This document shows, in pieces, positions 1-64,000 of a DNA stretch of 64,000 nt. A model generated the notes under the pieces. That model saw nothing but the letters and a program-made list of their open reading frames with translations. It was not told the origin of the DNA and searched no databases. The DNA comes from Bacteroidia bacterium (lineage in GTDB: Bacteria > Bacteroidota > Bacteroidia > Chitinophagales > Chitinophagaceae). The stretch covers positions 1,230,806 to 1,294,805 of the forward strand of contig JAUICZ010000001.1 in the NCBI GenBank assembly GCA_030429205.1, read 5' to 3'. Position numbers and translations under genes: made by a program. How positions within the stretch are numbered: the stretch's first letter is position 1; the number at the start of each line of letters is the position of its first letter.

Positions 1-87
1 CGGCTTTTATTTTTAAAACCCAACGTGTAACTTGGTATAGTTACCCTAAAAAGAGGGGTTTAAATATTATTATAACAGATTATCCAA

Positions 88-1617
88 TTATCTTCTTGGA
101 GCGCGTCCTTTTTTACCGAAGTAGTTACCTGCTCTTTCTCCGTTATCGCCGTTAGGAGAACCTAAACGATCCATAACACAACGGAAACCTACAGAAGAAC
201 TTGCTTGGTAAGATTGCATGAAGCGACGTGTACCCGGAGACATCCAGTAAGCACGGTCAGTCCAAGAACCACCTTTGTATACTTTAGCTTCGTCGTTCAC
301 CAATGTGTTTTTACCATATTGGTAGTAGAACATAGAAGCAGAGTCACCATCCTGATAACCTCTAAGGTCAGCATCAAGACCATCAAACGCTTCATATTTC
401 GCCATTTCTGTAGAATCCATGTAGCGAGTTTGAAGATGACCTAATGTGTCTTTATCATCAAGGCTGTTATCTTCATCAAGTCTCTTATATGTTTCGTATA
501 CATTACCACGGAAAGGACGGAAATCATCCAAATCACGAGTGTAAGGACGGTAAGTATCTAATACCCACTCACTCACGTTACCAGCCATGTTATAAAGACC
601 GTATGAGTTTGGAGAGTAAGAGAAGATAGGTGCAGGAATGTCTGCATTATCGTTCAATGCACCAGCAATACCCATCGCATCACCATGTCCGCGCTTGAAG
701 TTACCTAAGAACTCACCTTGGTAAGAGTTACGAAGACCGTAACGAGTAGTATATGCATCACCCCAAGGGTAAACATTTCTGTCAGTAATTACCTCTTCAC
801 CACGACGACGCTTAGTCTCTGGCTCAGGGTTGTTACCGATGTTACCAAGAGCAGCATATTCCCACTCAGCCTCTGTTGGAAGGCGGTAGTTCGGTAATAA
901 GTAACCATCAGCATATCTTAGGTTACGTTGACCAGAACCTTGTGGATCTAAGTCACGCTTACGACCTTTAGTTGGTAAACCTTCGTACTGACCGTTTACA
1001 TATGTTTCAGAATCGAAGATATCTTCATTCACCTGGTTAGGATTTCTCTTCAAGAAACCATTTTTGATAAGAATGTATTCATTAACTCTGTCACTACGCC
1101 ATTTAGCGAAAGCGCGAGCTTGATGCCAGTTAACACCAACTACCGGATAGTAGTCGTATGCCGCATGGCGGAAGTAGTATTGTACGTAAGGCTCGTTGTA
1201 AGCCAATGATTTACGCCATACTGATGTGTCAGGCATTGCGTCTGCAACAACCAACGGATAGTCAGAACCGTATGTACGGCCTAACCAATATACGTATTCA
1301 CGATAGTGAACGTTAGCTACTTCAGTTTCGTCCATATAGAAAGAAGAAACAGAAACAGTACGTGCTATGTTGTTTCTTTCCCTGGTTAGGTCTTCTTCGG
1401 TCATTCCCATAGTAAAACGACCACCTTCTACAAAGGTTAAACCTGGACCGGTTTGCTGTCCATCATAATTAGCTACATCAAAACCACCTAAACGAGGGTC
1501 GTTGTAGTCCCAACCGGTAACGCGGGATACTCCGGCATTTTTATTGCTCGAACATGCTGAGAACAAGGTAGCTACCCCGATGCAAAGCATGCTGACGCCG
1601 ACAAGAGATCTTTTCAT
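88..1617 (-). CDS. gldJ: gliding motility/T9SS lipoprotein GldJ (FGE-like)
   Basis: Outer-membrane lipoprotein of the gliding/type IX secretion machinery. The translation (509 aa) begins with a lipoprotein signal whose lipobox LFSAC places the lipidated Cys at residue 22. A formylglycine-generating-enzyme-like fold follows, with GGRFTMG, RLPTEAEWEYAA, GNVSEWV and a closing GGSW...GFRC block. GldJ and GldK share this fold. I prefer GldJ because porU and porV lie immediately across the divergent promoter region, a neighbourhood known from Flavobacterium johnsoniae, and no gldLMN is visible. The ATG at 1617 is taken as start; an in-frame TTG six bases upstream is less likely. The length is slightly below that of F. 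johnsoniae GldJ. Catalytic FGE function is not expected in this family. Confidence 0.85.
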   Translation of the reverse strand: MKRSLVGVSMLCIGVATLFSACSSNKNAGVSRVTGWDYNDPRLGGFDVANYDGQQTGPGLTFVEGGRFTMGMTEEDLTRERNNIARTVSVSSFYMDETEVANVHYREYVYWLGRTYGSDYPLVVADAMPDTSVWRKSLAYNEPYVQYYFRHAAYDYYPVVGVNWHQARAFAKWRSDRVNEYILIKNGFLKRNPNQVNEDIFDSETYVNGQYEGLPTKGRKRDLDPQGSGQRNLRYADGYLLPNYRLPTEAEWEYAALGNIGNNPEPETKRRRGEEVITDRNVYPWGDAYTTRYGLRNSYQGEFLGNFKRGHGDAMGIAGALNDNADIPAPIFSYSPNSYGLYNMAGNVSEWVLDTYRPYTRDLDDFRPFRGNVYETYKRLDEDNSLDDKDTLGHLQTRYMDSTEMAKYEAFDGLDADLRGYQDGDSASMFYYQYGKNTLVNDEAKVYKGGSWTDRAYWMSPGTRRFMQSYQASSSVGFRCVMDRLGSPNGDNGERAGNYFGKKGRAPRR

Positions 1618-1674
1618 AATCAAAGAAAAAAATTTTCTACAAATTGTGTTGAATAATCTGTTAATAGTGTTACA

Positions 1675-1703
1675 ATATTAGAGTGTTCTTTTCAAAATGT
1701 CAA
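1675..1703 (-). promoter_or_regulatory. candidate gldJ promoter
   Basis: On the minus strand TTGACA (1698-1703) and TAATAT (1675-1680) are separated by exactly 17 bases, about 58 bases before the gldJ start. The TTG core also fits the Bacteroidota -33 element, but the -7 consensus TAnnTTTG is not matched (TAATATTG). By-eye candidate only. Confidence 0.35.
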
Positions 1704-1796
1704 GCTTTAAATAAATAATGCTAAAAAAATGTTGTTTTTCTTGTTTTTGTAGAAAAAACAATATTGACAATGCTTTTAGCGTTTTCTTTGTGTAAG

Positions 1797-1840
1797 TGAC
1801 GTATGTCTGACACGTCAATACTTATAAACAGTTATCTTTG
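1797..1840 (+). promoter_or_regulatory. porU promoter with inverted repeat
   Basis: A perfect -7 element TATCTTTG (TAnnTTTG) lies at 1833-1840, 22 bases before the porU ATG. No TTTG is present at -33. The inverted repeat TGACGT-N9-ACGTCA (1797-1817) occupies that position instead, which suggests a regulator-dependent promoter. The element match is seen directly; regulation is inference. Confidence 0.5.
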
Positions 1841-1862
1841 AGAACTACCCCCAACAGAGGTT

Positions 1863-4800
1863 ATGAAACTATACGACATCAAGAATACTGCTATAGGAAC
1901 GTCCTTATTTCTGCTAACAGCATACAGTGCTGTAGCTCAGGAATATAAGGTGTCTGCAGGCGATATCCACACCGGGTTCATCACTAAAAAAATAGAATTA
2001 AAGCATTACGCAGAGCCGGATATAAAACTTGAAAATATTGATTTTGAACCTGTTAGCGGAATACCGGAAGAAGCATTCCCGACAAGCCCTCAAAATTTTG
2101 ATGTATTACTGGGGATGGATAGAAAGCAACCTTTTGCTATAGTTCGTATACCGGCATATTCATATAATAAAGAAGGTTCTGCGCTACAGCGTATTAGTGG
2201 TTTTGATCTTGATTATGAAGAAACACAAAGCAAAATTGAACCGGAAAAACGCGCTGCTGCTAAAACAACTACGGCAAATGCACCTTTGGCAACAGGTACC
2301 TGGTATAAGATAAGTGTGCCGAAGACAGGCTTTTATAAGGTGGATCACAGTTTCTTAGTATCTCAATTGGGTGTAAGTAGTGTAAAGTCATCAAAGATTC
2401 GCTTATTTGGTCATGGTGGTAAGATGTTGTCAGAAGCAAATGGTACTGACCTGATAAGAGGGTTGAGGGAAACAGCTATTTGGGTAGTAGATGGTGGTGA
2501 TGGAAGTTTTGATGCGGGGGACTATTTTGTCTTTTATGCACAAGGACCGGTCAACTGGAATGTTTCAGGTGATGGACAAAGGTTAGTACAGGAAAAAAAC
2601 TATTACACAGATAAAGGGTATTACTTCCTAAACTTCGATGGAGACAACGGTAAGCGCGTGCAAACACAAAGCACAGCACCTGCAGCAAACGTTACAACGA
2701 CAGCATTTTCGAACGCTACCTTACATGAGCAAGACCTTGCAAACCCACAAAAATTTGGTAAAAAGTGGTGGGGAGAGGAGTTTAGTAACGCACCCGGTAA
2801 ACAAAACAGCCACAGCATAAGCCTGCATACGGGTAATGTAACCGGTGATACGGCTGAATATCGTTTGCATTATGTGAATACCGCTCAGTTGGAAGGTGTT
2901 TTTAACACGGTGTTAAACGGCCGAAGTTTAAGTGCAGTTACAATAGGGCCTACTAATAATTACGAATATGCGCCTAAAGCACTTGGCGGAGAACTTGTAT
3001 GGAGAGCTCCTGCTACTAGTAATGCAGATTTTCAGATAAGTTATAATACATCAGACAATGAAGGTTCCGGCTGGTTGGATTACATATTGATCAACTCACG
3101 AAATAATTTATCATTCTCGGGTAACAATACCTTGATTTTTACTGATTTAAAATCGATTGCTCAGGGTAATGTAGTTAATTATAAAATTACTACACCAAGC
3201 AACGATGTCAATGTTTGGGATGTAACAGACCCATATACTCCGGTAAGGATGAACGGCACACTTGGTGGTGGCGTCTATTCTTTTTCTCAAAACGCAGACA
3301 ACCTGCATTGGTTTGCAGGAATGAGCAATACAAACTTTAATGCACCTGGTTTTGAAGGCGTAGTGCCAAATCAGAATTTATTTGGTTCTGGTCAGGTAGA
3401 CTATATTATTGTTACTCACCCAGACTTTAAATCTGCTGCTGAACGTCTGGCAGATTTTCATAGACAGCAGAGTGGTATGCGTGTGATAGTTGCTACAACA
3501 ACACAAGTGTATAATGAGTTCTCTTCGGGTGCGCAAGATGTTTCAGCAATAAGAGATTTTGCGCGCATGTTCTACCAAAGAGCAGGTATGGATGTAAGCG
3601 AAATGCCTAAATACCTTTTGTTATTAGGAGATGCCTCTTACGATTATAAGGATAGGATTGCCAATAATACCAATTTTGTACCCATATTCGAGGCTGCTGA
3701 GTCTTTTGACTTTTTGAACACGTTTAGTAACGATGACTTTTTCGGTTTCTTAGATGACGGAGAAGATATTGAAAGGTATGATATTATTAATGCACTGGAT
3801 ATTGGTGTGGGACGTATACCGGCTAAAACACTACAAGAGGCAGAAGCTGTAGTTAATAAAATCATACATTATAAGAGTCCCGTGACACTTGGGCCGTGGC
3901 GCTTGAGCACGATATTTATTGCGGATAATGAAGATGCAGCCGGAGAGCATATGAGTGATGCAGAAACTATGAATAATACAGTGACGCAAAACAGCAATAT
4001 TCATAATGCAACAAAAGTGTACGAAGATGCAATCCCATTTGTATCAACTCCCGGTGGGCAACGTGCTCCTGATGCTAATAAGTTGATTAACGACGGTATC
4101 TTTAAAGGTGCGTTCATGCTGAATTATAGCGGGCATGGGAATACGAGTGTATTATCTCATGAACGTATTTTAACCAAAGACGATTATAATAAATGGCGCA
4201 ACTTAGATGCTATGCCATTTATGATTACTGCAACCTGCGACTTTGGTCAGTTCGACCAACCTTCATTTGTTTCTGCAGGTGAGGATATTATGTTGAAAGC
4301 AAATGGTGGTGTTATCGCAACACTTACTACTACACATTTGGTATACTCTTACGCAAACGAGATATTGAACAGAGAATACCTAGCCGCACAGTTTCAACAT
4401 GTAAATGGCAAGTGGAATACATTTGGTGATGCAGTACGTATTGGTAAAAATGGTACTTACGCCAATGCCGGTTCTACAGCAGATATAATCAGGAACTTCA
4501 GAAAGTTCGCTTTGTTGGGAGACCCTGCATTAGCACCAAACTTTCCCGAGTATTTCATAAAAACATCATCGGTTATAGATGGGGCAACAGGGCAGCCAAC
4601 AACATCTATAGGAGCATTGGGCGAATACATTATTAACGGTGATGTAACAGATGTGAATGGTAATGTATTGACTGATTTTGATGGTGAACTTTCTATTACC
4701 ATTTTTGATAAACCAAGGAAAGTAAAAACAATTACTAAGGTTAATAAAACCTTTGAGGTAAGAACAAATACAATCTATAAAGGCAAGGCTACCGTTACCG

Positions 4801-5618
4801 ATGGTAAGTTCTCTTTCTCGTTTATAGCCCCTAAGGATATTAATTACGAAGTAGGTAAAGGACGTTTTAGCTATTACGCACACAATGGTAAAACCGATGC
4901 TGCGGGTAGAGATGAAACAATAGATGTGGGTGGTTTTTCAGACAATCCTGTTATCGAGAATAATCCGCCAATTGTAAAACCATTTATTAAAGACAGTTTA
5001 TTTAGAAATGGTGGTTTAACAGGTACAAATACAGCCATCTTCGCAATTCTGGAAGATGAGACTGGTATTAATGTTTCCGGCAACTCTGTCGGGCATGATC
5101 TGACGGCGGTACTTGATGAAGAGGTTTCTAACCCTTACATTATGAACGACTATTACGAAACAGCACCTAATACTTACAAAAAAGGGTATGTATACTTCCC
5201 TGTTGAAGGACTTCCGGGAGGTCGTCACCGTTTTACTGTAAAGGCTTGGGATGCAAACAATAATTCAGGCGTAGGGCATGTAGATTTTGAAGTTGTAGAC
5301 GGCCAGGTAGTTAAGGTGCAAAACCTAATGAACTATCCTAATCCGTTCAGAGATGTAACACATTTTGTTTTTGAGCATAACCATCCTGATGTAGACTTGA
5401 CGGCTGAAGTTAATATATACAACACGTCAGGTGTTTTGGTGCGTAAATTGCAACAAAATTTTATTACTACCGGTAGTAAGAGTAATGAAATTACTTGGGA
5501 TGCTACAGACAATAATGGTGCAAAATTACCATCCGGTGTGTATATATACAGGATGATGATATCCACCGATCAAGGAATAGAAACTACGGCATACCAAAAA
5601 CTAGTGATTGTGCGTTAA
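1863..5618 (+). CDS. porU: type IX secretion sortase PorU (C25 gingipain-like peptidase)
   Basis: Cell-surface cysteine peptidase that removes the C-terminal sorting domain of T9SS cargo and attaches cargo to the surface. The 1251-aa protein has a signal peptide (1-25, ending AVAQ). Its peptidase C25 domain spans about 510-890, with the catalytic His in NYSGHGN (about residue 756) and Cys in TATCDFGQFD (about 790). Ig-like regions follow, and the C-terminus carries a type A sorting-like domain starting MNYPNPF (about 1156) and ending in KLVIVR. PorU retains its own CTD in known systems. It is followed after 112 bases by porV, its outer-membrane partner, and is divergent from gldJ. Length and both catalytic residues match the family. 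Confidence 0.93.
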   Translation: MKLYDIKNTAIGTSLFLLTAYSAVAQEYKVSAGDIHTGFITKKIELKHYAEPDIKLENIDFEPVSGIPEEAFPTSPQNFDVLLGMDRKQPFAIVRIPAYSYNKEGSALQRISGFDLDYEETQSKIEPEKRAAAKTTTANAPLATGTWYKISVPKTGFYKVDHSFLVSQLGVSSVKSSKIRLFGHGGKMLSEANGTDLIRGLRETAIWVVDGGDGSFDAGDYFVFYAQGPVNWNVSGDGQRLVQEKNYYTDKGYYFLNFDGDNGKRVQTQSTAPAANVTTTAFSNATLHEQDLANPQKFGKKWWGEEFSNAPGKQNSHSISLHTGNVTGDTAEYRLHYVNTAQLEGVFNTVLNGRSLSAVTIGPTNNYEYAPKALGGELVWRAPATSNADFQISYNTSDNEGSGWLDYILINSRNNLSFSGNNTLIFTDLKSIAQGNVVNYKITTPSNDVNVWDVTDPYTPVRMNGTLGGGVYSFSQNADNLHWFAGMSNTNFNAPGFEGVVPNQNLFGSGQVDYIIVTHPDFKSAAERLADFHRQQSGMRVIVATTTQVYNEFSSGAQDVSAIRDFARMFYQRAGMDVSEMPKYLLLLGDASYDYKDRIANNTNFVPIFEAAESFDFLNTFSNDDFFGFLDDGEDIERYDIINALDIGVGRIPAKTLQEAEAVVNKIIHYKSPVTLGPWRLSTIFIADNEDAAGEHMSDAETMNNTVTQNSNIHNATKVYEDAIPFVSTPGGQRAPDANKLINDGIFKGAFMLNYSGHGNTSVLSHERILTKDDYNKWRNLDAMPFMITATCDFGQFDQPSFVSAGEDIMLKANGGVIATLTTTHLVYSYANEILNREYLAAQFQHVNGKWNTFGDAVRIGKNGTYANAGSTADIIRNFRKFALLGDPALAPNFPEYFIKTSSVIDGATGQPTTSIGALGEYIINGDVTDVNGNVLTDFDGELSITIFDKPRKVKTITKVNKTFEVRTNTIYKGKATVTDGKFSFSFIAPKDINYEVGKGRFSYYAHNGKTDAAGRDETIDVGGFSDNPVIENNPPIVKPFIKDSLFRNGGLTGTNTAIFAILEDETGINVSGNSVGHDLTAVLDEEVSNPYIMNDYYETAPNTYKKGYVYFPVEGLPGGRHRFTVKAWDANNNSGVGHVDFEVVDGQVVKVQNLMNYPNPFRDVTHFVFEHNHPDVDLTAEVNIYNTSGVLVRKLQQNFITTGSKSNEITWDATDNNGAKLPSGVYIYRMMISTDQGIETTAYQKLVIVR

Positions 5619-5672
5619 TATGTAAGTAGCATTCATTAAATTGCGAAGCCTAAACCTGAATAGTGGGCATTA

Positions 5673-5703
5673 TTTGCCCATCCAGTAAAAACAAATACCT
5701 TTG
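5673..5703 (+). promoter_or_regulatory. porV promoter (textbook Bacteroidota -33/-7)
   Basis: TTTG at 5673-5676, a spacer of exactly 19 bases, then TACCTTTG at 5696-5703. This matches TTTG-N19-TAnnTTTG perfectly. The in-frame TTG at 5701 falls inside the -7 element, so translation must begin downstream at the ATG 5731. It shows that porV can be transcribed independently of porU. Confidence 0.75.
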
Positions 5704-5730
5704 ACAAACTTAGAAGTAAACTTAAATAGA

Positions 5731-6918
5731 ATGGCAAAACGCTTTGCTTTGGTTGGTTTAAGCCTTTTAGCTGGTTTAATATCAACAGTATCACAAGCAC
5801 AGAATACGAACCTGGCAGGAGCAACAAATACGGTAACTACTGCAGTCCCTTTTTTGAGAATATCTCCTGATGCACGTTCTGGTGCAATGGGCGATGTGGG
5901 GATAGCTATTAGCCCTGATGCAAACGCACAATACTGGAATTTGGCAAAACTGCCTTTTGCAGAAAAGAAATATGGTGTATCTGCAACTTATACACCTTGG
6001 TTAAAAGATCTTGTTCCTGATATATTTCTGGCATACTTGGCCGGATACGGCAAGTTTGGGGAAAATGATAACCAGACGATCAGTTTATCATTAAGATATT
6101 TTTCTTTAGGTGAGATCAACTACACCAACTCTCAGGCGCAGCCAATAGGTACAGGTAAGCCAAATGAGTTTGCAGTGGATCTTGGTTACTCTCGTAAACT
6201 ATCTGAATATTTATCAGCCGGTATTGGTTTTAGATTTATCAACTCTGCAATTGCGTCGGGTTTGACATCTCAAGTGCCGGGTGTAGATTACAAGGCGGGT
6301 ACAGCTTTTGGTGCAGACCTAGGTGTGTATTATAGCAAGACACAAGAAATTACAGGTGGTAAAGCAGGGACATTGTCTCTGGGGGCTATCTTAAGTAATG
6401 TAGGATCGAAAATATCATATACTTCAACAAGGAAAGATTTTATTCCTATCAACCTTGGTTTAGGAGCAGCGTATACATATCAGGCAGATGAATACAACTC
6501 AATCACATTTGCGCTTGATGTTAATAAGCTATTAGTACCTACTCCTCAGGATTCAACAGGAGATGGTATTAGTGATTATATTCCGGATAAAACAGTTGTA
6601 TCGGGTATGCTTGGCTCTTTCGGTGATGCACCGGGTGGATTTAACGAAGAGTTGAAAGAGTTTCAGATATCTGCAGGTGCAGAATACTGGTATCGTAAGC
6701 AGTTTGCAATACGTGCAGGTTACTTCTGGGAGCATAAACTGAAAGGTGATCGTAAGTATTTTACAGCTGGTTTAGGTGTAGTATATAACGTATTCGGGTT
6801 GAACTTCTCTTACTTGATTCCATCAGGCAGTGGTATAAACAGAAACCCATTAGCAAATACTTTCCGCTTCTCGTTACTATTTAACTTTGATGAGCTAAGT
6901 AGCACAGAAGCACCATAA
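5731..6918 (+). CDS. porV: T9SS outer-membrane shuttle PorV
   Basis: Outer-membrane beta-barrel of the FadL-like PorV/LptO family, which carries cargo from the translocon to the PorU attachment complex. The chosen start gives 395 aa, with a signal peptide ending near VSQAQ. The family hallmark follows: FLRISPDARSGAMGDVGIA, then PDANAQYWNLAKLPF. The rest is an alternating barrel pattern, ending with FRFSLLFNF before a short tail. Its position immediately after porU is the standard pairing. The start at 5731 is favoured because the upstream TTG lies in the promoter -7 element and because the signal peptide then begins with MAKR. A terminator hairpin follows at 6939. Confidence 0.92.
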   Translation: MAKRFALVGLSLLAGLISTVSQAQNTNLAGATNTVTTAVPFLRISPDARSGAMGDVGIAISPDANAQYWNLAKLPFAEKKYGVSATYTPWLKDLVPDIFLAYLAGYGKFGENDNQTISLSLRYFSLGEINYTNSQAQPIGTGKPNEFAVDLGYSRKLSEYLSAGIGFRFINSAIASGLTSQVPGVDYKAGTAFGADLGVYYSKTQEITGGKAGTLSLGAILSNVGSKISYTSTRKDFIPINLGLGAAYTYQADEYNSITFALDVNKLLVPTPQDSTGDGISDYIPDKTVVSGMLGSFGDAPGGFNEELKEFQISAGAEYWYRKQFAIRAGYFWEHKLKGDRKYFTAGLGVVYNVFGLNFSYLIPSGSGINRNPLANTFRFSLLFNFDELSSTEAP

Positions 6919-6938
6919 AGATTTTTTAATTCTATCAC

Positions 6939-6975
6939 AGCCCCGTTCAGTAACCTGTTCGGGGCTTTTCTTTTG
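6939..6975 (+). terminator. porV terminator
   Basis: Stem AGCCCCG (6939-6945) pairs with CGGGGCT (6960-6966), followed by TTTCTTTT. A good intrinsic terminator 20 bases after the porV stop. Confidence 0.75.
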
Positions 6976-7002
6976 TCGGTACAGCATCATACAATGTGGT
7001 GT

Positions 7003-7043
7003 ACAATAAAAAAGCACTCTTTACAAGAGTGCTTTTTTATTGT
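7003..7043. terminator. bidirectional terminator between porV and uxs
   Basis: A perfect 18-base inverted repeat (arms 7003-7020 and 7026-7043, 5-base loop) has a GC-rich core AGCACTCT and A-/T-rich outer arms. It can act in both directions and lies 17 bases past the stop of the minus-strand uxs gene. Confidence 0.85.
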
Positions 7044-7060
7044 ATTAATTAGCTACTATT

Positions 7061-8002
7061 CTAGATGTGCTCTTTGAAATACTCAAGAGTACGTTTCAAC
7101 CCTTCGTGACGGTCAACCTTAGGTTCCCAGCCTAGTATTTCTTTTGCTTTGGTAATGTCCGGTCTGCGTTGTTTCGGATCATCTTTTGGTAGCGGCTCAT
7201 ATACTATTTTAGAGTCTGAGTCACATAGTGCAACTACTTCTTCTGCAAACTCTTTAAGCGTTATCTCTGCAGGGTTACCAATATTAACCGGCATATGATA
7301 ATCTGAAAGTAGTAGTCTGTAAATACCTTCTACAAGATCGTCTACATAGCAGAAAGAACGTGTTTGAGAACCGTCACCAAAAACGGTTACGTCTTCACCT
7401 CTTAAAGCTTGGCTCATAAATGTAGGTAGTGCACGTCCGTCATCCAGTCTCATACGAGGACCATATGTGTTAAAGATGCGTATCATGCGTGTTTCTACAC
7501 CATGGAAGTTATGATAAGCCATTGTGATGCTCTCTAAGAAGCGTTTTGCTTCATCGTATACACCACGAGGTCCTATTGGGTTAACATTACCCCAGTATTC
7601 TTCTGTTTGCGGGTGCACCATAGGGTCTCCGTAAACTTCAGAAGTAGAAGCAACAAGAATGCGCGCATTCTTTGCTTTGGCAACACCAAGAACATTATGT
7701 GTGCCCAATGCCCCAACTTTAAGAGTTTGTATAGGCATTTTTAAGTAATCAATCGGGCTGGCCGGTGATGCAAAATGCAAGATGTAATCCAGTTTGCCTG
7801 GAACATTGATGAACTTAGTAATGTCGTGATGATAGAATTCAAATTCTTTTAAAGGAAAAAGATGTTCTATGTTTTTGATATTACCTGTAAGCAGGTTGTC
7901 CATTCCTATTACCTCACAACCTTCTTTAATGAAACGGTCGCAAAGATGTGAACCGAGAAATCCGGCTGCGCCTGTTACAAGTACTCTTTTTTTGTCGCTC
8001 AT
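7061..8002 (-). CDS. uxs: UDP-glucuronate decarboxylase (UDP-xylose synthase)
   Basis: NAD-dependent extended SDR enzyme converting UDP-glucuronate to UDP-xylose. Visible: the Rossmann motif [10 protein letters not shown] (about residues 11-20), HFASPASP, the STSEVYGDP segment, and a catalytic Tyr-Lys in [12 protein letters not shown]. The [13 protein letters not shown] signature separates UXS from related epimerases. At 313 aa it is the usual size for bacterial UXS. It lies 24 bases downstream of ugd, whose product is its substrate, so the two form an operon. The pair presumably supplies sugar nucleotides to surface glycan genes such as those at 39.6-49.4 kb. The exact product (UDP-xylose rather than a 4-keto intermediate) is inferred from family membership. 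Confidence 0.88.
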
Positions 8003-8026
8003 GTAGTATTTTTTGAAGTGTGCTAA

Positions 8027-9373
8027 TTATGAAAGTACACTTAGTTTTTCTTTTAATGTTTCGTTGATAGTAGAACGTCCGATACTCTCGTAATAGAATC
8101 CTTCTGTTGCCATTTTTTCAAGAGTATAAACATTTCTACCGTCGAATATAAATGGTTGTTTCAGGCTGTCTTTAATGCGCGCAAAATCCGGAGTGCGGAA
8201 TTCGTTCCATTCTGTAACTATTATTAAAGCATCAGCATCTTTTAGCGGCTGATACAGATCTTCTGCATAAGAGATTTTATCGCCCATGATCTCTTTAACG
8301 TTGCTCATTGCTTCAGGATCGAAAACCTCTGCGCTGGCGCCTGCTTCAACTAGTTCATTAATTAGCTCCAAAGCAGGTGCTTCACGAATATCATCGGTTT
8401 CTGGCTTAAATGCCAAGCCCCATATTGCAAACTTGCGGCCGGCAAGGTTATCGCCGAATAGATCTTTGATTTTTTTACCTAATCTTGTTTTTTGACGTTG
8501 GTTAACTTCCATTGTCGTCTCAACAAGTTTGAAGTCGTAATCATGCTGACGAGCTGTACGAGCCAAAGCTTGTACATCTTTAGGGAAACAGCTACCACCA
8601 TACCCAACACCAGAGAATAAGAAGCGCTTACCGATACGGCTATCGCTACCCATACCAACACGAACCATATCTACATTTGCGCCAGCTCTTTCACATAGGT
8701 TCGCCATTTCATTCATGAATGAAATACGCATAGCCAGATAAGAGTTGGCTGCATATTTTGTCATTTCAGAAGAACGCTCGTCCATGAAGTATATTGGGTT
8801 ACCCTGACGAACAAATGGTTGATAAAGCTCTTCCATTATTTTTCTGGCCTTTTCTGAAGAGGTGCCTATTACAACACGGTCAGGCTTAAGGAAATCGTCA
8901 ACAGCAACACCTTCACGCAGGAACTCAGGGTTAGAAACTACATCATACAAGTCTTTATCAAGACCTTGAGATAATGCATCTGCAACTTTTTCAGCAGTAC
9001 CTACAGGTACTGTACTTTTATTTACGATTACTTTGTAATCGGTAACGATTTTACTCAAATCAGCAGCAACATTAAGCACATATTGAAGGTCTGCTTCACC
9101 ACCTTTACCCGGAGGTGTTGGCAGAGCCAAAAAGATTACCTGAGCATCTTTTACCCCTTCTGCCAGTGCTGTAGTAAAGTGTATGCGGTTTTCCTTGATG
9201 TTTCTTTCTAAAAGAACGTCTAATCCAGGCTCGTAAATGGGTGTTTCACCATTTTTAAGCATGTTTACTTTTCTTTCGTCAATGTCTACACAGGTTACAT
9301 CGTTACCAGTTTCTGCAAAACAAGTACCGGTTACTAAACCAACATATCCTGTACCAATGATAGCTACTTTCAT
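8027..9373 (-). CDS. ugd: UDP-glucose 6-dehydrogenase
   Basis: Oxidises UDP-glucose to UDP-glucuronate in two NAD-dependent steps. The 448-aa sequence has the N-terminal dinucleotide fold (MKVAIIGTGYVGLVTG), NKSTVPVGT, and EFLREGVAVDDFLKPDR. The catalytic Cys sits in GVGYGGSCFPKD (about residue 260), and the C-terminal UDP-binding domain contains WGLAFKPETDD. Length and motifs fit the UGD/TuaD family. It is the first gene of the ugd-uxs operon. A perfect -7 element lies 20 bases upstream of its ATG. Confidence 0.94.
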   Translation of the reverse strand: MKVAIIGTGYVGLVTGTCFAETGNDVTCVDIDERKVNMLKNGETPIYEPGLDVLLERNIKENRIHFTTALAEGVKDAQVIFLALPTPPGKGGEADLQYVLNVAADLSKIVTDYKVIVNKSTVPVGTAEKVADALSQGLDKDLYDVVSNPEFLREGVAVDDFLKPDRVVIGTSSEKARKIMEELYQPFVRQGNPIYFMDERSSEMTKYAANSYLAMRISFMNEMANLCERAGANVDMVRVGMGSDSRIGKRFLFSGVGYGGSCFPKDVQALARTARQHDYDFKLVETTMEVNQRQKTRLGKKIKDLFGDNLAGRKFAIWGLAFKPETDDIREAPALELINELVEAGASAEVFDPEAMSNVKEIMGDKISYAEDLYQPLKDADALIIVTEWNEFRTPDFARIKDSLKQPFIFDGRNVYTLEKMATEGFYYESIGRSTINETLKEKLSVLS

Positions 9374-9393
9374 GAGTTTCTAAAAAATTTGTG

Positions 9394-9401
9394 CAAATGT
9401 A
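9394..9401 (-). promoter_or_regulatory. ugd-uxs operon -7 element
   Basis: TACATTTG on the minus strand is a perfect match to TAnnTTTG, implying a leader of about 16 bases. No clear -33 TTTG was seen. Confidence 0.5.
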
Positions 9402-9507
9402 AAGATATTTTCCTAAGTGGGTGCTACCATATTATTATGAAATATGCGCCATTAATGTTTTATATTTATGCCTGCAGAATCCTAACTGTCGTAAAAAAAT
9501 CAGAATA

Positions 9508-10371
9508 ATGACAATTTCAAACAGAAGCGCTGTAATATACACTGCTCTATTAGTTTTGGCTGTGAGCTTATTAAATGTAGGCTGTAAGAAGAAAAGCAAT
9601 GATGATGATAGTAACAACGCAGAGCCTGAGAAGGTAGGTTATGCAGATGATCAGTTGCTTTTAGAACACATCAACAATAGTTCTAACAAATTAGTTGAGA
9701 AAGCACTTTTGCTTGGTGCAGAAGCGATAGGCTCATGTGTATCAATCACATATTTCGACAAAACAAATGAAGGAGGACTTACTCCTGATAGTATTCTCAT
9801 CAGGTTTGGCGCAGCGGGTAGCGAATGTTTATGTTACGATGGTAAAATAAGAACAGGTTCTATCATAGTATCTTATAATAAAGAAACAGCAGTAAGAGAA
9901 CAGGGGTATCACCAGGTTCTAAAATACAATAACTATACAGTGAATGGTTACCTTGTCAGCGGTCATAGAACATTAACAAATGTGGGACGAATTGCAGCAG
10001 GTGGAAGAATACAGTACAACGTGAAACGTGTAGATACCGTTGTTTTACCCAATGATCAGGGTGTTATTACGGGCTCAAGTAATAGAGTGCGTATATGGCA
10101 CTATGGTAGCAATACTGAGCAACTGGCAGATGATGTATATGTAACTACAGGTAGTGGTACATTTATAAGAGCTAACGGAGATCAGTATACTACGCAGATA
10201 AAGGAGGCATTATACTCACCGGCAAGTTGTAACTGGATTACTAATGGTACTATGAATATTTACCCGGTAGATGCCAGACACCGCATACTTGATTACGGTG
10301 GTGGAGAATGTGAAAATGATGCAACGATAAATGTAAATGGTGTTATAACAAGTTTAAAAGCACCACAGTAG
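9508..10371 (+). CDS. lipoprotein of unknown function
   Basis: I do not recognise the family. From the ATG at 9508 the product is 287 aa with a lipoprotein signal (hydrophobic LLVLAVSLLNVGC, Cys about residue 26) and a Lys/Asp/Asn-rich linker, as is usual for surface or periplasmic lipoproteins. The mature part contains several Cys (SCVS, ECLC, SCNW, GECEN), possibly disulfide-bonded, and a mostly beta-looking pattern. The longer reading frame opening at 9421 would precede the signal peptide with a Cys-rich segment, so it is rejected. A strong terminator follows at 10396, so the gene is monocistronic, flanked by the divergent ugd operon and by the aquaporin gene. Confidence 0.7.
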   Translation: MTISNRSAVIYTALLVLAVSLLNVGCKKKSNDDDSNNAEPEKVGYADDQLLLEHINNSSNKLVEKALLLGAEAIGSCVSITYFDKTNEGGLTPDSILIRFGAAGSECLCYDGKIRTGSIIVSYNKETAVREQGYHQVLKYNNYTVNGYLVSGHRTLTNVGRIAAGGRIQYNVKRVDTVVLPNDQGVITGSSNRVRIWHYGSNTEQLADDVYVTTGSGTFIRANGDQYTTQIKEALYSPASCNWITNGTMNIYPVDARHRILDYGGGECENDATINVNGVITSLKAPQ

Positions 10372-10395
10372 ACATAGCTGTAGAATTAATTCATT

Positions 10396-10428
10396 ATAAG
10401 GCTCTGCAATTGCAGGGCCTTATTTTTT
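10396..10428 (+). terminator. intrinsic terminator
   Basis: ATAAGGCTCTGC / GCAGGGCCTTAT stem with AATT loop and one G-T pair, followed by a T run. It ends the lipoprotein transcript. Confidence 0.8.
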
Positions 10429-10475
10429 GTTGAAAAAAGCGGTTTAATATTCCTATTTTGGAAAAAAAACTAGCT

Positions 10476-11174
10476 ATGAAAAAATATATTGCAGAACTAA
10501 TCGGCACATTTTGTTTGGTATTATTTGGCTGCGGTGCAGCAGTTGTTGCGGGAATGTCTTCAACCGGACCAGCCGGTTTGGGGTTATTAGGTATATCCTT
10601 AGCTTTTGGTTTAGCTGTTGTGGTAATGGCTTACGCAATCGGTCCTATTTCGGGTTGTCATATAAATCCGGCCATTAGCATATCAATGTTGGTAGCAGGT
10701 AAGTTAAGCATGGCAGATACTATTGGATATATTGTTGCGCAAATAGGAGGCGCAATTCTGGCAGCTGCAGTACTTTATAGTGTTGTATCGGGCCAGGCAG
10801 GGTTTGAAATGCCTGCAGAATGGGCGCTGGGCTCAAATGGATGGGGCGAAGGGTATCTTGGGGCTTATAACACAACAGCTGCTTTTACAGCAGAGGCGGT
10901 ACTCACTTTCATTTTTCTATTCGTGATATTCGGGGTGACATCTAAAAATGGTAATAGTACCATGGCGGGGTTGGCTATTGGTTTAACATTGGTATTAATA
11001 CATATGGTAGCGATACCTATAACAGGAACATCTGTAAATCCGGCACGTAGTATCGGGCCTGCAGTTTTCGCAGGTGGTAAAGCTGTTTCTCAGCTGTGGT
11101 TATTTATTGTAGCGCCCATCTTGGGTGGTGTAGTAGCAGCTGTAGTATGGAAAGGGCTGTTTGGTAAAGAATAG
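10476..11174 (+). CDS. aqpZ: aquaporin (MIP family, AqpZ-like)
   Basis: Inner-membrane water channel. The 232-aa protein shows six hydrophobic helices and the two half-helix boxes. The first is CHINPAISISM, an NPA box; the second is TSVNPARSIGPA, an NPA box with the following Arg of the selectivity filter. His and Cys residues near these boxes (GCHINPA, IPITGTSVNPARS) resemble water-selective AqpZ rather than glycerol facilitators, and no GlpF-type Asp spacer is seen. The ATG at 10476 starts at MKKYIAELIGTF, the usual family N-terminus; a TTG six codons upstream is less likely. It is followed by a bidirectional terminator. Confidence 0.92.
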   Translation: MKKYIAELIGTFCLVLFGCGAAVVAGMSSTGPAGLGLLGISLAFGLAVVVMAYAIGPISGCHINPAISISMLVAGKLSMADTIGYIVAQIGGAILAAAVLYSVVSGQAGFEMPAEWALGSNGWGEGYLGAYNTTAAFTAEAVLTFIFLFVIFGVTSKNGNSTMAGLAIGLTLVLIHMVAIPITGTSVNPARSIGPAVFAGGKAVSQLWLFIVAPILGGVVAAVVWKGLFGKE

Positions 11175-11189
11175 ACGATATTCAATATG

Positions 11190-11225
11190 AAATAATAAAA
11201 GGGGCTCTTGCCCCTTTTATTATTT
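11190..11225. terminator. bidirectional terminator aqpZ / aminotransferase
   Basis: A perfect 16-base stem (11190-11205 with 11210-11225) has a GGGGC core and A/T-rich flanks, with loop TCTT. It overlaps the stop codon of the convergent aminotransferase gene. Confidence 0.87.
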
Positions 11226-12396
11226 ATAAACAGCTTTTAATTATGTTACAGGCATGCAGTATTTCTTCATTCGTAATGCTAAGGGGTGGTGCTATTCTGA
11301 TGCAATCTTCTGCGAACAAGAACCAGTCGGTAAACAACCCTTTGTCAATCACTTTGTCTACAACTTCTATTACTTGCTCTTTGTTTTGTAGTTGTACTGC
11401 TATCAGCAGGCCTATATTCCTAACCTCTTTTATCTGATCGTGTTGTAGGTTTTCTTTAAATAGTGCGGATTTTGCCGGTACTTCATCATACATTTTTTCT
11501 TTAATCAGTACTTCCATAGCGGCTTTACCTGCTGCACAGCACACAGGGTGCCCTCCGAATGTAGTTATGTGTCCCAATACCGGGTTGTCAGCAAGCGTGT
11601 ACATGTTTTCGTATGAAGAAACGAATGCACCCATAGGCATTCCTCCGCCGAGAGCCTTCCCTAATAATATGATGTCCGGCATGATGCCATAATGTTCAAA
11701 CCCCCAGAGCTTACCCGTTCTGCCAAAACCACATTGTATCTCATCGAAAATGAGCATGGTGCCTGTTTCATCACATTTAGCCCTTAATTGCTTTAGCCAA
11801 TCCGGTTTGGGTTCAATAATGCCTGCCTCGCCTTGTACTGTCTCTATTAATACACAAGCGGTTTGTTCATTTATACCATCAATTAGCTCCTGACTATTGT
11901 AATCATAATGCCAAACTCCCGGCATTAAAGGTCTGTAGGCATTTCGGAAATACTCATCGCCTAAAACACTGAGCGCACCTATTGTTGAACCATGATAGCT
12001 ATTATTACAAGCTATTATGTCTGTTTTGCCGGTTACTTTTCTGGCTAGTTTTAAAGCTCCTTCTACAGCTTCTGCACCGGAGTTTACAAAATACACACAG
12101 TTCAGATGTTCAGGTAGGCGTTCCGTTAATAATTGAGCATATTCGTTTTGTGGCGTTTGTATAAGCTCACCGTATACCATTATATGCAGGTAAGTATCGG
12201 CCTGTTTTTTAATAGCCGCAATAACATCGGGGTGCTGATGCCCAATATTACAAACACTTATTCCACCGATAAGGTCCAGGTATTCTTTGCCATCAGCACC
12301 TATCAGATAGTTGCCTTGCGCTTTATCTATATGAATAGCTACCGGCGCTGGTGATGTTTGTGCTAGTTTCTGCTGAAATATTTTACGAGCATTCAT
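11224..12396 (-). CDS. class III PLP aminotransferase (acetylornithine/ornithine type)
   Basis: Subgroup III aminotransferase using pyridoxal phosphate to move an omega-amino group to 2-oxoglutarate. The 390-aa sequence shows NSGAEAVEGALKLAR, NNSYHGST, LIFDEIQCGFGRTGKLW and the Schiff-base lysine in ILLGKALGGGMPMG (about residue 242), followed by HITTFGGHP. The family includes acetylornithine, ornithine and 4-aminobutyrate aminotransferases; sequence reading alone does not fix the substrate, and no arginine-pathway neighbours are present. It is divergent from the lipoprotein/TonB receptor unit, with 331 bases between. The Pho-like array lies in that interval and could in principle act on both sides. 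Confidence 0.85.
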   Translation of the reverse strand: MNARKIFQQKLAQTSPAPVAIHIDKAQGNYLIGADGKEYLDLIGGISVCNIGHQHPDVIAAIKKQADTYLHIMVYGELIQTPQNEYAQLLTERLPEHLNCVYFVNSGAEAVEGALKLARKVTGKTDIIACNNSYHGSTIGALSVLGDEYFRNAYRPLMPGVWHYDYNSQELIDGINEQTACVLIETVQGEAGIIEPKPDWLKQLRAKCDETGTMLIFDEIQCGFGRTGKLWGFEHYGIMPDIILLGKALGGGMPMGAFVSSYENMYTLADNPVLGHITTFGGHPVCCAAGKAAMEVLIKEKMYDEVPAKSALFKENLQHDQIKEVRNIGLLIAVQLQNKEQVIEVVDKVIDKGLFTDWFLFAEDCIRIAPPLSITNEEILHACNIIKSCL

Positions 12397-12490
12397 TTTA
12401 AATAATATTGTTGGATATACTGAATGTTAACATTGTGGACATATTGCCTTGCGCCTACAATATACTGTTTATAAGCCTTTTAGTATCAGG

Positions 12491-12552
12491 TAACATTCTG
12501 TTAATATTAGGGTTACATACCCGTAACATTGGCGTAATGTGTCGGTAATATT
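12491..12552 (+). promoter_or_regulatory. tandem PhoB/PhoP-like operator array (six 7-mers, 11-bp period)
   Basis: Six 7-base units start at 12491, 12502, 12513, 12524, 12535 and 12546: TAACATT, TAATATT, TTACATA, TAACATT, TAATGTG, TAATATT. Each is separated by exactly 4 bases. Direct 7-mers every 11 bp are the layout bound by PhoB/OmpR-family regulators, and TTAACA-like units resemble the Bacillus PhoP box. The array lies in the 331-base gene-free interval 12397-12727 between a divergent aminotransferase and the lipoprotein/TonB receptor unit. The spacing is seen directly; assignment to a phosphate regulator is inference. Confidence 0.65.
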
Positions 12553-12680
12553 CGTTAACCAATTTTGCCCCCGAAATAAGGGAGGGTTTGCGCGTATGTA
12601 TTGTTTTAATGCATTGTTACGTTAACGAAAGCAACCTTAAATAAGCAAAAACCTTTCTTCATTTTAAATTAAACGTAGAG

Positions 12681-12714
12681 TAACATTCGCTTAATATTGC
12701 GTGTGTTCATTTGC
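12681..12714 (+). promoter_or_regulatory. proximal PhoB-like box and candidate promoter
   Basis: TAACATT (12681-12687) and TAATATT (12692-12698) repeat the upstream array units at the same 11-bp spacing. Eight bases later comes TTCATTTG (12707-12714), one mismatch from TAnnTTTG. The box therefore sits where a -33 element would be, as in PhoB-activated promoters, and the start codon follows at 12728. Confidence 0.55.
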
Positions 12715-12727
12715 ACAAAATAAAATT

Positions 12728-13945
12728 ATGAAAATGAGAATCTCCAGTAACTTTTTAAAATCTTCATTGGTGCTTGCAGCATCAATCGCTCTTTTTTCTT
12801 GTAACAAAAAAGACGACAACAACAACACTGGTACAACACCAGTTGTTACTTCTGACATTGTAATTGTTAGCTCAAACATTTCTGCTAACACTACATGGTC
12901 TAGCGACAAGATCTACCAACTTGCTGGTAGAATCACAGTTTTAGATGGTGCTACATTAACTATCGAGCCGGGTACAATCATCAAAGGTGAAGCTGGTACA
13001 GGTGCAAACGCTACAGCTTTATTGATAGCTAGAGGTGGTAAGCTTATGGCTGAAGGTTCAGAAACAAAGCCAATTATCTTCACTTCAGTTGCTGATGAAA
13101 TATCAATTGCAGACGTTGCAGCTGGTTCTTTCAAGAGCCCTAACTTAAACAACACTATCAACGGTCTTTGGGGTGGTGTATTGATTTGTGGTAAAGCAAA
13201 GATATCTGCTTCTGCAAATGAAGTGCAGATCGAAGGTATCCCAACATCAGACCAAAACGGTTTGTATGGTGGTTCTAACGATGCTGATAACTCTGGTACA
13301 TTGAAGTATATCTCTATTCGTCACGGTGGTGCTAACATCGGTTCTGGTAACGAGATCAACGGTCTTACACTTGCTGGTGTAGGTTCTGCTACAGTTATAG
13401 AAAACATCGAGATCGTTGCAAACCAAGATGATGGTATCGAGTTCTTCGGTGGTAAAGTAAGCGTTAAAAATGTATTGGTTATGAACAACGGTGATGATGC
13501 AATTGATACTGACCAATCTTGGAGCGGTACTCTTGACAACTTCGTAATCATCACTCCTGGTGACCACTGTTTTGAGCTTGACGGACCAGAAGGTTCTTAC
13601 AGCGCTGGACACACAATCAAAAACGGTACAATCGTTGCGCACAATAGTGATAGAACTTCAGGTGATTTGATCAACACTGATAAAAACTCAATCGTAAATC
13701 TTGAGAACTTGTTCTTTGCTAGCGTTAAGGATGGTCAAGTAGTTAACAGAACTACTGATAACCCAGACGTTAATTTTACAAACATCGTTATTAACATACC
13801 TTCTGGTAGCATCGATGATTACATCAAAGATGGTTCTGCTCCTGCAGGTATCACAGCTGGTTCTACTTCTTCAAACAAAGCTAACGCTTCTGTTTTTAAC
13901 GGATGGACTTTCGCTGCATTAGACGGTGCTACTAGCGGACTTTAA
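12728..13945 (+). CDS. surface lipoprotein with beta-helix-like repeats
   Basis: Role unknown; I infer a surface-exposed binding or processing partner of the adjacent TonB receptor. From the ATG at 12728 the product is 405 aa, with a lipoprotein signal (LAASIALFSC, Cys about residue 25) and a D/N-rich linker. The mature part shows short repeating beta-strand and turn units (ITVLDGATLTIEPGTIIKG, KYISIRHGG, IENIEIVANQDDGIEFFGG, VLVMNNGDDAID) typical of a right-handed parallel beta-helix. Codon use is strongly skewed to GGT, GCT, AAC, ATC and TTC compared with neighbours, suggesting very high expression. It is preceded by the PhoB-like array and followed by a terminator just before the receptor gene. 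An upstream in-frame ATG at 12701 would put nine residues before the signal and lies in the promoter. Confidence 0.8.
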   Translation: MKMRISSNFLKSSLVLAASIALFSCNKKDDNNNTGTTPVVTSDIVIVSSNISANTTWSSDKIYQLAGRITVLDGATLTIEPGTIIKGEAGTGANATALLIARGGKLMAEGSETKPIIFTSVADEISIADVAAGSFKSPNLNNTINGLWGGVLICGKAKISASANEVQIEGIPTSDQNGLYGGSNDADNSGTLKYISIRHGGANIGSGNEINGLTLAGVGSATVIENIEIVANQDDGIEFFGGKVSVKNVLVMNNGDDAIDTDQSWSGTLDNFVIITPGDHCFELDGPEGSYSAGHTIKNGTIVAHNSDRTSGDLINTDKNSIVNLENLFFASVKDGQVVNRTTDNPDVNFTNIVINIPSGSIDDYIKDGSAPAGITAGSTSSNKANASVFNGWTFAALDGATSGL

Positions 13946-13997
13946 TAAAAAACTATTAGTATAATATTTTTAAATAAAGCTAAAAGCTAACACATAG

Positions 13998-14050
13998 AAT
14001 TTGGGAAGAAGTAAATAAAAAAACTCCTTCCCAAATTTTTACTTTTTTAA
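13998..14050 (+). terminator. terminator/attenuator between lipoprotein and TonB receptor genes
   Basis: Arms 13998-14012 (AATTTGGGAAG core) and 14023-14037 (CTTCCCAAATT core) form a stem with one mismatch and an A-rich loop, then TTTTACTTTTTT. It ends about 10 bases before the receptor ATG. The receptor must therefore be reached by read-through or have its own promoter. Confidence 0.75.
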
Positions 14051-14060
14051 CTATTTGACA

Positions 14061-16949
14061 ATGAAATATTCTTTGTTTTTCGTCTTAAGCTGTTTGATAA
14101 GTATTACAGCATTCGGTAATAAGGGAATCGTCCGCGGTTCTGTTATAGATGAGGATGGTCTTCCGTTAATGTCTGCAATTGTAGTGGTTAAAGGAACAAC
14201 TATTGGTACTACAACAGATTTGGATGGAGAGTTTACACTATCAGTAGAAACTGGAACGCATAATTTACAGATCACCTGTATTGGTTACCAGCCTTTAAGT
14301 ATTGAAGGTGTGAATGTAACCGAAGATGAAGTAAACGTATTGAAAGATCTACAGCTAAAGCCTATGAGCAATGAGCTTGAGGAAGCTGTAGTAAAAGCTA
14401 AGGCTGTAAGAACAAATGAAGGTGCTTTGATCGCTATGAAGAGAAGGTCTAGCACTATTATGGATGGTATATCTTCTGCTCAAATGCAATTGGTAGGAGA
14501 TGGTTCAGCAATTGAGGCTTCTAAAAGGGTTACGGGTGTAAGTATTGAAGATGGTAAATACATCTACGTAAGAGGTTTAGGAGACCGTTATACTAAAACT
14601 ACTTTGAATGGTATCCAGATCCCCGGTTTAGATCCTGATAAGAACAGCCTTCAAATGGATATATTCCCTACAAACCTAATAGACAACATCATCGCGAGTA
14701 AAAACTTTTCTGCAGATTTACCTGCAGATTTTACAGGAGGTTTAGTAAATATCGAAACAAAAGATTTTCCCGAGAAGAAGATCTTTAAAGTGTCTTTAAA
14801 TACTGCATACAATCCTCAAATGAACTTGAACTCTGACTACCTGACATATGAAGGTGGTGGTACGGATTTCTTAGGAATAGATGACGGAACAAGAGCTTTG
14901 CCTGATGGTGCTGATGCTCAGAACATTCCTACTCCAATTAGTGGAGCATCTAAAGATCAGGTGAAAAGCTTTGTAAGTAGCTTTAACCCTAACCTTAGTG
15001 CTAACAGAGCAACAAGCCCGTTAGATTACGGTGCAAGCTTGACGATTGGTAACCAATTACAATTGAAAGGCGAGAAGAAAAACAAACTAGGTTATATCTT
15101 CTCTCTATCATACAAAAGAGATTATACCTTTTACGAAGATGTTACATACAGCGAGTATCAGAGGTATAAAGAGTCTACTAAAAACGAATTAAGGTACGCG
15201 ACTATCCAGAAAGGTCAACAAGGAGAAGATATGGCTCTTGTTGGTGTGCTTGGAGGTCTTGCATACAAAACAAAGAAGTCAAAGATCAGATTAAATGTAT
15301 TAAGACTTCAAAGTGGTACAAGTAAAGCAGGTATATTCGATATCGATAACGATGGACAAGCAGTAGGTCAGTCTGGTTATATTGCTAAGTCTCACAACTT
15401 AGAGTATAACGAACGTTCTTTAACTAACTTACTATTAGCCGGTGATCACTCTATTGGAGACGGAAAATGGAAAGTAGATTGGAAGTTGTCTCCTACATGG
15501 TCATCTTCTGACGATCCGGATATTCGTAAAACAGCATTTACTTATAGTAACCTGGATACTTCTTTCGTAGCTGGTGCGGGTGGTAACCCAAGTAGAATTT
15601 GGAGATACCTTGATGAGGTGAACATGTCCGGAAAGCTTGACGTTACAAGAGACTATAAATTATGGGATAGAGATGCCAAATTTAAAGTAGGTGCAAGCCA
15701 TATTTATAAGCAAAGAGATTACGAGATATTATTCTTTGATATTCAGTTCTTCGGCAACCAATCATGGTCTAACCCTGATCCATCAGAAGTTTTGAATCCG
15801 GAAAATATTTATCCAAGTACTACAAACAATATATACTACCAGTCGGGTAACCTATTGTTAAACCCGAATGCATACTCTGCTAACGTAAATAACACTGCAT
15901 TCTATGTGTCGAATGAAATGTCTCCATTCCCGAAACTTAAAACAGTATTGGGTGTAAGAGCAGAAAACAACGTACAGAGATATACAGGTTCAGATCAGGC
16001 ATACGCAAGTGGTGATACTGTAAACGGTACATACTTAGACAATGAAAAAGTGTTGGATGCGTTAGACTTCTTCCCGTCTGTTAACTTGATATATGCTGTT
16101 ACAGATAATCAAAACATTAGGTTTACATATGGTAGAACAATAGCAAGGCCTTCATTTAAAGAGCTTTCTTTTGCACAGATCATTGATCCTCTTACCAACC
16201 GTATATTTAATGGTAGCTTATTTAAGTATCCGGGTTGGGATGGTAAGCTTACAGAAACAAGGATCAATAACTTTGACTTGCGTTGGGAGTATTTCATGAA
16301 GCGTAGTGAGTTGATCTCTGTTAGTGCTTTCTACAAAACATTCGATCAGGCAATTGAGTTGGTAAGAATACCAACACAACAAACAAGTACAGAGTTCCAG
16401 GCTCGTAACGTTGGTGATGGTAAAGTATACGGGCTTGAGTTTGAAGTAAGAAAAGAGATGGGCTTTGTTTCTCCATTCCTTTCTAAGTTATTAGTAATGG
16501 GTAACCTTACTTTGGTTAAGTCTCAAATACAAATGACAGACCTTGAGTTCAACGCTAGAAAGAACTACGAGAAGGATGGTGAAAACATAACGAATACAAG
16601 GGATATGGCTGGTCAGTCTCCATATGTTATTAATGCAGGTATTAGCTATAACGATCCTGAAATTGGATTGAATACAGGTGTATTCTATAACGTTAAAGGC
16701 CGCACATTATACATTGTAGGTGCAGGTTTATTCCCTGATGTATATACTGAGCCATTCCACAGTGTAAACTTTAGTGTGAACAAGTCATTCGGTAAAGATC
16801 GTAGAACATCAATTGATCTTAAAGTTGAAAACTTATTGAATGATAGACTAGAGAAGTTCTATCAGGCATATAAGGCAGATGCTCAGATCTTTGATAGCTT
16901 TAACCCGGGCATGACTTTCAGCTTAGGTGTAAGTCATACCTTCAAGTAA
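14061..16949 (+). CDS. TonB-dependent outer-membrane receptor with carboxypeptidase-like N-domain
   Basis: Energy-dependent outer-membrane importer. The 962-aa product has a signal peptide (1-20, ending ITAFG) and a carboxypeptidase regulatory-like domain (about 22-105, GSVIDEDGLPLMSAIVVVKG). A plug domain covers about 120-230 (RVTGVSIEDGKYIYVRGLGDRY, FPTNLIDNIIASKNFSADLPADFTGG, split here from a longer run), and a beta-barrel runs to the C-terminus (LGVSHTFK). No SusD partner is adjacent; the partner seems to be the upstream beta-helix lipoprotein. Start ATG 14061; a TTG two codons upstream is less likely. The substrate is unknown. The PhoB-like array upstream suggests phosphate or an organophosphate. 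Confidence 0.9.
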   Translation: MKYSLFFVLSCLISITAFGNKGIVRGSVIDEDGLPLMSAIVVVKGTTIGTTTDLDGEFTLSVETGTHNLQITCIGYQPLSIEGVNVTEDEVNVLKDLQLKPMSNELEEAVVKAKAVRTNEGALIAMKRRSSTIMDGISSAQMQLVGDGSAIEASKRVTGVSIEDGKYIYVRGLGDRYTKTTLNGIQIPGLDPDKNSLQMDIFPTNLIDNIIASKNFSADLPADFTGGLVNIETKDFPEKKIFKVSLNTAYNPQMNLNSDYLTYEGGGTDFLGIDDGTRALPDGADAQNIPTPISGASKDQVKSFVSSFNPNLSANRATSPLDYGASLTIGNQLQLKGEKKNKLGYIFSLSYKRDYTFYEDVTYSEYQRYKESTKNELRYATIQKGQQGEDMALVGVLGGLAYKTKKSKIRLNVLRLQSGTSKAGIFDIDNDGQAVGQSGYIAKSHNLEYNERSLTNLLLAGDHSIGDGKWKVDWKLSPTWSSSDDPDIRKTAFTYSNLDTSFVAGAGGNPSRIWRYLDEVNMSGKLDVTRDYKLWDRDAKFKVGASHIYKQRDYEILFFDIQFFGNQSWSNPDPSEVLNPENIYPSTTNNIYYQSGNLLLNPNAYSANVNNTAFYVSNEMSPFPKLKTVLGVRAENNVQRYTGSDQAYASGDTVNGTYLDNEKVLDALDFFPSVNLIYAVTDNQNIRFTYGRTIARPSFKELSFAQIIDPLTNRIFNGSLFKYPGWDGKLTETRINNFDLRWEYFMKRSELISVSAFYKTFDQAIELVRIPTQQTSTEFQARNVGDGKVYGLEFEVRKEMGFVSPFLSKLLVMGNLTLVKSQIQMTDLEFNARKNYEKDGENITNTRDMAGQSPYVINAGISYNDPEIGLNTGVFYNVKGRTLYIVGAGLFPDVYTEPFHSVNFSVNKSFGKDRRTSIDLKVENLLNDRLEKFYQAYKADAQIFDSFNPGMTFSLGVSHTFK

Positions 16950-16970
16950 TATCATAGAACTCATATAAGT

Positions 16971-17003
16971 ATAAAAGCCGTTGAATTATTCAACGGCTTT
17001 TAT
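16971..17003. terminator. bidirectional terminator TonB receptor / CCA enzyme
   Basis: A perfect 15-base stem (16971-16985 with 16989-17003) has an AGCCGTTGAA core, A- and T-rich ends and a 3-base loop. It overlaps the last base of the convergent gene. Confidence 0.87.
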
Positions 17004-18424
17004 TATTTGTTCTTTATAGTTAGCCCCAGCTCTTCGGCCTTTTTTAAAAGGTATTCATACGCAGCATCTCGCGTGTTGGGAATAAGGTTGTCCAATATCG
17101 CTTCTCTTATTGCAGTTTTAAGAATCCCAACCTCTTTAGATGGCCTTAATTCAAAAATATTCATGATCTCATCACCACTTATAGGTGGTTGCCAGTTACG
17201 AATGCGATCATTTTCTTCTACCTCTTTTAAGCGTTCTCTTACTGCTTCAAAATTTTCCAGGTAGCGTTTTACCTTATTTTTGTTTTTAGAGGTTATATCA
17301 CTTTCACAAAGTATCATCAGGTCTTCCAGGTCGTCTCCTGCATCGAACAATAAACGGCGCATTGCAGAGTCTGTGATGTCTTCTTTAGTAAGGCTGATAG
17401 GGCGCAGATGCAGGAGTACCAACTTGGCTACATACTTCATTCTATCGTTTTGTGGTAGCTTAAGTTGTCTGAAGATCTTGTATGTCATCTTCTCTCCTAC
17501 AGCGTCATGGCCATGAAATGTCCAGCCGTGTCCTTGTTCGAAACGTTTAGTGGCAGGTTTGCCAATATCATGCAAAAGTGCGGCCCAACGTAGCCATAAG
17601 TCTTTACTGCGTACTGCTACATTGTCCAGTACTTGCAGCGTGTGGTAAAAGTTGTCTTTATGCCCTTTACCATCTATATATTCAACGCCCACCAGTTTTA
17701 TTAGTTGGGGGAAGAATATTTCAAGTAATCCTGATTTGTATAGTAGGTCTAAACCAATTGACGGTTTATTCGTGAGCATGATCTTATTTAGCTCATCTGC
17801 TATTCTTTCTTTAGATATAATTGTAAGCCTGTTGCTATTTCTTTTAACTGCTTCAAAAGTATCTGTTTGTATAGTAAAACCCAGCTGTGCGGCAAAGCGT
17901 ATACAGCGCATCATTCTCAGCGGATCGTCAGAAAAAGTAATATCCGGGTCTAAGGGTGTTTTTATTATCTTCTGTTTAAGGTGCACTAGTCCTTCAAATG
18001 GGTCTACCAGCGTGCCATAATCCTCTTCATTGAGGCTTATTGCCAATGCGTTGATGGTGAAGTCTCTTCTTTTTTGATCATCCTCAAGAGTGCCCTCTTC
18101 AACAATAGGTTTGCGCGAGTCTCTGCTATAAGACTCTTTTCTGGCGCCTACAAACTCAACATCAAACTCATCGTATTTAAACTGAGCTGTGCCAAAGTTT
18201 TTGAAATAGTTGACCTTTACTTTTTTTGTGAAAGCTTCTGCTACCGCTTTGGCAAGTGTAATACCGCTACCTACGCAAACAAGGTCGATGTCTTTTGTGG
18301 GTCTTTGCAAAATTTTATCCCTGACAAAGCCACCCACTATATAGCATGGCATATTTTTGCTTTGTGCAACCGATGCAATGTGTTTAAATAGTTTCTCTTC
18401 TTTTGCTGTGCAAGCAATTTCCAT
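17003..18424 (-). CDS. cca: CCA tRNA nucleotidyltransferase with HD domain
   Basis: Class II nucleotidyltransferase of the CCA-adding/poly(A) polymerase family, acting on tRNA 3' ends. The 473-aa product shows the head motif GGFVRDKIL (about residues 31-39) with the metal-binding DxD in PTKDIDLV. Next come the [10 protein letters not shown] block, [17 protein letters not shown], and a C-terminal HD phosphohydrolase domain with [16 protein letters not shown] (about 285). Start at ATG 18424: the in-frame TTG at 18433 lies inside a perfect -7 promoter element, so it cannot be used on that transcript. Lies 32 bases downstream of tsaC, another tRNA-maturation gene. Whether it adds CCA or only CC/A in this lineage cannot be told by eye. 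Confidence 0.88.
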
Positions 18425-18430
18425 ATGGCG

Positions 18431-18438
18431 CAAAACTA
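18431..18438 (-). promoter_or_regulatory. cca -7 element abutting start codon
   Basis: TAGTTTTG on the minus strand, a perfect TAnnTTTG, is followed after CGCCAT by the ATG at 18424. It predicts a transcript starting at or within a few bases of the start codon. Confidence 0.6.
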
Positions 18439-18456
18439 ATCAGGTTTTCAGAAAAA

Positions 18457-19038
18457 TCAGCCCCTAATAATATTCAGGCTGCCATCATCGTTAATTGTTA
18501 CTATACGAGATGCCTGTGCAGCCGCAGTATCATTCTGTCTGTGGCGGACTACGTAATCAACGGAGTTTTTAATATCTGTACTTACAGAGGCAAAATCTGT
18601 TGCAGGGTTGGCGCCACTAATATTTGCAGAAGTAGATATAATAGGTTTCTGAAAACGCTTTAGCAAAGCTCTGCAAAATGGGTCTTTTGTTACTCTTATT
18701 GCAATACTGCCATTCTCATGTATGGCAGTATCCGCAATATTAAGTGCATGATCGTAAATGACCGTTGTCGGTTGTTCGAAACTTTCAACTATGGCTATGA
18801 TATCCGGATGCGGCGTAGCGGAGTATTGAAGTACGTCTTTTGCTTCTGCCAGTAATATGATTAGACTTTTCTCTTTTGGTCGTTGTTTAATGTCAAATAC
18901 CTTATTAACGGCTGCCTCGTTAGTAGCATCACAACCTATGCCCCAAACAGTATCAGTAGGGTAGAGTATCGTGCCGCCACTATTTAGCGTTTTTATAGCA
19001 TTTTTTATGTCTTCTTCAAATTCTAATGAGTATTTCAT
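18457..19038 (-). CDS. tsaC: L-threonylcarbamoyladenylate synthase (YrdC/TsaC)
   Basis: Makes threonylcarbamoyl-AMP from threonine, bicarbonate and ATP, the first step of t6A modification of ANN-decoding tRNAs. The 193-aa product is a single YrdC domain: GGTILYPTDTVWGIGCDA near the N-terminus, the KQRPKEKSLIILL nucleotide-binding stretch (about residues 51-63), AIRVTKDPFC and ISTSANISGANPA. It lacks the C-terminal Sua5 extension, so it is the short TsaC type. It sits just upstream of cca on the same strand, giving a small tRNA-maturation cluster. The upstream region carries a near -7 element (TAACTTTT). Confidence 0.9.
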   Translation of the reverse strand: MKYSLEFEEDIKNAIKTLNSGGTILYPTDTVWGIGCDATNEAAVNKVFDIKQRPKEKSLIILLAEAKDVLQYSATPHPDIIAIVESFEQPTTVIYDHALNIADTAIHENGSIAIRVTKDPFCRALLKRFQKPIISTSANISGANPATDFASVSTDIKNSVDYVVRHRQNDTAAAQASRIVTINDDGSLNIIRG

Positions 19039-19128
19039 TGCAGATTGCTGTATAAAAGTTAAATTGCGATTCCTAACTTTTGTATTTGATTAACAAACCT
19101 TGAACCTTCAAAATTATGTCTTAGGCAT

Positions 19129-19136
19129 TATATTTG
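19129..19136 (+). promoter_or_regulatory. -7 element of DUF1573 pair
   Basis: TATATTTG matches TAnnTTTG perfectly, 30 bases before the ATG at 19167. No convincing -33 TTTG. Confidence 0.5.
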
Positions 19137-19166
19137 TATCTATTCAAACATAAATCATAATAAATA

Positions 19167-19658
19167 ATGAAAAAACTAATACTATCATTCGGCGTACTAT
19201 TTTTTAGTGTAGGTGCTGTATTTGCACAAGAGCATAGTACTCATAGCGGTCATGATCATTCAACTAGCACAGCAGTTGCTGATAACGGTGGAAGCACTTT
19301 GACTGTTGAAGACATGAAATTTAATGAAGAGATGCACGATTTTGGTACTGTACCAGAAGGGCCGGCAGCAGATGTTGAATTTACCTTTGAAAACATGGGT
19401 GATGAACCAATTGTTATTCAGCAAGTTAGACCTTCTTGTGGTTGTACTACACCATCTTGGTCTAAAGATCCTGTATTACCGGGCGAGAAAGGCGTAATTA
19501 AAGCTAGCTATGCTACTCAAGGCCGTCCTAACGGTTTTACGAAATCAATTACCGTAACCTCTAATGCAGGTACTAAAGTATTAACAATCAAAGGTGTTGT
19601 CGAGCAGGCTCCAACAGGTTCTGTTCCTCAGAACAACTCATCTTTAATGAAGCAATAA
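19167..19658 (+). CDS. DUF1573 secreted protein with His-rich N-terminus
   Basis: Exported protein of unknown function. The 163-aa product has a signal peptide (1-20, ending VFAQ), then a short His-rich segment (EHSTHSGHDHST) that could bind metal. One DUF1573 domain follows (about 50-150) with the typical HDFGTVPEGP, FENMGDEPIVI, the SCGCTTP motif and ATQGRPNGFTKSITV. DUF1573 is an immunoglobulin-like fold widespread in Bacteroidota. The next gene encodes a shorter relative with the same motifs, 19 bases downstream, so the two are probably an operon born of tandem duplication. Function is not assigned. Confidence 0.85.
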   Translation: MKKLILSFGVLFFSVGAVFAQEHSTHSGHDHSTSTAVADNGGSTLTVEDMKFNEEMHDFGTVPEGPAADVEFTFENMGDEPIVIQQVRPSCGCTTPSWSKDPVLPGEKGVIKASYATQGRPNGFTKSITVTSNAGTKVLTIKGVVEQAPTGSVPQNNSSLMKQ

Positions 19659-19665
19659 GAATAAA

Positions 19666-19670
19666 AGGAG
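19666..19670 (+). promoter_or_regulatory. Shine-Dalgarno-like site deciding the 19678 start
   Basis: AGGAG lies 7 bases before the ATG at 19678, good SD spacing and rare in this window. It favours 19678 over the second ATG at 19684. Confidence 0.5.
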
Positions 19671-19677
19671 AAACGAT

Positions 19678-20097
19678 ATGAACATGAAGAAATTGTTTTT
19701 TACACTATTTGTATTAGCAATTGGTGTAGTTGCTGTAAATGCGCAGGATAAGAATGGACCTCAATTTAAGTTTAGCGATGGCGTTACTCATGATTTTGGT
19801 ACTATTCCTGAAGGGCCTCAGGCAGAATACTACTTTGAATTTACAAATGTAGGTAGTGAGCCATTATTGATTCAAAACGCTACTGCATCTTGTGGTTGTA
19901 CAACTCCTGAAGTGCCAAGACAACCAATTTTACCGGGTAAAACTGGTAAGATAAAAGTTGTGTATAACACACAAGGGCGTGTAGGTCCATTTAATAAAGA
20001 AATATATATACAATCGAACGCTGTTAACAATGGCGAGGGTAAGGAGCGCTACGAGTTGTATATTAAAGGGACTGTTAAATCGGCTACGGAGAAATAG
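19678..20097 (+). CDS. DUF1573 secreted protein
   Basis: Second DUF1573 protein, 139 aa, unknown role. Signal peptide 1-22 (ending VNAQ), followed by one DUF1573 domain with HDFGTIPEGP, FEFTNVGSEPLLIQ, SCGCTTPEV, LPGKTGKIKV and NTQGRVGPF. It is clearly homologous to the product of the preceding gene but lacks the His-rich insert. The conserved CGC pair in both might form a disulfide or bind a metal; this is inference. A Shine-Dalgarno-like AGGAG supports this start. An intrinsic terminator follows. Confidence 0.85.
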   Translation: MNMKKLFFTLFVLAIGVVAVNAQDKNGPQFKFSDGVTHDFGTIPEGPQAEYYFEFTNVGSEPLLIQNATASCGCTTPEVPRQPILPGKTGKIKVVYNTQGRVGPFNKEIYIQSNAVNNGEGKERYELYIKGTVKSATEK

Positions 20098-20121
20098 GTA
20101 AAAGAAGTCACTAAATTTTTC

Positions 20122-20156
20122 AAAAAGCCTTGAGGTATTTACCCAAGGCTTTTTCT
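20122..20156 (+). terminator. terminator of DUF1573 operon
   Basis: AAAAAGCCTTG (20122-20132) pairs with CAAGGCTTTTT (20144-20154). Confidence 0.8.
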
Positions 20157-20163
20157 ATTTTTG
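20156..20163 (+). promoter_or_regulatory. -7 element abutting the aminotransferase start
   Basis: TATTTTTG, a perfect TAnnTTTG, ends 4 bases before the ATG at 20168 and overlaps the T-run of the preceding terminator. It predicts a leaderless transcript. Confidence 0.55.
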
Positions 20164-20167
20164 CGCC

Positions 20168-21367
20168 ATGCCAGTTATATCTCATCGTGGTGCATCTATG
20201 CCACCATCTCCGATCAGAAAGTTAGTTCCTTACGCAGAGGCTGCTAAGGCTAAAGGTTTGAAAGTATTTCATTTGAATATCGGCCAGCCTGATATTGAAA
20301 CTCCGCCGGAAATACTTGATGCGGTTAAGCATACCGACATGAAGGTGTTGGACTATAGCCATAGCGCAGGTTTTGAAAGCTATAGAAAAAAGCTGGTAGG
20401 CTATTATGCTAAAAATGGGGTTGATGTAACTTATGAAGATATTATCGTAACGACAGGTGGCTCAGAAGCAATTCTGTTCGCTATTATGAGTTGTTTAGAC
20501 CCCGGTGATGAGATTATAATACCTGAACCGTTTTATGCTAACTATAATGGCTTTGCTACCAGTGCTGGGGTAAACATAGTGCCGATTGAGTCATCAATAG
20601 ATGATGGTTTTGCATTGCCTACTATAGCAGATTTTGAGCAAGCAGTAACTACACGTACCAAGGCTATTATGATTTGTAATCCTAATAACCCTACCGGTTA
20701 CTTGTATAGTAGAGAAGAGTTGGAAACGCTCAGGGATATTTGTTTGAAGAACAACCTATTCTTGTTTAGTGATGAAGCTTACCGTGAGTTTTGTTACGAT
20801 GGACGCGATCATATATCGGCACTTTCTTTAGAAGGGTTAGAAGAGCATGCAGTTTTATTAGATACTGTTTCAAAAAGGTATAGTGCTTGTGGTGCCAGAA
20901 TTGGTGCTTTAGTTTCAAAAAATAAACAGCTAATGGGGGCTGCTATGAAGTTTGCTCAGGCAAGGTTAAGCCCGCCGTCATTGGCACAGATATTGGCAGA
21001 AGCAGCAATTGATCTGCCAGATGATTATTTCGTTGGCGTTCATGCTGAGTATAACGCACGTAGAGATTTATTAGTAGGAAGGTTGCAGGCAATGGAGGGT
21101 GTGAAATGCCCGATGCCCGGTGGTGCATTTTATGCCATAGCAGAGCTTCCTGTAGATGATAGCGAAAAGTTCTGTATGTGGCTATTAGAGGAATTCTCTC
21201 ACAATGGGGCAACTCTTATGATGGCTCCTGCTGCAGGTTTTTATTTTACTACAGGTAAGGGTAGCAGAGAAGTGCGCCTGGCATATGTTTTGAAAAAAGA
21301 CGACATCAACGAGGCTATGGATTGCCTTGAGGAGGCTTTGAAGCAATACAGTGCTACAATTCTATAG
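20168..21367 (+). CDS. class I/II PLP aminotransferase (aspartate aminotransferase-like)
   Basis: Fold-type I pyridoxal-phosphate aminotransferase, 399 aa, cytosolic. Visible: HLNIGQPDIETP (substrate-side), VTTGGSEAILFA, MICNPNNPTGYLY and SDEAYREFCYDG. The PLP lysine is in DTVSKRYSACGARIGAL (about residue 235), and the C-terminal VRLAYVL carries the carboxylate-binding Arg. The family contains aspartate, aromatic and other aminotransferases; substrate is not fixed by sequence reading. The GARIG form with Lys-Arg-Tyr-Ser is common in the Bacteroidota members annotated as aspartate aminotransferase. Its 3' end overlaps the convergent adenine deaminase gene by 14 bases. Confidence 0.86.
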   Translation: MPVISHRGASMPPSPIRKLVPYAEAAKAKGLKVFHLNIGQPDIETPPEILDAVKHTDMKVLDYSHSAGFESYRKKLVGYYAKNGVDVTYEDIIVTTGGSEAILFAIMSCLDPGDEIIIPEPFYANYNGFATSAGVNIVPIESSIDDGFALPTIADFEQAVTTRTKAIMICNPNNPTGYLYSREELETLRDICLKNNLFLFSDEAYREFCYDGRDHISALSLEGLEEHAVLLDTVSKRYSACGARIGALVSKNKQLMGAAMKFAQARLSPPSLAQILAEAAIDLPDDYFVGVHAEYNARRDLLVGRLQAMEGVKCPMPGGAFYAIAELPVDDSEKFCMWLLEEFSHNGATLMMAPAAGFYFTTGKGSREVRLAYVLKKDDINEAMDCLEEALKQYSATIL

Positions 21368-22994
21368 GTGTAAATTGGAATTTACTACCATCAAACAGTC
21401 CCTTGTCACTAAGCTTTAGCGATGGTATAACTAACAGTGCCATAAATGACATAGTCATGAATGGTGCGCGTAGGGTTGAGCCTAATGCTTTGGCTTTTTT
21501 ATCTACCAGGCTATATTCTTCTGACACATGATACCCGCTTTTGTCAGACATAAGCCCTGCGATAGGTAAGGGAAGTACTGAAGTATTTTTTTTGCCATCA
21601 CATACGGCAATACCCCCTTTACACTTGATAAGAGCATTCACAGCTTCGCAAATAGAATGATCGTCAACACCTACAGCAACAATATTATGGCAGTCGTGTG
21701 CCACCGTAGAGGCCAATGCTCCTTGCCTTAGCCCTATGTTTTTGATAAATGCATGAGCAATTGGTGTATTATTACTATAACGGTTTACAACCACCATTTT
21801 AAGTATATCTTGCTCAACATCACTAACTAAACAGTTATCCACTATTTTACCGTCGGCGATAATTTCATTGGTGATTAGTTGTCCATCCAAAGCTTCAATT
21901 ACTCTGATCTGTGTTTCTTTTTTATCAGTGTGTAATTTGAATTCTTCAGGTTTTAATGGTGCAACATCAAAGTTGTTGATAGCATCAGGCGATTGGTGTG
22001 TTAACAGGCTTTTGCCACGTTCTGCCACAAGGTCGCCATTGATATATGTTTGCAGAACGTTTAATTCATCCGGGTTATCTACAATAATAAAATCTGCAGG
22101 GTCATTTTTTCGTAACATCCCAACTGATAAATTGTAGTGCTCAATTGGTGTAGTAGAAGCAGCTTTCACTACGTCATATATATCATGTCCTGCCTTTAAA
22201 GCTCTTTTTACAAGCTGGTTTATATGTCCGACAACTAATTCATCAGGGTGTTTATCATCACTACAGAACATTAGTTTATCAGGATGAGTTTTGAAAAGAG
22301 GAACTAATGTGTCAAAATTTCGAGCAGCACTACCTTCTCTGATGATGATCTTCATGCCGGCCTTTAGCTTATCCTGTGCTTCTTCAATGCTAAAACATTC
22401 ATGATCTGTACTAATTCCTGCTGCTGCATATAGGGCCGCGTCATCACCTTTCAGTCCGGGGGCATGCCCATCCACGGGTTTGCCAGATTTTTTTGCAGCA
22501 GCTATCTTGCTCATTACTTCAGTGTCTTTATTAAGAACACCGGGAAAGTTCATCATTTCAGCCAGGTAAAATATGTTAGGGTCGTTTAGTAGTCGTGTAA
22601 CACCATTAGCATCTATATGGGCTCCGGCAGTTTCAAAAAAAGTAGCAGGAACACATGATGGCGCACCAAAGAAAAACTTGAATTGAGTTCTTTTGCCATT
22701 GTTTATCATGTAGTGAACTCCCGGTTCGCCACAAACATTCGCTATCTCATGAGGGTCAGAAACTGTGGCAACTGTGCCATGTACAACAGCAAGTTGAGCA
22801 AATGCAGTGGGTACCAGCATTGAGCTTTCTATATGTACGTGAGCATCTACAAACCCAGGTAAGATATACTGGTCAGGAGCGTTATTGGTTTCTTCAATAG
22901 AAACTATTTTACCATTTTTTACAGAAACTATTGCAGGGTATGTACGCTTGTTAAAAACATCTAACAATTTACCTTGTACTGAATAATATGACAT
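21354..22994 (-). CDS. ade: adenine deaminase
   Basis: Amidohydrolase converting adenine to hypoxanthine and ammonia for purine salvage. At 546 aa it has the full family length. Metal-binding and signature motifs include LPGFVDAHVHIESSM (about residues 45-59), DPHEIANVCG, GHAPGL, STDHE and CSDDKHPDELV. The C-terminal domain has VAHDCHNIVAVGVDD and GGIAVCDG, as in the AdeC family. A near -7 element (TAACTTTA) ends 4 bases before the ATG. The 3' end overlaps the convergent aminotransferase gene. The upstream neighbour on the same strand is a truncated haemoglobin with no obvious functional link. Confidence 0.93.
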   Translation of the reverse strand: MSYYSVQGKLLDVFNKRTYPAIVSVKNGKIVSIEETNNAPDQYILPGFVDAHVHIESSMLVPTAFAQLAVVHGTVATVSDPHEIANVCGEPGVHYMINNGKRTQFKFFFGAPSCVPATFFETAGAHIDANGVTRLLNDPNIFYLAEMMNFPGVLNKDTEVMSKIAAAKKSGKPVDGHAPGLKGDDAALYAAAGISTDHECFSIEEAQDKLKAGMKIIIREGSAARNFDTLVPLFKTHPDKLMFCSDDKHPDELVVGHINQLVKRALKAGHDIYDVVKAASTTPIEHYNLSVGMLRKNDPADFIIVDNPDELNVLQTYINGDLVAERGKSLLTHQSPDAINNFDVAPLKPEEFKLHTDKKETQIRVIEALDGQLITNEIIADGKIVDNCLVSDVEQDILKMVVVNRYSNNTPIAHAFIKNIGLRQGALASTVAHDCHNIVAVGVDDHSICEAVNALIKCKGGIAVCDGKKNTSVLPLPIAGLMSDKSGYHVSEEYSLVDKKAKALGSTLRAPFMTMSFMALLVIPSLKLSDKGLFDGSKFQFTPIEL

Positions 22995-23017
22995 GGAATA
23001 AAGTTAGTAATAGTAGT

Positions 23018-23422
23018 TTACAAAATTGATTTACCGCTTCTTGAAGCTGTTACTTTAAAGTCTATTAGTTGCATCATTGTTGTTGCTTTTTCCTTAGCTC
23101 TGTCTGCAACTTCTCCTGTAAACAGGCTGTCAATAGTTTCAGTCCATAATTGTAACCACTTGTCGTAATGTGGTTTTTGAAGTTTTATTTTCTTGTCGAT
23201 TTCAACATGTTTTTTAACAGGGTTGCCTTGGTAGCCGGCTTTTGCAAACAAAACAGTTTCCCAAAAACTATACATGATAGGTAAATGTTTAGACCAGTCG
23301 TCGCCAATTATATCATTGAAAATGAAGCCAATTAATTCATCTTTTCTCACTTTATCATAGAAGCTGTTGACTAAGAGTTCAATATCTTTTCGGTTATTGA
23401 TGTTTTTGTTATCGAGAGCCAT
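23018..23422 (-). CDS. group III truncated haemoglobin
   Basis: Single-domain 2-over-2 globin, 134 aa, cytosolic haem protein likely handling O2 or NO-derived species. Visible landmarks: LVNSFYDKVRKDELIGFIF at the start, MYSFWETVLF, the proximal-His segment LQKPHYDKWLQLW, with the His followed by the Trp positions typical of group III, and a short C-terminal helix. Group III globins are best known from Campylobacter Ctb, whose physiological role is still debated. A perfect -7 element ends 4 bases before the ATG, so the gene has its own promoter although it lies only 23 bases upstream of ade on the same strand. Confidence 0.88.
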   Translation of the reverse strand: MALDNKNINNRKDIELLVNSFYDKVRKDELIGFIFNDIIGDDWSKHLPIMYSFWETVLFAKAGYQGNPVKKHVEIDKKIKLQKPHYDKWLQLWTETIDSLFTGEVADRAKEKATTMMQLIDFKVTASRSGKSIL

Positions 23423-23426
23423 ATTA

Positions 23427-23434
23427 CAAAGCTA
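23427..23434 (-). promoter_or_regulatory. -7 element abutting the truncated haemoglobin start
   Basis: TAGCTTTG on the minus strand, a perfect TAnnTTTG, is followed by four bases and then the ATG at 23422. Confidence 0.55.
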
Positions 23435-23504
23435 TGAGCTAATAGTTTATATCATTCAAAATAGATGTGTATTTTTAAGAAATATAATGCTACTACATTA
23501 ATAT

Positions 23505-26500
23505 ATGTCGGCAATAAAACCTTATATAAAAACCCTTTTTCTGGTACTGATATTATGCAACGGAGCTTTTGCCCAAGTGCCGCCTGCAATAAATTACAAT
23601 TTATCTAATGGTCTTCCATCAAATCATATATACAGTGTAACTCAGGATAAGCTAGGGTATATATGGTTTTTAACAGATGATGGGTTAGTGAAATACGACG
23701 GGTACGATTATAGAGTATTTACAACAAAGGATGGTCTGCATTCTAATGATATATGGATGGTGTCGGAAGATGCTTTGGGAGACATGTGGGTGATTGGTAG
23801 CTATGCAAAGCAGGTGGGGTTTATAAAAAACAACAAGCTTAATATTGTATATCGCGATTCCATACCAATTATATGCTATAATATATTTCATAACGACACT
23901 ACAACATATTTTGAATATTCTACAGGGGCTAATGCAAATACAACAAAAAATTTAGTATCCTATAATGCTACTACTGGTGAGTTGAATAAGGCTGGCATAC
24001 CTGTAAGGTTTGACAAGCAAGAATTAATGCCACTCACAAAAGAACTTAGTGTTGTAACATTAGATCAAAGTGGTAAAATCAGTGTATTTAATGATGTTTT
24101 TAGTGGGAGTAATGTTGCTGAAGATTTATGTGATAGTATTCTGAATTACTACGAGATAATGCATGTGTCATCAGTATGTTATCCTATACAACACTCAACC
24201 TACTTGTCATACAGAGCTCGTACTGATAGGTTTTTCGTTTTAAAACATCTTGATTGTTCGTTTGAAGACAGGTCGATAAAAGAGTTTGGCTGTGCTGAAG
24301 ATGAGCATATTGTTGTGTTTTATTATAAAGAGAAAGAGTATGTCTTAGTAACTAACAGACAGCTGATAGCACTTGATTCGAATTTGAGTTATAAAAGGAG
24401 CTTGGTTTCACCAGAAACTTTTGAACGGTTTGGCGGTGTAGTGTTTAGTATGCTTGATAATGAGAGGGCAGAGTGGTATGCTACATTCGATAATGGTGCT
24501 TATAGAGTGCCTGCAGCGAATAAGTTTTTTAAAAAGAACAGTAGATTGACTTTTCTTAAAGGTGCTTTGTTAGCGTCAAACAATACAAACGGAAAAACAT
24601 ATTGGTATAATTCAGAAACAGCATTACTCTACGGGCTAAAAAATAACATCCTGATGGAAACTATCCAATTGCCTAAAGGTGGTTTTAAGTGTCATGTTTC
24701 CGAATCTCCGATAAAAAATTGTATAAGTATCTCTACCCCAAGCGGCTTTTATCTGTACGATACCACTAAAAAAAGTATAAGTAGAATTACGGATGGTAAA
24801 ACGGTTATTTATAATAAAAAACAAGTTCCTGAGATAACTAAACCTATAACAACTTTGGCTGATATACACTATTGGTACAAAGATGATTTAGTGTACTGTG
24901 TACGTTTAGGTTTTGATTCTATGCATGTTGCAAATGATAGTTTAAAAGTAGCTACTTCTATTTTAAAGCATGAAATGATTGGCAAGGACATGTATTATGA
25001 TAGTAGCCGTAATTTATTTTGGGTATATAATACAAATGGTATAGCCTGTTATAATCCGGAAACATTAAGAGATTTGAATTTTCGTCAAATAGACAAATGG
25101 TTTTCTAGCATTGCTATAAATAGCATTATTGGAGATAAGTACGGTAATATATACATATACAATTCTGATAAGCTGTATTTGTTTTATCCTGAGTTGGGGG
25201 TGCTAAAAAAAATAACCAATGGTTTTAGTGTTTTAAACGGTAATGTAAAAGTGTCCGGTAGTACGATAGTTATTTCAGGTGAGTTTGGGCTTGCGTATGC
25301 AGAAATAAATGGTGCTGCAGATGTTGATGATTTTAAGCTGATACCAAACGTTAAGAAATCTGTTTATAATAAAGTAACCGATATGTCTTTTAACGAAGGC
25401 TCTGTCACTATTAATACAGACAATGGGGTATATTCAATAATCCTTAAAGACGAAGAGTTTATAGAATATGCGCACTCAATGCATAAGGGAAATTTATCAA
25501 AGTTGATGCTGGAAATTCCATACGAGCAGATAGTTGACGGGCATCATGATACGATTGTTGTTGATCAGAATAATGAGCTTTTAAAGTTTAATTTAATCAA
25601 TTATAGTGGTAGCGGTAATGTACATTACTTATATAAAGTAAACGCTAAGAACTGGAATAGTAACTTATCCGGCGAAGTGTTTATAGGAAACCTAAAGCCG
25701 GGAGTTGCGCATAAAGTTTTGTGTAAAGCTAATGACGATATATGGGAAACACCAACACAGACACTATATGTATATAGGAAGCCGAATTGGTATCAAACGT
25801 CTGAGTGGAGAACAGCTTTTTGGGTAATAGGTGTTGCAGGTTTTATCGGGTTGATTTTTGTTACAGTAGGTACAACACGATATGTGGTGGCGAGAAATAA
25901 TGAGAAGAAACAACAAATGACAGACCTGCAACTACGTGCAATATATTCACAAATAAACCCGCACTTTATTTTCAACTCATTGGCATCTGCACTCTATTTT
26001 ATTGATAACAAAAAATTTGACGATGCTTACAATCATGTAAGCAAATTTTCAAAACTCCTAAGGGGGTATTTAAAGTCCTCACAAGAAAGGTTTGTTGTTT
26101 TATCAGAAGAGATTGCAATGCTTAAAAACTATGTAGAGCTACAACAAACAAGATTTGAAGAACGTTTTGACTGTGAAATATATGTAGATAATAAAATACC
26201 GGCACAAAGCATATTAATACCATCGCTTTTGTTACAGCCAATAGTAGAAAATGCTATAAACCATGGTCTATTCCATTTGGTAGAAAAAGGTAAGCTTGAG
26301 ATCAGTTTTATGCAGGGAGCTAATAGTGATGAGCTGATATGTAAAATAGAAGACAATGGCGTTGGTAGAGAGAAGGCAGAACAGATAAAGAAAGAAAATA
26401 CAGATAGAAAAGAGTCTTATGGTACCCAGCTAACAGAGAAATTAATGGGTATATTCAAGAACTATGAACAAATGAACATCTCTATGGAGTATATAGATAA

Positions 26501-26564
26501 GTTACCTCCGGAGCATGGAACAATTGTAATACTTACCATAAAAAACCTGAAATATGTTGTCTGA
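23505..26564 (+). CDS. LytS-family sensor histidine kinase with N-terminal propeller
   Basis: Inner-membrane sensor kinase, 1019 aa. A signal peptide (about 1-24, ending GAFAQ) leads into a long periplasmic region with two-component regulator propeller units (YNLSNGLPSNHIYSVTQDKLG, split across repeats such as GYIWFLTDDGLVKYDGYDYR). A Y_Y_Y-like domain covers about 695-760, and one membrane helix lies at about 767-790. The cytosolic His_kinase/LytS domain has the phospho-acceptor in QINPHFIFNS (His about 821), and the ATPase boxes are QPIVENAINHG (about 911) and EDNGVG. All catalytic motifs are intact. The stop overlaps the start of the LytTR regulator gene by 11 bases, so the two are translationally coupled. 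The ligand is unknown; propeller sensors of this type often see glycans or envelope signals. Confidence 0.9.
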   Translation: MSAIKPYIKTLFLVLILCNGAFAQVPPAINYNLSNGLPSNHIYSVTQDKLGYIWFLTDDGLVKYDGYDYRVFTTKDGLHSNDIWMVSEDALGDMWVIGSYAKQVGFIKNNKLNIVYRDSIPIICYNIFHNDTTTYFEYSTGANANTTKNLVSYNATTGELNKAGIPVRFDKQELMPLTKELSVVTLDQSGKISVFNDVFSGSNVAEDLCDSILNYYEIMHVSSVCYPIQHSTYLSYRARTDRFFVLKHLDCSFEDRSIKEFGCAEDEHIVVFYYKEKEYVLVTNRQLIALDSNLSYKRSLVSPETFERFGGVVFSMLDNERAEWYATFDNGAYRVPAANKFFKKNSRLTFLKGALLASNNTNGKTYWYNSETALLYGLKNNILMETIQLPKGGFKCHVSESPIKNCISISTPSGFYLYDTTKKSISRITDGKTVIYNKKQVPEITKPITTLADIHYWYKDDLVYCVRLGFDSMHVANDSLKVATSILKHEMIGKDMYYDSSRNLFWVYNTNGIACYNPETLRDLNFRQIDKWFSSIAINSIIGDKYGNIYIYNSDKLYLFYPELGVLKKITNGFSVLNGNVKVSGSTIVISGEFGLAYAEINGAADVDDFKLIPNVKKSVYNKVTDMSFNEGSVTINTDNGVYSIILKDEEFIEYAHSMHKGNLSKLMLEIPYEQIVDGHHDTIVVDQNNELLKFNLINYSGSGNVHYLYKVNAKNWNSNLSGEVFIGNLKPGVAHKVLCKANDDIWETPTQTLYVYRKPNWYQTSEWRTAFWVIGVAGFIGLIFVTVGTTRYVVARNNEKKQQMTDLQLRAIYSQINPHFIFNSLASALYFIDNKKFDDAYNHVSKFSKLLRGYLKSSQERFVVLSEEIAMLKNYVELQQTRFEERFDCEIYVDNKIPAQSILIPSLLLQPIVENAINHGLFHLVEKGKLEISFMQGANSDELICKIEDNGVGREKAEQIKKENTDRKESYGTQLTEKLMGIFKNYEQMNISMEYIDKLPPEHGTIVILTIKNLKYVV

Positions 26565-27285
26565 TGTAAAGTGTGTAATTATAGATGACGAACCTAAATT
26601 AATTGAACTATTACAAAAACGATTAAAACTTTTATTTCCTCGCCTGAAGGTGTTAAATGCTTTTACTAAATGGGAGGATGGTGTAGAGTACCTTCGTGAG
26701 CGTAACGTTGATTTGCTTTTCTTAGACGTATCCATGCCCGGTAAAACGGGTGTTGATTTCTTAAAATTATTTCCAAATAGAGGGTTTGAAGTTATTTTTA
26801 TAACAGCACATGCAAAATATGCTGTTGATGCTATTAAGCTTTCTGCTCTAGGGTATGTACTAAAGCCTGTAGATGATGAAGAGTTAACATTTGCAGTCAA
26901 TAAATTCTTTGACAAAAAGAGTAAAAATGGCGGCACAGATAGCAATAAAAATACAAAAGTTGGCATTCCCAACGTTAAAGGTGTCGACTATTTCAGCCCT
27001 GACGAAATATTATACTTCGAAACAGTTAATAAATACACGAAGGTTGTAACTGATAATTTTAGCATTGTTAGCTCATATAATATTGGAGAGTTTGAGAAAA
27101 TATTATCCGAGGATATTTTCTTTCGTGTGCACAGGTCATTCATTGTTAATATGAACCGTGTAAAAAGGTACGAATCTTCAGGGATGTTAATAATGGATGA
27201 TAATATGAATATTCCGGTCTCAAAAAGCAATAAAGTCACATTCGCACAAACATTCAATAATATTTCCAGAACAGCCGGGCACTAG
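26554..27285 (+). CDS. LytTR-family response regulator
   Basis: DNA-binding response regulator, 243 aa, partner of the overlapping LytS-type kinase. The receiver domain (1-120) has the acidic pair in VIIDDEPK, the phospho-acceptor Asp in LLFLDVSMPGKTG (about residue 57), ITAHAKYAVDA and the conserved Lys in YVLKPVDDEE. The LytTR domain (about 140-240) has ILYFETVNKYTKV, the FFRVHRSFIVNMNRV signature and IPVSKSNK. LytTR proteins bind 9-bp direct repeats about 12 bp apart. Such repeats occur just 30 bases beyond this gene's stop (27316-27366). Confidence 0.93.
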   Translation: MLSDVKCVIIDDEPKLIELLQKRLKLLFPRLKVLNAFTKWEDGVEYLRERNVDLLFLDVSMPGKTGVDFLKLFPNRGFEVIFITAHAKYAVDAIKLSALGYVLKPVDDEELTFAVNKFFDKKSKNGGTDSNKNTKVGIPNVKGVDYFSPDEILYFETVNKYTKVVTDNFSIVSSYNIGEFEKILSEDIFFRVHRSFIVNMNRVKRYESSGMLIMDDNMNIPVSKSNKVTFAQTFNNISRTAGH

Positions 27286-27315
27286 CTCAAACATGTTGTT
27301 AAGAGTCTTAAATAG

Positions 27316-27366
27316 TCCGTTAGTTGTATGAAACCTGCCGTTCGTTGGATGAAAAGGTTCATTCGT
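27316..27366 (+). promoter_or_regulatory. triple LytTR-like binding array (21-bp period)
   Basis: Three 9-mers start at 27316 (TCCGTTAGT), 27337 (GCCGTTCGT) and 27358 (TTCATTCGT), each separated by exactly 12 bases. Against the known LytTR consensus [TA][AC][CA]GTTN[AG][TG] they match 9/9, 8/9 and 7/9. The array lies in the 295-base interval 27286-27580 between convergent genes, 30 bases after the LytTR regulator gene. Repeats and spacing are seen directly; binding is inference. Confidence 0.55.
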
Positions 27367-27528
27367 CGAATGGTCTCATAAAAAAGAGAGAAAATTTGTT
27401 GTTTTGTGAAGGGTTGATAGCCAACCGGTTATCATGCTTATTACGATTGCTAGCCCTTATGTGCCCTTTTTAGTAATTGTACCCATTTGCTAAAATGCGC
27501 TCTTTTTTCTAAAAGATTGCTTTAAATA

Positions 27529-27578
27529 TGCTGAAAATCTGAATGTTTCTTCGGGAATAAGAGGTTCAGCATTTTTTT
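27529..27578 (+). terminator. strong plus-strand terminator with UUCG loop
   Basis: Outer stem TGCTGAA (27529-27535) with TTCAGCA (27565-27571) encloses an inner stem TTTC-TTCG-GGAA (27546-27557), followed by TTTTTTT. It lies 244 bases after the response regulator stop. It ends either a long 3' UTR or a separate small transcript starting near the LytTR array. Confidence 0.75.
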
Positions 27579-27580
27579 AT

Positions 27581-28243
27581 TTATATACTATTCACAAAAA
27601 AGCAGAAAACCTCTCTGGGGCCATGAACTCCTACTACTAATGTCTTTTCAATATCAGCTGTTCTGCTCGGTCCGCTATTAACGTTAATCATAGATGGCAA
27701 CTTTTCTCCATAACGTGCTTTAATTTTTGATATAGCATCGCTAATGTCATTGGTAACCTGATCTGAATAAGCAACGATTATATGTACAGGGTGAAAAACG
27801 GTAGATGTTCTACCCATGTTTTGGTTGCTACTGATGATGGCTGACCCCGTACGGGCCACTAATACCTCGCAGTTTGTGATGCATGCTTCAGCACTCTCCA
27901 CTTTGTTATGTGCACTAAGCGCCATATCTGGTCGCACAGTGTTAATTTTATTCATTAACTCTTCATCGGCACAGACAATATTCTTCCAGCCTCTATTCTC
28001 GCATAAGTGATAAAGGTTGTTCAGTAGTTCTACTTCATCATTACAATAAACAAACTTACCACCCAGTGAGATAAAGTTGTCTGCAAATGTTTCTTCAAGA
28101 GAATGTTCGTTTTTAGGGTATATGTTTTTATCGTTTGGGTTCTCCGCATCAGGGAAAGGCATATCCAGAGCTCCTTTATTTAGCTCTTTCCTGATTTTTG
28201 CCAGGATATTTTCTTTAGACTTAGATGTTTTGAATGTCCGCAT
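27581..28243 (-). CDS. LUD domain protein (LutC/YkgG family)
   Basis: Member of the LUD family, related to LutC of the lactate-utilisation complex. The 220-aa product shows VLVARTGSAIISS and the C-terminal GPSRTADIEKTLVVGVHGP signature, with no Fe-S cluster motif. LutA and LutB are absent, so a lactate role cannot be asserted here. In Bacteroidota this gene commonly follows rsfS and ftsH, as it does here, which suggests a housekeeping role. An intrinsic terminator separates it from ftsH, so transcription depends on read-through or a local promoter. Confidence 0.82.
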   Translation of the reverse strand: MRTFKTSKSKENILAKIRKELNKGALDMPFPDAENPNDKNIYPKNEHSLEETFADNFISLGGKFVYCNDEVELLNNLYHLCENRGWKNIVCADEELMNKINTVRPDMALSAHNKVESAEACITNCEVLVARTGSAIISSNQNMGRTSTVFHPVHIIVAYSDQVTNDISDAISKIKARYGEKLPSMINVNSGPSRTADIEKTLVVGVHGPREVFCFFVNSI

Positions 28244-28262
28244 AACAAGAATTCAAAAATAA

Positions 28263-28293
28263 AAAAAGCGATGAACTATGTTCATCGCTTTTT
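28263..28293 (-). terminator. ftsH terminator
   Basis: A perfect 14-base stem (28263-28276 with 28280-28293), core GCGATGAAC, loop of three. On the minus strand it is followed by TTTTTTTATTTTT. It sits between ftsH and the LUD gene. Confidence 0.82.
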
Positions 28294-28308
28294 GGGTAGA
28301 TATAATTT

Positions 28309-30318
28309 CTATTCGTTAGGTAATTGCGTACTTGTACTAACAATATTACCACTTACCGGCGGAATACCTTCATTAGGAGTCATGTCTTCATATGGTCTTG
28401 GTCCTATAAGGCGTTCAAGATCATCTTTAAACAGTACTTCTTTTTTCAACAACTCTTCTGCAAGTGTTTTTAAAGCTTCCATGTGTTGTGTCAGCAATTC
28501 TCTTGCACGGTCGTATTGATTTTGTATCAACTCGCGTACCTCCTCATCTATAATTTTAGAGGTCTCTTCTGAATATGGTTTTTGAGATGGGTACTCTTGC
28601 TGTGTATCGTGGAATGAAAGGTTACCTAGCTTATCATTCATACCATATACACTGATCATAGAGTAAGCCATTTTGGTAGCGCGCTCAAGGTCGTTTTGTG
28701 CACCTGTTGATATTCTACCAAATGTAAGTTCTTCTGCAGCTCTACCACCAAATAAAGCTACCATTTGGTCGTTCATCTGCTCGGTAGTATATAAATACTG
28801 CTCCTTTGGCAGGTATTGCGCATATCCCAGTGCTGCAACACCACGTGGTACAATAGATACCTTGATCAATGGGTGTGCATACTCTAAGAACCATCCACAA
28901 ATAGCATGGCCTGCTTCGTGATATGCAATGATCTTTTTCTCTTCAGGAGAAATGATCTTATTCTTTTTCTCTAAACCACCTATTACTCTGTCAATCGCAT
29001 CATTAAAGTCATCCATGTCAACCTCTGTCTTGCCCTTACGAGCGGCGATCAAGGCAGCCTCGTTACATATATTGGCTATATCGGCACCTGCAAAACCTGG
29101 TGTTTGGTTGGCTAGTTTCTTAATATCTAAATTCTTAGAAACTTTGATCGGCTTCAAGTGAACGTCAAATATTTTTTCACGTCCCTTAACATCAGGTACA
29201 TCAATAGAAATTTGCCTATCAAAGCGACCTGGTCTAAGTAGTGCCTGGTCTAATACATCCGGCCTGTTCGTTGCAGCAAGTACAATAATACCGGTGTCTC
29301 CACTAAAGCCATCCATTTCTACCAATAGCTGGTTCAATGTATTCTCGCGCTCATCATTGCTCATTACTACATTCTTACCACGAGCACGTCCGATCGCATC
29401 GATCTCATCTATAAATACGATACAAGGAGCTTTTTCTCTTGCCTGTTTAAACAAGTCTCTTACACGGCTGGCACCTACACCCACAAACAGTTCAACAAAG
29501 TCAGAACCGGATATTGAGAAGAATGGCACTTGAGCTTCTCCCGCAACAGCTTTAGCTAAAAGTGTTTTACCTGTACCCGGAGGGCCTATCAATAATGCAC
29601 CTTTAGGTATTTTACCACCAAGTGCAGTATATTTTTTAGGATTCTTCAGAAAATCTACAATTTCCATCACCTCTACTTTTGCTTCATCAAGGCCGGCTAC
29701 ATCGTTAAATGTGATGTTTACTCGTGTCCCTTTCTCAAATAGCTGTGCTTTAGATTTTCCGATATTGAATATACCGCCTGCACCTCCACCGGCACCGGCA
29801 CCACCGCCCATCTTTCTCATTACAAGGAACCACATAGCAATTAAGAAAAGAACAGGTAGTATGAAAGATCCAATCTCTCTGAAGAAGTTTGTACCATCTT
29901 CATACAAGATCTTTACTTCTGCTACGCTCGGGTTCTCCTCATATGCTTTGTTTAGCTTTTTGTAGAACTCTTCTTCTGTACCTATTTTAAATTTTGCTAC
30001 AGGTACTTCTTCACTTTTAAGAAAAGGAGAGTTGTCTTTTTTTGCATCGCTTTTGTCAGCAGCTACATAAACTTCTACAACACTAGAACTTTTTATGATG
30101 ACTAGCTTAGCTACTTTCCCTTTTGTAAAATATTTTTCTTTGAACTCAAGGAAGCTGATCTCTTCTCCACTACCACCAATATTGTTACTAAATACCTGTG
30201 CTCCTATTAATAGTAGTAGTATGATACCATATACCCAGTATATACTAAACTTGGGTCCTTTTTTTTGTGGTTTCTTGTCTTTACCTGAATTATTCGGGTT
30301 AAATTTATTTTCTTCCAT
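28309..30318 (-). CDS. ftsH: ATP-dependent zinc metalloprotease FtsH
   Basis: Membrane-anchored AAA+ protease that degrades misfolded membrane proteins and regulatory targets. The 669-aa product has two N-terminal membrane helices (about 22-42 and 137-157) around a periplasmic domain and a Gly-rich stretch (GGGAGAGGGAGG). Next come Walker A GPPGTGKT (about 240), Walker B IVFIDEIDAIG, the second region of homology (ATNRPDVLDQALLRPGRFDR) and the zinc site HEAGH (about 465). All catalytic residues are present. It lies 39 bases downstream of rsfS in the conserved order birA/rsfS/ftsH/LUD seen in many Bacteroidota. Confidence 0.97.
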   Translation of the reverse strand: MEENKFNPNNSGKDKKPQKKGPKFSIYWVYGIILLLLIGAQVFSNNIGGSGEEISFLEFKEKYFTKGKVAKLVIIKSSSVVEVYVAADKSDAKKDNSPFLKSEEVPVAKFKIGTEEEFYKKLNKAYEENPSVAEVKILYEDGTNFFREIGSFILPVLFLIAMWFLVMRKMGGGAGAGGGAGGIFNIGKSKAQLFEKGTRVNITFNDVAGLDEAKVEVMEIVDFLKNPKKYTALGGKIPKGALLIGPPGTGKTLLAKAVAGEAQVPFFSISGSDFVELFVGVGASRVRDLFKQAREKAPCIVFIDEIDAIGRARGKNVVMSNDERENTLNQLLVEMDGFSGDTGIIVLAATNRPDVLDQALLRPGRFDRQISIDVPDVKGREKIFDVHLKPIKVSKNLDIKKLANQTPGFAGADIANICNEAALIAARKGKTEVDMDDFNDAIDRVIGGLEKKNKIISPEEKKIIAYHEAGHAICGWFLEYAHPLIKVSIVPRGVAALGYAQYLPKEQYLYTTEQMNDQMVALFGGRAAEELTFGRISTGAQNDLERATKMAYSMISVYGMNDKLGNLSFHDTQQEYPSQKPYSEETSKIIDEEVRELIQNQYDRARELLTQHMEALKTLAEELLKKEVLFKDDLERLIGPRPYEDMTPNEGIPPVSGNIVSTSTQLPNE

Positions 30319-30357
30319 TGCAACTTCTAAAGTACGTTATATTCCTGATTATGACGG

Positions 30358-30756
30358 TTAATCATTGTGAGTAACTCGTCCTGCATCACCCCATAAGTTT
30401 TCAAGGTTATAGTAGGCCCTCTGTTCATGTTGGAAGATGTGAACGACAATGTTCACATAATCCACTAATATCCAGTGGTCGCTTTTTTCTACATGGTAGG
30501 GTTTTTCATTACACTCCTCTTTCACCATCTTTTCTACATTGTCTGCAATGGCTTTGATTTGTGTATTGGATTGAGCCTCGCAAAGAATGAAAAAATCGGC
30601 AACAGCCTCATCGATTTTTTTCAGGTCGAGCGAAACTACTTCTTCCGCTTTTTTTTCCTGTACTGCTTTTAGGATGGTTTTAAACAGCTTGCTTCTTCTG
30701 GTCAGCCCTTCAATTGACTTTTTTCTTCCTTGTAAGACGGTAATAATTTTCTCCAA
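30358..30756 (-). CDS. rsfS: ribosomal silencing factor RsfS
   Basis: Binds ribosomal protein uL14 and blocks subunit joining under starvation. The 132-aa product has the family core LDLKKIDEAVADFFILCEA, SNTQIKAIADNVEKM, the HVEKSDHWILVDYVNIVVHIF block and the end YYNLENLWGDA. No ATG precedes this core in frame. The furthest supported start is TTG at 30756, which leaves an N-terminus about 20 residues longer than usual, so an internal non-ATG start cannot be excluded. It is divergent from birA, with only 56 bases between the two, and heads the rsfS-ftsH unit. Confidence 0.87.
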   Translation of the reverse strand: MEKIITVLQGRKKSIEGLTRRSKLFKTILKAVQEKKAEEVVSLDLKKIDEAVADFFILCEAQSNTQIKAIADNVEKMVKEECNEKPYHVEKSDHWILVDYVNIVVHIFQHEQRAYYNLENLWGDAGRVTHND

Positions 30757-30812
30757 ATTAAGGTCTATCTTATAATGTTTGGCAATATCTTTACTTCAAA
30801 ATTAATCAAACT

Positions 30813-31571
30813 TTGGCATTAAACTTACAAGCCTTGTTGAACGCTCCTATTATCGAATTGGATAGTATTGATAGTACCAATAACTATGCCATGCAGTTGA
30901 TAGATGCCGATACGGCACAGGAGGGTATGACAATAGTTACTGAAGAGCAAACCAGCGGTAAGGGGCAAAGAGGAAAAAAGTGGCAGGATGAACCCGGGCA
31001 GAGTGTTTTAATGAGCCTTATTGTTCACCCACAGTACGATCTGGACAGACAATTTTGCTTTAACATGTGTATATCCTTAGCAATAGCTGATGTTTTACAA
31101 GAGATATATGAGAATTGGGATATACGTATCAAATGGCCTAATGACATTATTATTAATGACAAAAAGGCAGGAGGGATATTGATAGAAAACGTTATACGTG
31201 GTAATGAGTGGGTATATAGTGTTGTTGGCTTTGGCATGAATGTTATGCAAGACAGTTTTGGTGGAGAGTTACCGTTTGCAACATCTTTATATATCGAGAG
31301 CGGAAAACAGTATAATATATCTAACCTTATATCCTCAATAAGAACCAGGGTATTTACTTATTTGGCAAATAACCTGCCTCAACAGAAATTAGAGCGACTC
31401 TATAATGAGGTCTTATATCGTAAAGATCAGCCACAAAGATTCTTGATTGGGCAAAATGAATTTATCGCAACAGTAGCCGGTGTTACTCCAAATGGTTTGT
31501 TACACTTGCAAATGCCTGATGGTAATGTCGTGAATTATAATCATGGTGCTGTTGAGTGGCTGTGGGGCTAA
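30813..31571 (+). CDS. birA: biotin--[acetyl-CoA-carboxylase] ligase
   Basis: Attaches biotin to the biotin carboxyl carrier protein through biotinyl-AMP. The 252-aa product is the catalytic form without a DNA-binding repressor domain. It shows DSIDSTNNYA, the biotin-binding GKGQRGKKWQD loop, IKWPNDIIIND, KAGGILIE and VVGFGMNV. The small C-terminal SH3-like domain ends near NHGAVEWLWG. Start is TTG at 30813; no ATG is available upstream of the DSTNN motif. It is divergent from rsfS, also apparently TTG-initiated. Confidence 0.9.
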   Translation: MALNLQALLNAPIIELDSIDSTNNYAMQLIDADTAQEGMTIVTEEQTSGKGQRGKKWQDEPGQSVLMSLIVHPQYDLDRQFCFNMCISLAIADVLQEIYENWDIRIKWPNDIIINDKKAGGILIENVIRGNEWVYSVVGFGMNVMQDSFGGELPFATSLYIESGKQYNISNLISSIRTRVFTYLANNLPQQKLERLYNEVLYRKDQPQRFLIGQNEFIATVAGVTPNGLLHLQMPDGNVVNYNHGAVEWLWG

Positions 31572-31597
31572 TCTCTTTTTCGTAGTTTCGGCACAGA

Positions 31598-33493
31598 ATG
31601 AATTTCAAGCTAAAAGAACGAAATACTACCTGGGTACACATCTCCATTTTGGTGATAGCTGTTCTCGTGGTATATGGAAAGGTTTTTGGCGCAGGGTTCA
31701 TGTCTTGGGATGACATAGACTATATTTTCAACACACCGGATATAAGAAACTTTAATGGTACATCTTTTAAAAACTGGTGGACGGAATACTACATAGGTAA
31801 CTATCAACCTTTACCTGTGCTTACATATGCACTCGACTTTTTGATGGGTGGAGAAGAGCCTTTTATTTATCACCTCACAAACATACTATGGCATATTGCT
31901 ACAACATTAATGCTGTACTTCACCATGAGGCGCTTACATAGTGATGTGTACATCGCTTTGTTTGTAACTCTGTTATTTGCTTTGCATCCGGTGCAAACAG
32001 AAAGTGTATCGTGGGTAGCCGCGCGCAACAAGGTCATGAATGGCTTTTTCTTTTTAGCAGCTATATACATTTATTTAGGTTATCTAAAAGATCAGAGCAG
32101 TAAGAAGCTGGCCCTAGTTTGCTTACTTGGGTTGGCTGCATATTTATGTAAGTTGACTGCGGTGACTTTGCCATTCGCATTGGTTGGGGTAGATATTTGG
32201 ATGAACAGGCCTTTGAAGAGTAAAACGGTATGGATTGAAAAGTTACCACTGATCGCACTCGCTATTCCTATCGGGTTGATCACTTTACAAGCACAAGAGC
32301 AAGTAGATTTTTTGAACCTTCATCCTGAATTTAACTTCTTGCATACTATTGTTTTTGCGGGCTATGCTTATGTGCAATACCTCGTCAATTTGTTTGTGCC
32401 CTATAAGCTATCGGTGCTATACCCTTACCCGACAGAGATCGGTATAGTACATGTACTCTATACAATAATTGCAGTTGCTATTGTTGTTTGGGGGGGTGTT
32501 GCGTATAGAAAAAAGCAGTTTGTACTTGCCGGAGGAATACTTTTTTACACAGTAAATATTGCCATCGTATTACAGTTTGTACAGTTTGGAGAGGTGCTGA
32601 TGGCAGACCGGTATTTGTATCTAGCTTGTATTGGGGTATGGTATCCTGTAGTATATTATCTGCATCAGTTGTTTACACAAAAGCAGGGTAACAGACAATT
32701 AAGTATTGCTGTTTTAACAGTGATCTGTTTGTTGTATAGCATTAGCACATTCTCAAGAAATAATATTTGGTTGAACGAACTAAACTTCTGGCAATCGGTA
32801 GTCGATAAGTTCCCTAATTCATCTGTCGCACAAAGTAGTTTAGGAGGGGTATATATACGCGATGGTAAAATGGAGGAGGCAGAACCTTATATAGATGAAG
32901 CAGTGAAGATAGATAAGAGTAATTATAAGGCATGGCATAATAAAGCCGTACTGCTTTTAAGAAAAGGAGATACAAAAGGCGCATTAGAGGCATTGGATAA
33001 AGCATTGGCTGTACAAGAGTATCATAAGGCACTGTTTACAAGAGCATTAGTATATCAGCAAATAGGTAAGTGTGATCTGGCAATGATAGATGTAGAAAAG
33101 GTATTGGACAAAGAACCTGATAATGCAAGAGCACATTATATAAAGGCAGATTGTACAGAGCAAAGAGATGCACTGAATTTAGCTTTAGAGTCGTACAACC
33201 TAGCGATACAATATGATTACCAAGAGCCATTATTTTATTTAAGACGGGGATTGGTTCTGGCAAAAACAGGAGACCCTACAGCTGCGCTAAAAGATCTTGA
33301 CCAAGCTTTAGTTTTGAAACCACAATATGCAGAGGCTTTGTATTGGCGTGCGATGGTCAAATACCGTAACAAGCAAAATCCATGTGCTGATTTACAGGCA
33401 GCGTATCAAAATGCAGTGCAACAAAAGCAAATGCAGCTGGCTAATGTGAGCCAAAAAGCGTTAAGCGAAATTTGTACCCCAAAGAGTAATTAA
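31598..33493 (+). CDS. multi-pass GT-C-like membrane protein with C-terminal TPRs
   Basis: Predicted membrane glycosyltransferase with protein-interaction repeats, 631 aa. About 390 residues form some 10-11 hydrophobic helices. The first loop carries FMSWDDIDYI with an acidic pair (about residues 35-36), as in GT-C enzymes that use lipid-linked sugars. From about residue 400 TPR units follow (AQSSLGGVYIRDGKMEEAEPYIDEA, split over helices, then KAWHNKAVLLLRKGDTKGALEALDKAL and more). The architecture resembles eukaryotic TMTC O-mannosyltransferases and bacterial relatives. Activity and acceptor are inferred only. Its 3' end overlaps the convergent pabA-like gene by 4 bases. Confidence 0.78.
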   Translation: MNFKLKERNTTWVHISILVIAVLVVYGKVFGAGFMSWDDIDYIFNTPDIRNFNGTSFKNWWTEYYIGNYQPLPVLTYALDFLMGGEEPFIYHLTNILWHIATTLMLYFTMRRLHSDVYIALFVTLLFALHPVQTESVSWVAARNKVMNGFFFLAAIYIYLGYLKDQSSKKLALVCLLGLAAYLCKLTAVTLPFALVGVDIWMNRPLKSKTVWIEKLPLIALAIPIGLITLQAQEQVDFLNLHPEFNFLHTIVFAGYAYVQYLVNLFVPYKLSVLYPYPTEIGIVHVLYTIIAVAIVVWGGVAYRKKQFVLAGGILFYTVNIAIVLQFVQFGEVLMADRYLYLACIGVWYPVVYYLHQLFTQKQGNRQLSIAVLTVICLLYSISTFSRNNIWLNELNFWQSVVDKFPNSSVAQSSLGGVYIRDGKMEEAEPYIDEAVKIDKSNYKAWHNKAVLLLRKGDTKGALEALDKALAVQEYHKALFTRALVYQQIGKCDLAMIDVEKVLDKEPDNARAHYIKADCTEQRDALNLALESYNLAIQYDYQEPLFYLRRGLVLAKTGDPTAALKDLDQALVLKPQYAEALYWRAMVKYRNKQNPCADLQAAYQNAVQQKQMQLANVSQKALSEICTPKSN

Positions 33494-34056
33494 TATAATT
33501 CAGCCCAGTTTTTAAGTAACTGTAAGCCAACACTCGTTCCCACACTTTCAGGGTGGAACTGTAAGCCAATACAAGGATACTCATCATGTGCAATAGCCAT
33601 GATCTGGCTGTCATCAGTTGAGTGAGCTATTGCATGCAAGCCTGTTTCGTTAAGGTTCTCTATTGCCAGCGAGTGGTAGCGCATTGCATTGAAAGTAGAG
33701 CTGATACCCTTGAATAAAGGATGTCCGGAGTGTGTCATAGGGCTGGTTTTGCCATGCATCGGGTAGGGGATGTGTATTAGCTCTGCACCAAAAAACATAC
33801 CCATAGCCTGATGACCTAAGCATACACCCAGCAGAGGTATGTGTTGATGGAAGTGTTTCACCACATCCATGGTAATGCCTGCTTGCAGCGGCGTTTCCGG
33901 TCCGGGAGAGATAATGATACGTTCAGGGTTTAAAGCTTTCAGTTCGTCGATACTGATCTCATCGTTACGATACACAATACATTCGTTACCTGTTTGCAGC
34001 AAGTAGTCTTTTAGTATGTATGTAAATGAGTCGTAATTATCAATGAGTATCCACAC
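33490..34056 (-). CDS. pabA: anthranilate/4-amino-4-deoxychorismate synthase glutamine amidotransferase subunit
   Basis: Class I glutamine amidotransferase supplying ammonia to a chorismate-using synthase. The 188-aa product shows DNYDSFTYIL at the N-terminus, ISPGPETP, the nucleophile Cys in LGVCLGHQA (about residue 79) and the His-Glu pair in LQFHPESVGT. TrpG and PabA are not distinguishable by these motifs. No trpE, pabB or other trp gene is nearby, so I lean to PabA (folate), possibly amphibolic. The start overlaps the end of cvpA by 17 bases, implying coupling within the ybeY-to-pabA run on this strand. Confidence 0.82.
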   Translation of the reverse strand: MWILIDNYDSFTYILKDYLLQTGNECIVYRNDEISIDELKALNPERIIISPGPETPLQAGITMDVVKHFHQHIPLLGVCLGHQAMGMFFGAELIHIPYPMHGKTSPMTHSGHPLFKGISSTFNAMRYHSLAIENLNETGLHAIAHSTDDSQIMAIAHDEYPCIGLQFHPESVGTSVGLQLLKNWAELY

Positions 34057-34594
34057 TTGTAGGTATATATTGATTTACGTTTGAGAAAAATGTTTGAAGG
34101 TCGGCAAATACTTCTTTAGCCATTGGCCATAAGTACCCCACTTTCTCAGCAACAAAAGGTGCTACAGGTTCTATGTATTCGTAGGTTTTAGATTTTGCTA
34201 TCATCTCAGGTTTTAGCAATTGCATTTCTCTTCCTACCCATAGCAAAGAGCTGATGATGACCAAAGAAAGAAAACCATACAACAACCCACCAATTGATCT
34301 GTTTACCCAGCCCAGCATTACAGCATCCATGCCAGATTCAATAGCTTTGGCTGTTATACGTACCAGCCATATAACTCCAACAAACAAGGCTACATAACTA
34401 ACTAGCTGTGCCCAGCCTGATGTAACATAGCCTTGCTCGAAAAGATAAGTAGCTAAACGTTCTGATAACTTCAGGGAACAAATGATGCCCAATATTATGG
34501 CTACTACAGATAAGGCTGCAACAATAATTCCCTTTCTGTAACCACGTACAAAAAAGATAATAATGATTGTTATGGCAGCGATATCCAGAACCAT
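34040..34594 (-). CDS. cvpA: CvpA family membrane protein
   Basis: Inner-membrane protein of the CvpA/colicin V production family, linked in other bacteria to envelope integrity. The chosen start gives 184 aa with four hydrophobic helices, beginning VLDIAAITIIIIFFVRGYRKG. The family marker G-x-x-x-G in YRKGIIVAALSVVA and the conserved NRSIGGLLYGF are visible. Start at ATG 34594, ten bases after the yqeY stop; the longer in-frame version would overlap yqeY with a charged, non-membrane segment. Overlaps the pabA-like gene at its 3' end. Confidence 0.82.
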   Translation of the reverse strand: MVLDIAAITIIIIFFVRGYRKGIIVAALSVVAIILGIICSLKLSERLATYLFEQGYVTSGWAQLVSYVALFVGVIWLVRITAKAIESGMDAVMLGWVNRSIGGLLYGFLSLVIISSLLWVGREMQLLKPEMIAKSKTYEYIEPVAPFVAEKVGYLWPMAKEVFADLQTFFSNVNQYIPTSVDTH

Positions 34595-34604
34595 AAACGC
34601 ATAC

Positions 34605-35051
34605 CTATGAAAGTAGTTGTTTAACCGTAGCAGATATAGTCTTACCATCTGCCTTGCCCGCAACTTGTTTAGTAGCAGCGCCCATAACTTTACCCATGTC
34701 AGCAGGAGAGCTGGCGCCTACTTGTGCAATGATATCTTTCAAAATAGCTTCAAGCTCTTCCTGGCTAAGTGGTTGCGGTAAGAACTTCTCAATAACAGCC
34801 AGTTCTTCCTGCTCTTTAGTAGCAAGATCTTCACGGCCTTGTTGTTGGTATATTTCTAAAGAGTCTTTACGTTGCTTGGCCAACTTTTGCAGCATTTTTA
34901 TTTCATCTGCTTCAGTTAGTTCTTTATTATTTCCGGATGTTTTTTCTAATAGGATAGCAGATTTGATAGCTCTGAGTGTGCGCAATGCAGCTTCGTCTTT
35001 CGACTTCATTGCTTGCTTTAACTCATCCATCACTTTTGTTTCTAACGACAT
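34605..35051 (-). CDS. yqeY: GatB/YqeY domain protein
   Basis: Small soluble protein related to the C-terminal tail domain of the GatB amidotransferase subunit; role in tRNA-dependent amidation is suspected but unproven. The 148-aa product has the typical KVMDELKQAMKSKD start, LRTLRAIKSAI, the EELAVIEKFLPQPLSQEE block and SPADMGKVMGA near the end. Length is that of stand-alone YqeY proteins. Lies between gldC and cvpA on the same strand. Confidence 0.9.
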   Translation of the reverse strand: MSLETKVMDELKQAMKSKDEAALRTLRAIKSAILLEKTSGNNKELTEADEIKMLQKLAKQRKDSLEIYQQQGREDLATKEQEELAVIEKFLPQPLSQEELEAILKDIIAQVGASSPADMGKVMGAATKQVAGKADGKTISATVKQLLS

Positions 35052-35092
35052 AACTGTACGTTTTTGATATTCTCTAATATATTAAATAAACC

Positions 35093-35446
35093 CTACTGAT
35101 TAGCTTGTTCTTTTTCCAATGCTTCGGAAGCTTTCTTCAAAAAGTCTTTTGCAAACTCTTTTAGTTCTTTAGCTAAAGCTTCGTTTTTAGTAGCACGAGT
35201 ATATGTATCGGCAAGACCAAATAGTGTTTGGTAGTAGAAGTCGTTCATTTCATCTACCATCATTTTCTTTGTCCAAAGGTCAATACGCAGAGCAGATTTT
35301 TCCTGTCCGTCCCACAAGCCCAACAATATGCCTTTTGCTTCCTGAAAGCCATCTACACCACCGTCAGGGGCATTCCATTCAATACGCTCAGGCATTTTAT
35401 CCTCATCTAGCTCTATTTGGATATTGATATTTGATTTTACACTCAT
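35093..35446 (-). CDS. gldC: gliding motility protein GldC
   Basis: Small soluble protein (117 aa) named for its effect on gliding in Flavobacterium johnsoniae, where loss of gldC gives a partial defect. Recognisable from IQIELDEDKMPERIEWNAPDGG, LGLWDGQEKSALRIDLWTKKM and the DDxFYYQTL-like MNDFYYQTLFGLADTY. The length is close to F. johnsoniae GldC. No gldB lies next to it here, unlike in Flavobacterium. Preceded by a perfect -7 element (35469-35476). Confidence 0.88.
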   Translation of the reverse strand: MSVKSNINIQIELDEDKMPERIEWNAPDGGVDGFQEAKGILLGLWDGQEKSALRIDLWTKKMMVDEMNDFYYQTLFGLADTYTRATKNEALAKELKEFAKDFLKKASEALEKEQANQ

Positions 35447-35468
35447 AATAATTGTTTCGAATAATGCG

Positions 35469-35476
35469 CAAAACTA
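35469..35476 (-). promoter_or_regulatory. gldC -7 element
   Basis: TAGTTTTG on the minus strand, perfect TAnnTTTG, 22 bases before the gldC ATG. Confidence 0.5.
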
Positions 35477-35487
35477 AGTAAACCTGT

Positions 35488-36210
35488 TTAAACCGCAACA
35501 GACCACTTATTCAGTTGTGTTACACAGGCATTTATGTCTTTAGGTAAGGGTGCTTCTGCAGTGATTGTGGTTCCGTCCATTCCTGCTATCACCAGATTTC
35601 TGGCATGCAAAGCCAGTCTGCTGAGCAATGGACGTTCATCTTTTTTCAAAGAATGGTTATACTTCTTTTTGATGTTAGACAGATAAAATGGTTTGCCGTC
35701 TCCATACAACTCATCGCATACTATCGGGTGCCCAATCGACTGCATATGCACACGTATCTGGTGAGTGCGCCCGGTATGTATCCTGAAATTCAGGAGGGTA
35801 TATAAAGGCCATTGCTCTGCTATAGCGTAATCCGTAAGAGATTCTTTACCCTTTTTATGAATTACCATAGCACCATTATTGGACGGGTGGTAAGTAATTG
35901 GGCTGTCAATACTGCCTTCTTGTTGTAAAACCCTGCCATTTACTAACCCTGTATAGTACTTCTCTGCTTTGTGGTTTTGGAACTGGTCTGACAAATGCTT
36001 GTGCGCCTCTTCTGTTTTCGCAAAACAAATAACACCACTGGTGTCACGGTCTAAACGGTGCACTACATACACACGCTGTCCCAACTGCTTTTCCAGCAAT
36101 TTGTTCAGGCTTGGTAATTCGTTGTTAAATCTATCTGGTATCACTAATAAACCGGCTGGTTTATTTACGATCAGCAGATCATCATTCTCGTAGATAATAT
36201 CAATCTTCAT
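35488..36210 (-). CDS. RluA-family RNA pseudouridine synthase
   Basis: Isomerises specific uridines in rRNA or tRNA. The 240-aa product lacks an S4 domain and has the catalytic HRLDRDTSGV (Asp about residue 55), KPAGLLVIPD and FRIHTGRTHQIRVHMQSIGHPI. The exact target (RluA, RluC/D-like or TruC) cannot be assigned by eye. Start at ATG 36210, 11 bases inside the end of ybeY; the in-frame TTG further upstream adds six residues without motif support. Confidence 0.87.
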   Translation of the reverse strand: MKIDIIYENDDLLIVNKPAGLLVIPDRFNNELPSLNKLLEKQLGQRVYVVHRLDRDTSGVICFAKTEEAHKHLSDQFQNHKAEKYYTGLVNGRVLQQEGSIDSPITYHPSNNGAMVIHKKGKESLTDYAIAEQWPLYTLLNFRIHTGRTHQIRVHMQSIGHPIVCDELYGDGKPFYLSNIKKKYNHSLKKDERPLLSRLALHARNLVIAGMDGTTITAEAPLPKDINACVTQLNKWSVAV

Positions 36211-36637
36211 GCTTAAAATATTCTGCAAGGCAGTGCTCTTCCATTTTTCTCATAATAGCAGCTTCTTCTTCTGTTTTATCTTTAAACCCGCACAAGTGCA
36301 GCGCTCCGTGAAATATAACACGGTGTAACTCATTCAAAAAGCTGTTCCCAAAGTTCTCAGCGTTTTCGGCTACACGTTCTGCGCTGATATAAATTTCAGA
36401 CATCAGGTGTGCCTCATCTTCACTCAAATCGAATGTAATAATATCCGTATAAGTATCATGGTCTAAAAACTTGGTGTTGATGTTGATCAGATACTCATCA
36501 GAGCAGAAAATATAGGTTAGGTCTATACTTTCTATATTGCTTTTATGTTTATTGACGGTTGCATCTAAAAAGTCGGATAACTTTTTCTTGTCATCTAAAT
36601 CTACTTCAACGTCATGTTCGTAAAACTCTGCCGGCAT
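36200..36637 (-). CDS. ybeY: endoribonuclease YbeY
   Basis: Metal-dependent RNase for rRNA maturation and ribosome quality control. The 145-aa product shows SDEYLININTKFLDHDTYTDIITFD and the metal motif HRVIFHGALHLCGFKDKT. Classical YbeY has HGxLHLxGYDH; here the third His position is Lys (GFKDK), so two motif histidines remain. As I recall, Bacteroidota YbeY proteins often have this form, so it is probably a lineage trait and not an inactivation. A near -7 element (TAAAATTG) ends 4 bases before the ATG. Coupled by overlap to the RluA-family gene. Confidence 0.88.
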   Translation of the reverse strand: MPAEFYEHDVEVDLDDKKKLSDFLDATVNKHKSNIESIDLTYIFCSDEYLININTKFLDHDTYTDIITFDLSEDEAHLMSEIYISAERVAENAENFGNSFLNELHRVIFHGALHLCGFKDKTEEEAAIMRKMEEHCLAEYFKHED

Positions 36638-36706
36638 GCTGCAATTTTAAGGCAAATTTATATAAAGTTTTAGCTGTACCTTTACATAGATATCAATCAT
36701 TTGTGA

Positions 36707-36952
36707 ATGAGTGAAGTAGGAGCAAAATCGATAAGGTTATCTGAGCTGCAGAAAGGACAGAAGGCGGTGATTAACAATCATGAAGAGAGTGAATTTCAGA
36801 TCACACTCATGGAGATGGGCTGCGTGCCGGGTGAACCTGTTTGGATTGAAATGATCGCCCCAATGGGAGACCCCATAGCAATACAAATTGCAGGTTATTA
36901 CCTGAGCATTCGCCGAGAAGATGCCAAATCTATTTGGGTAGATATTACCTAA
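36707..36952 (+). CDS. FeoA-domain protein
   Basis: Small cytosolic SH3-like protein, 81 aa. FeoA pattern: IRLSELQKGQKAVINNH, MEMGCVPGEPVWIEMIAPMGDP, split over the core, then AIQIAGYYLSIRREDAKSIWV. FeoA normally partners the ferrous iron transporter FeoB, but no feoB is in the window; the next gene is nadD, 58 bases downstream and with its own promoter. It may act with a distant FeoB or have another role. Confidence 0.82.
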   Translation: MSEVGAKSIRLSELQKGQKAVINNHEESEFQITLMEMGCVPGEPVWIEMIAPMGDPIAIQIAGYYLSIRREDAKSIWVDIT

Positions 36953-36975
36953 TTAAGAATTTCCACCCAGACAAT

Positions 36976-37005
36976 TTTGTAAGCATAGTTTTATAATTAC
37001 ATTTG
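36976..37005 (+). promoter_or_regulatory. nadD promoter abutting start codon
   Basis: TTTG (36976-36979), 18-base spacer, TACATTTG (36998-37005), then five bases to the ATG at 37011. A near-textbook -33/-7 pair giving a leaderless or almost leaderless transcript. Confidence 0.65.
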
Positions 37006-37010
37006 CGCAC

Positions 37011-37580
37011 ATGCACATCGGATTGTTTTTTGGTAGCTTCAACCCTATACATATCGGTCACCTAATAGTAGCCAATCATGTAATTGAGCACACTGAAATT
37101 GACAAGCTCTGGTTTGTAGTATCTCCACACAATCCGTTAAAAGACTCCAACTCTTTACTGAACGAATACGACAGGCTGCATTTGGTAAGGCTGGCTATAG
37201 AAGATAATCCCAAGTTCAGGGCCAGCAATATTGAGTTTAAATTATCTAAACCCTCATACACAATTGATACACTTACTTACCTGAGTGAACAATTCCCCCT
37301 GGAAGAGTTTTCTGTCATCATGGGTGGAGATAGTTTTCAGAATATACACAGGTGGAAGAACTATGAGGTGTTACTTAAAAACTATCCGGTAATTATATAT
37401 AACCGTCCCGGTTTTGAAGTGAAAGAAACGCATGGTGCTAAGATCACGACTGTAGATGCGCCACTGTTGGATATATCAGCCACTTTTATTCGTAAGCAGG
37501 TTAAAAAAGGTAAATCAATAAAGTACCTGGTTCCAGAAAAAGTATCAGAGTATATAGAATCTAATAACTACTTTAAGTAG
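37011..37580 (+). CDS. nadD: nicotinate-nucleotide adenylyltransferase
   Basis: Adenylates nicotinate mononucleotide in NAD synthesis. The 189-aa product has the nucleotidyltransferase motif GSFNPIHIGH (about residues 8-17), VVSPHNPLK, KPSYTIDTL, MGGDSFQNIHRWKNY and the C-terminal ISATFIRKQVKKG. All signature residues are in place. Its 3' end overlaps the convergent AI-2E transporter-family gene by 8 bases. Confidence 0.94.
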   Translation: MHIGLFFGSFNPIHIGHLIVANHVIEHTEIDKLWFVVSPHNPLKDSNSLLNEYDRLHLVRLAIEDNPKFRASNIEFKLSKPSYTIDTLTYLSEQFPLEEFSVIMGGDSFQNIHRWKNYEVLLKNYPVIIYNRPGFEVKETHGAKITTVDAPLLDISATFIRKQVKKGKSIKYLVPEKVSEYIESNNYFK

Positions 37581-38586
37581 AAGAAGAGTATTCTACACGG
37601 TATATTTTTACCAGTAATAGCATATAAGATACCAATAGCGGCCCGAAGATAAAGCCCATAAATCCGAATAGAGGAATCCCTATTATTATACCGATTGTTG
37701 TAATAATAGGGTGAACATCGCCCAGTTTCTTTAACAGTGTAAAACGCAATACATTATCTACACCACCTGTAACAACAATAGAATAGATACATAAACCTAT
37801 TGCTTCGGTTGTATGGCCTGTTACACCTAAGTAAATACATATAGGCACCCATACGATAGCGCAACCAACCATAGGTACAATAGAAAATATGCCGGTTAAT
37901 ACTCCTAGTTGCAGGTACGATTCAACCCCGAATATCCAATACCCTAAAATAGCTACAAGGCCTTGACAGGCAGCTAGCAAAGGTATGCCAACAGCATTTG
38001 AGTAAACCATTGTTTTGGTGGCTTTCCAAACCTGCTCTGCATTTGCAGCTTTTAAGGGGACAAATGCAAGGGTCTCTTTTTCCATTTGCTCGCTTTGTAC
38101 CAGCATAAAATAAAGAAAGAAAAAAGCCAGAACACCGTTCGTCAGCATGTTGGCAGTAGCGCCTAAAATGGCAGGCACTTCAGATGTAACGTTTTGAACT
38201 AGTGATAGAATTTGTTTAGAGTCTAGTGAAATAGGAATACTGGATTCCTCCAGCTTTTTTGCCAGATCTTTTACCGTTTGTTGTATTAGGTCTGTTTCTG
38301 ATAGAAGCTGATTGATCTTTGGAATGAAGGCTTGAAATAAAAAGAATACCGGAACTGCAAATAAGATAATAGAAAGCACTATCAGCACTGTAGCTGCTAT
38401 CCATTTTTTCCAGCCTTTCTCTTTAACTAACTTGTTGTACCTGTTTCTCAGTAAAATGTATAAAGTAATAGCGCCCAGAATACCAGGTATGAAGCTTGAC
38501 ATCTGCCCAATGATTGTCAGCACCATCAAAATAATGATGGTTAAGAGTCCTAGTTGCTTTAAATTGTTTGTATTAAGTAAGTTCAT
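37573..38586 (-). CDS. AI-2E transporter family membrane protein (PerM/YdiK-like)
   Basis: Multi-pass inner-membrane protein, 337 aa, with about seven to eight hydrophobic helices and a cytosolic or periplasmic helical segment (FIPKINQLLSETDLIQQTVKDLAKKL region). The conserved C-terminal half contains VPMVGCAIVWVPI, DNVLRFTLLKKLGDVHPI and GFMGFIFGPLL, which are family hallmarks. Despite the family name, individual members have been linked to very different substrates including ions, so transport of AI-2 is not claimed. Confidence 0.85.
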   Translation of the reverse strand: MNLLNTNNLKQLGLLTIIILMVLTIIGQMSSFIPGILGAITLYILLRNRYNKLVKEKGWKKWIAATVLIVLSIILFAVPVFFLFQAFIPKINQLLSETDLIQQTVKDLAKKLEESSIPISLDSKQILSLVQNVTSEVPAILGATANMLTNGVLAFFFLYFMLVQSEQMEKETLAFVPLKAANAEQVWKATKTMVYSNAVGIPLLAACQGLVAILGYWIFGVESYLQLGVLTGIFSIVPMVGCAIVWVPICIYLGVTGHTTEAIGLCIYSIVVTGGVDNVLRFTLLKKLGDVHPIITTIGIIIGIPLFGFMGFIFGPLLVSYMLLLVKIYRVEYSSST

Positions 38587-38719
38587 AGCCCCCGCACTTA
38601 TATGTGCAATTTTATCACTTTATTTTAACACTGATAAACAATAAGTTGTTTAAATTGTTATCAATATATAATTACTTGTTTGATTAATAATACATTATTT
38701 AAATAATAAAATAAAAATC

Positions 38720-38938
38720 ATGGCAAACACAGGAAGAACAGTTGCAACATTGCTGATAGGCGCTGCTGTTGGTGCAGCAGTAGGCTACATATTGGCAACA
38801 GATGAAGAAACACGTAAAGAGAGCTTGGCGAAAGTAAAGGACCAATTAAACGATTGGAAGGATAAAGTGAAAAGCAAGGCCGAAGATTTGAAAGAGAAAA
38901 CAGAGGAATTTAGCCAGGAGAATATCTTTAATACATAA
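38720..38938 (+). CDS. YtxH-domain protein
   Basis: Small membrane-associated protein, 72 aa: one N-terminal hydrophobic glycine-rich helix (ATLLIGAAVGAAVGYILAT) followed by a charged amphipathic region (KVKDQLNDWKDKVKSKAEDL). This is the YtxH layout, often found in stress-related operons. It is the first of three short genes with minimal spacing (2 bases, then overlap), ending in a strong terminator. Confidence 0.82.
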   Translation: MANTGRTVATLLIGAAVGAAVGYILATDEETRKESLAKVKDQLNDWKDKVKSKAEDLKEKTEEFSQENIFNT

Positions 38939-38940
38939 GA

Positions 38941-39312
38941 ATGATATCTAAAATAGTAGATAAACTAAAACAGTACTTAGAGCTACAAGCTGACATTGTG
39001 AAACTTTCTCTGGTTGAGAGAGTAGCTATTGTTATGTCTTTTATTATGTTTTTAGCTTTATGTACCGTATTCGGGCTCACTATTTTTATACTGCTGGGCT
39101 TTACATTAGCTAATTACATTGCTGATGTAATAGGTTCGCTGGCACTTGGCTATTTAATAGTAGTAGGGGTATATTTAGTTGTTCTGATACTTATTATTGG
39201 CTATAAAAAAGCTATCACAAGATACTTTACTGACTTATTTGTAAGAATCATGTCAGAAACGGAAGAAGGTATTGATAACAGAAGTGAAAATGAAGAAGAA
39301 TATTCCAAATAG
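38941..39312 (+). CDS. phage-holin-superfamily (DUF1469-like) membrane protein
   Basis: 123-aa membrane protein with two strong helix pairs (IVMSFIMFLALCTVFGLTIFI and LGYLIVVGVYLVVLILIIG regions) after an N-terminal amphipathic helix, and a charged tail. This matches the superfamily often annotated as putative actinobacteriophage holin III/DUF1469, which is common in bacterial chromosomes outside prophages. No phage genes are near, so a holin role is not inferred. Part of the YtxH operon; its end overlaps the next gene by 23 bases. Confidence 0.78.
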   Translation: MISKIVDKLKQYLELQADIVKLSLVERVAIVMSFIMFLALCTVFGLTIFILLGFTLANYIADVIGSLALGYLIVVGVYLVVLILIIGYKKAITRYFTDLFVRIMSETEEGIDNRSENEEEYSK

Positions 39313-39604
39313 TTTAGCTGCATTAAGAGCTGAAAAAATGCGTCTAAAGTTAGAAGCACAAGCTGTATTGACGCAGGCAGAGCCTGTGAAGGCAGCCAGT
39401 GAAATTATTTCTGATTATGATGCAGATGTGTTATTTGAGTTGGCCAGCTTGATTTTCTACCCTAAGAAAACACGGAACATGAAAATCATGTCATTGGCAA
39501 TACCTGTTGTATTAGTCTCTCTCAATAAAACAGTAGAATACCTAAAGGATAACGAGGTATTTGATGATGTTCTGCAGAAGGCTCAAGATTTTCTGAAAAA
39601 ATAA
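39290..39604 (+). CDS. hypothetical protein of YtxH operon
   Basis: 104 aa, no recognised domain. Starts MKKNIPNSLAALRAEKMRL at ATG 39290; an in-frame TTG at 39272 is less plausible. An N-terminal helical, charged part is followed by a hydrophobic stretch around IMSLAIPVVLVSL (residues about 65-80) and a helical tail. Its place at the end of the YtxH/holin-like operon suggests a shared envelope-stress role, which is inference only. Confidence 0.72.
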   Translation: MKKNIPNSLAALRAEKMRLKLEAQAVLTQAEPVKAASEIISDYDADVLFELASLIFYPKKTRNMKIMSLAIPVVLVSLNKTVEYLKDNEVFDDVLQKAQDFLKK

Positions 39605-39630
39605 AAGGCTGCTTATATAAGCAGCCTTTT
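39603..39630. terminator. bidirectional terminator
   Basis: A perfect 28-base palindrome (AAAAGGCTGCTTAT and its complement) with T runs on both strands, between the YtxH operon and the convergent sugar transferase gene. Confidence 0.85.
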
Positions 39631-39651
39631 TAAATATATCGTTTGGATAGA

Positions 39652-40404
39652 TTATTCTTCTGTTTTCTTCTTACCTGTAATGAAACTAAAGGCTTTCACG
39701 AATACCATACCAAAAGTACTAAGTATGATACCTAAGTCCATTAGTATACTGCGGTTTTTCATATAGTATACATCCCACTGTACACGCTTACGAAGCTCAC
39801 GCTCAATATTAATTTCTCCGATATAACCTTTAACCTGCGCCATTCCGGTCATCCCTGGTATAGCTTCATGACGAAGGTTGTAATAAGGAATAAACTGGCT
39901 GTAATGCTTGGTATGATAAAGCATGTGCGGGCGGGGACCAACTATAGACATGTCTCCTAACAGTACGTTAAAGAACTGTGCTGTTTCATCTATGTGTGTT
40001 AAACGTAAGAATTTTCCTACAGGAGTAATACGCTTGTCATTGCTGGTAGCTTGTTTGGTATCTGCATCGATATTCACGTACATAGTACGGAATTTAAAGC
40101 AATCAAACTCAATGCCTTTGTATCCTGTACGCTTCTGTATGAAGAAAACAGGACCTTTAGAAGTTAATTTGATCAAAAGTGCCACAATAGGGTACAACCA
40201 AGACATTACTAAAAGTATGAATGTCATGGACACAGCAATGTCTATGGTGCGTTTTATCGCAGCATAGTAGCGAGATGGTTGAGAAACCATATATCTATGG
40301 TTGATCTCGTGAAACATCTCACGTATTTCCGTAATGTCAGACTGCGGTGCAGACTGCTTTGTTATACGGGTCTGTGGAAATTTTATTACAAACGGCTGTT
40401 CCAT
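39652..40404 (-). CDS. initiating polyprenyl-phosphate sugar-1-phosphate transferase
   Basis: Transfers the first sugar-1-phosphate to undecaprenyl phosphate, starting surface polysaccharide synthesis. The 250-aa product has one clear membrane helix (about 50-75, preceded by KRTIDIAVS) and the bacterial sugar transferase core: FFIQKRTGYKG, FKFRTM, ITPVGKFLRLTHIDE, GDMSIVGPRPH and PGMTGMAQVKGY. It lacks the four-helix N-terminal region and CoA-binding-like domain of full-size WbaP/WcaJ. Located at the left edge of the polysaccharide locus, transcribed leftward. Confidence 0.9.
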   Translation of the reverse strand: MEQPFVIKFPQTRITKQSAPQSDITEIREMFHEINHRYMVSQPSRYYAAIKRTIDIAVSMTFILLVMSWLYPIVALLIKLTSKGPVFFIQKRTGYKGIEFDCFKFRTMYVNIDADTKQATSNDKRITPVGKFLRLTHIDETAQFFNVLLGDMSIVGPRPHMLYHTKHYSQFIPYYNLRHEAIPGMTGMAQVKGYIGEINIERELRKRVQWDVYYMKNRSILMDLGIILSTFGMVFVKAFSFITGKKKTEE

Positions 40405-40423
40405 CTAATCTTTTTGTTCCAAT

Positions 40424-40444
40424 TGTGTATGCGAACTATACACA
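40424..40444. promoter_or_regulatory. 21-base inverted repeat upstream of sugar transferase
   Basis: TGTGTAT-N7-ATACACA, perfect 7-base arms, 20 bases before the sugar transferase start. Operator-like by shape, or a leader hairpin; no protein is assigned. Confidence 0.4.
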
Positions 40445-40505
40445 GCAAAAACCGTGACAATTTTTGATTTTGAGGGCAAATTTCGAAAAAAAATTCACAA
40501 AAACA

Positions 40506-41813
40506 TCATAAATGTTGTTTTTTTATTTGATACTTATTGTAATAGAGGTTCCAAAATATAGAGTTAATTAATATGTAAAAAAACATACCTGCTTGCGTTT
40601 GCAGTACAGCTTCTTGCATCATAAAGAAGATGGAGGTGATATTAAATAGCAAAAAAGGTTGATATAGAAGTACTTTATGTAAATAAAATATAGGTGTAAA
40701 TGCTATGATACTCATAATTATAAGTCCGGAAATGCCGATCATTAACAAGGACTGGAGGAACATGTTATGCAAATTGGCATTGTGAAACCCGGGTCTCATA
40801 GCAGGATTAGGGTCTGAGATATTAGGTATTTTATAAAATACCATCCTTTCACGTAGTACATGGTGAACATCACCATTGCCCACGCCGGTCAACCATGCTC
40901 CTTTCTCATTCAAACTCTCAATGCCTAAACGCCATAAGAAGATCCTTAAAGAGGCATTGTCAAAGTCTAGGGGAACATCTGTGTAATCTGTCAACCACGC
41001 TTTTTCGTTATCTCTGTGTAAAAGATTTTCAAAACGGCTTTTTATAGGATTATCGGTTATGCTAATAGCCAGCCCACCCACAAAAAGTGTAATAGCAATA
41101 ACTGTTGTCACTAGTATGCCTCTTTTTCGTTGCTTAAATGACTTTTTGATGATGTAAGGGATAATGAGCAGCAAGAACAGTATTGTAAACATCCTGGCAG
41201 AGAGCAGTAGAAAGAATATCAGCAAGAAAATGATCAAAACAACCCTGATAGCATTGTTTTTGCCTGTGAAATGGAATTTCCAAGGCATAAATAGTAATAA
41301 CGATATAGAAAATATGCTGTACCATGCAGCGTAAACTGCATTTGGGTCAAAAAGTGATACGAGGTCGTGATAAAAGAAGCTGCTGGTTGTACCCTCAGCT
41401 TGCCAGATATATGCGGCATGGCCTAGGGATATAACTGCAGTTGTAGTAACACCGAGTATCAACCAAACAAAAAAACGTTCCAGAAACTTACGGTCTAAAA
41501 AATCTATGCCTAAGCCTACTACGATGGGTATAATAATATACGCCAGCTTACTTTTGAGGTCGAAAGTTGCCTGTTGTTTATCTTCACTGTATAAATAGCT
41601 AATGGCAAGTAGTATGTAAAATACGAGCCAGGGCCATAGAGCTCTTCGTTTTAGGAAATTATCCCATACTTTTTTATAATCTGCCTGAAAAAGCCATAGT
41701 AGGCATAACAGCCCTAAACATATTGAGCTGAAGATAAATTTTGTAGGGATAGAGAACGCCAATAAGCATAGTGTGAAATTCAAAAAAGGTTGAATACGTA
41801 TGGCTTTTCCCAT
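40506..41813 (-). CDS. O-antigen ligase family membrane protein
   Basis: Multi-pass membrane protein, 435 aa, about ten to twelve helices, of the Wzy/WaaL (Wzy_C) superfamily. The large external loop contains GVGNGDVHHVLRERM and the HNANLHNMFLQSLLMIG block, typical of ligases or polymerases acting on lipid-linked glycans. Ligase versus polymerase cannot be settled by sequence reading, and a second polymerase-like protein is encoded at 44550. It is divergent from the flippase gene with overlapping promoters. A perfect -7 element (41819-41826) ends 5 bases before the ATG. Confidence 0.82.
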   Translation of the reverse strand: MGKAIRIQPFLNFTLCLLAFSIPTKFIFSSICLGLLCLLWLFQADYKKVWDNFLKRRALWPWLVFYILLAISYLYSEDKQQATFDLKSKLAYIIIPIVVGLGIDFLDRKFLERFFVWLILGVTTTAVISLGHAAYIWQAEGTTSSFFYHDLVSLFDPNAVYAAWYSIFSISLLLFMPWKFHFTGKNNAIRVVLIIFLLIFFLLLSARMFTILFLLLIIPYIIKKSFKQRKRGILVTTVIAITLFVGGLAISITDNPIKSRFENLLHRDNEKAWLTDYTDVPLDFDNASLRIFLWRLGIESLNEKGAWLTGVGNGDVHHVLRERMVFYKIPNISDPNPAMRPGFHNANLHNMFLQSLLMIGISGLIIMSIIAFTPIFYLHKVLLYQPFLLFNITSIFFMMQEAVLQTQAGMFFYILINSIFWNLYYNKYQIKKQHL

Positions 41814-41818
41814 GCCGA

Positions 41819-41826
41819 CAAAAGTA
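41819..41826 (-). promoter_or_regulatory. O-antigen ligase -7 element abutting start codon
   Basis: TACTTTTG on the minus strand, perfect TAnnTTTG, five bases before the ATG at 41813. Confidence 0.55.
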
Positions 41827-41841
41827 ACTGATTTATATTAT

Positions 41842-41849
41842 TAATTTTG
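41842..41849 (+). promoter_or_regulatory. flippase operon -7 element
   Basis: TAATTTTG, perfect TAnnTTTG. The TTG at 41847 that opens the longest reading frame is inside this element, so translation must start at a downstream TTG (41865 or 41874). Confidence 0.55.
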
Positions 41850-41873
41850 TGTGCTTCGCAGAACTTGGTTGTA

Positions 41874-43298
41874 TTGAAAAAAAATATCCTAAAATCATTT
41901 TTCTCTTCAGGATTACAAGCTATTGCCGTACAGGTGTTAGGTGTAGCCTTTATTGGTGTGGTGGCATTTGTGCTGCCTAAAGACCAGTTTGGGGTTATCA
42001 GCTGGGCAAATGCTGTAGCTATGTTTGTTACCACCGTTTTAAGCTTCGGTATGGAGCAAGTCGTTACAAGGCGTATCGCAGCATCGGATAGGTCCGGATG
42101 GGCTGCTGCAGCATTTCTTGTCCACAACTTAGTAGGCTCCGTATTGGCATTGTTGGTCATAGTCTTCTTGTCAAAAACGGTAGGGGCCTCTGATGAGGCT
42201 ATGCAGTTTTTACCCTTGTTCTTTACAGCACAGGCCATATTGTTTTTGGTAACGCCCTTAAAACAGTTTTTGAATGCCAAGCATATGTTTACCCCATATG
42301 GTGTGGTGGCAGTAGTGAGTAATGTCTGTAAGTTGTTACTGGCATTTGTATTTATAAAACAGGCTCAGCTGTCTGTGGCTAATGTCGCCTATATACTCAT
42401 TGGTTGTTCTCTGATTGAGCTGGTGGCATTATTGATATATGTAAGTACCAAAACCAGCTTTAGTTTCAAATTCCGGTTTAGTGCTTACAAAAAGCTCCTT
42501 AAAGAGTCTATGCCGCAGTATATGGCTGTAATATTCGATTCAAGCCTCTCTCGGTTGGATATTATTTTATTGGGTATAATAGGCGGAGGTTTTGTAGCAA
42601 CAGGTGAATATACGTTTGCATACAGGGCATACGAGATAGCCAGGTTGCCTATAGTTATCGTAGCGCCGATCATATTAAATGTTTTTGCCCCTATGTTATC
42701 TTCTGGCAATCGACTGGATACAACAAAACAACATAGGGTAAACGAATTGTATACTATCCAGATGTTTTTGGCAATGATGATACCATTGTTGCTGAATATT
42801 ATGTGGTCTCCTCTTTTAGATTGGGTTTTTGACGGAAAGTACGGTTCGGTCAACTCAAAAGAGTTTCTCATATTATCTATCTGTGTGCCGCTGCATTTTT
42901 TCATGAATCTAATGTGGACATTGAGTTTTACAGCTAAGAAGTACAAAATGATAGCTACTGTTACTATGCTTACGGCTACTATCAATTTGATATTGAACCT
43001 TATATTGATACCTAAATATGGAGGACTGGGAGCAGCAGTGGCCTATTTGATAACAACGGTTTTCCAGGCATGTGCTTATTATATAGTAGTGAATAAACAC
43101 ATTATGACAGTTGCGCTATCTATCATATTCAAGTTTATGGCTATTGCCACAATAGTGTATGTAGGGGTATGGTTCATGCCTGTACATTTTGTATTTAAAA
43201 TGATAATAGCAGCTGCAGGTTATATCTTGCTGACATTTGTAACAGGTAGCATAAAGCAACAACATATCTTAAGCGTTAAACAACTATTGAAGAAATGA
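41874..43298 (+). CDS. polysaccharide flippase (Wzx-like, MOP superfamily)
   Basis: Flips lipid-linked repeat units across the inner membrane. About 474 aa with some 12 to 14 hydrophobic helices, and features of the polysaccharide biosynthesis protein family: SSGLQAIAVQVLGVAFIGVV, PKDQFGVISWANAVAMF and GLGAAVAYLITTVFQ. No ATG exists near the start. TTG at 41874 (reading KKNILKSFF next) is preferred to TTG 41865, and TTG 41847 lies in the promoter. First gene of a tight five- to six-gene operon; its stop overlaps the next start by 4 bases. Confidence 0.86.
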   Translation: MKKNILKSFFSSGLQAIAVQVLGVAFIGVVAFVLPKDQFGVISWANAVAMFVTTVLSFGMEQVVTRRIAASDRSGWAAAAFLVHNLVGSVLALLVIVFLSKTVGASDEAMQFLPLFFTAQAILFLVTPLKQFLNAKHMFTPYGVVAVVSNVCKLLLAFVFIKQAQLSVANVAYILIGCSLIELVALLIYVSTKTSFSFKFRFSAYKKLLKESMPQYMAVIFDSSLSRLDIILLGIIGGGFVATGEYTFAYRAYEIARLPIVIVAPIILNVFAPMLSSGNRLDTTKQHRVNELYTIQMFLAMMIPLLLNIMWSPLLDWVFDGKYGSVNSKEFLILSICVPLHFFMNLMWTLSFTAKKYKMIATVTMLTATINLILNLILIPKYGGLGAAVAYLITTVFQACAYYIVVNKHIMTVALSIIFKFMAIATIVYVGVWFMPVHFVFKMIIAAAGYILLTFVTGSIKQQHILSVKQLLKK

Positions 43299-44500
43299 AC
43301 ATAATGCTCATTTGCGACGAATACCCACCGGGTAAACATGGTGGTATTGGTACTGCTGTAAAATTGCAGGCCAATGCATTATCGCGTTTGGGGCATAATG
43401 TATATGTAGCAGGTTTGTACGAGTGGGGGTATGGGCAGGATGAGGAGTTTGAAGATAATGGTGTTAAGGTCTTTCGTTTTAGAATGGGACTGGCGTCTAA
43501 CCTGTTTAAAAATCAAGATGCCCTTTGGGTGCGTGCATTATATAAACTACTGCATATCTCAGGTGTGTTTCAATGGGATATTCAGCGTAGCCTGAAGAAG
43601 TATAGAGAGCAGGTAGAAGAATTAATAAAAAGGTATGACATAGATATTATTGAAATGCCGGACTTTCATAATTACAGGCGCTATTGTAAAAAATATGTGG
43701 AGCCTGTGAAGTTCTCCGTACCTGCAATAATAAAAGTACATGGTTCTATAACTTATATAGGTAAAGAAAATGGTACAGCTGTTCCTAATCATGTTTTTGA
43801 GATGGAAAAACAGATGTTTTTAAATGCAAGTGCGATTTGTAGTGTAAGCAGATACGGAGGCGAGAAGGTGAAGAGGTATTTTGAACTGGACAAAGGTTAT
43901 CATGTCATACATAATGGTATTAATACAGCCAAACTTACCCCCGTAGATCAAAAAGATGAACACAAGGTGATCTTTACAGGTACACTCAATGAGAATAAGG
44001 GTATTTATCAGTTGATGAAGGCTTGGAATATAGTAGCAGAAAAGAAAAAGGATGCCCGTTTAGATATCTATGGTAAAGGTCCTGTGCAAAAAATCAAAGC
44101 ACTTTTATCAGGTAGTGCAAAAGATACCGTGAGGTTCCTGGGGCATGTAGATCATAAAACCTTATTTCATGAGTTGGGTACAGCCGCTGTCTGTGTATTC
44201 CCCTCTTATGCCGAAAACTTTGCCTTAGCACCTATGGAGGCTATGGCTAGTGGTGCGGCAGTAATATACACCAGTCGCGCATCGGGTAAGGAGCTAATTA
44301 GCGATGGTGAAGATGGTTTGTTGGTAGACCCGGATGATGTAGAGGGTATAGCAGAGCGTATTATAAAACTATTGTCTGATGAAAAGAGGAGAGCGGATAT
44401 TGCTGAAAAAGGCAAACAAAAAGTAAGAGCAGAGTACGATATAAATGTGATAGCGAAAAAGCACATTGACTATTACACACGTGTATTGACTCACCAATAA
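43295..44500 (+). CDS. glycosyltransferase family 4
   Basis: GT-B retaining glycosyltransferase, 401 aa. N-terminal acceptor domain begins with CDEYPPGKHGGIGTAVKLQA; the C-terminal donor domain has the EX7E-like region in CVFPSYAENFALAPMEAMASG (split: PSYAENFALAPMEAMA) and GEDGLLVDPDD. VHGSIT and NGINTAKL are also typical. Linkage and sugar are unknown. Translationally coupled to the flippase gene (ATGA overlap), so part of repeat-unit assembly. Confidence 0.86.
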   Translation: MNIMLICDEYPPGKHGGIGTAVKLQANALSRLGHNVYVAGLYEWGYGQDEEFEDNGVKVFRFRMGLASNLFKNQDALWVRALYKLLHISGVFQWDIQRSLKKYREQVEELIKRYDIDIIEMPDFHNYRRYCKKYVEPVKFSVPAIIKVHGSITYIGKENGTAVPNHVFEMEKQMFLNASAICSVSRYGGEKVKRYFELDKGYHVIHNGINTAKLTPVDQKDEHKVIFTGTLNENKGIYQLMKAWNIVAEKKKDARLDIYGKGPVQKIKALLSGSAKDTVRFLGHVDHKTLFHELGTAAVCVFPSYAENFALAPMEAMASGAAVIYTSRASGKELISDGEDGLLVDPDDVEGIAERIIKLLSDEKRRADIAEKGKQKVRAEYDINVIAKKHIDYYTRVLTHQ

Positions 44501-44549
44501 TTATTTAATCTTATACGATACATTTATCTTTAAGTGGTAGCAAATATTC

Positions 44550-46244
44550 ATGCCTGACACAACTAAACATAGTACTAGAGTAGACTGGCCTTTTCTGTTG
44601 TTTATATTAGGTGTTACCTATGTGAAATTTTCAGTAAAAGTGGCAGCGGTTATTTTCTATGCCGGCTATGTGTTGTACAAAAGATACCCGTTAAAGAAAC
44701 CTGCTTCGTTACAATGGTTCTACTTGGTTATACTAAGTGTTGGTTGTATCTCTTCTTACATCAATCATGCTTTTTATGATGATCGTTACCAGTTTGGATT
44801 TGCATTAGGTGTGTTGTACTGGTGTGTCTGTTTTCTGGCATCATACCTCACTTATGTTACAGTAAGTGCCTCAACAAAAGAACGCATGATGCAACTGCTA
44901 AAGACTTTTTTTGCTATTAATGCGATAGTGTCACTATTGACGTTGGTTGTGTTGTTTGTACAGGCAGGTTTTCATGTGCCGTATTGGTACAATGATGGTG
45001 GCCGGTTCGGGGTTTCAACAGGAGATTATATTAATGGTGTGTTTAGTGATAACTCTGTAACAAATGCTGCTATTAATGCTATGGGGGCATTATTCTTCTT
45101 GTATAGAAAGCAGTTTAAGTGGGCAGCGCTATGTGGCTTTGTAATGCTGTTATGTACCAGTAATGTGACAGTAATATTTTTAGCATTAATACTGGTAGTT
45201 ATATTGCTAACAAAAAAAGATCTGGCAATAAAAAGAAATGCTTTCTTGTTGTTGGTGATGATGTTGGTGTCTTACCCAATACTGTCTCCCCAAAACCTCA
45301 AGTATATAGAGGTTGTATATGAGCGCGAGAAAAAAGACGACTATAATATCGGTTTAGATGTATTGGCAAAAAGAGATATCAGCATAACACCTGAGGTGCG
45401 ACAGACAGACTTTTTTAAAAAGAATATAAACAGTGCATTTAAGGTTGATGATTATAGCGGTGTAATTCACAGTTACAAATACTACCCTTATAAGAAAGAC
45501 ATAACAAAGCCTGTGTTCTTTAAAAAAGAGTTCTATGCTAATATTGATAAGTATAAAATGGGCTTAAAGCAAGAAGCCTTGATCAATATTGGAGGTGAGC
45601 TGGCTGAGTTGCGAAAAGAATCTACAAAAGAACAGAAGGATGAAGTTGATGAAGTGCAGCATACAGCATTAAACCCGTTTTCTGTTCAAAAAGCAATAGG
45701 GAACTGGTACAAAACACCTGCAGACAATTCTGAATTAGTAGGCTACGATATGCCGGGCAAGATTTATACAAACTTGCAAACCCTATATTTTTTGTGGAGT
45801 AGCCCATCTCATATGTCATTAGGGGCCGGCATAGGTAACTTTTCATCTAAGCTGGCCATAAAAATGACCGGTTTGGGTTTACAGGGCTCCTATCCTGAAG
45901 ATAAAGCTTATGTAAGCATAGATTTTCTGCAATACCATTTTTACTCATTGATGTACTTTTTGTCGAGACATGCAGCGGAACACTCTGTAATGAACCTGCC
46001 CAATAGTACTTATAATCAGCTAGCGGGAGAATATGGTGTTGTGGGTCTTCTAGCATTTATTATATTGTACGTAGCATTTATTATAAAAAAAGGTTCGAAA
46101 ACAAAGCTAGCCTTGTATACGGCAGTATTGTTATTCATGTTCCTGGGAATGGAATATTGGTTTGAGTTGATTTCTCTTACAGTAATCTTTGAACTAATAT
46201 TTTCAAGTGAGATATTTGCAAAATCTGAGAATGAACAAAGCTGA
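44550..46244 (+). CDS. polysaccharide polymerase-like membrane protein with large loop
   Basis: 564-aa multi-pass membrane protein. About eight to nine helices lie in residues 10-250 and two to three after 490, separated by an unusually long hydrophilic region of about 230 residues (from YEREKKDDYNIG to HSVMNLPNSTYNQ). The late segment STYNQLAGEYGVVGLLAFI resembles the end of O-antigen polymerase loops. I infer the Wzy role from topology and from position between glycosyltransferase genes; the sequence is too divergent to be certain. Ends 14 bases inside the next gene. Confidence 0.65.
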   Translation: MPDTTKHSTRVDWPFLLFILGVTYVKFSVKVAAVIFYAGYVLYKRYPLKKPASLQWFYLVILSVGCISSYINHAFYDDRYQFGFALGVLYWCVCFLASYLTYVTVSASTKERMMQLLKTFFAINAIVSLLTLVVLFVQAGFHVPYWYNDGGRFGVSTGDYINGVFSDNSVTNAAINAMGALFFLYRKQFKWAALCGFVMLLCTSNVTVIFLALILVVILLTKKDLAIKRNAFLLLVMMLVSYPILSPQNLKYIEVVYEREKKDDYNIGLDVLAKRDISITPEVRQTDFFKKNINSAFKVDDYSGVIHSYKYYPYKKDITKPVFFKKEFYANIDKYKMGLKQEALINIGGELAELRKESTKEQKDEVDEVQHTALNPFSVQKAIGNWYKTPADNSELVGYDMPGKIYTNLQTLYFLWSSPSHMSLGAGIGNFSSKLAIKMTGLGLQGSYPEDKAYVSIDFLQYHFYSLMYFLSRHAAEHSVMNLPNSTYNQLAGEYGVVGLLAFIILYVAFIIKKGSKTKLALYTAVLLFMFLGMEYWFELISLTVIFELIFSSEIFAKSENEQS

Positions 46245-47196
46245 TCCATTAGTTACCGTTTTACTGCCTGCTTATAATGCCGAAGATTACATCAATGACT
46301 CGGTAGACAGTGTGCTGCAACAAACTTTTACAGATTTTGAGCTATTGGTCATCAATGACGGATCTACCGACAGAACGGGTGAGTTGTTGGAGGCATACAA
46401 TGATGAGCGGATGACAGTGGTGCACCAAGAGAATATGGGCTTGGTGAAAACACTGAATAAGGGCATAGGTCTTGCAAAAGGAAAATATATTGCTCGTTTT
46501 GATGCTGATGATATCTGCTACCCGGATCGCTTTAAAAAACAAATAGACTTTCTGACACAGAATCCTGAGTATATCATTGTAGGTGGAGATGCTGATTATA
46601 CAGACGAACATAACAACTTCATATTCAGGTTTTACATAGGACAGTATGAAGATGAGGAGATAAGGGCTACAGGTTTTAAACATTGCTCTTTTGTACACTC
46701 ATCAGTAATGGTATTAAAGCAGGCGTTGATAGATGCAGGTGGTTATAATGAACGAGCTATTACATTCGAAGATCATTTGCTTTGGCGTAAAATATCAGAG
46801 TTTGGCAAGTTGAAGAACATTAAAGAGCCTTTGATACGTGTGCGTTTTAATCCCGCCTCTGTTACCATAGATGAAAAGTGGAGAGGTAAAGATTTTGCCG
46901 CGATGAAACGGAGGTCTATTACTAATGGTGATGTGACAGATGAAGATTACAAATTTTTAGTACGAACACTTAAAGAACAAGACTTTACAGAGTATAAAAA
47001 AGCATCTTATCATAGTATGTTGGGTAAAAAATATCTCTGGAACCAGCACAAACCTGCTGTGGCAAGAGACCACCTGCGTATAGCAATGAAAATGATGCCC
47101 AACAAGCCCGAACCATATCTTCTATATATCATATCGTACCTTCCCAGCTCATGGGTGAAACATTTGTATAACTTTGCAAAATCAAGAAGCAAGTAA
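46231..47196 (+). CDS. glycosyltransferase family 2
   Basis: GT-A inverting glycosyltransferase, 321 aa. Motifs: VLLPAYNAEDYINDSVDSVL, INDGSTDRTGELLEAY and the metal-binding FDADDICYPDRF, then GGYNERAITFEDHLLW. Start at ATG 46231; the longer frame from 46207 lies wholly in the previous gene. Overlaps both neighbours (14 bases upstream, 1 base downstream), showing tight operon structure. Sugar specificity unknown. Confidence 0.87.
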   Translation: MNKADPLVTVLLPAYNAEDYINDSVDSVLQQTFTDFELLVINDGSTDRTGELLEAYNDERMTVVHQENMGLVKTLNKGIGLAKGKYIARFDADDICYPDRFKKQIDFLTQNPEYIIVGGDADYTDEHNNFIFRFYIGQYEDEEIRATGFKHCSFVHSSVMVLKQALIDAGGYNERAITFEDHLLWRKISEFGKLKNIKEPLIRVRFNPASVTIDEKWRGKDFAAMKRRSITNGDVTDEDYKFLVRTLKEQDFTEYKKASYHSMLGKKYLWNQHKPAVARDHLRIAMKMMPNKPEPYLLYIISYLPSSWVKHLYNFAKSRSK

Positions 47197-48278
47197 TGAA
47201 AGTAGCTTTCATCTCAAGAGCGACATTATACACAACACCCGGCGGAGATACCAAACAGGTAGATATGACAGCAAAATACCTCAGACAATTGGGGGTAGAT
47301 GTTGACGTTTGCCTGACCAGCGATGATATAGATTACCAACAATACGATCTGTTGCATTTTTTCAATATCATCAGGCCAGCAGATATATTGGGACATATAG
47401 AAAAAGCGAAGAAGCCATATGTAGTATCTACCATTTTTCTCGATTACGGCTCGTTTGAGAAACAAGCCAGAAAGGGTCTGATGAAGTGGATGAATATGCT
47501 GTTTTCTGAGGATACTATTGAATACATTAAAGCAGTTGCCAGATGGGTGAAAAATGGAGAGAAGATAGGCAGCGCTAATTACCTGAAGTGGGGACATGCA
47601 AAAAGTATCAAGCATGTAGCTGCAAACTCTGAGATATTATTACCAAACTCTGAGAGTGAATACAGAAGACTATCGAATAAGTATCATATTGAACACGCTT
47701 ATCATGTAGTGCCCAATGGTATTGATGATAGCGTTGCAAATATCGTAAGCAGCAAAAACGATAAATACAAAGATGCAATTCTTTGTGTAGCGAGAATAGA
47801 GGGACGGAAAAATCAGTTGAATCTGATTCGTGCACTGAACAATACAAAGTACAAAGTGTTTATACACGGTAAACCTTCTCCTAATAATATCGGGTATTAC
47901 GAACAGTGTAAAAAAGAGGCGGCAGATAATATTCATTTTACGACTTGGTTGACCGAAGAAGAGTTGTATCAAATGTATTACTCTGCTAAAGTGCATATAC
48001 TGCCCAGCTATTTCGAGACAACAGGACTGTCGTCATTAGAAGCGGCCGTAATGGGTTGTAATATTGTAGTGACGGATAAAGGGGATACAAAAGATTACTT
48101 TAAAGATGATGCATGGTACTGTGAGCCTGATGATACAGCGTCAATAAAAGATGCAATCGACAAAGCCTTTGATGCGCCATACAACGAACAATTCAGAGAA
48201 AGAATACTTAAAAACTATACCTGGCTTAGAGCTGCGGAAGAAACGCTGGCAGCATATAAACAGGTGATAGAAAAATAA
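47196..48278 (+). CDS. glycosyltransferase family 4
   Basis: GT-B glycosyltransferase, 360 aa: starts MKVAFISRATLYTTPGGDTKQ, then VVPNGIDDSV, ILCVARIEGRKNQLNLIRAL, FIHGKPSPNN and the donor-site segment ILPSYFETTGLSSLEAAVMG. Sugar and linkage unknown. The stop TAA shares its last A with the upstream and downstream junctions (1-base overlaps), so translation is probably coupled through the operon. Confidence 0.86.
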   Translation: MKVAFISRATLYTTPGGDTKQVDMTAKYLRQLGVDVDVCLTSDDIDYQQYDLLHFFNIIRPADILGHIEKAKKPYVVSTIFLDYGSFEKQARKGLMKWMNMLFSEDTIEYIKAVARWVKNGEKIGSANYLKWGHAKSIKHVAANSEILLPNSESEYRRLSNKYHIEHAYHVVPNGIDDSVANIVSSKNDKYKDAILCVARIEGRKNQLNLIRALNNTKYKVFIHGKPSPNNIGYYEQCKKEAADNIHFTTWLTEEELYQMYYSAKVHILPSYFETTGLSSLEAAVMGCNIVVTDKGDTKDYFKDDAWYCEPDDTASIKDAIDKAFDAPYNEQFRERILKNYTWLRAAEETLAAYKQVIEK

Positions 48279-49387
48279 TGGCAAGTTTACGAATAGGCAT
48301 ATTAGGTACGCGTGGTATCCCCAACAGGTATGGAGGGTTTGAGCAATGTGCGGAGTTTCTGGCAGAAGGCCTGGTGAAGAAAGGGCATAATGTGTGGGTA
48401 TACAATTCGCACGACCATGAGTATCAGGAGAAGGTGTGGAATGGAGTGAATATTATACACTGCTACGACCCTGAAAAGAAGATAGGTACAGCGGGGCAGT
48501 TTATATATGACCTTAATTGTATTAGAGATGCACGTAAACGCAAGTTTCATGTATTACTACAGCTAGGCTATACCAGCAACAGTATCTGGTATAAGCTATG
48601 GCCAAAAGGCTGTAAGAATGTAGTGAACATGGATGGGCTGGAATGGAAACGCAGCAAGTATAGCAACTCTGTTCAGAAGTTTTTAAAGAAAGCAGAAGGG
48701 TGGGCAGCTAAAAATGCAGACCACTTAGTAGCAGACTCTGTAGGGATAGAAAAGTATCTGAAAGAAGAATACGATAAGCAGTCTACGTTTATAGCCTACG
48801 GTTCAAATGAGTTCAGCGATCCTCATGAGTCGGTAATACACAAATTCAACTTAACTCCTGAAAGCTATAACATGCTTATCGCCCGTATGGAGCCGGAGAA
48901 TAATATCGAGATGATATTGAAGGCACACATTATGAGTGGTACAGGCAGGCAATTGATTGTTGTAGGTAAAACTGATAATGAATACGGCAAACACTTGCTG
49001 AATACTTACAGCCATAAATCAGACATCAGGTTCTTAGGCGGTATATACGATATGACCATTGTAAACAACTTGCGTCATTACTCGCACTTGTACTTTCACG
49101 GGCATTCTGTAGGAGGCACCAACCCTTCTTTGTTGGAAGCTATGGGGAGCAACTGCCTTATTGCAGCGAATGATAACCTGTTTAACAGAGGCGTATTAGG
49201 GGAAGATGCTTTTTACTTTGCTGATGAGCAACAACTGGTAGATATTATCAGAGATATTGCAGCTAAGTATGATTATCAAAAGTTCATCAACAATAACCTA
49301 AGAAAAATACGCGACCAGTATAGCTGGCCGCGTATCATTGACGAATATGAAAGGCTAATGCTTACCGTTACCGGCAGGCTTACTTAG
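48278..49387 (+). CDS. DUF1972-type glycosyltransferase (rhamnosyltransferase-like)
   Basis: GT-B transferase with the N-terminal DUF1972 domain: GILGTRGIPNRYGGFEQCAE (residues about 7-26), YNSHDHEYQEKVWNGV, YTSNSIWYKLWP and VVNMDGLEWKRSKYS. The C-terminal donor domain has MLIARMEPENNIEMI, FLGGIYD and HGHSVGGTNPSLLEAMGSN. 369 aa. Members are annotated as rhamnosyltransferases in some polysaccharide loci, but the sugar is not proven here. Last gene of the operon; its end overlaps the convergent crotonase gene by 8 bases. Confidence 0.87.
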   Translation: MASLRIGILGTRGIPNRYGGFEQCAEFLAEGLVKKGHNVWVYNSHDHEYQEKVWNGVNIIHCYDPEKKIGTAGQFIYDLNCIRDARKRKFHVLLQLGYTSNSIWYKLWPKGCKNVVNMDGLEWKRSKYSNSVQKFLKKAEGWAAKNADHLVADSVGIEKYLKEEYDKQSTFIAYGSNEFSDPHESVIHKFNLTPESYNMLIARMEPENNIEMILKAHIMSGTGRQLIVVGKTDNEYGKHLLNTYSHKSDIRFLGGIYDMTIVNNLRHYSHLYFHGHSVGGTNPSLLEAMGSNCLIAANDNLFNRGVLGEDAFYFADEQQLVDIIRDIAAKYDYQKFINNNLRKIRDQYSWPRIIDEYERLMLTVTGRLT

Positions 49388-50150
49388 TCATTTTAGCTTT
49401 AAATTTATTGATAGCATTGATAGTGAAGTCGCTCAACACCAGACGACCACTAATGGCTGCACGCTCAAATAATAATGTGTCCCAATGCTCTGTTCCCTGC
49501 CAGTAAACTTTCTTCAGTTCAGCCATAGCTTCGGGGCTGCTTTTGCTTAGTTTTTGTGCCAAAGTGTTTATGCCCTCGTCCATAGCATCACTGTTAGAGA
49601 ATACTTCTGCATAAAGTCCGTGAGCTTTTGCCCAGTCGGCAGAGCGCCATTCTGTTGCATCGGTAGATAGTATCGTGAAAGCAGATAATCCCATTTTTCG
49701 TTCTACCGCTGGCCCTACTACAAACGGACCGATACCAATTGCCAACTCACTTAGTTTTACTGATGCATATTCGGTTGCAAAAGCATAGTCTACAGACGAT
49801 GCTAAACCAACACCGCCACCAACAGCTTTACCATGTATACGTCCGATGATGAACTTCGGGCATTTACGCATTGCATTGATAACTCTTGCGAAACCGCTAA
49901 AGAACTCCAGCCCGCCTTCTGCATCTGTAATGGCGATCAGCTCATCGAAAGATGCACCAGCACAAAATGCACGGTCGCCACCACTTTTCAGAATGATGAC
50001 TTTAGCCTCATCGTTATTGCCTACTTCAGTAACAGTATCTGCCAATTTGTTGAGTATTGCACCCGGTAGCGAGTTGCTCGCAGGGTGAAAGAACTCTATC
50101 GTTGCGATACCATCTTTTATATCTTGTTTTACGTATGCTTCTGTGCTCAT
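49380..50150 (-). CDS. enoyl-CoA hydratase/isomerase family protein (crotonase)
   Basis: Crotonase-fold enzyme, 256 aa, acting on acyl-CoA. Visible: FHPASNSLPG, the oxyanion segment DRAFCAGASFDEL, GRIHGKAVGGGVGLASSVD and SELAIGIGPFVVGP, in which the Glu matches the first catalytic Glu of hydratases. At the position of the second hydratase Glu the sequence reads FTILSTDA, without Glu, so isomerase or another crotonase activity is possible. It lies 17 bases after paaZ on the same strand and probably works on the same ring-cleavage or related acyl-CoA route. Confidence 0.82.
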   Translation of the reverse strand: MSTEAYVKQDIKDGIATIEFFHPASNSLPGAILNKLADTVTEVGNNDEAKVIILKSGGDRAFCAGASFDELIAITDAEGGLEFFSGFARVINAMRKCPKFIIGRIHGKAVGGGVGLASSVDYAFATEYASVKLSELAIGIGPFVVGPAVERKMGLSAFTILSTDATEWRSADWAKAHGLYAEVFSNSDAMDEGINTLAQKLSKSSPEAMAELKKVYWQGTEHWDTLLFERAAISGRLVLSDFTINAINKFKAKMTK

Positions 50151-50167
50151 AAAATGTATTTCGAATA

Positions 50168-52222
50168 TTAATCTTGATTACGTTTTTTAACCATAGTCAG
50201 TATCGTTGCAATAGCCACTGTTTCTCCTTCATCGTCGTACACATCAACCAACCAACGTACAATACCTTTTGCTACATCGTCGTCACTGCGTTTTTCCTGA
50301 TCTGTTTTTTGCTTACAGGTAAACTTAACGCCTATTGTTGTGCCGGGATAAACCGGTTTGGTAAAGCGACATTCGTCAATACCGTAGTTAAGCAGTACAG
50401 GGCCTTTCTTTGCATCAACAAATAAGCCCGCTGCTTTTGATAAAACGAAGTAACCGTGTGCAACACGTCCTTCGAATATAGTGCCCTCTAATGAGGTAAC
50501 ATCCATATGCGCGTAGAAGTTATCGCCACTTACGTTGGCAAAGTTGGTAATGTCTGCTTCAGTAACAGTATGTTTAGCCGTAATAAGCGTATCACCTACT
50601 TTAAGATCTTCAAAATATTTACGGAACGGATGTTCTACCGTTTCATTTTGTTTGCCGCCTTGTTGATACACATTGGTTACACGAGAAATTGTTGTTGGCG
50701 AACCCTGTATAGCTGTACGCTGCATATAGTGTAATACACCGCGCTTACCACCCATTTCTTCGCCGCCACCTGCACGTCCCGGACCACCGTGTACTAATAA
50801 TGGCATTGGTGAACCATGTCCGGTACTTTCTTTAGCACAATCGTTATTCAGTATAAGTATACGTCCGTGAGAACTGGCAGCACCCAATACAAACTCTCTA
50901 GCCAGATCATCATCTGCGGTTATGATAGAACATACCAAAGAACCTTTACCCATTTTAGCAAGGTTAATGGCATCCTGAATATCATCGTAAGGCATGATGG
51001 TGGATACCGGTCCGAATGCTTCTACATTGTGTACATCTGTTTTGTTGTAAGGGTCGTCATTAAAGAACACTATTGGCGGTAAGAATGCACCTTTGTTTTT
51101 ATCAGCACCAACTACCTCATAGTTTTCCAAATCTCCAATTACTATAGATTGAGATTGTGCCAGTTGTTGTACTTTTTCTTTTACTTCCTCTCGTTGAGAT
51201 ATGCCAGCCAGCGAACCCATACGTACCCCTTCTATACTTGGGTCACCTATCGTAGAACTTGCCAAACGTTTACCTAATGCAATCTGCACATCCTCTACCA
51301 TATTTTTAGGGACGATCACACGGCGTACTGCCGTACATTTTTGTCCTGCTTTGGTAGTGATCTCTCGTGCTACTTCTTTAATAAACAGCATAAACTCAGG
51401 CATGTCTGGTGTTACATCAGACCCCAGTACACTACAGTTCAACGAATCTGCCTCCAGATTAAAAGGCACAGCCTCAGATATCAGGCGTGGGTGTGCTTTC
51501 AATTTTTGTCCTGTTGATGCACTACCTGTAAAGGTCACTACATCTCCCGTTTCAACAGTATCTAATATACCCCTTGCAGAACCACATATCAATTGTAGCG
51601 AGCCTTCCGGTAAAATGCCCGATTTGATGATCTCTTCGAACACAGCCTCTGTCAAGAAAGAGGTAAGTGTTGCCGGCTTAACAATAGCCGGTACACCTGC
51701 CAATAGGTTAACAGCAATTTTTTCCAGCATTCCCCAAACAGGGAAGTTGAATGCGTTGATGTGTATGGCTACCCCTTCTTTGGGTACCATAATATGATGA
51801 CCAATGAAAGTACCTTCTTTAGAAAGCTTTGCAGCTTCGCCATCTACGTAATATGTCTCGTCAGGAAATTGGCGGCGCAGGCTGGCATTGGCAAATAAGT
51901 TACCAATACCTCCTTCTATATCTACCCACGAGTCTGCCTTGGTAGCTCCTGTATAAGCACTTATTTCGTAGAAGTATTTTTTCTTTTCTAAAAGATGAAA
52001 AGCTAATGCTTTCAGCATTCTTCCTCGCTCCTGGAAGGTCATTTTGCGTAGTGCAGGTCCGCCTACTTTACGTGCATAATCCATCATACCTCCAAAATCT
52101 AATCCCTCGCTGCTCGCTGTATATATTACTTCGCCTGTAATGGCATTGTGAAGTTCGTTTCCTCCTTTATCAGAAGTTACCCATTTCCCCTCAGCATAAT
52201 TCTTTAATTGTCTAACCGCCAT
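50168..52222 (-). CDS. paaZ: PaaZ: bifunctional aldehyde dehydrogenase / enoyl-CoA hydratase
   Basis: Ring-opening enzyme of aerobic phenylacetate degradation: the MaoC-like hydratase hydrolyses oxepin-CoA and the dehydrogenase oxidises the aldehyde. The 684-aa fusion has an aldehyde dehydrogenase domain (about 1-525) with [30 protein letters not shown], the catalytic Cys in [15 protein letters not shown] (about residue 292) and [13 protein letters not shown] MaoC domain (about 545-684) carries [14 protein letters not shown] and [11 protein letters not shown]. Length and order are those of PaaZ. No paaABCDE, paaK, paaJ or paaH is in the window, so the rest of the pathway is elsewhere or the enzyme serves another route. 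Confidence 0.92.
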
Positions 52223-52321
52223 ATCTTAAATGAATTTTATCTATTTTTCGTAATTATTCCGACAGGCTGCAATTTATAATATTTACCAGTAAATTCAGGT
52301 ATGTAGCCTATAAGAGAACAT

Positions 52322-53809
52322 ATGAACCTTTTTGCAGAACATAAATGGGGGAAAGTAGCCAAACTATTGGCATTATTATTTGCAGCAACCGCAATTGCGC
52401 TCAGATTATGGGTATACTTTCAGGGGCGCGACCTGATAATTGACGAAGCTAATATAGCCCGTAATATATACGAGCGGAGCTTTGCGGGATTACTGAAGCC
52501 TTTAGACTATGAACAATACGCTCCTCCTGTTTACTTGTGGGTCACTAAATTGTGTTCTGTTGTCTTTGGTTTTGCAGAGTGGTCGTTGAAGTTGTACCCG
52601 ATTTTATGTGGTATTGCTGCAGTATTTGTACTATATAAAATTCTGCAAAAGTTGGTGCCGTCCGATACTATATGGTACCCGTTGGGGTTATTTGCCTTTA
52701 CGGCTATTATTGTCAGGTACTCGTCTGAATTAAAGCAGTACTCCCCGGATGTATTCATTACGCTTCTGCTGATATGGTTGGCGTTGAAGATCGACGTAAA
52801 GCAATACAAGCCACTTAAGTTTTTTGCTATTTGGTCAGTGATCGGCACCTTGGCTATCCTCTCTTGTATGCCCAGTGTATTTGTGCTGGCAGGTATCGGT
52901 TGTTATTACGGTTGGGATGCATTGAGCAGAAAAGAGTTTAAAACACTATCAGTTGTTGCAGCTATCAGTATAGTTTGGGTGGGGGTGTTTGGTGCATATT
53001 ACTTGTTGGTATTGCAGGAGCAGGCCAACTCAGAATATCTGCAGAATTTCCACCATTACTATTTCTTGTTTGCAACACCATCTTCGCAGGCAGAGTGGAA
53101 CCATAATCAATATGTTTTTGATGCGCTGATGTACCAGTTTGAAGGGGTAGGCAACTACGCCCATATGATCAACAGATTTTTGCTGCTGGCAGGTTTCATC
53201 ACTTTATTCATAAAAAATAAACCGCGCTTATTCTTATTACTGATTCCGTTACTGAGCTTATTTGCTGCCGCAGCTACAGACAAGTTTTCTTTAATGCCTC
53301 GGGTGTCACTATTTATTTTGCCTGTGCTGATGATTGTAATTGGTGTAGGTTTTGCGCGCTTGTTTGCGGTAAAGAGTAATGTTGTGAAATTCGTAGCTAT
53401 TGTGTGCGGAGTCTATGCGATCAGTTACAATGTCATCAGGTATTCTGAAGAAACCTTTAAATATGAAGAGGTGACGGAGGGACTGCAATTTTTTAAAGAC
53501 AAAGGTTTTACGGACGATTATATAGGTCTGTACCACAGCACAGCACCTGCTTATAAATATTATAGCGAGATACATCCGAACAAAGAGCAGTGGCAACATA
53601 TGAACATAGAAGCATTGCCTTGGTATATCAATTATGATTCACTCGCTTTTCAAATGCAACACGTATGGAAAGACGATAAGATGAAAGGCTTTTTGTACAC
53701 CAACACTACTAAGGAGCAATTTGAAGAAAGACATGCTGGGGTGAACAGAAGATTGAAGGTAGTGGATAGTATCAACAAGCCATACATCAAGGCTTATATA
53801 TATGATTAA
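52322..53809 (+). CDS. GT-C membrane glycosyltransferase (family 39/ArnT-like)
   Basis: Predicted inner-membrane enzyme transferring a sugar from a polyprenyl carrier, 495 aa. Around ten hydrophobic helices; the first extracytosolic loop has LIIDEANIARNIYERS, with an acidic residue pair where GT-C enzymes keep their catalytic Asp/Glu, then YAPPVYLWVTKLC and RYSSELKQYSPDV. The C-terminal 100 residues are soluble. Donor and acceptor unknown. It is monocistronic and faces a convergent DUF1569 gene. Confidence 0.78.
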   Translation: MNLFAEHKWGKVAKLLALLFAATAIALRLWVYFQGRDLIIDEANIARNIYERSFAGLLKPLDYEQYAPPVYLWVTKLCSVVFGFAEWSLKLYPILCGIAAVFVLYKILQKLVPSDTIWYPLGLFAFTAIIVRYSSELKQYSPDVFITLLLIWLALKIDVKQYKPLKFFAIWSVIGTLAILSCMPSVFVLAGIGCYYGWDALSRKEFKTLSVVAAISIVWVGVFGAYYLLVLQEQANSEYLQNFHHYYFLFATPSSQAEWNHNQYVFDALMYQFEGVGNYAHMINRFLLLAGFITLFIKNKPRLFLLLIPLLSLFAAAATDKFSLMPRVSLFILPVLMIVIGVGFARLFAVKSNVVKFVAIVCGVYAISYNVIRYSEETFKYEEVTEGLQFFKDKGFTDDYIGLYHSTAPAYKYYSEIHPNKEQWQHMNIEALPWYINYDSLAFQMQHVWKDDKMKGFLYTNTTKEQFEERHAGVNRRLKVVDSINKPYIKAYIYD

Positions 53810-53823
53810 GAGTAAATAGCTAC

Positions 53824-54297
53824 TTACTCGCCCGTAATACCAAACTGCTTTAAATGATGCCATGCATGTTTGTGGAGCAATTGTACCCACTGCTCGTAAC
53901 CCAGTTCTCCAAAAAAAGGATTGGTTAATTTAAGAGAAGGTTCTTTAGCAAATACATCGAAGAAATGCTCTATCTCATCTTGCAATTCTTTAAGAGAGGC
54001 TTCAATAGTTTCGTGTTTTGGTGGTGGTGGTGTGTCTGGCAATAATTGGTTCGGCGTATTTTCTTTAAACGGTTTTTCACTCATCATAAAGGCTTGCATC
54101 TTAGGTAGATACTCTTCCTTGGTCAACAACTCATACTTTTCTTTACCACTAGCCTGGCGCATAGAATAACTCATGTGTTCTATCATTTGGTGTGGGGTCA
54201 TTTTACCCCACCTTGGTTCTTCACCTGCAGGTATCTTGCGTAAGTAAGTTATAAATTCGTTTCTGAGAAAATTAGCTTTTTCAATAGTTCCACTCAT
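53824..54297 (-). CDS. DUF1569/DinB-like protein
   Basis: 157-aa helical protein. WGKMTPHQMIEHMSYSMRQA near residues 30-50 and LLHKHAWHHLKQFG at the end carry the His pattern of the DinB/YfiT four-helix metal-binding superfamily. In the related thiol-dependent enzymes these histidines bind a divalent metal. Substrate and pathway unknown. It follows the MoxR gene by one base, so the pair is co-transcribed. Confidence 0.75.
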   Translation of the reverse strand: MSGTIEKANFLRNEFITYLRKIPAGEEPRWGKMTPHQMIEHMSYSMRQASGKEKYELLTKEEYLPKMQAFMMSEKPFKENTPNQLLPDTPPPPKHETIEASLKELQDEIEHFFDVFAKEPSLKLTNPFFGELGYEQWVQLLHKHAWHHLKQFGITGE

Positions 54298-54298
54298 G

Positions 54299-55264
54299 TT
54301 AAAAAAGTTGTTTGATGAGTTCTTCCTGAGATACCCCTTCTGCCTCAGCTTTATAATTTCTTACTACACGGTGACGTAAAACCTCCATAGCCATAGCTTG
54401 TACGTCTTCAATGTCGGGTGAATACTTGCCATTTAATAGCGCGTGACATTTTGCACCTAATACCAGATATTGAGATGCCCTGGGCCCCGCACCATAAGCA
54501 ATGTAGTTTTTTGTTGCTTCAGGAGCATCGGCATTGCTCGGTCTTGTTTTGTGTACCAGCGATACGGCGTATTCTAATACATTTTCAGGTACAGGTACTT
54601 TCCTGATCAGGTTTTGAAACTCCTGTATGGTTGCCGCATCCATCACCTTAGGTAAAGAGATGTCCTGTATGCCGGTTGTGCTTTTTACTATTTCAACTTC
54701 TTCTGCATGGCTGGGGTAGTCCAGCATAATGTGGAACATAAACCTATCCAGCTGTGCTTCGGGCAGGGGGTATGTACCTTCCTGTTCAATCGGGTTCTGG
54801 GTAGCTAGTACAAAGAAGGGTGATGGAAGTTTGTATAGGTGTCCTGCCGCAGTTACATTTCGTTCCTGCATAGCCTCTAGCAATGCTGCCTGTGTTTTTG
54901 GCGGAGTACGGTTGATTTCATCAGCAAGTATAATATTGGCGAATACAGGTCCTTTAATAAAACGGAACTGTCTGTTATCGTCCAGTATTTCTGCACCTAT
55001 AATGTCACTTGGCATTAAGTCTGGTGTAAATTGTATGCGCTTAAAAGAAAGATCCAGCACATCTGCCACTGTTTTTACCAGCAAGGTTTTTGCCAGGCCC
55101 GGTACGCCCACCAAAAGGCTGTGCCCATTACATAGAATGGATATGATCAGTTTATCGACCACATCATCCTGTCCTACAATGACTTTGGCGATCGATTCTT
55201 TGATTTGAGTATAATGCTCAGTAAGTGCTTTTGCAGCTTCTGTATCCGATGCGTATGCTGGCAT
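54299..55264 (-). CDS. MoxR-family AAA+ ATPase
   Basis: AAA+ chaperone-like ATPase, 321 aa. Walker A in VGVPGLAKTLLVK (about residue 50), Walker B in IILADEINRTPPKTQAALLEAMQE, sensor 1 in FVLATQNPIEQEGTYPLPEAQLDRF, split here as two overlapping motifs, and AYGAGPRASQYLVLGAK near the C-terminus. MoxR genes usually sit with DUF58 and VWA-domain (Bat) genes; none is here. Start ATG 55264 (MPAYASDTEAAK); the longer frame adds 22 residues of no family similarity. Confidence 0.88.
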   Translation of the reverse strand: MPAYASDTEAAKALTEHYTQIKESIAKVIVGQDDVVDKLIISILCNGHSLLVGVPGLAKTLLVKTVADVLDLSFKRIQFTPDLMPSDIIGAEILDDNRQFRFIKGPVFANIILADEINRTPPKTQAALLEAMQERNVTAAGHLYKLPSPFFVLATQNPIEQEGTYPLPEAQLDRFMFHIMLDYPSHAEEVEIVKSTTGIQDISLPKVMDAATIQEFQNLIRKVPVPENVLEYAVSLVHKTRPSNADAPEATKNYIAYGAGPRASQYLVLGAKCHALLNGKYSPDIEDVQAMAMEVLRHRVVRNYKAEAEGVSQEELIKQLF

Positions 55265-55383
55265 ATGGTTAATATTCAAAAAGTTAAGTTCTGCTTTTTT
55301 GTGTAAACTAACAAATAGAGTGCAAGGCAAAAGTTAAAAATCAAACTGACTATTATGTATTTTACTCACCCTTTAAAATGTGA

Positions 55384-55719
55384 ATGATGGATATTACAAT
55401 AAAACAAGCGCAACAACAGGTGGATGAATGGATAAAAACAATAGGTGTGCGATATTTTAGCGAGTTGACCAACCTTGGGATATTAATGGAAGAAACCGGA
55501 GAGTTGGCCAGATTAATGGTGCGTAAGTACGGTGATCAGTCGTCAAAAGAATCTGACCTGGGTAAAGATATTGCAGATGAGATGGCAGATGTACTGTGGG
55601 TGTTGATGTGTTTGGCCAACCAAACAGGGGTAGATCTGACTGAGGCACTCAAAAAAAATATAGAGAAGAAAACTACTAGAGATGCCGAAAGACACCGTCA
55701 AAACGATAAGCTGAAGTAG
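55384..55719 (+). CDS. MazG-like nucleotide pyrophosphohydrolase
   Basis: All-alpha NTP pyrophosphohydrolase, 111 aa, a single-domain house-cleaning enzyme. The metal-binding acidic motif is seen as LMEETGELARL (about residues 36-46) and DIADEMADVLWVLMCLANQTG (split: DEMADVLWVL), with KKTTRDAERH near the end. Substrate not determined. Starts with a double ATG at 55384 and 55387. Divergent from moxR, 119 bases apart. Confidence 0.85.
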   Translation: MMDITIKQAQQQVDEWIKTIGVRYFSELTNLGILMEETGELARLMVRKYGDQSSKESDLGKDIADEMADVLWVLMCLANQTGVDLTEALKKNIEKKTTRDAERHRQNDKLK

Positions 55720-55723
55720 TGAT

Positions 55724-55763
55724 TTGTCATGGTTTTGAAATTAGATTGTCATGATTATAGTTT
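55724..55763 (+). promoter_or_regulatory. phased TTGTCAT repeats upstream of T9SS cargo gene
   Basis: TTGTCATG occurs at 55724 and 55746, exactly 22 bases apart, with the related TTGAAAT midway at 55735, giving an 11-base period. This is the spacing of OmpR/PhoB-type binding sites, but the units differ from those at 12491. Weak candidate, 110-140 bases before the cargo gene. Confidence 0.3.
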
Positions 55764-55863
55764 TGGGTTAATAATAGGGTGAAAATAAGCATGTTAAGTA
55801 CTGGCCATTACTTCTTTTTAGAAGATTTACATATCTTTAGCCTTCACAATTAAAATTATATAT

Positions 55864-56634
55864 ATGAAACGTATTTACTTATTATTCCTTTTTGTTGCTT
55901 TAGCAAGTACTTCTTTTGCGCAAAGAACAGTTGATTTAACGATCAAACACTTCTACAGTGCAACATCAACAGTTTCTTTAATGCAAAGCGGTGATAAGCT
56001 ATTGATCAATGGTAGCACTCCTTACTATTTTGCATGGCGTATATTCAACAACGGAACAGATTCTACCTTAAACGGTGATACTATTGCTATCAGAACTCCT
56101 TGGACTACATTTGTAGCAGTTGCAGGTACTACTTTTACAAACAACTTGAAAATGGGTGATAGTGTAACTATCGTGCCTCAAAACAACCCTGTTACATTGT
56201 CTGCAGGTTCTGCAATCACTTCTTCTGGTCCTCGTAACATCGACTGGTGTGACAGTGTTTTCATCAGACCAATTTCTACGAGTCCAAATGTTACTGATCC
56301 TGCAGGAAACAACAAAACTTGTACTAATGTAGAGGTTAACTACTGGCTAACGGATGTAGATGGTGTTACTAAAAACAGTACAGAAGCATTTATTCTTTAC
56401 CCTAATCCGGTAACTAATAAGTTAAACATGAAGTACAACTTCGGTACAAACAACAGCGCTACAGTAAATGTTATAGACATTACAGGTAAAGTAGTTCATA
56501 CACAAGATTTGGGTAGCGGTTTAAACGGTATCCAGGATGTTGAGATCAACTTAGGTAAAATGAACAGCGGATTGTATATTTTACAGTTGACTACAAACGA
56601 CAAGACAATCTCTAATAAATTTCATATCAAGTAA
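55864..56634 (+). CDS. secreted protein with T9SS type A sorting domain
   Basis: Predicted type IX secretion cargo, 256 aa. Signal peptide 1-19 (ending TSFAQ), an uncharacterised beta-rich N-terminal domain (about 22-165), and a C-terminal sorting domain of about 80 residues beginning FILYPNPVTNKLNM. The domain continues with VNVIDITGKVVHT and ends MNSGLYILQLTTNDK...FHIK, the standard pattern. PorU and PorV at 1.8-6.9 kb are the machinery expected to process and deliver it. Function of the N-terminal domain unknown. Codon use looks biased to AAC, GGT and ATC, suggesting good expression. Ends in a terminator. Confidence 0.87.
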   Translation: MKRIYLLFLFVALASTSFAQRTVDLTIKHFYSATSTVSLMQSGDKLLINGSTPYYFAWRIFNNGTDSTLNGDTIAIRTPWTTFVAVAGTTFTNNLKMGDSVTIVPQNNPVTLSAGSAITSSGPRNIDWCDSVFIRPISTSPNVTDPAGNNKTCTNVEVNYWLTDVDGVTKNSTEAFILYPNPVTNKLNMKYNFGTNNSATVNVIDITGKVVHTQDLGSGLNGIQDVEINLGKMNSGLYILQLTTNDKTISNKFHIK

Positions 56635-56657
56635 TTTGATAACAACATATTTGTTTT

Positions 56658-56690
56658 AAAAAGTGGGAGGCACAGCTTCCCACTTTTTTT
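56658..56690 (+). terminator. terminator of T9SS cargo gene
   Basis: AAAAAGTGGGAGG pairs with CTTCCCACTTTTT (loop about 5 bases), then a T run. Confidence 0.8.
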
Positions 56691-56698
56691 ATTTATGA

Positions 56699-56706
56699 TA
56701 AATTTG
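56699..56706 (+). promoter_or_regulatory. recR -7 element abutting start codon
   Basis: TAAATTTG, perfect TAnnTTTG, followed by CAGC and the ATG at 56711. Confidence 0.55.
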
Positions 56707-56710
56707 CAGC

Positions 56711-57331
56711 ATGGTGTTTTCCTCTAAGTTGATAGAAGATGCGGTAAATGAGTTTGCAAAGTTGCCGGGTATTGGCAAGAAAACTGCTTTGCGTATGGTG
56801 TTGCAGTTATTGAAGAAAGATCTGGCAGAAGTTGAGATGTTTACGGATGCTGTAGCACGTATGAGAAGGGAGATTCAGTTTTGTACAACCTGTCATAATG
56901 TATCGGATAAGGAGCAGTGCGAAATATGCAGCAATACCTCTAGAAACAGAGCGCAAGTATGTGTGGTAGAAAATATTCGCGATGTGATAGCTATAGAAAG
57001 TACGCAACAGTACAATGGTACTTATCACTTATTGGGAGGGATATTATCCCCGCTGGATGGCATAGGCCCTGATCAACTCAATATAAATACATTGTGCGAC
57101 CGTGTTGCTAACGATGGTGTTGAGGAGCTAATAATGGCATTAAGCCCGACCATTGAGGGGGATACAACAGTATACTACATTGCCAAACAATTAAAGGATG
57201 CAAAAGTGAACATCACCACCATTGCTCGTGGTATAGCTTTTGGTGGTGAGTTGGAATATGCTGATGAAATGACATTGGCACGATCTATAGCCAAACGCCT
57301 GCCACTTGAAAATTATGTAAGCTTGAAATAG
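56711..57331 (+). CDS. recR: recombination mediator RecR
   Basis: DNA-binding partner of RecO and RecF, loads RecA on gapped DNA. The 206-aa product has a helix-hairpin-helix (FAKLPGIGKKTALRM, residues about 15-29), a four-Cys zinc finger (CTTCHNVSDKEQCEICSN, about 57-75), a Toprim domain starting VCVVENIRDVIAIE and the C-terminal THIARG-like TTIARGIAFGGELEYADE block. All family landmarks are in place. The stop is immediately followed by the end of a convergent short lipoprotein gene. Confidence 0.95.
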   Translation: MVFSSKLIEDAVNEFAKLPGIGKKTALRMVLQLLKKDLAEVEMFTDAVARMRREIQFCTTCHNVSDKEQCEICSNTSRNRAQVCVVENIRDVIAIESTQQYNGTYHLLGGILSPLDGIGPDQLNINTLCDRVANDGVEELIMALSPTIEGDTTVYYIAKQLKDAKVNITTIARGIAFGGELEYADEMTLARSIAKRLPLENYVSLK

Positions 57332-57565
57332 TTACTCCTGTACTTTCAGCATTTGTTCTTCGCCGTTATCATCTTTAGCCCGCAAAAACTCACCAGGCTT
57401 ACTGGTCGCTTCCTGACTTCTAGCAGCATTATTAACATTTTCTGTAGATATGCTATTTGTACTGCCAGAGCCTGTTGAAACAGTTTTGCCACCGGTACAG
57501 CTAAAAGCCGACATAAGTACAAGAAAAGCAGAGCAATAATAAATAGGATGTAATAACCTGTTCAT
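57332..57565 (-). CDS. short lipoprotein of unknown function
   Basis: 77-aa product with an N-terminal hydrophobic signal and a lipobox LMSAFSC (Cys about residue 23). The mature part is Ser/Thr/Asn-rich and disordered-looking (GGKTVSTGSGSTNS), with a small charged C-terminus (EFLRAKDDNGEEQMLKVQE). No family recognised. The predicted export signal makes it a credible gene despite its size. First of three short minus-strand genes between recR and dapF. Confidence 0.6.
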   Translation of the reverse strand: MNRLLHPIYYCSAFLVLMSAFSCTGGKTVSTGSGSTNSISTENVNNAARSQEATSKPGEFLRAKDDNGEEQMLKVQE

Positions 57566-57605
57566 GCCGTAAATCTAAAACAATATCGCTAACAAATTGT
57601 CAGAG

Positions 57606-57929
57606 TTATTTCGAAGTTGCGCGATATAATAAAGAAGCTTCTTTGCTGGAAATTGCTTTATATGAAGGTTGTGCTGTTTGAGCCTTTCCAACAGACTTAG
57701 TTGGTGGTTGTGTAGCAGCTAATAGCTGTAGTTTTTTTAAGTCAGAATTTTCTATGGCTAAACTAGGATGATTTCCTGCCTTTAATGCTGCTTGGGTTAC
57801 GCCCATGCTTACAGCTTTTGAAACATCAGGAGCATTTGTCTGAATAGTAGCTTTGTTTTCGTGTTGAGCATACCCGGTGATAGTTAACCCAACCGAAAGA
57901 ATTGCTAATAAGAATGTTTTTTGTTTCAT
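57606..57929 (-). CDS. small secreted protein of unknown function
   Basis: 107-aa product with a clear signal peptide (LLAILSVGLTITGYAQ, cleavage after about 21). The mature region is Ala/Lys/Thr-rich with no recognised domain: VSKAVSMGVTQAALKAGNHPS and SSKEASLLYRATSK. A 13-base palindrome GTTCTTTAAGAAC lies 5 bases upstream of the ATG. It is separate from its neighbours by 40 and 134 bases. Real export signal and sensible start, but function unknown. Confidence 0.6.
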   Translation of the reverse strand: MKQKTFLLAILSVGLTITGYAQHENKATIQTNAPDVSKAVSMGVTQAALKAGNHPSLAIENSDLKKLQLLAATQPPTKSVGKAQTAQPSYKAISSKEASLLYRATSK

Positions 57930-58063
57930 AATTGTTCTTTAAGAACTTTAAAACAAAATCTGTGCTAGAAAATCTAAACATTCTTAACGAAATGCTAAAC
58001 TGTAAAAGACCGGTTATGACTACTCTGTGCAAATATTGCAGCTACCACTTGTTGCCCCTCAGG

Positions 58064-58264
58064 TTACTTTGCCGTTAGCTCAAGGATAGATGGTATTAGT
58101 TTTGAGTCTGACTGTTCTTTATTAACAGTTGCTAATCTGCATATTTTTTGTTCAGATTTTGCATATCTGTTGATCTGTGTTTCCAGTCTTTTAATGTCTC
58201 CTGCAATAACACAGGTGCTGAACGTAACAGCTAAAACGGATAATGCTAATTCTTTTTGCCTCAT
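58064..58264 (-). CDS. very small exported protein of unknown function
   Basis: 66-aa product from ATG 58264: RQKELALSVLAVTFSTCVIAG as a signal-like helix, then a charged helical part (DIKRLETQINRYAKSEQKI). No family recognised. A Cys in the hydrophobic end (FSTCVIAG) is not a good lipobox. It lies 37 bases downstream of dapF and could be translated from the same message or be spurious; support is the plausible signal only. Confidence 0.4.
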   Translation of the reverse strand: MRQKELALSVLAVTFSTCVIAGDIKRLETQINRYAKSEQKICRLATVNKEQSDSKLIPSILELTAK

Positions 58265-58301
58265 ATTGTATGTGTTTAATGTATACAAGGCAAATACTAT
58301 G

Positions 58302-59081
58302 CTAAATTTCTATGTCGCCTTCAAAAACGAGTTGTGTGGGCCCTGTAAGTACAACATCGGTGGCACTGTCAGATGTAGGCTTGGTAAAGCTTACAGCCAA
58401 TTTTCCTCCGGGGGTATTAATGGATGTATTAAAGTTGCCGGTTTTATTTTTGACTGTCGCAATGGCAGATGCCGTTACGCCGGTACCACAGCTTAGCGTT
58501 TCATCCTCAACACCACGCTCATAGGTACGCACATTTATCTCGCCATTATCGGTTACCTGTACAAAATTCACATTAATACCTTTTGGTTGAAAATGTTCTT
58601 CATTTCTGATGGCCTTACCTTCAGCATAAACATCAACGGTATTAATATCCTCAACCCATTTTACGTAGTGAGGTGAGCCTGTATTAAGTATGCTATGCCC
58701 TTCGTTAAAAGTAATGTCTTTAACCTGCTGCATTCCCAATGCTATTGTACCATCCTGATTAAGCGTAGCATCATGTGGCCCGTCAATAGCTATGAAGTGA
58801 GCAGTGTCTTTTACTACACCTTGTTTCTGTGCAAAAGCTGTAATACACCTGCCGCCGTTGCCACACATAGTACTTTCATTACCATCTGCGTTATAATATA
58901 CCATTCTAAAATCGTAGCCGTCTTCATATTCCAGTAGCATCAGCCCGTCGGCACCTATACCGAAGTGTCTGTCACATAAAAAAGCAATCTGGTCACGATT
59001 CAATTCAACTCCTCCCGAGCGATTGTCGATAATGACAAAATCGTTGCCCGTGCCATGGTATTTATAAAAATGAATTTTCAT
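58302..59081 (-). CDS. dapF: diaminopimelate epimerase
   Basis: Converts LL- to meso-diaminopimelate for lysine and peptidoglycan. The 259-aa product shows FYKYHGTGNDFVIID, the first catalytic Cys in GNESTMCGNGGRC, GSPHYVKWVED and the second catalytic Cys in ETLSCGTGVTASA (about residue 200). Both Cys are present. It follows the GWxTD gene by 3 bases. The mpl gene at the right end also handles meso-DAP peptides, consistent with a DAP-type wall. Confidence 0.94.
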   Translation of the reverse strand: MKIHFYKYHGTGNDFVIIDNRSGGVELNRDQIAFLCDRHFGIGADGLMLLEYEDGYDFRMVYYNADGNESTMCGNGGRCITAFAQKQGVVKDTAHFIAIDGPHDATLNQDGTIALGMQQVKDITFNEGHSILNTGSPHYVKWVEDINTVDVYAEGKAIRNEEHFQPKGINVNFVQVTDNGEINVRTYERGVEDETLSCGTGVTASAIATVKNKTGNFNTSINTPGGKLAVSFTKPTSDSATDVVLTGPTQLVFEGDIEI

Positions 59082-59084
59082 TGA

Positions 59085-60554
59085 TTATTTGTTTCTGATA
59101 ATTTGTTCTGCCCGCGAATTTAAGTTATCCGAAGCTTGTCCTGTTTTATACAGTAAGCTACGCCAAGCAGTATTTCTTGTTTCACCAATTACGGTTGAGT
59201 GTAGCAGCTTATAATCGTTGATCATAAACTCCGGACTGTAAAATAGAAATACCCCTTGGGTGCTTTGAGTGCCCGGGGCATTATATACCCATATCTCGTA
59301 TGGGAATGCGCCCTGCTCGTTTGTAACTATTACCCGTTGGTCAGGCTCTCCGTACTTCAGTTGATAGAAGCCCCGATCTGTTTCATATCCGGCAGTTATT
59401 GATGAGCCAAATAAGCGGTTTACTTCTTTTACTTTTTTGGTGTACTTCTCCCAGCCTTTCTCTGCATCGCCAGTAGACCTGGCTTTCCAAAAGTTGTAAA
59501 TAAAGTAGCGCATATAAGTGTCATCAGGCTCACTTAAAAATATCTCAATGTTTGCATGTTCTGATTTTGAACTGATGGGTAGTAACATTTTCAAAATAGC
59601 CTTCAGTTGTGCTGTAGTGTATTTATGAACAAATGTTTCGCTGAGTTCAAGCACATTTACCTTTTCCCATGCTGGCTGTGTGCTGGTGTCTTTTTTTACA
59701 ACGGGGTTCATGTTGATCAACTGAAAAAATAAACTTTGCTTGGTAACATCCTTGCCTTTTTTGTCTTTAAGCACATAGTTCAAATAATAGTTGCCCGAGG
59801 GTAACATATCTATCTTCATAGAGTGTTGTATAGGTATGATCTCTTGTATAGTATTTAGTGTATCTGTATTGTGTAATTCATGTTCAACCGATCCGTATTC
59901 TTTTTTAGATATGTAGATGTCTTCAGTTAAGGGTAGTAAGCTATCGTTGATCTTGTGAGCATTATAGAGTTCGGTATAAGCATGTATGTGCTTACGGTTA
60001 TCGTCTAAAAAGTTCAGGCAAAGAGGTATTTGTAGTTGCCCTGCTCTGTAAAAGATGTTGTTCTTTTGGTCTGACTCATAAGCAGTATCCAATAACTGTA
60101 TGCGGCTGTAGTGGGTTTTTTCATATGCCTCAGGTACATTAATAGTATCGCTATGCTCATATATAGATACTTCGTTGTTGGCATCCGTCAGTATCAGGTT
60201 ATAATAAACTTTGCCTTCGGGTAATGATATACGGTGCAAGTCTACAATGTTCTGCAGTTGAGCTGCTCTTAATGAATTTGCAGGTGTTGTTTTGAGGTAG
60301 TATTTCTGTGTGGTAATGATACCTGTATCACAACCTATAGTCAGTTCTGTTTTTATTTTGTCCAGCCATATGCCTGTACTGTCTTTATGAAAATTCAGTG
60401 TGTTGGCATCTACCTGCCAGTACAGCTCAAGGTAAGGTTGTAGTGCTTTATCTTTAGTTGTATAGAAAATATTGTAAGCAGGTAATACCTCGATGGCTAA
60501 CCCCATTTTACACCATACAATAAACAAACAACACAATGTTATGCCACGAATCAT
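59085..60554 (-). CDS. GWxTD domain-containing secreted protein
   Basis: 489-aa exported protein with a signal peptide (about 1-20, ending MGLAI). The N-terminal two-thirds are beta-rich repeats of about 100 residues without a recognised family. The C-terminal third has the GWxTD domain: FIYNFWKARSTGDAEKGWEKY, VNRLFGSSITAGYETDRGFYQLKYGEPDQ, split here, and PYEIWVY. In this copy the signature Trp of GWxTD reads Tyr (AGYETDRG). Such proteins are widespread in Bacteroidota, function unknown. Forms a unit with dapF. Confidence 0.83.
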   Translation of the reverse strand: MIRGITLCCLFIVWCKMGLAIEVLPAYNIFYTTKDKALQPYLELYWQVDANTLNFHKDSTGIWLDKIKTELTIGCDTGIITTQKYYLKTTPANSLRAAQLQNIVDLHRISLPEGKVYYNLILTDANNEVSIYEHSDTINVPEAYEKTHYSRIQLLDTAYESDQKNNIFYRAGQLQIPLCLNFLDDNRKHIHAYTELYNAHKINDSLLPLTEDIYISKKEYGSVEHELHNTDTLNTIQEIIPIQHSMKIDMLPSGNYYLNYVLKDKKGKDVTKQSLFFQLINMNPVVKKDTSTQPAWEKVNVLELSETFVHKYTTAQLKAILKMLLPISSKSEHANIEIFLSEPDDTYMRYFIYNFWKARSTGDAEKGWEKYTKKVKEVNRLFGSSITAGYETDRGFYQLKYGEPDQRVIVTNEQGAFPYEIWVYNAPGTQSTQGVFLFYSPEFMINDYKLLHSTVIGETRNTAWRSLLYKTGQASDNLNSRAEQIIRNK

Positions 60555-60602
60555 TTTCTCTTATTTTTTCGCAAAATACAGAAATAGCTTTACTTAGCGT
60601 TT

Positions 60603-61247
60603 ATGCAGCAGGTTGTTAGTCCATATGTGCCGTTTCCTAATTTGTTTTGGTGGGTAAATGTTTTGAATGCAGATCATGTAATATTTGATGTGGCAGAGCA
60701 TTACGAAAAAATGAGCTACCGAAACCGGTATTACATTGCAGGTGCAAATGGTGGTATTATGTTGAGTATACCCCTAATGAAAGGGCGCAACCAGAGGACA
60801 CCAATGAATGAAGTGCAGATAGACAATACTGAGGATTGGAAGAAGAACCACTTGCGTACCATAACTTCTGTATATGGCAGGGCTCCGTATTTTGAATATT
60901 ATATACCTGAATTAAATCACTTATTCGGGCAGGAGTATACCCATTTGTGTCATTTTAATGCAACAACAACAAACTGGTTGAAGAAGCATTTAGGTATCTC
61001 TTTTAACATGGAAGAAGCTGATGTTTACAGAAAGGAATATCAGGATCACGCAGATCTGCGAAAAGGTGTGAAGCCGGGCATGGAGCTAAGGGCAATAGAT
61101 AATAGCATATACTATCAACTGTTTGAAGAGCGTAATGGCTTTTTGCCGAATATGAGCGCTTTGGATATTTTGTTCAGCGAGGGGCCTGCGGCAACAGAGG
61201 TGTTGCGACAAAATACAGGTACTATAAAAGAGTGGGGGAATGGTTAG
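60603..61247 (+). CDS. WbqC-like family protein
   Basis: 214-aa protein of the WbqC family, often found in polysaccharide loci and thought to be an enzyme of sugar modification, activity unproven. Markers: VVSPYVPFPNLFWWVNVLNADHV near the N-terminus (split: PYVPFPNLFWWVN), RNRYYIAGANG, LSIPLMKGRNQRTPMNEV and DNTEDWKKNHLRTI. Single gene here with a near -7 element (TAGCTTTA) upstream. It overlaps the convergent transferase gene by 4 bases. Confidence 0.82.
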   Translation: MQQVVSPYVPFPNLFWWVNVLNADHVIFDVAEHYEKMSYRNRYYIAGANGGIMLSIPLMKGRNQRTPMNEVQIDNTEDWKKNHLRTITSVYGRAPYFEYYIPELNHLFGQEYTHLCHFNATTTNWLKKHLGISFNMEEADVYRKEYQDHADLRKGVKPGMELRAIDNSIYYQLFEERNGFLPNMSALDILFSEGPAATEVLRQNTGTIKEWGNG

Positions 61248-61963
61248 TTAGAGCGTTTGTGTGTAAACCCTCTCATCTTCCAAACTCCAAACATGGCTTC
61301 GTGAATAATGCCGGATGTCATTTTAGAAGTTCCTTCTTTCCTGTCCACAAAAGTGATCGGCACTTCTTTAATTTTGAATCCCAACTTCCACGCGCGGTAC
61401 TTCATTTCTATCTGGAAGGCATAACCTACAAACTGTACATCTGATAAAGGAATAGCCTTTAGAACCTCTCTGCGGTAACAAATAAAGCCGGCAGTAGGGT
61501 CGTTAACGGGCATCCATGTAATTAACTTTGTATAAAAAGCACCACCACGAGAAATGAGTTTTCTATCCCATGGCCAATTAACTAATTTACCTCCACTTAC
61601 ATATCTGGAGCCTACTGCAACATCTGCCCCCGCAACACATGCCTGATGTAACCTAAGCAGGTCGTCAGGGTTGTGAGAGAAATCGGCATCCATCTCAAAT
61701 ATATATTCGTAATCTCTGCGGAGTGCCCATTTGAAACCTGCTATATAAGCTGTTCCTAATCCCAATTTGCCTGTGCGTTCTAACATGTGCACTTCGTTGG
61801 GGTACTTTTCCATCAGGCTGCGAACAATGTCTGCGGTACCATCCGGAGATCCATCATCCACAATAAGTATATGATAACTACCAGCCAGCGAAAGAACCTT
61901 TAGCATGATCCTTTCAATGTTTTCTTTCTCGTTATATGTTGGTATAATTACAAGCTTGTCCAA
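61244..61963 (-). CDS. polyprenol monophosphomannose synthase-like GT2 (DPM1-like)
   Basis: GT2 enzyme that makes polyprenyl-phosphate sugars, 239 aa. Motifs: LVIIPTYNEKENIERI, IVDDGSPDGTADIV, the DxD in FEMDADFSHNPDDL, GSRYVSGG and the PTAGFICYRREVL block. No C-terminal membrane helices, as in type I/III dolichol-phosphate mannose synthases. Start TTG 61963 (reading DKLVIIPT next) follows a -7-like TAATTTTTG by six bases; TTG 61972 falls inside that element. Its product could feed the GT-C transferases at 31598 and 52322; this is inference. Confidence 0.85.
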   Translation of the reverse strand: MDKLVIIPTYNEKENIERIMLKVLSLAGSYHILIVDDGSPDGTADIVRSLMEKYPNEVHMLERTGKLGLGTAYIAGFKWALRRDYEYIFEMDADFSHNPDDLLRLHQACVAGADVAVGSRYVSGGKLVNWPWDRKLISRGGAFYTKLITWMPVNDPTAGFICYRREVLKAIPLSDVQFVGYAFQIEMKYRAWKLGFKIKEVPITFVDRKEGTSKMTSGIIHEAMFGVWKMRGFTHKRSN

Positions 61964-62024
61964 ATCGGGCAAAAATTAGAGGTCGAAAATAAGAAATTCT
62001 GGGCTACCAGTCCTTAATAAATAG

Positions 62025-62810
62025 CTAAGATTTGAAACTGGAATTTTTAAGCTTCATTTTGGTGAAGATTTCAGTGATTTTTTGCTTGGTATGCAATGCA
62101 AAATCAGCATTCATCATCCAGTCGTAGTATTGTGGTTGATCCGTAAATACTTGTTCTACTTTCTGTCCTTTGTATTTCCCAAAGTTAAAAACAGGGTGCC
62201 CGTCTTTCAACACCATTCGGCGTGCATAGTCTACCAATCCCTCGCCACCGGTAAAGTTGTGCAGTGCCTTCATATCGTTTTCAAGGTCACTATATTTATC
62301 CAGCTGAGCTTGTAGTACTTCTATAGTCGCTTCCGTGTCGGCCTCTGCGCTATGGGCATTTTCTAAGCTCTTGTTACAATAGAATTCATATGCTGCACTC
62401 AAAGTACGCGCCTCCATTTTGAAGAAGATCTGCTGTACATCTACAAAGCTGCGTTCTGTAAAGTCTACAGTCACATCTGCACGTAGAAACTCTTCTGCCA
62501 ATACCGGTATATCAAATCTGGTTGCATTATAACCACCCAGGTCGCAACCTTTCATCCACTCATATAGCTCTTTTGCTATTTGTTTAAAGGTTGGGCTACT
62601 TGCCACATCTTCATCGGTTATGCCATGTATTTCTGTTGAGCTGGCAGGTATGGGTATTGTTGGGTTGATGCGTTTAATATACTTGTCTTTGCTGCCATTG
62701 GGGTTCATCTTTATCAGTGCCAGTTCTACTATTCTGTCTTTAGCGGTATCAGTACCTGTAGTTTCCAGATCGAAAAAGATGATAGGTCGTTTCAGCGCAA
62801 GTTCAGCCAT
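62025..62810 (-). CDS. DnaQ-like 3'-5' exonuclease with ExoX-type C-terminal domain
   Basis: DEDDh exonuclease, 261 aa. Exo I IIFFDLETTGTD (about residues 10-21), Exo II GGYNATRFDIPVLAEEF and Exo III AHSAEADTEATIEV with the His. The C-terminal part HPVFNFGKYKGQKVEQVF...YYDWMMNADF matches the small domain seen after ExoX-type exonucleases. It may act in repair or proofreading as a separate epsilon-like subunit; the exact role cannot be read. It follows mpl by 12 bases on the same strand. Confidence 0.86.
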   Translation of the reverse strand: MAELALKRPIIFFDLETTGTDTAKDRIVELALIKMNPNGSKDKYIKRINPTIPIPASSTEIHGITDEDVASSPTFKQIAKELYEWMKGCDLGGYNATRFDIPVLAEEFLRADVTVDFTERSFVDVQQIFFKMEARTLSAAYEFYCNKSLENAHSAEADTEATIEVLQAQLDKYSDLENDMKALHNFTGGEGLVDYARRMVLKDGHPVFNFGKYKGQKVEQVFTDQPQYYDWMMNADFALHTKQKITEIFTKMKLKNSSFKS

Positions 62811-62822
62811 TACTATGTGTTT

Positions 62823-64000
62823 TTACTTAATACGCTGCGAACATACGGTTTTCCAATCAATTCCGTCGAATGTGCCGGAGCTCATCAGCAATAAACATAC
62901 AGGTTTGGTGCTGTTATTTAATAATTGTGTAACATGTTGCTCCAGCTCGCTTTTGTTATCTACAACTGTTAATCCATTTGTATTAAAATGTTGTGCTACC
63001 TCTTCTTTCTTTAACTCAGGCAGGCCTTTAAGGTCTATGGCATGGTGGCTGAAGTACACTACGGCATCGTCAGCACTATGCATACTGCCGTTGTATTCTT
63101 TTAAAAATTCTTCACTCAAGCTGCTGTATGTGTGTAGTTCAAAGCAGGCTATCAGCTGATGGTTCGCATATGCATCTCTTACCGCATTGAGCGTTGCTTT
63201 TAGTTTAGAAGGGGCGTGCGCAAAATCCCTAAATACAGTTAATTGCTCTTCATCAATCACCTTTTCTAAACGGCGTGCTGCACCTGTAAAGTCTTTTATA
63301 GCCTTGTAACAGTCTGCCCTGCTCACCCCCAGCTCTTCACATACTGCAAATGCGGCCTGCATATTCAGCAGGTTATGCGCCCCGAATACAGATACCTCAA
63401 CATCGCCATGCTCTGTTTCCAGCACAGGTTGCTCGTTGTTATAATGATATTTTGGTGTTTGGTATGGGGTGGCTTTCAGGTGTTGAGCAGATGATGCTAC
63501 TACTGCTTTAACCTCTTCGTCTTCATTATTATAGTATATAGGCACATCTTTTTCTATGCCTTGCAGGTATTGCTCAAACTGGTTGCGGTATATTTCGTAT
63601 GTGGGGAATACATTGATATGGTCCCACGCAATACCGCTTAATACCGTAATGTGGGGATGGTAGAAGAATACTTTCGGCTTCTTCTCAATGACTGAAGCGG
63701 GATATTCATCACCTTCCAGTAAAATAACTGGGGCATCTGTAAGTTGTACAGATTGGCTGAATCCTTGCACTTTGGCACCTACCAGATAATCGAACTCAAT
63801 GTTTTGATTACGCAGTATATGCATGATCATAGATGTAATGGTAGTTTTACCATGGCTACCTGCTATTACCACCCGTTTTTTGTTTTTTGATACCTCGTAT
63901 ACGTATTCGGGAAAAGAATATATAGGTATGTTAATATTTTGAGCCGCTACCAGTTCCGGGTTGTCTGCTTTAGCGTGCATACCCAATACAATAGCATCTA
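62823..64000 (-). CDS. mpl: UDP-N-acetylmuramate:tripeptide ligase Mpl (5' end beyond window)
   Basis: Mur ligase that reattaches recycled L-Ala-gamma-D-Glu-meso-DAP to UDP-MurNAc. Visible residues include the ATP loop VVIAGSHGKTTITSMI, LLEGDEYPAS, LSGIAWDHINVFPTYE, FGAHNLLNMQAAFAVCEELG, FTGAARRLEKV and DFAHAPSKLKATL. The frame stays open to the last base of the window, with several codons before the first in-window ATG, so the N-terminal part is missing here. At more than 390 codons already, full length should be near the usual 450. MurC is the other candidate, but the FTGAARRLE and DEYPAS forms favour Mpl. Confidence 0.87.
   Translation of the reverse strand, partial: DAIVLGMHAKADNPELVAAQNINIPIYSFPEYVYEVSKNKKRVVIAGSHGKTTITSMIMHILRNQNIEFDYLVGAKVQGFSQSVQLTDAPVILLEGDEYPASVIEKKPKVFFYHPHITVLSGIAWDHINVFPTYEIYRNQFEQYLQGIEKDVPIYYNNEDEEVKAVVASSAQHLKATPYQTPKYHYNNEQPVLETEHGDVEVSVFGAHNLLNMQAAFAVCEELGVSRADCYKAIKDFTGAARRLEKVIDEEQLTVFRDFAHAPSKLKATLNAVRDAYANHQLIACFELHTYSSLSEEFLKEYNGSMHSADDAVVYFSHHAIDLKGLPELKKEEVAQHFNTNGLTVVDNKSELEQHVTQLLNNSTKPVCLLLMSSGTFDGIDWKTVCSQRIK

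Follow-up and report, generated by a model that had tools for sequence, protein, structure and literature searches.

Putative tandem Pho boxes upstream of a lipoprotein/TonB-receptor operon in a Chitinophagaceae bacterium, and related 11-bp repeat arrays near phosphate genes of its relatives

Which regulator would read a long run of phased repeats placed in front of a lipoprotein gene and a TonB-receptor gene, and to what signal would it answer? The question arises in a 64,000-nucleotide stretch of a Bacteroidia genome (hereafter, the window), in the intergenic region that separates an operon of two genes from a minus-strand aminotransferase gene (11224-12396) reading away from the repeats. 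An earlier interpretation of the window, made from its letters alone (the sequence-only reading), had described six 7-mers at an exact 11-bp period. These were recovered with exactly the positions and units that it gave: TAACATT, TAATATT, TTACATA, TAACATT, TAATGTG and TAATATT, in register at 12491, 12502, 12513, 12524, 12535 and 12546, with a 4-base spacer after each. The further pair of equal spacing that it had reported, TAACATT-4-TAATATT at 12681-12698, was found as well, and is followed 8 bases later by TTTG. The base preceding every 7-mer is G or T, so that the unit can be written as an 11-mer close to KTAAYATTNNN. Counted in this way, the distal array covers 12490-12555 on the plus strand with six units (GTAACATTCTG TTAATATTAGG GTTACATACCC GTAACATTGGC GTAATGTGTCG GTAATATTCGT), and the proximal pair covers 12680-12701 on the same strand with two (GTAACATTCGC TTAATATTGCG). 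Tandem 7-bp units with 4-bp spacers, i.e., 11-bp direct repeats, have the build of a Pho box.

With a GC content of 32 percent, the intergenic region could harbor such repeats by chance or through its composition. The scores used to assess this come from a table that was compiled manually out of units observed in the window and in relatives, and are therefore not independent of the window: on this scale, the six-unit score (62.4) was reached by 0 of 2,000 dinucleotide shuffles of the intergenic region (best shuffle, 19.1), although periods of 9-13 and both strands were open to the shuffles, and the score of the proximal pair was reached in 1 of 5,000 shuffles of the pair's own stretch. The best other six-unit chain listed elsewhere in the window scores -0.5. 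The conservation of the array and the presence of a second six-unit array in the genome, both described below, also argue against a chance or compositional origin, to which we give next to no weight; AT-richness alone is insufficient, as had been claimed from the sequence. Other candidates were rejected: a three-unit look-alike at 45149 is located within a coding frame, and a plain sigma-70 promoter scan gave a single match, on the opposite strand and within shuffle expectation. No Rfam element was found in the leader at gathering score.

Both same-genus genomes present in a 147-genome sample of the family keep the array. When the three same-genus sequences are aligned, both repeat sets persist, the six registers with substitutions, and so do the motifs that follow them, TTTTGC after the array and TTTGC after the pair; most of the intervening stretch has diverged. 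A weak pair-like match upstream of the array (12428-12447, plus strand) is not kept in either of the two same-genus orthologs, and is probably not functional. An ortholog from another genus also shows six 11-bp registers, of which four appear good and two degenerate by eye, with TTTG at the same spacing as in the window.

Within the whole genome, a three-unit pattern with at most one mismatch was found at two places only, the window array and one other, with 0 matches to the reversed pattern. The second place is again a six-unit array (C4:1669445-1669507; locus L003, G000:C4:1668702-1669507), which precedes, in the same orientation, the gene of an orphan, secreted-looking protein of 242 aa (L160:5703-6443). 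Searches of this protein against Pfam and NCBIfam gave no match, and no relative turned up in the 38 other genomes of the 39 searched. The second array has no TTTG at +8, and TATATTCG stands directly after its last 11-mer. An exact pair of units was also found at G000:C8:138670-138688 (L005:1501-1519), overlapping the end of one gene, 32 bases upstream of a gene matching DUF937 and again without TTTG at +8. With up to two mismatches allowed, lone pairs followed by TTTG at +8 match this genome 21 times and the reversed pattern matches 17 times; inspection by eye of the frames downstream revealed no phosphate gene. At 0 or 1 mismatch, the list comprises both promoters of the window plus a single match whose TTTG is poor, so that no single-pair regulon is readable from this genome.

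A phosphate regulator of the PhoB/PhoP type had been the best guess of the sequence-only reading, to be checked by scanning for the matrix in front of phosphate genes. In the genome itself, no PstB over the cut-off and no PhoU-domain match were detected, and for this reason the scan was run on relatives. One PiT transporter is encoded, with DUF47 upstream. No array-type site was found in the scanned stretches around the DUF47-PiT genes or the candidate phoB gene; those around the six Trans_reg_C regulators of the genome contained none except one weak match at L036. The absence of a site at the bacterium's own DUF47-PiT and candidate phoB genes counts against the PhoB reading. Of note, the PiT phosphate transporter (L100:1450-2886) has a PDZ domain embedded within its PHO4 match.

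In the family, 59 of 147 genomes carry the three-unit pattern, versus 19 of 147 for the reversed pattern, which served as control. We compared 78 array places, taken from 76 loci, with 23 control places; the array places are not independent of one another because they include near-duplicate genomes (e.g., G062/G144, G051/G137 and G009/G109), both arrays of the bacterium's own genome and two places in G073. L159 (G119), without a match at 1 mismatch, and L213, which repeats L102, were excluded. Array and control places were retrieved together with their flanks, the window itself serving for its own array. Array places are mostly intergenic (72 of 78, versus 15 of 23 controls), and a same-strand frame starts within 450 bases at 60 of them, versus 8 control places. 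Genes for PstS, PstC, PstA, PhoU, DUF47 or PiT were found within 3 kb of 34 of these interdependent array places and of none of the controls (Fisher p 2.4e-5). The array stretches extended up to 18 kb and the control stretches to 8.1 kb at most; recounted at equal limits of 2, 3 and 4 kb, phosphate genes accompany 32, 34 and 34 of the 78 array places and 0 of 23 controls each time, and the count over the whole fetched loci is the same as within 3 kb. The tally of phosphate genes leaves out PhoB/R, PstB, receptors, the lipoprotein and porin-like proteins, and 44 of the 78 places have none of the six counted genes within 3 kb. The comparison supports the earlier guess of a phosphate regulator: as in Pho boxes, the motif is enriched near phosphate genes, here in relatives.

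The frames downstream of the 78 arrays encode a receptor of the window's type (17), a porin-like protein (14), a second receptor type (11), a calcineurin-type phosphoesterase (5), a lipoprotein (3) or other products (10), and none was found at 18 places. KTAAYATTNNN-like arrays at 11-bp pitch precede pst operons in relatives, as well as the lipoprotein/TonB-receptor operon, which is often divergent from DUF47-PiT. One operon headed by an array (L127) was checked one gene at a time, and its PstS, PstC, PstA, PstB and PhoU all scored above curated cut-offs. When 80 named lipoprotein loci were examined, a three-unit array was present in 23 at a loose score, versus 2 in the reversed control, with TTTG at +8 or +19 in 12 of the 80. 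At 16 of these loci, the sequence retrieved around the lipoprotein gene includes a PhoB-like gene; for the 10 that were tested, a PhoB model was the best match in every case, always below its cut-off.

At the scale of the phylum, 13 of 395 genomes, including two from the window's family, contain exact three-unit arrays, versus 1 of 395 for the control, and such arrays also precede PstS-type and Na/Pi-cotransporter genes. Pfam searches on four of the 13 regions identified PBP_like_2 (PstS type), Porin_O_P, a Na/Pi cotransporter and a receptor-type protein, the cotransporter region having a Porin_O_P protein on its other side. The remaining regions were read by eye, and two (L195 and L196) show no phosphate link.

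Two side observations were made in these scans. In several family genomes, the gene heading the pst operon encodes a porin-like protein of the outer membrane, about 390-465 aa long (L127:2211-3572 and relatives); the members tested match nothing in Pfam or NCBIfam. Two control places of the reversed pattern (L222/G015 and L223/G114) precede a gene for the same kind of calcineurin-type phosphoesterase as five of the arrays do, and their TTACAAT-type repeats at 11-bp pitch are perhaps a variant Pho box.

We then considered the distance between the arrays and the core promoter. TTTG lies exactly 8 bases past the last 11-mer at 37 of the 78 interdependent array places and at 0 of 23 controls (Fisher p 9.1e-6), and at +19, which corresponds to one more, degenerate unit, at 13 array places versus none of the controls. 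Other TTTG offsets within 30 bases occur four times among array places; the controls also have four, none at 8 or 19. By eye, the TA of TAnnTTTG is weakly kept at the array places. In the window, TTTG stands 8 bases past the last unit of both arrays, at 12564-12567 and 12710-12713 on the plus strand. The sequence-only reading had described neither the distal array's own TTTG at promoter spacing nor the second six-unit array of the genome, which departs from this spacing. The consulted part of PMC9723704 places TAnnTTTG at -12 to -5, and for this reason transcription start sites are predicted at about 12572 (promoter P1) and 12718 (promoter P2). Relative to these, the last unit would span about -27 to -17 and the preceding unit about -38 to -28. 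On the strength of the shared +8 spacing, we propose two tandem PhoB-activated promoters. The proximal pair adjoins the start codon and could be the only working operator, with the distal array acting as a remote enhancer or a PhoB reservoir that lacks a promoter of its own. The distal array, however, has its TTTG at the common +8 spacing, and this TTTG is kept in both same-genus orthologs; we therefore regard an operator confined to the pair as unlikely, at perhaps one chance in a few, and retain two tandem promoters as the preferred reading.

Which protein would bind these units? The genome encodes six Trans_reg_C regulators. The top match of one of them, L032 (about G000:C8:94684-95364), is the PhoB model TIGR02154, with 219.8 bits against an equivalog cut-off of 296.2, and the adjoining kinase matches PnpS best and PhoR next, both below cut-off. 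Judged from these profile scores, L032 is the best candidate for the PhoB of this genome. One of the five other Trans_reg_C (OmpR-family) regulators might instead bind the array and answer a different signal. OmpR-family proteins generally favour direct repeats, and L033 also has a PhoB model as its best match, with 183.1 bits, barely above RpaB (181.5). Against such a regulator, L032 has the highest PhoB score and is alone in showing a clear margin of PhoB over non-PhoB models; the next-highest PhoB score (189.9) belongs to L031, which fits a heavy-metal regulator model better (249.1), and L034-L036 are RprY-like. The phosphate genes that neighbor the relatives' arrays also point away from a different signal. 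A regulator other than L032 thus appears improbable, and PhoB remains the preferred reading.

The presumed target operon consists of two plus-strand genes. The first (12728-13945, with its start at 12728 or 12734) encodes a lipoprotein of 405 aa, whose lipobox was read by eye, and the second (14061-16949) a TonB-dependent receptor of 962 aa, with a CarboxypepD_reg-like N-terminal domain according to Pfam. The lipoprotein had no match in Pfam, NCBIfam or PDB sequence searches. Its structure model, built with 10 sequences, has a pLDDT of 81.6 and a pTM of 0.82. Foldseek returned no match at E 0.001 or below with this model; VIA-align gave Z values of 19 to 21 against beta-helix proteins in the rows shown, with an rmsd mostly about 3 over about 260 residues. 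The model suggests a right-handed beta-helix resembling FII of Flavobacterium johnsoniae and ElpS of Caulobacter. A lipoprotein with a beta-helix domain adjoins a TonB receptor here, and on the basis of the modelled fold and the gene neighbour, it may be assigned to the ElpS/FII type. We propose that the lipoprotein and the receptor would capture and import phosphate or organic phosphorus.

From the arrays, their geometry, the relatives and the literature on Pho boxes and on FII/ElpS, we consider it highly probable that the repeats are Pho boxes for the PhoB of this genome, driving a PhoB-activated operon from two tandem Pho promoters. PhoB binding, activation, the firing of both promoters and the cargo are what we infer from this material. 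Under phosphate shortage, phosphorylated PhoB would align head to tail along the 11-bp half-sites. The last unit, at about -27 to -17, would stand in for the -33 element and, with PhoB bound, place RNA polymerase over the -7 box TTTG. P1 would fire behind six units and P2 behind two, the latter with its start 10 bases upstream of the 12728 start codon, and together they would switch on the lipoprotein and the TonB receptor.

A broader, joint reading could also be put forward, and we rate its chances as about even. KTAAYATTNNN repeated two to six times, with TTTG at +8, would be a phylum-wide code, with PhoB taking over the role of the -33 element, which is poorly conserved. In addition, the regulon of this bacterium would have shrunk essentially to one orphan protein that looks secreted and the lipoprotein/TonB-receptor operon, driven from its pair of tandem PhoB promoters. 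If the phylum-wide code is true, phosphate regulons throughout Bacteroidota could be recognised from sequence. With unit, pitch and promoter spacing defined, regulons would become predictable in this phylum, which is important in soils, oceans and guts, and an uncharacterised pair of lipoprotein and TonB receptor would be linked to phosphate scavenging in a genome that shows no Pst.

PhoB-controlled genes are known in Bacteroidota, and this analysis adds a unit specific to the clade, an array that is long, and a spacing to the promoter that is mostly rigid. In the Pho box of E. coli, the last unit is near the -35/-33 element. The window differs from it by its unit, close to KTAAYATTNNN instead of CTGTCAT, by a long array of six contiguous units, and by a fixed spacing to TTTG of the Bacteroidota -7 box rather than to a sigma-70 -10 hexamer. 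According to the part of the review PMC4415409 consulted, Pho boxes are made of 11-nt direct-repeat units with a species-specific consensus. Among the portions of open-licence PMC papers covered, none gave a Pho-box sequence for Bacteroidota. Putative Pho boxes are mentioned in plcP clusters of marine bacteria in the excerpt of PMC4796936. In the same phylum as the window, a gel shift shows PhoB of Bacteroides fragilis binding the pstC promoter; the available sections of PMC3547664 describe a 512-bp fragment only, with no binding sequence defined.

For the operon itself, two systems are close, both likened by fold and gene neighbour. In Caulobacter, a proteobacterium, the surface lipoprotein ElpS (cc0170) is produced in phosphate starvation and also has a neighbouring TonB receptor; that receptor (cc0171) is expressed in both rich and poor media, as far as the sections of PMC2996285 at hand report, which counts against the PhoB reading. 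In F. johnsoniae, the receptor Fjoh_0545 and the lipoprotein FII (Fjoh_0546), encoded beside phoBR, are induced by phosphate depletion, and the portion of PMC8115612 covered relates FII-type lipoproteins to ElpS; a term search of that text found no Pho box. In the window, the lipoprotein gene comes first and the candidate phoB gene lies on another contig. Like the F. johnsoniae PhoBR cluster, the window operon combines a TonB receptor with a lipoprotein, and in the same partial source FII has a beta-helix type domain (IPR011050).
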